Made by a program: the position numbers and the translations under genes. Source: a virus. Taken from it: a stretch of 20,491 nt of DNA. This document shows, piece by piece, positions 1 through 20,491 of the stretch. The first letter of the stretch is position 1; each line of letters starts with the position of its first letter. The stretch spans positions 1-20,491 of IMG/VR virus record IMGVR_UViG_3300010371_000123; one strand, written 5' to 3'. The notes beneath the pieces are model-generated. The model saw nothing but the letters and a program-made list of their open reading frames with translations, did no database searches and was not told where the DNA came from.

Positions 1-1
1 A

Positions 2-145
2 TCCTTCGGCAAGTGGACCACGGTCGGCGAGCTCCAGTCGCGTCCTCAGCGCAACCAGGAATCAGCCGACCGGTTCCGGGCCGAGCTCCGCGGTCCCTCC
101 ACGCCGGAGATGGCTGAATATGCCGGCCGTCTTGGCCTGAGGTGA
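2..145 (+). CDS. C-terminal fragment of an unidentified upstream gene
   Basis: An open reading frame enters from the left edge and runs 47 codons to a TGA, one base before the ATG of the HNH gene. The visible peptide is hydrophilic, rich in Arg, Glu and Gln, and ends in RLGLR. It has no motif I recognise. The tight spacing to the next gene and the shared strand suggest it belongs to the same operon. The start and most of the protein lie outside the window, so no function is assigned. It could be a chance open frame, but 47 open codons flush against the next gene make a real gene end more likely. Confidence 0.5.
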   Translation, partial: SFGKWTTVGELQSRPQRNQESADRFRAELRGPSTPEMAEYAGRLGLR

Positions 146-146
146 C

Positions 147-518
147 ATGCCCCATGCCGTCCGCTGCATCGATTGCGGGCATCCGTCGCCGGAGTCGCCG
201 TGCTCTGGCTGCAGGCGGCGGCGTAATCAGAAGCGAGCCAGCGAGAGCTACTACCAGACGCCCGAGTGGAAACGTAAGCGCGCCGCTGCGCGTCGTCGGC
301 TCGGAGATTCCTGCGCGATCTGCGGTAGCACCGAGCGACCTATCACCCACCATCGCAAAGGTCGCGCCGAAGGAGGCGAAGACGTGCAAGGGAACTTCAT
401 GATCCTCTGCGGCGCAGGTGCTATCGACCAGCCTTGGGATAGCTGCCACAGCCAGTACGAGGCCGATAAGCGCGCTGGCACGGACACTGAGCTGCGTCGG
501 TTAGTAGAGGCCCTGTGA
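147..518 (+). CDS. HNH endonuclease with an N-terminal zinc ribbon
   Basis: A 123-residue phage HNH nuclease. Residues 7-22 hold two Cys pairs (C7/C10 and C19/C22), a likely small zinc ribbon. A basic helix-rich stretch containing YQTPEWKRKR (36-45) follows, as is common in phage HNH proteins. The beta-beta-alpha-metal core has a structural Cys pair C56/C59, catalytic HH at 68-69, Asn at 83, and CH at 100-101. The gap between the later Cys residues (C88 and C100) is longer than the usual CxxCH. In HK97-type phages an HNH protein works with the terminase to cut DNA at cos during packaging. That role is plausible here, though the terminase lies about 2.6 kb downstream. A homing-type or free nuclease is the alternative. 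The stop overlaps the GTG start of the next gene by 4 bases. Confidence 0.85.
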   Translation: MPHAVRCIDCGHPSPESPCSGCRRRRNQKRASESYYQTPEWKRKRAAARRRLGDSCAICGSTERPITHHRKGRAEGGEDVQGNFMILCGAGAIDQPWDSCHSQYEADKRAGTDTELRRLVEAL

Positions 519-1483
519 ACGGTCGCAAGGCCAGAATGCTCCGCGCGGCAGGGGAACCAGAAGATCTCCCGCGGATCATCGGCCTCCTCTCCTGGTACGA
601 AGAGAGCGCAGTTTGGCTCGCCGCCACCGTCGCCTCCGCAGCCAAATGTTGCGACCACCTCGTCGCTGTCGACGGCGCCTACTTTCTATACCCGGAGGGT
701 CGCAACCGCTCGAGCAGCGAGCAAGCCGCGATCATCACCGACGTCGCGACCGCTAACGGAATGGGCGTCACGATCCACACCCCGGCCCAGAAGTGGGAAG
801 GCAACGAGGTTGAGAAGCGCAGCTTCATGTTCGCTCTCGCCGAGACCATCGCTGACCCCGATGACTGGTACTTGGTCCTCGATGCCGATGAGGTCATCCT
901 TGAGATTCCGAGCGACTTCAAGCAACGGCTGGCAGCAACGGAGCTCGATGCCGGCGAGGTGACCTTCTGGGAGCACCAAGACCCGCATCAGGATCTAAAA
1001 CTTGCGGTCGCGGCAAGGCAGTTCGAGTGGAGCGGCCACCACCGCTACCCGATTCGGACCCTCTTCCGCGCCATCCCTGGCCTCAAGGTGGAGACCAACC
1101 ACTACACCTACGTGACGCCTGATGGCCGGTTGCTCTGGGGGAACGAGTCCGCAACTCAACAGGTAGAGGCATTGGACTGCCAGGACCTCGTCATCGAGCA
1201 CCGCACCCACCTGCGCGACCTCGCCCGACGCGCCAGCGCTCGGAATTACTACAAGGCCCGCGATGCGGCAGGCATCGAGGCAGGCTGTTGCGCGAACTGC
1301 ACGGAGGATGCGACCAAGTTCATCACCGTCGACTGGGAGCTTGAGGCTCAGGGCCTAACCGCGCGAACCGTTCCCGTCTGCGAGGGCTGCTTCCCAGCCG
1401 CGAAGGCTGCCAGTGACGCGGCACTTCGCGAGCTTGGGTTCGATCCCGGCGGCCTCCAATACGAGGGTGCGACAGCAGCGTGA
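515..1483 (+). CDS. Glycosyltransferase, family 2-like, with C-terminal zinc ribbon
   Basis: A 322-residue protein resembling GT-A fold (family 2-like) glycosyltransferases, which transfer a sugar from a nucleotide-sugar donor. Visible features are an early hydrophobic strand (IIGLLSWYEE, 21-30), an Asp in VAVDGAY (50-56), an EKRSFMFALA segment (100-109), and the metal/nucleotide-binding DADE at 123-126 within a hydrophobic strand. The C-terminal part carries C258, C259, C262 and then C289 and C292, spaced like a zinc ribbon, which is unusual for an ordinary GT2 enzyme. The start is GTG at 515, overlapping the HNH stop by 4 bases; there is no strong separate ribosome binding site, consistent with coupled translation. 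It overlaps the sugar dehydrogenase gene that follows, so the two probably act in one pathway. The acceptor (virion protein, DNA or host glycan) cannot be read from sequence. Confidence 0.75.
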   Translation: MNGRKARMLRAAGEPEDLPRIIGLLSWYEESAVWLAATVASAAKCCDHLVAVDGAYFLYPEGRNRSSSEQAAIITDVATANGMGVTIHTPAQKWEGNEVEKRSFMFALAETIADPDDWYLVLDADEVILEIPSDFKQRLAATELDAGEVTFWEHQDPHQDLKLAVAARQFEWSGHHRYPIRTLFRAIPGLKVETNHYTYVTPDGRLLWGNESATQQVEALDCQDLVIEHRTHLRDLARRASARNYYKARDAAGIEAGCCANCTEDATKFITVDWELEAQGLTARTVPVCEGCFPAAKAASDAALRELGFDPGGLQYEGATAA

Positions 1484-2340
1484 AGGTCGCGATCATCGGC
1501 TACGGCAGGATGGGCCGCAACCACAAGCGCGTGCTGGAGCAGCTTGGGCATGAGGTCGTGACTCTAGATCGCGATCCAGCCGCTGGCGCTGACTTGGTCT
1601 TTGGCCAACTTGAAATGCGTATCCAGCGGATGCCTTTCGATGCCTTCTGCGTCTCCACCCCGATCGCTTCGCTCCGTGATGCCGCAGAGCGACTGGGCTC
1701 AAACGGCCTACCATTGCTTATCGAGAAGCCTGGCGCCGAAAGCCTCTACCAGCTGCGCGCTGCGCATGAGCTAGGCAACGTGACGATCGGCTACACCGAG
1801 CGGTTCAACCCCGCAGTCGAAGCGCTCAAGGAAAACCTGCATCGAGTAGGCGTGGTCCAGCACTTCAGCGCGCGGCGTCTCGGCTACGCCTACGATCGCG
1901 CAGGCGATCCGGCTCTCGACCTAGCAACGCACGATCTGGACGTGCTCGACTACCTGTTCGGTGATGAGGCACGCCCTCTGCTCCTCGACCACGTCGCCCG
2001 TAGCCGCCACCACGTGTCAGCACTACTCCACTACGACACGGAGCCAGTACCTGGATTCCCGTGCCAACCATGCTCGGTGAGCATCGAGGCCAGCCACCTT
2101 CACCCGACTAAGGTGCGGCAACTGGAGATCGTCGGTAGTGACGGCGTGCTCTGCTTGGACTACACCGCCCAGTCGCTCTACCTTGCTGGCGTTGAACCCA
2201 TCTACGATGGCATGCCCCACGTCGAGCCACTGGTCCGCGAGTGGGAAGCGTTCTTCCGAGGCGAAGGCAGCGACGGCATAGCGGCCATGCGGATCGCTGA
2301 GCAGATGGTGGAAGCCGAGCCTTCTAGGATTGCGGCATGA
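1480..2340 (+). CDS. Gfo/Idh/MocA-family NAD(P)-dependent sugar oxidoreductase
   Basis: A 286-residue dehydrogenase of the Gfo/Idh/MocA family. The N-terminus has a Rossmann nucleotide-binding motif GYGRMG (7-12), with an Asp-rich end of beta-2 (TLDRD, 28-32) that favours NAD(H). The family EKP motif is at 82-84, GYTERFNP at 104-111, and the HDLD segment with the expected catalytic His at 151-154. The GxxERFNP and HDLD arrangement resembles enzymes annotated as UDP-N-acetylglucosamine 3-dehydrogenases, so a nucleotide-sugar substrate is likely but not proven. It is somewhat shorter than typical family members (about 320-350). The start is GTG at 1480, overlapping the glycosyltransferase stop by 4 bases, and its own stop overlaps the next ATG. 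It probably supplies or modifies the sugar used by the neighbouring transferase. Confidence 0.82.
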   Translation: MKVAIIGYGRMGRNHKRVLEQLGHEVVTLDRDPAAGADLVFGQLEMRIQRMPFDAFCVSTPIASLRDAAERLGSNGLPLLIEKPGAESLYQLRAAHELGNVTIGYTERFNPAVEALKENLHRVGVVQHFSARRLGYAYDRAGDPALDLATHDLDVLDYLFGDEARPLLLDHVARSRHHVSALLHYDTEPVPGFPCQPCSVSIEASHLHPTKVRQLEIVGSDGVLCLDYTAQSLYLAGVEPIYDGMPHVEPLVREWEAFFRGEGSDGIAAMRIAEQMVEAEPSRIAA

Positions 2341-2564
2341 GCGATGACGCTTACGAGTGGGCCATCATTTTCGAGCCCGATGAAGGCACGCTCATGGGCG
2401 AGCCTGTCTGGGCAGTCAAGGCGGCCGAGGCAGCTGGCGTGATCTACCTCTGCCCAATCGAGGATGGCTCGTGCTCTAACGGCCATCACAAGGGCGGATG
2501 CTTCTGGCACTACTGCGAGGGCAAAACGCCAGACGACTACGACGCTGCCACTGACAACCCATGA
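2337..2564 (+). CDS. Small Cys/His-rich protein of unknown function
   Basis: A 75-residue acidic protein that I do not recognise. Its middle part is dense in potential metal ligands: C39, C46, H50, H51, C55, H58 and C60 within 22 residues. This could form a zinc site or a disulfide-stabilised fold. The N-terminal 30 residues look like a short beta/alpha segment (AIIFEP, then VWAVKAAEAAG). It starts in an ATGA overlap with the dehydrogenase stop and ends in an ATGA overlap with the next gene, so it is translated as part of the same cluster. The strict overlaps on both sides argue that it is a real gene. Confidence 0.6.
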   Translation: MSDDAYEWAIIFEPDEGTLMGEPVWAVKAAEAAGVIYLCPIEDGSCSNGHHKGGCFWHYCEGKTPDDYDAATDNP

Positions 2565-3007
2565 GGAACAAGCAGGTAGCGCCCAGCGATAGCGCCCAGG
2601 TCCTCGCCGACCTCGTACCTCGGATCAGCTACAAGCCTGGCTGGCACTTCAAGCTGAGCGAGATAGACAGAGGCCAAGGCTGCGAAGGGCTGACGCTCAT
2701 CATCAGCTTCATGTCTTCGGATTCTCTCGACCATTCCAAGCAGACCGAAGGCGTCCACCTCATGCCAGTCCTGCCCGCTGCCTACGACGAGGAAGCGTGG
2801 CTCTACTGGATCTTCGAACAGATCCAGATGGTGGAGAGCCACGAGTCGATGGAGTTCTTTTGCTGTGATGGCACCCAGCCGTTCTTCCCGGACCACGGTC
2901 CCGGTCGCAATCCCTACGCCCTGCATCGGATCAAGTACGAGCGGCAGATCCGCGAGCCGGCAGTTCCTTGGCTCGGTGGTCCTGCGCGCGACCAGCACTT
3001 CGCATAA
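2561..3007 (+). CDS. Conserved-looking phage protein of unknown function
   Basis: A 148-residue soluble protein. It contains the segment LVPRISYKPGWHFKL (18-32), a central strand-rich region, then an aromatic helix (WLYWIFEQIQ, 80-89), SHESMEFF (93-100) and a C-terminal PFFPDHGPGRNPYA (108-120). I recognise this order of motifs from short hypothetical proteins in actinobacteriophage genomes, but no function is established to my knowledge. The conserved His and Glu residues (H67, E92, H94, E95) could bind a metal; this is inference. It starts in an ATGA overlap with the previous gene and is the last gene before the packaging-site candidate region. Confidence 0.7.
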   Translation: MRNKQVAPSDSAQVLADLVPRISYKPGWHFKLSEIDRGQGCEGLTLIISFMSSDSLDHSKQTEGVHLMPVLPAAYDEEAWLYWIFEQIQMVESHESMEFFCCDGTQPFFPDHGPGRNPYALHRIKYERQIREPAVPWLGGPARDQHFA

Positions 3008-3166
3008 GGGGGGGGCCTCTGTTGGTGGCGCCCCTCCCCTGCATCGCGCAGGAGCAACATTTTTGAAAATCCCGATTTCGGCCAGTTTTTGGATGGGCCG
3101 GTCTACATAGACGCGCGCGCGCGGAATCGGTTCCTTTTCGCTCCCTTTTGAGCGGAGGTAGGGCAG
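3008..3166. other. Palindrome-rich intergenic region, candidate cos (packaging) site
   Basis: This is the longest gap between genes in the cluster, directly upstream of the small terminase gene. It holds eight consecutive G (3008-3015) that can pair with CCCCTCCCC (3031-3039), a hairpin CCTGC-atcgc-GCAGG (3038-3052), an AT palindrome ATTTT-TG-AAAAT (3059-3070), an AAAT-cccg-ATTT repeat at 3067-3078, a CGGCC/GGCCG pair (3079-3083 and 3096-3100), a 12-base palindrome GTCTA-CA-TAGAC (3101-3112), and six CG repeats (3112-3123). In P27/HK97-type phages with an HNH gene, cos lies close to terS, so this is the best packaging-site candidate. The G/C hairpins could instead end transcription of the upstream cluster, although no T-run follows directly. 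Confidence 0.45.
3151..3159 (+). promoter_or_regulatory. Ribosome binding site for the TTG-started small terminase gene
   Basis: AGCGGAGGT contains a near-perfect Shine-Dalgarno core, seven bases before TTG at 3167. No ATG or GTG in this frame is as well placed, so this site decides the TTG start of the small terminase subunit. Confidence 0.7.
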
Positions 3167-3547
3167 TTGCCTCGTTCCAAATCTCCCCCTCCGGCTGACT
3201 TCGACGCTGACTCGAAGGCCCTCTGGAAGAAGACGGTCAAACAGCTCGAAGAGCAGAGCACCTGGCAAGAATCAGACATGCCGGCGCTTGAGCGGTACGT
3301 CCGCGCTCTCGCTAAGGCCCGGCTCGCCTGGAGCGGCATCCCTCGCAACAAAGACGGCTCCCTGAACCTCACGGCTCGCGGCTCGCAGGGACAGCTCGTC
3401 CAGCACCCGAACGTCAAAACCGCCCGCGAGTCAGAACGGGATGCCCACGACTATGCCCGTGACCTCCTCCTCACCCCCAAAGCGCGGGAGCAACACCAGA
3501 TCGAAAAGCAGCGCGCGGAGAAGGGCGGCAAGTTCGGGCTCGACTAG
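3167..3547 (+). CDS. terS: Terminase small subunit, P27 family
   Basis: A 126-residue DNA-packaging protein. Small terminase subunits recognise the phage packaging site and recruit the large subunit. The sequence fits the P27 family: a Lys/Arg/Pro-rich N-terminus, a helical region LWKKTVKQLEEQSTWQESDM (19-38) followed by a helix ending in ALAKARLAW (47-55), then the family-like sequence around LTARGSQGQLVQHP (68-81) and a helix with DLLLTPKAR (99-107). The length is typical. The start is TTG at 3167, chosen for the strong Shine-Dalgarno just upstream. The 3' end overlaps the large-subunit frame by 107 bases. Confidence 0.88.
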   Translation: MPRSKSPPPADFDADSKALWKKTVKQLEEQSTWQESDMPALERYVRALAKARLAWSGIPRNKDGSLNLTARGSQGQLVQHPNVKTARESERDAHDYARDLLLTPKAREQHQIEKQRAEKGGKFGLD

Positions 3548-5105
3548 GCGACCGGCGAAGCGCCCCGCAGGCAGGATTCGCTGGAGCTACGAGTTCTTCG
3601 TCTGGTTTGCCGAGCTACTAACGCTCCCGGTGACTGAGGTTGAGTGGACCGGGGCGCCGAAACCGCTTCGCCTTGAGCCGTTCCAGCGCTTCATCCTGAA
3701 GATGGCGTTCAAGACCGGGCGCGCCGAGCTCCTGGTGTTGCTGCCTAAGGGAAACGGCAAGACGCTCCTCTTCGCGGCTCTCGCGGTATTCCATCTCTTG
3801 ACGGTCGACAACGCCGAGTGCTTCATCGGCGCCGCGGACGCGGAGCAGGCGAAGACCATGTTCCGGTTCGCGAGCCACTTTGTGGAGTCGGAGCCCGAGC
3901 TTGAAGCGAAGCTCGACCTTCGGAAGTCGACGCGGGAAATCCGGTCAAAGCGCGACCAGGGCTTCATCAAAGTCCTCGCCTCCGACGCGTCCAAAGCCGG
4001 AGGAAAACGCCACTCCTACAACCCCTCGCTCGCGCTGATCGACGAGCTTCACGCCCACGACAACGACAGCCTCTATACGGCGCTGCGATCGGCGACCTTC
4101 AAGCGCGGTGGCCTAGTGATCACGATCTCGACCGCAGGCCACGACGAGGAGAACTCTCCGCTCGGCCTTAAGAGGGCACAGGTCTTCGCCTATGAGCATT
4201 CGGGCGGGAAGATCCTGCGGCGGCGAAGGGTCAACTCTCGCGGCCAAGCCGTCTCCGACAAAGACGGCCGACTGACGATCGTTGAAGCACCCTCAGGCAA
4301 TACCTGCATGCTCGAATGGGCTTGCGAGCCCGACGATGACCTCGACGATATGGAAGTCGTCAAGCGGGCGAACCCGGGAAGCTTCGTAACGATCGCCGGG
4401 CTCGAAGACGGCCACGAGACCCTCGAGGAATCCGTCTTCAAACGGTATCGCTGCAACGTCTGGGCTCAGGCCGCAGACGCTGTGATCGATGAACGCGTCT
4501 TCGACGCCCTCGAGGACGGCTCAACGGTCCCGGCAGATGCCCCGCAGTACGTGGTCGTCGACTATGCCCGCAAACGTGACGGGTGCGCCGTAGTCCAAAT
4601 GTGGCGGGATCCCGAGCGGGAGGTCGTGGTTCCGAAGGCCCACGTTTGGGCGGTGCGGGAGAAGCGGGCCGGCCGGCCGCAGCCCGCTGCACACACACTG
4701 ATCGCCGAGGCGACCATCCGCCAGTCGCTGGTCCGAAAGCACATCCGCGCGATTCGGGACGAGGGCGCCGAAGTGCTCGGCGTGATCTACGACCCCCACC
4801 TTTTCGATCCCGAGGAGCTATCGGATGAAGGCTTTCTGATGATCGAGTTCCCGCAGTCCAACGAGCGCCTGGTGCCGGCCTCGAAAGCTCTGTTTGAGGC
4901 ATTCAACCAGGGGCAGATCCGACATGATGGCGACTCGGTCCTACGAAGCCATGTGGTGTCGGCTGGCGCCAAGGACGTATCAGGTGGGGAGGGGTGGCGC
5001 TTCTCGAAGGCCCGCTCCAAGAAGCTGATCGACGCCTGCATTTGCCTGGTGATGGGGATCGAAGATGCGCTGCGGCCAGTAAGCGCGGGGGGGTGGGAAT
5101 GGTGA
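3441..5105 (+). CDS. terL: Terminase large subunit (ATPase and nuclease)
   Basis: This is the packaging motor that pumps DNA into the prohead and cuts it. Residues count from ATG 3441. Walker A is LPKGNGKT (101-108), Walker B is LALIDE (197-202), and the coupling motif follows at ISTAGHD (229-235). The nuclease domain shows VVVDYARKRDG (371-381, Asp374), YDPHLFD (450-456) and LIDA (529-532), giving three candidate metal-binding Asp residues. Length and order match HK97-type large terminases. The start is uncertain: the conserved domain begins near residue 45, but no ATG, GTG or TTG exists between the end of terS and that point. The only initiators are ATG 3441, ATG 3453 and GTG 3459, all inside terS and without a clear ribosome binding site. 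The first 40 residues are Ser/Arg-rich and look unlike a folded domain. Confidence 0.92.
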   Translation: MPTTMPVTSSSPPKRGSNTRSKSSARRRAASSGSTRRPAKRPAGRIRWSYEFFVWFAELLTLPVTEVEWTGAPKPLRLEPFQRFILKMAFKTGRAELLVLLPKGNGKTLLFAALAVFHLLTVDNAECFIGAADAEQAKTMFRFASHFVESEPELEAKLDLRKSTREIRSKRDQGFIKVLASDASKAGGKRHSYNPSLALIDELHAHDNDSLYTALRSATFKRGGLVITISTAGHDEENSPLGLKRAQVFAYEHSGGKILRRRRVNSRGQAVSDKDGRLTIVEAPSGNTCMLEWACEPDDDLDDMEVVKRANPGSFVTIAGLEDGHETLEESVFKRYRCNVWAQAADAVIDERVFDALEDGSTVPADAPQYVVVDYARKRDGCAVVQMWRDPEREVVVPKAHVWAVREKRAGRPQPAAHTLIAEATIRQSLVRKHIRAIRDEGAEVLGVIYDPHLFDPEELSDEGFLMIEFPQSNERLVPASKALFEAFNQGQIRHDGDSVLRSHVVSAGAKDVSGGEGWRFSKARSKKLIDACICLVMGIEDALRPVSAGGWEW

Positions 5106-5323
5106 GATCTCCGTTTCCATCTCGTGGCCATCGGCGAGCCCGAATCCACATGATCGCCCAGGGCAAATCGCTGACCATTGAGGGCATCCTCGTCGCGGAA
5201 ACGAAGCACGACCTTGTTCTGCTCGCGGCGAAGGTATTGGAGGAGGAGGAGACCAACGTCAGCGTCAGCGGCCAGGTTGAGATCCCGCGGGCCAACGTGA
5301 TCTTCAAGCAGGTACTTGTCTGA
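5099..5323 (+). CDS. Small protein between terminase and portal, function unknown
   Basis: A 74-residue protein from ATG 5099, overlapping the terL stop by 7 bases. A second possible ATG at 5150 would give 57 residues. The frame is open further upstream to 4994, but that part is antisense-like to nothing and lies inside terL, so the later starts are preferred. The C-terminal part (SLTIEGILVAETKHDLVLLA and QVEIPRANVIFKQVLV) alternates hydrophobic and polar residues like a small beta-barrel. It resembles short proteins often seen between terminase and portal genes in actinobacteriophages, whose role is not known to me. Its stop overlaps the portal ATG as TGATG, so portal translation is probably coupled to it. 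Confidence 0.6.
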   Translation: MVRSPFPSRGHRRARIHMIAQGKSLTIEGILVAETKHDLVLLAAKVLEEEETNVSVSGQVEIPRANVIFKQVLV

Positions 5324-6546
5324 TGATTCTCAAGACGCCCTACGGGGATCGCGAGTTGTTCAGCGCGTTCGATTCGAGTGTTCCGATTCCCCGACCGTCG
5401 CAGTGGGGCGGCGCCCTCTCCTATGCTGGCAAGAGGGTGACGCTCGAGGAGACGATCGGCCTGCCAGCCTTCATGAGGGCGATCCGCCTGCTCTGCGAGA
5501 CCTCGGCGAACATGCCGCTTCTCCTCTCCAAAGGATTGGCCCCTGAAAAGGAAGTGCTGCTCAATGCCGAACAGCACGATGTCCTTCGGCAGCCGAATCC
5601 GGACATGACCGCCTTCCAGGTCTGGTCGTTTACCTACGCCTCGCTGCTGCGCGGAAACGCGCTCCTCTGGAAGGTGAAGGTCCGCGGCAAGGTCAAGGCG
5701 CTCTTCCCACTGATCCCGGACTTGGTGAAGATCAAACGCCGGGATGGGGAACTCGTCTACGAGATCCGCTCGCGGGCCGGCGGCCCGGTGACTCGGACCG
5801 TGACCCGGACCGATGTCATCCACATTCCGGGCATCGTACTTAACGACCCGGCGATCGGCGTCAGCCTAGTAACTGCTTTCCGACACGGGATTGGCACGTC
5901 GCTCGCCCGACAGGAGTTTGAGGGCAGGTTCCTCGCCAACGACGGTCAGCCGGGGGTCGTCCTCAAACATCCGGACTCCCCATCCGAGTCTCAACGCCAA
6001 GAATTGCGAGCGAGTTTCGAAGCGCGCCATGCGGGCGCTTCCTCGGCGGGGCGGCCGGCGATGATGTGGGGCGGCTGGTCAATCGACCGCATCGCCGTCT
6101 CTCTGTCGGACGCCGAGTTCATCGCCGCTCAGCGCTTCTCGGTTCAAGACGTCGCTCGGATGACCGGTGTGCCTTCGGGAATGCTCGATGAGCCGCCCCT
6201 GAAATCCGTGACGACGACCCCGGAGACGGAGAACATGCGCTTCCTCAGCTATGGCCTTACGCCGTGGCAGGTTCGGCTGGGCCAGGGGCTCGCCCTAGAC
6301 GAAGACCTCTTCCCGGGTCCCGGCTGGAACGTTGAGCATGACCACACCGAGCTGCTGAAGCCGGACATGAAAACGCGCTTCGAAGGCCACCGGCTGTCTC
6401 GGCAGGGCGGGTGGAAAACGCCCAACGAGATCCGCGAAGCCGAGGGCCTTGCCCCGATCGCGGGTGGCGATGTCCTGCAGGAAACCCCGGTCGGCGGCGC
6501 GCCGAATCCGTCCGAAGAAGCTCCCGCCAACGTACCTACGGCCTAA
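5323..6546 (+). CDS. Portal protein, HK97 family
   Basis: A 407-residue portal subunit. Twelve copies form the ring at one capsid vertex through which DNA enters and leaves and to which the tail attaches. Family features are the N-terminal segment leading into PAFMRAIRLLCETSANMPLL (48-67), the wing/stem region with VWSFTYASLLRGNALL, a DVIHIPG strand (about 163-169), the segment around EFEGRFLANDGQPGVVLKHP (205-224), and the C-terminal FSVQDVARMTGVPSGML preceding a crown helix. It lies between terminase and protease, the standard HK97 order. The C-terminus (from about 385) is Pro/Ala/Glu-rich and probably disordered. Translation is coupled to the preceding small gene through TGATG. Confidence 0.93.
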   Translation: MILKTPYGDRELFSAFDSSVPIPRPSQWGGALSYAGKRVTLEETIGLPAFMRAIRLLCETSANMPLLLSKGLAPEKEVLLNAEQHDVLRQPNPDMTAFQVWSFTYASLLRGNALLWKVKVRGKVKALFPLIPDLVKIKRRDGELVYEIRSRAGGPVTRTVTRTDVIHIPGIVLNDPAIGVSLVTAFRHGIGTSLARQEFEGRFLANDGQPGVVLKHPDSPSESQRQELRASFEARHAGASSAGRPAMMWGGWSIDRIAVSLSDAEFIAAQRFSVQDVARMTGVPSGMLDEPPLKSVTTTPETENMRFLSYGLTPWQVRLGQGLALDEDLFPGPGWNVEHDHTELLKPDMKTRFEGHRLSRQGGWKTPNEIREAEGLAPIAGGDVLQETPVGGAPNPSEEAPANVPTA

Positions 6547-6561
6547 AGGAGGGCCGCTGCC

Positions 6562-7302
6562 ATGACTCTCAAGTCCACCGCCGCTGCCCGATTCACCATT
6601 TCCCCGCCGGCTGCCGCTCAGTTCACGTTCCCATTCACGATCGAGCAATTCGCGAACTCTGGCGCGGAGGGTGGCGGGCGAATCTTCCGTGGCCACGCTG
6701 CGGTTTTCGATCGCCTTTCCCATGATCTAGGCGGTTTCCGAACGAAAATCGCTCCGGGAGCATTCCAGGGGGTCCTCGATACCAATCCGGATGTCCACAT
6801 GGTCTGGGACCACGACACGCGCTGGACGATGGGCCGCACTCGGAACAACACGCTTGAACTGCGGGAAGACCCAATGGGCCTCCATGTCTGGTGCCGCTTG
6901 GCGCCCGTCAGCTATATCGATGACCTGGCGGTGCTGATGGAGGGTGGATACATCGACCAGATGTCTTTCGCCTGTGAAATTGGGGCTGACACCTGGACTG
7001 AAAAGGACGACGAAATCACGCGGACGATCGAAGAGGTCTCCGCACTCTACGACGTCACGGTCTGCGCCCAAGGCGCCTTCCCTCAGACCGATTCACGACT
7101 TGCAGCAGATCTTGCCTCAGCAATAGAGGCCGGTCGCGTCCAAGGACGGGCCGATACCGCCGCAGCTCCCGAGGAGGAGCTGGACGGTGACGCCGCCGCA
7201 GCTCCTCCGGAGCTGGACGGTGAGGGTGTCGCACCTCTGGTGGGCAGCCGGATTGCCGCGTCGCGTGCCCTTGCGGCCGCAGCGCGCCAGATCCACTCCT
7301 GA
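6562..7302 (+). CDS. Prohead (capsid maturation) protease, HK97/U35 family
   Basis: A 246-residue serine protease that cleaves the capsid scaffold domain during head maturation. The fold signature begins with IFRGHAAVFD (41-50), then a segment ending FRTKIAPGAF (59-68). The expected catalytic residues are visible: His84 in VWDHDTRWTMG (81-91), Ser135 in DQMSFAC (132-138), and an acidic partner probably at Asp164 in ALYDVTVC (161-168). AAAGGAGGG at 6545-6553 gives a strong ribosome binding site for ATG 6562. The C-terminal 60 residues are Ala/Glu/Asp-rich with a short internal duplication, and are probably a flexible tail used for packing into the prohead or removed by self-cleavage. Confidence 0.92.
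   Translation: MTLKSTAAARFTISPPAAAQFTFPFTIEQFANSGAEGGGRIFRGHAAVFDRLSHDLGGFRTKIAPGAFQGVLDTNPDVHMVWDHDTRWTMGRTRNNTLELREDPMGLHVWCRLAPVSYIDDLAVLMEGGYIDQMSFACEIGADTWTEKDDEITRTIEEVSALYDVTVCAQGAFPQTDSRLAADLASAIEAGRVQGRADTAAAPEEELDGDAAAAPPELDGEGVAPLVGSRIAASRALAAAARQIHS
7157..7223 (+). repeat. Imperfect tandem repeat in the protease tail
   Basis: Two near-identical units lie side by side. 7157-7190 and 7193-7223 both begin CCGCCGCAGCTCC and end GGAGCTGGACGGTGA; the second lacks three bases. They encode a doubled Ala-rich/ELDG element in the disordered C-terminal tail of the prohead protease. It looks like a recent slippage duplication. Confidence 0.8.
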
Positions 7303-7317
7303 TCCAAGGAGACCCAC

Positions 7318-8832
7318 ATGAAGCTGTACCGAATTCGGCTGCGGCTGGCTGCCGAAGCCGTGCTCTTCTACTTCTCGCTGGCTCGGCTCCGGTTCGCCAT
7401 GAGCTATGTGCCGATCGAAGGAGCCGATCCGGTGACGGACATCGCTCCCGTGCAGGAGCAGTATCGCAATGCCGTCGCGGAGCTGCATGCCTGCGCTGAT
7501 CGCGTAGATGCCGCAGCCAAAGCGCTCGACGAGGCCGGTGAGGACGCCGATCTCAGCGAACTTGAGGCGACGCTGACCACGGCTGGAGATGATCTCGCAG
7601 TCGCAAGGGCGAAAGCCGATCAGTTCCAGGCTCGCGTCGAGCTGTTCGAGCGCACCCAAGAGGCGCGTTCGATCGCCCTTCCGGATCTCTCGGAGGACGC
7701 CGGAGGTGAGGAGGATCCCGGAGGCGAGGGCACCGAGCACGCCCGCCCGAAGGGTGGAAAGGCTGAACTCACCTACCGCAAGGGTGGCGAGTTCTCGTTG
7801 TTCCGTGACCTCTACAACCGCGACGTCCGCCACGACAATGCTGCGGCGGAGCGTCTCGGGCGGCATATGCAGGAGATGGAGGCGGAGGGTCGTTTCGATC
7901 TGAGCTCCACCGACGAAGCCGGCGGCTATCTGGTTGCCCCGCTTTACCTGCAGGACGAGTTCGTTGATCGGGCCACGGCTGGCCGGGTCATCGCCGACGC
8001 GATCGGTGTGAGGGATCTTCCGCCGAATACCGACAGCGTCAACATCCCGAAGATCAGCACCGGCACCGATGTGGCCAATCAGGCCGACAACGAAGCCGTC
8101 AAAGAGCAGGACGCGACCTTTGGGACGCTCGCCGCGGACGTGAAGACCAAGGCGGGTCTGCAGGACGTGTCGCAGCAGTTGATCGACCGCTCCGTTCCGG
8201 GTGTCGACGAAATCATCTACGCCGACCTGACCAAGCAGTATGCGGTCCGGCTCGACCAGGATGTCATCAATTCTGCGATGGCCAACAACAAAGGCCTGCT
8301 CCAGGTCTCGGAAATCAACGGCATCACCTACACCGATGCTTCTCCGACCCTGAGCGAGCTCTATCCCAAAATCGCGCAGGGAATCGCAAACGTCCATGAA
8401 GGTATCTTCATGCCGGCGGATGCGATCTTCATGCATCCTCGGCGCTGGGCGTTTTGCCTGGCGGCGCAGGACTCCCAGAACCGCCCCCTGATCACCCCCT
8501 ACGCGCCGGTGAACGCAGCCGGCGCCACGGATGGAGTGATCGCAACTGGGCCGGTCGGTGCCATTCAGGGCGTTCCGGTCTATGTTGACCCGAACATCCC
8601 GACCAATCTCGGTTCAGGCACCAACGAGGACCGCGTGGTCATCGTTCGGCGCGATGAGCTGTATGTCTACGAGGACCCGAACGGGCCATATCTCGAGACG
8701 TTCCGCGACGTCGGGTCCGGCAACATGACCGTCCGGTTCCGGCTCCACAACTACTGGGCGCAGCTCAACGCCCGGCGCCCGAAGGCCATCTCGGTCATCT
8801 CCGGCACCGGTCTGGCCACGCCTACGTTCTAG
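7318..8832 (+). CDS. Major capsid protein, HK97 fold, with N-terminal scaffold (delta) domain
   Basis: A 504-residue capsid subunit. Residues 1-27 are a hydrophobic/Arg-rich segment. Residues 40-118 are helical and probably coiled-coil, matching the delta scaffold domain of HK97-type capsids. Residues 122-150 are an acidic Gly/Glu linker, the likely region for cleavage by the upstream protease. The mature domain follows, with the N-arm and start of the fold at DEAGGYLVAPLYLQDEFVD (200-218), the E-loop around NTDSVNIPKISTGTD, the spine helix SELYPKIAQGIANVHEG, and the P/A-domain core FMHPRRWAF and IQGVPVYVDPNIP. AAGGAG at 7306-7311 supports ATG 7318; ATG 7399 has no such site. No separate scaffold gene is present, as expected when the delta domain serves that role. 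Confidence 0.94.
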   Translation: MKLYRIRLRLAAEAVLFYFSLARLRFAMSYVPIEGADPVTDIAPVQEQYRNAVAELHACADRVDAAAKALDEAGEDADLSELEATLTTAGDDLAVARAKADQFQARVELFERTQEARSIALPDLSEDAGGEEDPGGEGTEHARPKGGKAELTYRKGGEFSLFRDLYNRDVRHDNAAAERLGRHMQEMEAEGRFDLSSTDEAGGYLVAPLYLQDEFVDRATAGRVIADAIGVRDLPPNTDSVNIPKISTGTDVANQADNEAVKEQDATFGTLAADVKTKAGLQDVSQQLIDRSVPGVDEIIYADLTKQYAVRLDQDVINSAMANNKGLLQVSEINGITYTDASPTLSELYPKIAQGIANVHEGIFMPADAIFMHPRRWAFCLAAQDSQNRPLITPYAPVNAAGATDGVIATGPVGAIQGVPVYVDPNIPTNLGSGTNEDRVVIVRRDELYVYEDPNGPYLETFRDVGSGNMTVRFRLHNYWAQLNARRPKAISVISGTGLATPTF

Positions 8833-8854
8833 CCCGACGGCTGGAACTTCCCGA

Positions 8855-8888
8855 GCGTCCTCGGCCGGCACTCGCTGGCCGAGGACGC
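8855..8888 (+). terminator. Strong hairpin after the capsid gene
   Basis: A perfect 12-base inverted repeat, GCGTCCTCGGCC and GGCCGAGGACGC, is separated by ten bases that allow three more pairs (one G-T), leaving an ACTC loop. It starts 22 bases after the capsid stop. No T-run follows, so it may be a factor-independent attenuator of the GC-rich type, an RNA-stabilising 3' hairpin for the abundant capsid message, or both. The inverted repeat itself is certain; its role is inferred. Confidence 0.6.
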
Positions 8889-8908
8889 AACGGAGAGAAA
8901 GGACCGCG

Positions 8909-9109
8909 ATGTCTCTCACCGACGAGCAGCGAGCCGAACAGGTAAAGGCCCTGACCAGGGAGCTGCATTACTACGAAACCTACGACCAACCCGAGCGTGC
9001 TGCCCAGGTCCGCCAAGAACTCGACCGCTTGGGCGCCGAGGCCGCGCCACCGCAGAAACGCGCGGCGAAACGCGCCAAATCCAAAGCTGAGAAACGCACG
9101 GAGCTCTAA
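8909..9109 (+). CDS. Small coiled-coil protein with basic tail
   Basis: A 66-residue, highly charged protein with no recognised family. Residues 3-44 form a predicted helix rich in Glu, Gln, Arg and Leu (EQVKALTRELHYYETYDQPE), suited to a coiled coil. The last 18 residues are Ala/Lys/Arg-rich (basic), which could contact DNA or the acidic capsid interior. GAAAGGA at 8897-8903 precedes the ATG. The stop overlaps the start of the next gene as TAATG. Short genes of this kind between the major capsid and the first connector are common in actinobacteriophages and are usually left as hypothetical proteins. Confidence 0.65.
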   Translation: MSLTDEQRAEQVKALTRELHYYETYDQPERAAQVRQELDRLGAEAAPPQKRAAKRAKSKAEKRTEL

Positions 9110-9699
9110 TGCTTTGCTCGGTCGACGACGTCCGGGAGTTCCTCCAAAAGGAGGCTGAGCGCACCGAGCAGAATGCAATCATTTCCTCGCTCATCGCCGC
9201 CGCCGGTCCCGTGATCGGGAACTATTGTGAGCGTGAGTTCGAGCAGCCCAACGACGATGATGAAGCCCTAGCTCGGACCTTCGAGTATCGAGGCGGGGGA
9301 TACCTCTCTCTCGCTCCTTTCGACCTGCGTGCCGTCGAGGGCGTCCGAATCGACGTCGATGAGGAGAGCCCGACTGTACTCACTACTGAAGAGTGGCGCC
9401 TCCCAGCGCCGACGCAGCACGGGACGATCACCTACCTTCGTCTCGCCCCCTACCTGGTTCACTCCCGATCACGCTGGCAGGAGCGGCTGGTGGAGGTCAC
9501 CGGTCATTGGGGGTTTGAATCGGTTCCCCCCGAGGTGAAGCAGGCGGCGATCGTCACCGTCGCGATCTGGCTGCGTCGCGATGTGTCGGCCTTCTCCCAG
9601 ACCTTCAACCTCGACGAGGCCCATGTCGAGCGCCCGGAGGCTCTACCGAGCGCGGTGACGCGGATGCTCTACCCGTTCAAGCGTCAGAGCTACGTATGA
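9109..9699 (+). CDS. Head-tail connector / adaptor protein (gp6-like)
   Basis: A 196-residue protein at the expected place for the first head-tail connector, which forms a ring under the portal. The N-terminus (LCSVDDVREFLQ, 2-13, then QNAIISSLIAAAGPVIGNYCEREF, in two parts around 21-44) matches the helical start of HK97 gp6-like adaptors. A beta-rich middle (FEYRGGGYLSLAPFDLRAVEGV) follows, and then late helices beginning PPEVKQAAIVTVAIWLRRDV (140-159). At 196 residues it is longer than the roughly 110-residue HK97 gp6, closer to the larger adaptors of actinobacteriophages. The start overlaps the previous stop (TAATG), and the stop overlaps the next ATG (ATGA). Confidence 0.78.
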   Translation: MLCSVDDVREFLQKEAERTEQNAIISSLIAAAGPVIGNYCEREFEQPNDDDEALARTFEYRGGGYLSLAPFDLRAVEGVRIDVDEESPTVLTTEEWRLPAPTQHGTITYLRLAPYLVHSRSRWQERLVEVTGHWGFESVPPEVKQAAIVTVAIWLRRDVSAFSQTFNLDEAHVERPEALPSAVTRMLYPFKRQSYV

Positions 9700-10172
9700 G
9701 CGACAAGATTCACGTCCGAGTCGACGCGGCCCGGACCAGCGACGAGTTTAAACGTGCTCGGGCGACGATCCGAGCCAAGGCGGCGCTGGGAGTCAAGGAG
9801 GCAAGCCAACGCGCGATCCTACCGCCAGTAAAGCGCGCCGCGCCGGCTGTCGTCTCGCCCTACCTGACCACCAAATCCAGGGGGACGACCGGCTATCTGA
9901 CGACTCTGGGGCCGAAGATGAAGGATCGCATTGCCGGCCTCCTGAACTTCGGGGGCTTGGTGAGCACAAAGATCGTTCCGCGGCGTAAACGCGCTCTGCA
10001 TATCCGCGGGACGAACGTCTTCGTCTCGCAGGTCGGGAATGGTCAGAGCGCGCGCGGGCGTCGCTACAAAGGCAAGAAATTCATCGAGCGCGGCGTTGCC
10101 GCTGGCTACCCAGAGTTCGAGCACCGCCTGACTGACTCGATTATGGCTGCCTTTGGGGATCTGGCCCGATGA
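9696..10172 (+). CDS. Head-tail joining protein, HK97 gp10-like
   Basis: A 158-residue basic protein, probably a neck or tail-completion component that sits between head connector and tail terminator. The region with the helix ASQRAILPPVKRAAP (37-51) followed by a Gly/Thr-rich strand and KIVPRRKRALHIRG resembles the HK97 gp10/minor-capsid connector family. The C-terminal part has the FIERGVAAGYPEFEHRLTDS helix typical of that family. Many Lys and Arg residues give it a strong positive charge. It starts in an ATGA overlap with the adaptor and ends in an ATGA overlap with the tail terminator. The family assignment rests on motif style and position. Confidence 0.7.
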   Translation: MSDKIHVRVDAARTSDEFKRARATIRAKAALGVKEASQRAILPPVKRAAPAVVSPYLTTKSRGTTGYLTTLGPKMKDRIAGLLNFGGLVSTKIVPRRKRALHIRGTNVFVSQVGNGQSARGRRYKGKKFIERGVAAGYPEFEHRLTDSIMAAFGDLAR

Positions 10173-10585
10173 GCGGAATCCTGTCGCCGCTCGCCGACGC
10201 CTTGGTCGAGAAGGCTGAAGAGGCTGGATGCGCCGGTTATCGGTGGGCACCGCGCGAACTCGACAGCTCAAAAGCAGCGGTGATCGAGCTGCCTTCTGTT
10301 GAACGTACGGCGCTCGACGCTCCTGAGGACCATCTTGGCCAGGAGGATTGGCGGCCAACCTTCGACACTGTTTTCTACTTCGATCTCGATGTCGCAAAGG
10401 CATCTCAGGACGAAGCGGTCGAGGCTGTCGAGAAGTTCGTACTCGCGATCGATGCCGACCCTAGTCTCGGCGGCCTTTGCCAGGAAGCCAAAGCGGTCGA
10501 GGTGCTGCCACCTGAATTCGTCGAGGACGACGCGCGGCCGCAGATTCGCTGGCCGGTCCGCGTCGAGATTCTCACGTTCGTCTAA
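10169..10585 (+). CDS. Tail terminator protein
   Basis: A 138-residue acidic protein. Its order (after the gp10-like connector, before the tail tube) and its alpha/beta character match tail terminators such as lambda gpU, which cap the finished tail tube and allow joining to the head. It has an N-terminal helix (LSPLADALVEKAEEAG, 5-20), a middle strand in DTVFYFDLDV followed by a helix (SQDEAVEAVEKFVLAI), and a final strand QIRWPVRVEILTFV that closes the sheet. The identification is mostly by context and shape; sequence motifs in this family are weak. An ATGA overlap starts it. Confidence 0.68.
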   Translation: MSGILSPLADALVEKAEEAGCAGYRWAPRELDSSKAAVIELPSVERTALDAPEDHLGQEDWRPTFDTVFYFDLDVAKASQDEAVEAVEKFVLAIDADPSLGGLCQEAKAVEVLPPEFVEDDARPQIRWPVRVEILTFV

Positions 10586-10606
10586 CCCTCAAAAGGAGAC
10601 CAACCC

Positions 10607-10954
10607 ATGTCAAGCAAAAAGCGTTACGGGCTGATCCTGACCCTGGGTGGCGCTCCTGCCTCCCCGCACGTGATCAGCCCTCTCCCCGGCTACTACCGGC
10701 CCGACGTCCCTCACCTCGTAGGAGGGCTCGAGGATGACCTGACCCTCGAGGAGGCGAAAGCCGCAGCCAAGGACATCGACATCCTGGAGCTGGTTGAGGT
10801 CCCAGAGCACAAGGAAGGCGAGGCCGAAGAGGTCGCCGCCGCAGATGTCGAGGCGGGGCGCAACGGCCTTCAGGAGGCACGGAAAGACGGCAGGGCCGGG
10901 GATGCCCCCAGTCGCGCCAAAGATGAGGCTGCGGCCTTGAAAGGAGATGAGTAA
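10607..10954 (+). CDS. Unrecognised small protein upstream of the tail tube gene
   Basis: A 115-residue protein with no family I recognise. Residues 1-65 look folded: a basic start (SSKKRYGLILTL), a Pro/Gly segment with SPLPGYYRPDVPHLVGG (24-40), then an acidic helix DLTLEEAKAAAKD (44-56) and a hydrophobic end DILELVEV. Residues 66-115 are Glu/Ala/Lys-rich and probably disordered. AAAAGGAG at 10591-10598 is an excellent ribosome binding site, implying high expression like the tube gene that follows immediately. It could be a minor tail or head decoration component. Its stop is directly next to the ATG of the tube gene. Confidence 0.6.
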   Translation: MSSKKRYGLILTLGGAPASPHVISPLPGYYRPDVPHLVGGLEDDLTLEEAKAAAKDIDILELVEVPEHKEGEAEEVAAADVEAGRNGLQEARKDGRAGDAPSRAKDEAAALKGDE

Positions 10955-11989
10955 ATGCCCACCGGATATGCGCGGCTGGCCTTCGAGACCTTCCCCGGGA
11001 ACGAGGTCAACACCCCGACGCTTTCGACCAAGAAACTCTTCCCGCCGCTGCAATCGTTTCAGCCGACGCGAGGAGAGGCGCCGCTCGATCGAGATGACGA
11101 GCTGCGAAACACGGATGAGCCATTGGCGATTGTGCCCGAGTCCTACAGCCCGACTTGGGAAATGAACGTCCGTGCATACCCAGACACGATCGCCTTCCTG
11201 CTCGCCCTTGCCCTCGGTCCTCCGACGACCACTGCTGGCAACGGCGTGATCACGGATCTGAGCGGCGCCGCTGTTCCGACCGGGGCATACCGGCACCGTT
11301 TCTCGGCTCCGTTCGGCCCTTCGGGCGCATACCCGAACACCGTGCAGGGCGACATCGGCTACTCCGATCAGGGCGTCTACCTGAAGGGCAAGGGGCTGGC
11401 CTGCTCGGATCTCACCATCGATACGCCCGAGCAGGGCGGCGCCGCTATCAAAGCCAACGGCCCGGGTCTGTTCCTCGACGAACAGTCGAACCCAAGCCTC
11501 TCGCCTGCATTCGAGGCCCTTTCGATCCCGCCCTTCTTCCGCGGGAACCTGACTCTGCCGACTAACCTCGCTGGCACCGGACAGACCCAGGACTTCGGTC
11601 TTGCGATCAACAACCCGGTCGAAGCGGCAAGGACCCTCGGGGTGCCTTCGCTTTACCCAGACACGATGTTTAAGGCCAACTCGGGAGGACCGATCGTGGT
11701 GTCGGGGACGATCCCGAAGGAGATCATCGACAGCCAGGATCTCCAGGCGCTTAAGTCTGCAACGGGTTTCGAACTCCTGGCGAGCTGGGTCTCGACGGCG
11801 ACCATTGCGGCGACTTCGTTCCCTTACAAGTTGCTGTTCAAAGCCGCTAACGCGCAGTACACGGATGGCACGCCGGAAGCGCTCCAGGCCAAACGCCGGC
11901 TGGGGGCGTCCTACGGGTGGAAGTCGACGACCACCAGCTCGGGCTCGAGCACGTTCGACGTGATCAATGCGACTGCGAGCTACACCTAA
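10955..11989 (+). CDS. Major tail tube protein
   Basis: A 344-residue protein that polymerises into the tail tube. Evidence is its place between terminator and tail assembly chaperones, its beta-rich Gly/Thr/Pro composition, and the typical N-terminal pattern GYARLAFETFPGNEVNTPT (4-22) followed by a region of charged loops (RGEAPLDRDDELRNTDEP). Similar large tube proteins occur in actinobacteriophages. The C-terminus KSTTTSSGSSTFDVINATAS (323-342) carries a Ser/Thr linker and a final strand. AAAGGAG (10940-10946) is its ribosome binding site, lying inside the end of the previous gene. At 344 residues it is long for a tube protein and may include an extra surface domain in the middle. Confidence 0.78.
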   Translation: MPTGYARLAFETFPGNEVNTPTLSTKKLFPPLQSFQPTRGEAPLDRDDELRNTDEPLAIVPESYSPTWEMNVRAYPDTIAFLLALALGPPTTTAGNGVITDLSGAAVPTGAYRHRFSAPFGPSGAYPNTVQGDIGYSDQGVYLKGKGLACSDLTIDTPEQGGAAIKANGPGLFLDEQSNPSLSPAFEALSIPPFFRGNLTLPTNLAGTGQTQDFGLAINNPVEAARTLGVPSLYPDTMFKANSGGPIVVSGTIPKEIIDSQDLQALKSATGFELLASWVSTATIAATSFPYKLLFKAANAQYTDGTPEALQAKRRLGASYGWKSTTTSSGSSTFDVINATASYT

Positions 11990-12337
11990 ATGGCCGGCGA
12001 CACCATCAAGTTCAAGAAGCGGTTCCGGCCGCGGACCGTTGAGATCGACGCGAAGGACGAGTCGACCCATTTCTTCGAAACCGTCGCATTGACGCGTTCG
12101 AAGGAAACCAAAGTCCGCGAAACCCAGGAACAGGCGATGGGCTTCGACGTCCTCACCACGGATGAGGAGGCCATGGATTTGGTGCTCGAGCAGATCGACG
12201 AGATGATCGTGCCCAAGCCGGGTAAGAAAATGAAGGCGTCGAAAATCCTCAAGGACCTCTGGCTAGCGGAGGAGATCGAGAGCGCCGACATCATCGATTT
12301 CCTCAGTGACCTCTTCCAGAAGAGGCGCCCTACCTAA
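11990..12337 (+). CDS. Tail assembly chaperone, short form (gpG-like)
   Basis: A 115-residue protein at the conserved position between tail tube and tape measure. Such chaperones bind the tape measure during tail assembly and are absent from the finished virion. The protein starts basic (TIKFKKRFRPRTVEI, 5-19), then has helices including EEAMDLVLEQIDEMIVPKPG (59-78) and a Lys-rich patch KKMKASKILKDLW. It begins directly after the tube stop (TAA then ATG), with no good ribosome binding site visible, so translation is probably coupled. Near its stop a second open frame begins in the -1 register, the hallmark of the G/GT frameshift pair. Confidence 0.8.
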   Translation: MAGDTIKFKKRFRPRTVEIDAKDESTHFFETVALTRSKETKVRETQEQAMGFDVLTTDEEAMDLVLEQIDEMIVPKPGKKMKASKILKDLWLAEEIESADIIDFLSDLFQKRRPT

Positions 12338-12534
12338 GCCCCGACGAGGAACTGGAGTTCTACATCCTTCGTCGGGAGTTCGGCATCGGAATGGTCGAGG
12401 CCGAACATGAGATACCCGCTCAAGAGCTCGACGTGCTGATCCGCCAGCACGTCCGGGTCCGCAAGGGCGAAAACGGCGAGGCGGGGGCTGCGGAAGACGA
12501 GCCTCTGTCCGCTGCGCCAAAGGAGTTCACCTAA
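12310..12534 (+). CDS. Tail assembly chaperone extension (gpT-like), reached by -1 frameshift
   Basis: A 74-codon open frame begins after a TGA at 12307-12309 and ends at TAA 12532-12534, which overlaps the tape measure ATG. It lies in the -1 register relative to the short chaperone. Its first part contains SPDEELEFYILRREFGIGM (10-28), followed by a helix with AQELDVLIRQHVRVR, like the T domain of tail chaperones; the end is acidic and disordered. To be made as a fusion, ribosomes would have to shift between about 12307 and 12337. I do not see a canonical X-XXY-YYZ heptamer there. C-CCT at 12328-12331 allows a proline tRNA to re-pair and is only a weak candidate. Independent initiation at ATG 12391 is the alternative. 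Confidence 0.72.
   Translation, partial: PLPEEAPYLSPDEELEFYILRREFGIGMVEAEHEIPAQELDVLIRQHVRVRKGENGEAGAAEDEPLSAAPKEFT
12519..12525 (+). promoter_or_regulatory. Ribosome binding site of the tape measure gene
   Basis: AAAGGAG lies eight bases before ATG 12534, inside the end of the chaperone extension frame. It fixes the tape measure start and supports the reading that the TAATG junction is a gene boundary. Confidence 0.7.
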
Positions 12535-15500
12535 TGCCAGGTGGCCGAATTCGCATTTATTACGAAGCGGTCGTCCGCGACCTCGAGGCGGGCTCGAGGA
12601 GGGCGGAGCGATCGATCGACGGTGTAGGTGATGCCGCCGACCGGACCAATGCAAAGTTGGACGGGACGTCGGTCGCGATCGAGCGAACCCGGCAGAGCAC
12701 CGACCACTACACGAAGAGCAACCGCGAGGCGCAGCGGAGCACCTTGGATCTGAGTAAGGAGATCCAAGGGATCAACGCCCGCTTCACGGGGATGCGGAAT
12801 GTGGTCAGCCTGATCAAATGGCCGGGTCTGATTGCTGGCGCTGGCTACGCCGCGCAGGGACTCGGCGAGGTCTCGGCCGGGGCTATCGGTTTGACCTCAG
12901 CTCTTGCCCCCCTTTCGGGAGCTTTGGTGGCCTATCCCGCGTTGCTTGGGTCCTTTGCGCAGGCAATGGGCGTCGGTGCGCTCGCCCTGAGCGGTGTCAA
13001 GGGCGTTCTCGGCGAAATGAACAGCGCGCAGATTGCTTCGGGGGAAACGGCGAAACAGAGTGCCAAAGCTCAGGAAGCGGCCGCTGAATCGGTCCGAAGT
13101 GCGGAACGCCAGCTCTCTCAGGCCCAGGTTGGGTCCAAGCGAGCTCAGCATGAACTCACCCTGGCACGCCAGGAAGCTGTTCGGGACCTTGAGGATCTGA
13201 AAAACGCGGCCATCGATGCCGGCTTTGGAGAGAAACGGGCTGCCGAAAACCTTGCGAATGCCCGGCGCGAATTGGATCGAGCTCGGGCAGAACCTGGTAG
13301 CCATTCGGGTGCCGAACTGCGGAGCCTCCAACTCGGGGTAGAAGAAGCCCGACAGGGCCTCAAAGAGGCGAAACTCGAAAAGAAGCGGGCGGACCAGGAA
13401 GCCGCGAGAGGCAGTCGCCAAGGAGTCGAGAAGAACCCCAAAGTCCGCGAAGCCAAGCGGCAGGTAAACGAAGCCAACCTGCAAATCGCCGAATCCGCCC
13501 GTGCTGTCGCGAACGCTGAGAAGGCACAGAGCGAAGCGATGGAAGAAGGCGGCAGCGCTGCCAGCAAACTCGGCTCGAAACTCGCCGCGCTCCCGGCCGC
13601 AGCGCAGACGTTCGCGAAATTCATCTTCGGTCTGAAACCCAAAGTCCAGGAGCTGCAGAGCACCGCGGCGGAGGGTCTGTTCCCGGGTGTCGAAGGCGGG
13701 ATCAAATCGGCTCTCGCTCTCTTCCCCCGCGTCGACAAGGCAGTGGGGAAGACCGCCAAGACCCTCGGCGGCTTGGCGCAGCGCGCCGGGGAGTTGGTCG
13801 GCAGCAAGGGGTTTGGGCGCGACTTCACCACGATCGCGGACGGGAACGTTCAGATCATCGACCGACTAGGCAACGGCGGCCTGAAGCTGGCAGATGCCCT
13901 GCGCCAGGTACTCGTGGTCGGCCAGCCGCTCTTGAAGTGGATGGCGAAGAGCGGCGAACAGCTCGCCACTTGGGTCGACAACACCGCAAAGTCGGGCCGC
14001 GAAACTGGCAAGCTCGCCGGCTTCTTCGAAAAGACGCGCTGGACGATGGAAACGCTCTGGTCGATGGCCAAGAACGTCGCCTCTGGCTTTCTCGAAATCG
14101 GCAAAGCCGCCTACCCATTGGGCAAATCCATTTTGGTTGCGCTGAATGGGCAGACCAAGGAATTCTCTGATTGGACCCACTCCTTACAGGGGCGGAACGC
14201 GCTGCGCGAATACTTCGCCGAAGCCAAACCCGGGATCTTCGAGCTGGGCCGCCTGGTCAAGGACGTCGGCAAAGACTTCCTCTCGCTCTCCAAAGGCCAG
14301 GGCTTCTTCGAACTGACCCATGCCCTGCGGGTCGAACTGCTGCCGGTCATCACCGAAGTACTCAAATCGACCACGGCTGCTTTCGGACCAGCGCTGGTCA
14401 AAGCGCTCGTTCAGATCGGCAAGTTGCTCGGAAACCTCGCTGGCTCGAGCGGCCCACTCACTCTCTTCGTCGAATCGGTCACCTCGATGGTCAAGCTGGT
14501 CAACGGGGCGTTCGACAACGTCCCGGGGCTGAAGACGTTCGCGGTGACCCTCGCAGGTATCGCCACGGTGAGCAAAGCCATGAGGTTCACCGGAATGGTG
14601 ACCGGCCTGTCCTCAGCGCTTGGGATCGCAAAGAAGATTGCGGTGACCCTAGGGCTCATCGATGCGGCCGAGGCCGCCGCCGGCGGAGGGCTCCCGATTC
14701 CCGGCTTGGGTCGCAGGGCTTCGACCACCGTGGCTGGCGATGTCGGTGCATACGGTGAGAAGCAGGCGCTGCGGGACGTGGGATTACTTGGGAGCGGTGC
14801 CGCTGCCCCGAGCCTGGGCGCCCGGTTCGCCTCCGCGCTACCGGGCTTTCTTGGAACCGGCGCTGGACTGGCCGCCACGGGTGGACTGGCCGCCGCAGGA
14901 GCCTTCCTCATCAATCCCGGCGGCGGGTTGGTCAATGCCTCGAAAACGGCGAGCCAGCGCGAGGAAACCGACGCAATCCAGAAATTCGAAGGTCTCGATT
15001 TCACGAAGTCCGAAGCTCAGCTCAAGCGTTTGCGAAGCAGTTTCAAGACGACGATGGAGAAGCTCCGCACCGACGCGGCTCTCGGAATGGGTGCGATCAG
15101 CTCCGCCCTTGGCACCGGTCTCGGCATCGCCAACGAAACCTGGCGCAAGGGGACCAAGCAATGGCGCGATCACACCGCGCAGGCAATGCAGGCGGCAGTC
15201 TCGGAGATCCGCCAGGGGATGAAGGCCGGCACGATCGACGCCGAGTCCGGGCACAAGGAAATCAATCGCCTGCTCGGGGATATCCATCTCGTCAGAGGTA
15301 GTGACCCATTCGGCCTCTCGAGGGCGACGGTCAGCACCTTCAAAGACGTAGGGGAAGTCACCGCGAGCGGGGTCAGCAACTGGGTGAAGAAGCTGGAAGT
15401 GATGCCGGGCAAGGCGCGCGAACAGACGCGGGCGGCCACCAACGCCATGCTTGATGCGTGGGCGCAGGGGCATCCGAAACTCGAAGCGCAGGTCAAGAAC

Positions 15501-18014
15501 CTCACCGACTACGAGACCCGCAAATTCGGAGCAGCCAACCAGTCGATCCAGCGGAGTACCGCTAATGCGATGCTGAATATGGCGCAGTCGGCGGAAAGCG
15601 GTGCCAGCGCCTTCTCGAAGTCCCTCGGGAGCATCGGCAGCCAGCTCGCGGCGGCTCTCCGCGCGTTGGGGGTGACGAAGATCCCGTCCTTTCAGATCCA
15701 GCAGGCGGCGAAAACTGGGACTGGGGTCGGCTCGGAAATGCACCATCGCGAATTCGCCGACGGGGGCTTTCTGCGAGGCACCGGTCGCCGCGACACGGAG
15801 GTGGTCATGGCCGCCCCGGGCGAGGCGTTTCTGACCGGCCACCAGCAGCCTGAAGTCCAAGCGGCGCTTTCGTTCGCCAAGACCTTCGGCGTGGTGCAGA
15901 ACGGCTCGCTCCAAGAACTCTTCGCCAATGTCACCACGCCCCACTACATGGCGAGCGGGGGCATTGTGCGGCCGGTCATCACTGGAGGCGGTCCAGCCGA
16001 GCGCGAAGGCGAGCAGCACGGCGTCAACATGGTCTGGAAAGCCGCCCAGAAGTACTTCGAACGCCACGACGGCATCGGCCGCGTGATCGCAAACGGCAAC
16101 AGGATGAACGCCCTCCACCAGCCGTACTTGTGGGGCGGCGGGCACGGAGCCACTGCCTCGCGGAACGGCCCGTGGGACTGCTCCGGTGGGACTAGCGAGC
16201 TCGCGGTTGGAGCGGGCCTAGATGGCGCCGATTTCAACTTCGCGCCGATGGTCTCAGGCGGTTTCGAGAACTGGGGCTCGCCGGGCAAAGGCGACTTCAC
16301 GGTGCTTGCAAACACCGAGCACGTCTACTCGGTGCTGAAAACCCCGAAGGGCTGGAAAGCGATCGGGACCTCTGAAAAGAACCCCGGTGGTGGGTTCGGA
16401 TGGATCTCGGGCTACACGTTCCGCCCCGGCTTCACGATCCGCCACGCGGACTTTTCTACGACCTCAGGCAGCCGCACCGGTAAGCGCGACCGCAAGGGAC
16501 AGAAGCAGGCGAAGGGATTTGCCCGCGGGGGCTTCACCTCAGGCGACATCAAGCACAGCGGCGTGCTCTCACCCGAAGAATGGATGATCGCGATGCTGCT
16601 CGGCGGCTTCCCGGCGAGGGAAGGCGTGCTGGCGCAGGGCGCGGGGACGATCAAGTCGGAGTCGGGGTTCAACGCCTCGAGCCAGGTATCGGGGAACGAA
16701 CACGAAGGCGGCTGGGCACTCGCAGACGCCTTCGGGCCGACGTCGATGAAGCTCGACCCGATCCTCTCCTCGCACGCCGCTTTCCTCGAGTGGGAGAAGG
16801 ACGGCGGCTTCTGGCAGGCATGGGGGCAATGGGAGGCCGAACAGAGCGGCCTCAGCGGTGGTGGCGCAGGCACGTACGGCCCCGAATACATGCCGCTCGC
16901 CGCGGCTGTGATCAAGAAGTGGCTCGGCGGTGGCGCCCGCGGAGCCAGGGGCGGCGCGCCCAAGCTGGCGACGCCGACCTTTCCTGCCGGCCACACCTCG
17001 GCCGGCGGCGGCACCTACGGCTCGCCGGCGGGGCCGCCAGGGAAACCCGGCTCGGCGCGCCAGCACGAAGTCAATCTTCCCGGCCTCGCCCCCGGGATCC
17101 TTAGCGCGACCGCCAAGAGCCTGCCGAAGAACATCCAGGCGATGCTGAAGCAGCCCGGGATCACCTTCGCCCAAAAGCTCAGCATCGGCGAACTGGCGAC
17201 CACGGTCGCCGGGGCGACCTTCCAGCCGACCCTGAACGCTGCGGGCGAAATCGTCGACAGCGGCCTCGACGACAAAATCGCCGCCGAATTCCTCAAAGAA
17301 CTGCTGCTCCAAGACAAGAAACGGGTCCAGAAGAAGCTGAAGGAAATCGCCAAGGCGCTGCGCAGCCCACAGACGCAGGCTCGCAAGAACGCCCTGCAGA
17401 AAGCGCAGAGCGCGCTGCTCTCGCGGCTGGGCCAGGACATCTCAAGCCTTAGCGGGCTCAACGCGACCATCGAAGGCGAAGGGGCCGAAGGGGGCGGAGA
17501 AGAACACCACGCCACGCTCAGCGACCTCGCTGCCGGCTTCCGCAACTTCAACCTCAGCGATGTCATCGCCGAAGCGATGGGCCTCGACCCCTCGGATATG
17601 CCGACGGCACTCGACTACGCCAACCGCGACCTGGCATTGGCCGAACTCACCCCTGACGAAGCCGACGACAAAGCGGCGCGCAAGAAAATCCTTGAACTCA
17701 CCGAAGCGGAATTCGCTGCGGCGCGGGCGACCCCAGATCCCCGCGACGACATAACCGCTGCCCAGAACCTCAAAGCGGCGCGGGAAGCCTACGAAAACAT
17801 CGGTGAAATCAAACAGAACCTGGAAGCGCAGCTCAACCTCCAGAAAGAAGCCACTGAGAAGGCCGAACGAACCACGCGCCTCCTAGAAGAACAGAGCGGA
17901 CCTGATGGCACCGTCGCGAAAGCGATAGCTGCGGTGGTCAGCGGACAGATCGGCGGCAAAGTCGGCCTCGGCTTCGCAACCCCTTCTGTCGCCGGCTCGC
18001 TCGCCTCCTACTGA
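12534..18014 (+). CDS. Tape measure protein with NlpC/P60 and lysozyme-like domains
   Basis: A 1826-residue protein that sets tail length. Residues 90-160 form a hydrophobic Ala/Gly-rich region. Residues about 164-343 are a long charged coiled coil. A second hydrophobic stretch lies near 756-798. Residues about 1185-1305 resemble an NlpC/P60 cysteine peptidase: PYLWGGGH, then WDCSGG with Cys1216, then NTEHVYSV with His1263 and an ending FTIRH. Residues about 1345-1465 look like a lysozyme or transglycosylase fold: TIKSESGFNA with candidate Glu1376, then GGWALAD and later WQAWGQWE. A Gly/Pro-rich linker (about 1440-1516) and a C-terminal coiled coil (about 1700-1790) follow. Such domains open peptidoglycan during DNA entry. 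Length, position after the chaperones and coiled coils make the tape measure call firm; the third catalytic residue of the peptidase is not clear. Confidence 0.92.
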   Translation: MPGGRIRIYYEAVVRDLEAGSRRAERSIDGVGDAADRTNAKLDGTSVAIERTRQSTDHYTKSNREAQRSTLDLSKEIQGINARFTGMRNVVSLIKWPGLIAGAGYAAQGLGEVSAGAIGLTSALAPLSGALVAYPALLGSFAQAMGVGALALSGVKGVLGEMNSAQIASGETAKQSAKAQEAAAESVRSAERQLSQAQVGSKRAQHELTLARQEAVRDLEDLKNAAIDAGFGEKRAAENLANARRELDRARAEPGSHSGAELRSLQLGVEEARQGLKEAKLEKKRADQEAARGSRQGVEKNPKVREAKRQVNEANLQIAESARAVANAEKAQSEAMEEGGSAASKLGSKLAALPAAAQTFAKFIFGLKPKVQELQSTAAEGLFPGVEGGIKSALALFPRVDKAVGKTAKTLGGLAQRAGELVGSKGFGRDFTTIADGNVQIIDRLGNGGLKLADALRQVLVVGQPLLKWMAKSGEQLATWVDNTAKSGRETGKLAGFFEKTRWTMETLWSMAKNVASGFLEIGKAAYPLGKSILVALNGQTKEFSDWTHSLQGRNALREYFAEAKPGIFELGRLVKDVGKDFLSLSKGQGFFELTHALRVELLPVITEVLKSTTAAFGPALVKALVQIGKLLGNLAGSSGPLTLFVESVTSMVKLVNGAFDNVPGLKTFAVTLAGIATVSKAMRFTGMVTGLSSALGIAKKIAVTLGLIDAAEAAAGGGLPIPGLGRRASTTVAGDVGAYGEKQALRDVGLLGSGAAAPSLGARFASALPGFLGTGAGLAATGGLAAAGAFLINPGGGLVNASKTASQREETDAIQKFEGLDFTKSEAQLKRLRSSFKTTMEKLRTDAALGMGAISSALGTGLGIANETWRKGTKQWRDHTAQAMQAAVSEIRQGMKAGTIDAESGHKEINRLLGDIHLVRGSDPFGLSRATVSTFKDVGEVTASGVSNWVKKLEVMPGKAREQTRAATNAMLDAWAQGHPKLEAQVKNLTDYETRKFGAANQSIQRSTANAMLNMAQSAESGASAFSKSLGSIGSQLAAALRALGVTKIPSFQIQQAAKTGTGVGSEMHHREFADGGFLRGTGRRDTEVVMAAPGEAFLTGHQQPEVQAALSFAKTFGVVQNGSLQELFANVTTPHYMASGGIVRPVITGGGPAEREGEQHGVNMVWKAAQKYFERHDGIGRVIANGNRMNALHQPYLWGGGHGATASRNGPWDCSGGTSELAVGAGLDGADFNFAPMVSGGFENWGSPGKGDFTVLANTEHVYSVLKTPKGWKAIGTSEKNPGGGFGWISGYTFRPGFTIRHADFSTTSGSRTGKRDRKGQKQAKGFARGGFTSGDIKHSGVLSPEEWMIAMLLGGFPAREGVLAQGAGTIKSESGFNASSQVSGNEHEGGWALADAFGPTSMKLDPILSSHAAFLEWEKDGGFWQAWGQWEAEQSGLSGGGAGTYGPEYMPLAAAVIKKWLGGGARGARGGAPKLATPTFPAGHTSAGGGTYGSPAGPPGKPGSARQHEVNLPGLAPGILSATAKSLPKNIQAMLKQPGITFAQKLSIGELATTVAGATFQPTLNAAGEIVDSGLDDKIAAEFLKELLLQDKKRVQKKLKEIAKALRSPQTQARKNALQKAQSALLSRLGQDISSLSGLNATIEGEGAEGGGEEHHATLSDLAAGFRNFNLSDVIAEAMGLDPSDMPTALDYANRDLALAELTPDEADDKAARKKILELTEAEFAAARATPDPRDDITAAQNLKAAREAYENIGEIKQNLEAQLNLQKEATEKAERTTRLLEEQSGPDGTVAKAIAAVVSGQIGGKVGLGFATPSVAGSLASY

Positions 18015-18027
18015 TCCCCCAGAGCCC

Positions 18028-18035
18028 GAAGGGAG
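18028..18035 (+). promoter_or_regulatory. Ribosome binding site for the GTG-started distal tail gene
   Basis: GAAGGGAG sits nine bases before GTG 18045 in the 30-base gap after the tape measure stop. The next in-frame start, ATG 18135, would remove the first 30 residues and has no comparable site, so the GTG is preferred. Confidence 0.6.
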
Positions 18036-18044
18036 CTGCCGCCC

Positions 18045-20078
18045 GTGCCGGGAGAACTTCTGGTCCTCGACCCTGTCACCGAGGACGCGAGTAATATCGA
18101 ACTTCCGCTGAACGACGGGGTCAAGTTCCGCGCGATGGAACATGAGTACCCGCCTCCCCCTCGGGGGATTAATTGGTCCTCGAGCGCCGACACGGAGGGC
18201 GAAGAGGTCGGGGGTATCCGTTACCAAAATCGCACGATCACGATCAAGGTCCGCGTCTATGGATCCTCGCTCGAAGACTTGTTTACCCAGCTCGGCTACC
18301 TCGAGCAGAAGATGGGGCGGCTTGAGCGCAAGGAACCGATGACGCTGAAGCGGACGACGGCTTCAGGTCAGGTCTACGTCTTCGACCTGCGAGACGGCGA
18401 GGCCAACGTGACGCAGAACAATTCGATGCTGGCGACGAATCGCGCGGAAGTAGCAATCACCTTCACCGCGAAGCCGCTCGCCCGTGGTGCAGAAGGGGAA
18501 GGGGTTCTGCACACCGAGACGACCAAACCCTGCCTCGTCTTTACGGAGTTAGGTCCCAAGGGTGACGCGGCGGCGTTGGGGCGTTTGGTAATGACCGAGG
18601 CGCAAGGGGTGGATCAGTGGTCGCTGATCTGGGGGGTTCAGAGCCGTTATTACGACCCCTCCGTCGACGCCGAACTGTTCTACGAGGCCGAGAGCCGCAC
18701 CCCGCAGGGCGGGGCGGAAACGAAAGAACTCGCGGGCGCCTCTGGGCTAAGCAAAAACACCGTTTTCCAGGGCGGCCTCAAAAGCGCCTACATCTCGATG
18801 CTGTCGACCCAAAAAGCCAGCGCCGGCAATCACCTGAGCAACATCGGGACCTTCCGAGTCTTTGGTCGATTCCAGCGGCCCACCTCGAATTCAGGCGAAG
18901 TCAGCGTCGCGCTCGAATGGGCGCAGGGCGACTTTCGCTTGACCACCCAGAATGAAGCGAAGACCTGGAAGAAGGACGAACTCGAGGGCGTCTTCACTCT
19001 CGTTGACCTCGGGCTCGTCCACCTGATCAAGGTTACTGCCGGCATGCAGCGCTGGGAGGGGCGCATTCTTGCCAAATCCACCAGCACTGGCGACGACATC
19101 TATTGCGACTACCTGATGCTGGTCCCTGTGGACGAGGGCTACGGCGAATTGGTCGTCGACCCCCCGGAAATCGCTCCGACTGCGCTGACTGCCCATGATG
19201 AGTTCGAACAGCCAGAAGGAAATCTGGAAGGAAAGGCGCTGCCGAGCGGCCAGGTCTGGACCGAGACCAACCGAACGGGCGCCAATGGCTTCAAAGTCGC
19301 GGGTGGTCTTTGCAAGCGAACCATCGCCAGCGATGCCAACCTTAATTCCGGGTGTTTTGCTCAGGCCGGCTCGATCAGCTATGGGCGATTCGTCGCCGCC
19401 GTTGAACTGGCGATGCAGCTCACCACGAACCTTCGAGCCGGAATTCTCAGCAGATACGTATCCACTGAAAAATGGCTGATCGCGGTCGTCAACGGAACCG
19501 AAGAACTCCAGGTCATCAAAAATGTTGGCGGCACGGTCACGGTTCTGGCCTCCGCATCGACGAGAGCACCGGGCGAAGCCGGGATCGAATTGCCTGAAGG
19601 GTTCGTCCCCTTTTACATCCAGTTGGCGATGAGCGAAAACGGGATATGGCAGGCCACCTGCGGCGCGGCCAGCCTGAGCGGCCATGACGCGGACCTGGCC
19701 GCCGGGGGCGTTCTGGCCACCGGCAAGATTGGCCTCTACGACGTCCATGCTGGGACCGGCGAAGTCACCCGCCGCTTCGACAACTTCTGGTTCGCTGAAG
19801 CCGCTGCCGCCGACGCTGCCCTTTACGCCAACCGGCAGGCGGAGGTCCGCTGGGATCGGATGCAGCGTCAGGACTCCGCTGGGGGACTGATGGTTCCACG
19901 GTCGGATTATCGCGGGACCTACTTGAAGGTTCCTCCTGCCGGGAGGGAGGGTCGCTCAGCACGGTTCATTGTCAAGGCGTGCAGGGGCGACTATCGTTGG
20001 ATGGCTGATAGCGCGATCGACGATCTCAGCGGTCGACTGTTCACGCAGCCCCGACTCCTTACCGTGCCTGAGCCTTAG
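18045..20078 (+). CDS. Distal/minor tail protein with sugar-binding-like modules
   Basis: A 677-residue virion protein expected at the tail tip. Residues 1-145 look like the N-terminal domain of distal tail (Dit)-type proteins, with IRYQNRTITIKVRVYGSS (58-75), a helix FTQLGYLEQKMGRLER (80-95), and a closing strand AEVAITFTAKPLA (134-146). Residues about 170-370 are a beta-rich jelly-roll-like module (SLIWGVQSRYYDPSVDAELF near 193-212). Residues about 383-590 fit a LamG/concanavalin-like fold: DEFEQPEGNLEGK, then GQVWTET, and the ending RRFDNFWF. The last 85 residues (YANRQAEVRWDRM onward) form a C-terminal domain seen in actinobacteriophage minor tail proteins. The protein may both join tube to tip and bind host glycans. 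The start is GTG with a good ribosome binding site. Confidence 0.78.
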   Translation: MPGELLVLDPVTEDASNIELPLNDGVKFRAMEHEYPPPPRGINWSSSADTEGEEVGGIRYQNRTITIKVRVYGSSLEDLFTQLGYLEQKMGRLERKEPMTLKRTTASGQVYVFDLRDGEANVTQNNSMLATNRAEVAITFTAKPLARGAEGEGVLHTETTKPCLVFTELGPKGDAAALGRLVMTEAQGVDQWSLIWGVQSRYYDPSVDAELFYEAESRTPQGGAETKELAGASGLSKNTVFQGGLKSAYISMLSTQKASAGNHLSNIGTFRVFGRFQRPTSNSGEVSVALEWAQGDFRLTTQNEAKTWKKDELEGVFTLVDLGLVHLIKVTAGMQRWEGRILAKSTSTGDDIYCDYLMLVPVDEGYGELVVDPPEIAPTALTAHDEFEQPEGNLEGKALPSGQVWTETNRTGANGFKVAGGLCKRTIASDANLNSGCFAQAGSISYGRFVAAVELAMQLTTNLRAGILSRYVSTEKWLIAVVNGTEELQVIKNVGGTVTVLASASTRAPGEAGIELPEGFVPFYIQLAMSENGIWQATCGAASLSGHDADLAAGGVLATGKIGLYDVHAGTGEVTRRFDNFWFAEAAAADAALYANRQAEVRWDRMQRQDSAGGLMVPRSDYRGTYLKVPPAGREGRSARFIVKACRGDYRWMADSAIDDLSGRLFTQPRLLTVPEP

Positions 20079-20099
20079 CGGCGATGGAGCGAAATCTTT

Positions 20100-20480
20100 T
20101 CAGTGCAGGTTGATGAAAACTTCTGGCGATGAACCACGCCTGAAGACCTCATGGGCACAGCTTTCGAACTGTGGCGGAGGTGGTTCTTCAAACTCTTCAG
20201 CTTCTTCCACCTCTTCCGCATATGAAGGGTTCTCCTCTCTGCAACCCGGAATTCGCCGGTCGATTCGGTAGCTGAACGACCAGTAGTAAGCGTTGTACCG
20301 TCGCCTCAGAAAGACGTATCCCGAACCATCGAAGAACACGGTGCGGCCGTGGTCGCTTCGCTTGTGGATGCGGTAGCAGTGTGCGAGATACTCGTCCCTG
20401 CTGCTCTGCCGATAGTCAGAGCATTGGAATCGCCAGCCGCCGCCGTCCAGAAACACATTCTCCTGAATAGCCTTGTTCAT
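20100..20480 (-). CDS. Unrecognised minus-strand gene, possibly open at its 5' end
   Basis: A 126-residue protein read from ATG at 20480 down to TGA at 20100. It is convergent with the tail operon and only 21 bases from the end of the distal tail gene. It has FQCSDYRQSSRDEYLAHCYR (18-37), with Cys20, His34, Cys35 and His39 possibly binding a metal, then aromatic strands (TVFFDGSGYVFLRRRY and YYWSFSYRI), and an acidic segment 88-99 followed by four prolines. I do not recognise a family. Base composition is visibly less GC-rich than the structural genes, suggesting separate origin. No ribosome binding site is visible in the 11 bases before the ATG, and the frame stays open to the window edge, so the true start may lie outside. 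Confidence 0.5.
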   Translation of the reverse strand: MNKAIQENVFLDGGGWRFQCSDYRQSSRDEYLAHCYRIHKRSDHGRTVFFDGSGYVFLRRRYNAYYWSFSYRIDRRIPGCREENPSYAEEVEEAEEFEEPPPPQFESCAHEVFRRGSSPEVFINLH

Positions 20481-20491
20481 TAAGTACGCCG

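Follow-up and report, generated by a model that had tools for sequence, protein, structure and literature searches.

Two adjoining genes of a viral contig, encoding a glycosyltransferase (GT) and a dehydrogenase of the Gfo/Idh/MocA family (Gfo), form a real pair that is kept together by more than chance, as seen from the identity of the GT among relatives, from dN/dS, and from relatives that were found by their terminase and carry both genes. We read the pair as what can be seen of a glycosylation cassette that is encoded by the phage and would convert UDP-GlcNAc into a 2,3-diamino-sugar and place it on a virion protein, a reading that we hold with about as much confidence as doubt. If the phage does have its own donor-sugar pathway, the sugar on its coat would be chosen by the phage, would reach beyond the sugars of the host, and could be exchanged between phages. 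The reading comes with named genes, with a predicted sugar, a 2,3-diacetamido hexose, and with a predicted mass shift of the virion.

Operon layout

The window, that is, the whole stretch of DNA analyzed here, is an entire IMG/VR contig of 20,491 bases that is classed as linear and is probably a fragment; it starts only 146 bases upstream of the HNH gene. The features that bear on the gene pair are as follows.

2–145, plus strand: 3′ end of an ORF that is truncated at the contig edge and translates as SFGKWTTVGELQSRP...AGRLGLR*; nothing in the fetched loci matches it convincingly
147–518, plus strand: HNH endonuclease-like gene (phrog_589, 1.3e-8); 4-base overlap with the GT
515–1483, plus strand: predicted GT-A glycosyltransferase (GT), phrog_7009, with a C-terminal CxxC/CxxC ribbon; 322 aa, GTG start
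881–892, plus strand: DADE, the DxD nucleotide-sugar/metal motif of the GT (D123 and D125); aspartates invariant in 44 homologues
1286–1390, plus strand: CxxC...CxxC putative zinc ribbon at the GT C terminus; conserved in the window, L004, L005, L006, L096, L098, and L019
1480–2340, plus strand: Gfo/Idh/MocA dehydrogenase (Gfo), closest to UDP-GlcNAc 3-dehydrogenase of the GnnA type; 286 aa, GTG start
1723–1731, plus strand: EKP motif of the dehydrogenase (residues 82–84), with the catalytic lysine of Gfo/Idh enzymes; invariant in 18 homologues
2337–2564, plus strand: 75-aa ORF with a 4-base overlap with each neighbor; no family match and no homologue in the fetched loci
2561–3007, plus strand: 148-aa ORF, phrog_1540 (1.2e-17); 48% identical to a homologue in L041
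3167–3547, plus strand: terminase small subunit (Pfam Terminase_4, 4.7e-14)
3441–5105, plus strand: terminase large subunit (phrog_9, 4.9e-74)

The initial annotation held that the two sugar genes overlap each other by 4 bases and also overlap both neighbors, and the junctions, read directly, bear this out: GTGA at 515–518 (HNH/GT), GTGA at 1480–1483 (GT/Gfo), and ATGA at 2337–2340 (Gfo/next ORF), followed by a further ATGA at 2561–2564. Chained 4-base overlaps of this kind are the pattern of translational coupling and, judged from the sequence, of a single operon. The earlier placement of the pair between the HNH gene and the terminase is right, with the refinement that the order downstream of the dehydrogenase is two small ORFs, terminase small subunit, terminase large subunit, portal, protease, and capsid. 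The HNH gene is syntenic in L004–L006, where homologues 68–72% identical occupy the equivalent place. The 47-residue fragment at 2–145 was considered as a possible LbH acetyltransferase or aminotransferase and rejected; it is unrelated, although L004 and L006 carry an acetyltransferase there.

Several other features of the contig were observed in passing. The phrog_1540 homologue in L041 adjoins the capsid gene, whereas in the window it lies in the dehydrogenase–terminase interval (2561–3007). The two terminase genes overlap by ∼107 bases in different frames (3441–3547), and in five of five relatives, too, the large subunit begins within the small-subunit gene with an MPT(S/T)T-like sequence. 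The tape-measure protein (1,826 aa, 12534–18014) contains a stretch that resembles, by eye, an NlpC/P60 peptidase (LWGGGHGATASRNGPWDCSGGTSELAVG). At the contig end, the minus strand holds an ORF of 126 aa (20100–20480), which runs opposite to the other genes and has no PHROG match.

Linkage and exchange of the two genes

Linkage was tested from four baits: terminase, dehydrogenase, GT, and acetyltransferase. The terminase is not a sugar gene, and its sole near relatives (n = 5, 75–88% identical over the large subunit) all carry both GT and Gfo. Starting from the dehydrogenase, a GT lies nearby in 12 of the 13 closest viral loci, with more distant Gfo loci lacking it, and starting from the acetyltransferase, 12 of the 16 closest loci have a GT; relatedness is frequent among the contigs, so that the counts are not counts of independent events. 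The initial annotation had named homologues that never co-occur as an outcome fatal to its proposal, and this outcome is refuted. From the GT bait, a dehydrogenase is present in only 15 of 81 loci (6/39 among loci flanked on each side by 4 kb or more). Thus, the dehydrogenase is an addition to a core formed by the GT. The gene orders seen are GT-Gfo-TerL, TerL-Gfo-GT-portal, TerL-Gfo-X-GT-portal, and LbH-X-GT-Gfo, a variation that makes simple hitchhiking less likely. Clustering of neighbors from stop to stop was dropped because it was too noisy in GC-rich loci. Among cultured phages, 49 records of Omegavirus mycobacteriophages have GT homologues but no Gfo of the window clade, and none of 50,697 annotated phage records holds both the GT and the Gfo of that clade.

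The window GT is 78–81% identical to those of L004–L006. By rough NG86 estimates, dN/dS is about 0.17 for the GT and 0.24–0.36 for the Gfo, which evolves faster. The near relatives fall into {window, L004, L005, L006} and {L096, L098} by GT identity and into {window, L004, L096} and {L005, L006, L098} by dehydrogenase identity. For instance, L004 and L096 share 64% identity in Gfo and 46% in GT, and L004 and L005 share 40% in Gfo and 78% in GT. The dehydrogenase has been swapped separately from the GT next to it. The two identity matrices correlate all the same (Mantel r 0.67, 13 loci), as they should if the genes stay linked and are exchanged only from time to time.

The glycosyltransferase

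All of the motifs that had been named for the two proteins (DADE, the zinc-ribbon cysteines, GYGRMG, EKP, and HDLD) are present at 515–2340. The GT matches phrog_7009, a GT-A, GT2-like family, at 6e-55 in the PHROG profile search and has the DxD motif; in Pfam, the only match is Glyco_tranf_2_4, below the cut-off. Besides the two aspartates of DADE, residues W27, E30, D53, G54, K101, R102, H196, H229, R234, and R238 are invariant across the 44 homologues. The C-terminal ribbon is absent from the other homologues shown and is an add-on to the GT. The GT lacks the kind of hydrophobic stretch expected of a membrane helix. A search of PDB sequences with the GT gave no significant match, so structure was used instead, with three rows from annotated phage records left out of the prediction input. 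The AlphaFold2 model (pLDDT 88.9) adopts the GT-A fold; its first Foldseek match is the peptide S-glycosyltransferase SunS (E 1e-7, TM 0.43–0.46), a likeness of the model at the fold level only, followed by cellulose and hyaluronan synthases and polypeptide GalNAc-transferases. A fold search had been suggested as a check, with a missing nucleotide-sugar pocket as the refuting outcome. That outcome did not appear in the model, which has UDP-sugar polymerases among its best matches.

The dehydrogenase

Pfam places the dehydrogenase weakly in Gfo/Idh/MocA, with the C-terminal domain below the cut-off (E 4e-4). The protein has the EKP and DxxxH residues and the C-terminal alpha/beta domain of that family, as well as the Rossmann-fold signature GYGRMG. 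The GxGxxG glycines, E82, K83, P84, and H151 are invariant in 18 homologues, and D147 is invariant in a six-member alignment. In NCBIfam, the first match is NF040723 (UDP-GlcNAc 3-dehydrogenase), with 95 bits over residues 1–260 and 32 bits for the next family; the scores of the relatives L096 and L098 are 103 and 100 bits. The lead over the next family is 63–68 bits for the window, L041, and L096 and 54–59 bits for L053 and L098. Since these scores are far below the curated equivalog cut-off of 450 bits, we call the dehydrogenase GnnA-like rather than a certified member. Searched against PDB sequences, a profile built from 18 viral Gfo homologues had 7bvj as its best match (1.8e-44), and 7bvj, GnnA of Acidithiobacillus ferrooxidans, is also the first Foldseek match of the model (pLDDT 87.3). 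In Foldseek, GnnA is only narrowly ahead of other Gfo/Idh folds, so the fold by itself would not decide. Taken together, two sequence libraries and the predicted fold put the dehydrogenase closest to UDP-GlcNAc 3-dehydrogenase.

Partner enzymes in relatives and the proposed pathway

The initial annotation expected that a complete pathway would need an aminotransferase or other enzyme, not seen beside the pair. By tblastn, neither a DegT aminotransferase nor an LbH acetyltransferase was matched in the window, which thus has two of the four cassette genes and, of the 2,3-diamino-sugar set (dehydrogenase, C3 aminotransferase, acyltransferase), the dehydrogenase alone. Both enzymes are present in relatives. 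L096 and L098, whose terminase is 76–79% identical to that of the window, carry in succession a DegT aminotransferase, a hexapeptide acyltransferase (LbH), a GT with the ribbon, and a dehydrogenase. In the L019 contig, LbH, GT, and Gfo stand ahead of the terminase, and DegT lies 26 kb away, directly after a putative major tail (tail-tube) gene that is labeled by position and synteny and has no PHROG match. These three contigs hold the full set. DegT exceeds the Pfam cut-off in three of 19 contigs. L004, L006, and L041 carry LbH, GT, and Gfo. With these partners in relatives, the co-occurrence, and the predicted GT-A fold, the idea of a two-gene sugar modification system gains support.

The DegT protein has a likely PLP lysine (FSFYPSK). 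Its best structures are 7b0d and then 2oga, QdtB, and WbpE, ahead of perosamine synthase and ArnB. We take 2oga, listed in the structure table only as "Transaminase," to be DesV, and we take DesV, QdtB, and WbpE to be C3 aminotransferases and perosamine synthase and ArnB to act on the C4 side. The structure nearest to the phage LbH is LpxA, which acylates position 3 of UDP-GlcNAc, and the LbH segment HVHLGHD resembles the catalytic histidine region of LpxA. Thus, three separate matches, of Gfo to GnnA, of DegT to C3 aminotransferases, and of LbH to LpxA, converge on C3 of UDP-GlcNAc.

On this basis the cassette might work as follows. The dehydrogenase, with NAD, would oxidize the 3-OH of host UDP-GlcNAc to a 3-keto sugar; DegT, encoded in relatives and absent from the window, would aminate C3; and the hexapeptide acyltransferase, likewise found in relatives and not in the window, would acylate the C3 amino group to give a UDP-2,3-diamino-sugar. 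Finally, the soluble GT-A transferase would move the sugar onto a virion protein, most likely of the capsid or tail tube, late in assembly. The two genes missing from the window may lie beyond the upstream contig end, or the host may supply the enzymes. We infer reaction, product, and acceptor alike, and also that the phage of the window completes the pathway. A broader proposal, which we put forward tentatively and with more doubt than belief, is that this phage family makes a non-host UDP-2,3-diamino-sugar with three enzymes of its own and coats its virions with it; with the dehydrogenase swapped independently of the GT, virion sugar chemistry would then be modular and rapidly exchanged.

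Other cassette forms were also seen. Six loci (L161–L164 and L168–L169) have LbH beside a phrog_7009-type GT without any dehydrogenase, so the acetyltransferase may act elsewhere, which counts against the pathway proposed here. L102 encodes a 590-aa fusion (8723–10495) of a second GT-like domain ("LNPREIPDC...SDD") with the phrog_7009 GT, and in L041, L053, and L075 the same domain is unfused and adjoins the GT. In L100, an ATP-grasp protein (8621–9808, carbamoyl-phosphate-synthase-like), perhaps another sugar-tailoring enzyme, is encoded between dehydrogenase and GT. In the Omegavirus phage Minerva (L007, 2768–8726), the interval from capsid to connector genes encodes several glycosyltransferases in succession, together with a methyltransferase, a kinase, and a short "UDP-glucose dehydrogenase."

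Alternative readings and the acceptor

The GT could instead put an ordinary host sugar on virion proteins, with the dehydrogenase serving another end, such as chemistry on neutral sugars or inositol or a reductive step that completes a host keto-sugar. At 66 of 81 GT loci, neither Gfo nor LbH is nearby, so the GT family works without the dehydrogenase, and in most GT-bearing phages it presumably uses ordinary host sugar nucleotides. Gfo/Idh enzymes are also functionally broad, and inositol dehydrogenases are among the next-best matches here. We nonetheless consider this reading unlikely, if by no means far-fetched: for five Gfo proteins, UDP-GlcNAc 3-dehydrogenase is 54–68 bits ahead of the second-ranked NCBIfam family, and three contigs have the very aminotransferase and acetyltransferase that a 3-keto product requires.

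A virion protein is the most likely target of the proposed cassette. The GT gene (515–1483) lies in the structural region near the terminase, as it does in relatives, and its Omegavirus homologues sit between capsid and connector genes. The first fold match of the GT, a peptide glycosyltransferase, and its lack of a membrane segment point the same way. Capsid and tail-tube proteins glycosylated by phage GTs have been published (PMC12363180, PMC11256854), in mycobacteriophages with the phages' own GTs (PMC12363180). In L096 and L098 the GT is of another subtype and the portal/capsid module has been replaced, but the putative tail-tube protein is kept at 58–61% identity; these two are also sisters by terminase, so the comparison does not separate capsid from tail tube as the acceptor.

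If the cassette altered a host surface glycan instead, it might block superinfection or change serotype. Phage GTs with such a role are known. Diamino-sugars also occur in bacterial envelopes, as with GnnA/GnnB in lipid A (PMC5644692). However, the genes lie inside a packaging/head operon, the GT is without a membrane segment, and no flippase-type partner was noticed in the neighborhoods read, all of which makes a surface target rather improbable. As for the host, GT homologues occur in Fodinicola, Streptomyces, and a Nanopelagicales MAG, and the terminase found two weak matches (32–39% identity) in 396 genomes of Fodinicola's phylum; these sequence matches suggest a host in the Actinomycetota.

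We give little credence to the view that the window pair is a reduced cassette, kept for the GT alone, in which the dehydrogenase stands without partner enzymes from this phage. In favor of it, L006 is without an aminotransferase over 47,957 bases, the window is without both partners, and the Gfo evolves faster than the GT; against this, the catalytic residues of the Gfo are intact, its dN/dS is 0.24–0.36, and the window is cut upstream, at the place where L004 and L006 have the acetyltransferase. Some phages decorate their DNA with tailored sugars, and C5-methyltransferase matches occur in two contigs, but action of the cassette on phage DNA appears unlikely, and a GT acting on a hydroxylated base with the other enzymes tailoring the sugar very improbable, given that in 12 contigs, some of them fragments and some 48–55 kb long, no base-hydroxylating or hydroxymethylating enzyme was found (no match to Tet/JBP, PF12851, or to the thymidylate-synthase fold, PF00303) and that the window and its terminase-defined relatives have no C5-methyltransferase.

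Comparison with known systems

It is useful to set the proposed glycosylation cassette beside pathways of similar composition. In the WbpB/WbpE/WbpD series (WlbA/C/B), a dehydrogenase, a DegT aminotransferase, and a hexapeptide acetyltransferase act in sequence, and the substrate of WbpB is UDP-GlcNAcA. The phage enzymes are of the same three kinds, with WbpE among the best DegT matches; unlike WbpB, the phage dehydrogenase is nearer to the enzyme for UDP-GlcNAc. GnnA and GnnB of Acidithiobacillus and Mesorhizobium oxidize the 3-OH of UDP-GlcNAc and then transaminate it to UDP-GlcNAc3N (PMC5644692). GnnA is the best match of the phage dehydrogenase in both sequence and structure, and the phage acetyltransferase is nearest to LpxA. 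In contrast to GnnA/GnnB/LpxA, which serve bacterial lipid A, the phage acetyltransferase has 134–164 aa, compared with about 260 for LpxA, and the phage chain would end in a GT. Both gnnA and wbpE have been listed among the auxiliary metabolic genes of viruses from the sediment of a proglacial lake (PMC12783922). Those viral contigs have enzyme names in common with the phage cassette; the main text of that study does not contain the word "glycosyltransferase," so no GT cassette is described there.

Virion glycosylation itself is known in a few mycobacteriophages, among them Che8, Corndog, and Myrna (Freeman et al. 2023, summarized in PMC12363180), for which the sources consulted mention GTs only. 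Like these phages, the window family would use GTs of its own for virion proteins, and its GT homologues are found among Omegavirus head–tail genes. Unlike them, as far as these sources report, a dehydrogenase and, in relatives, also an aminotransferase and an acetyltransferase travel with the GT. Overall, the parts are ordinary and their combination is uncommon: a phage GT linked to a dedicated sugar-nucleotide pathway.
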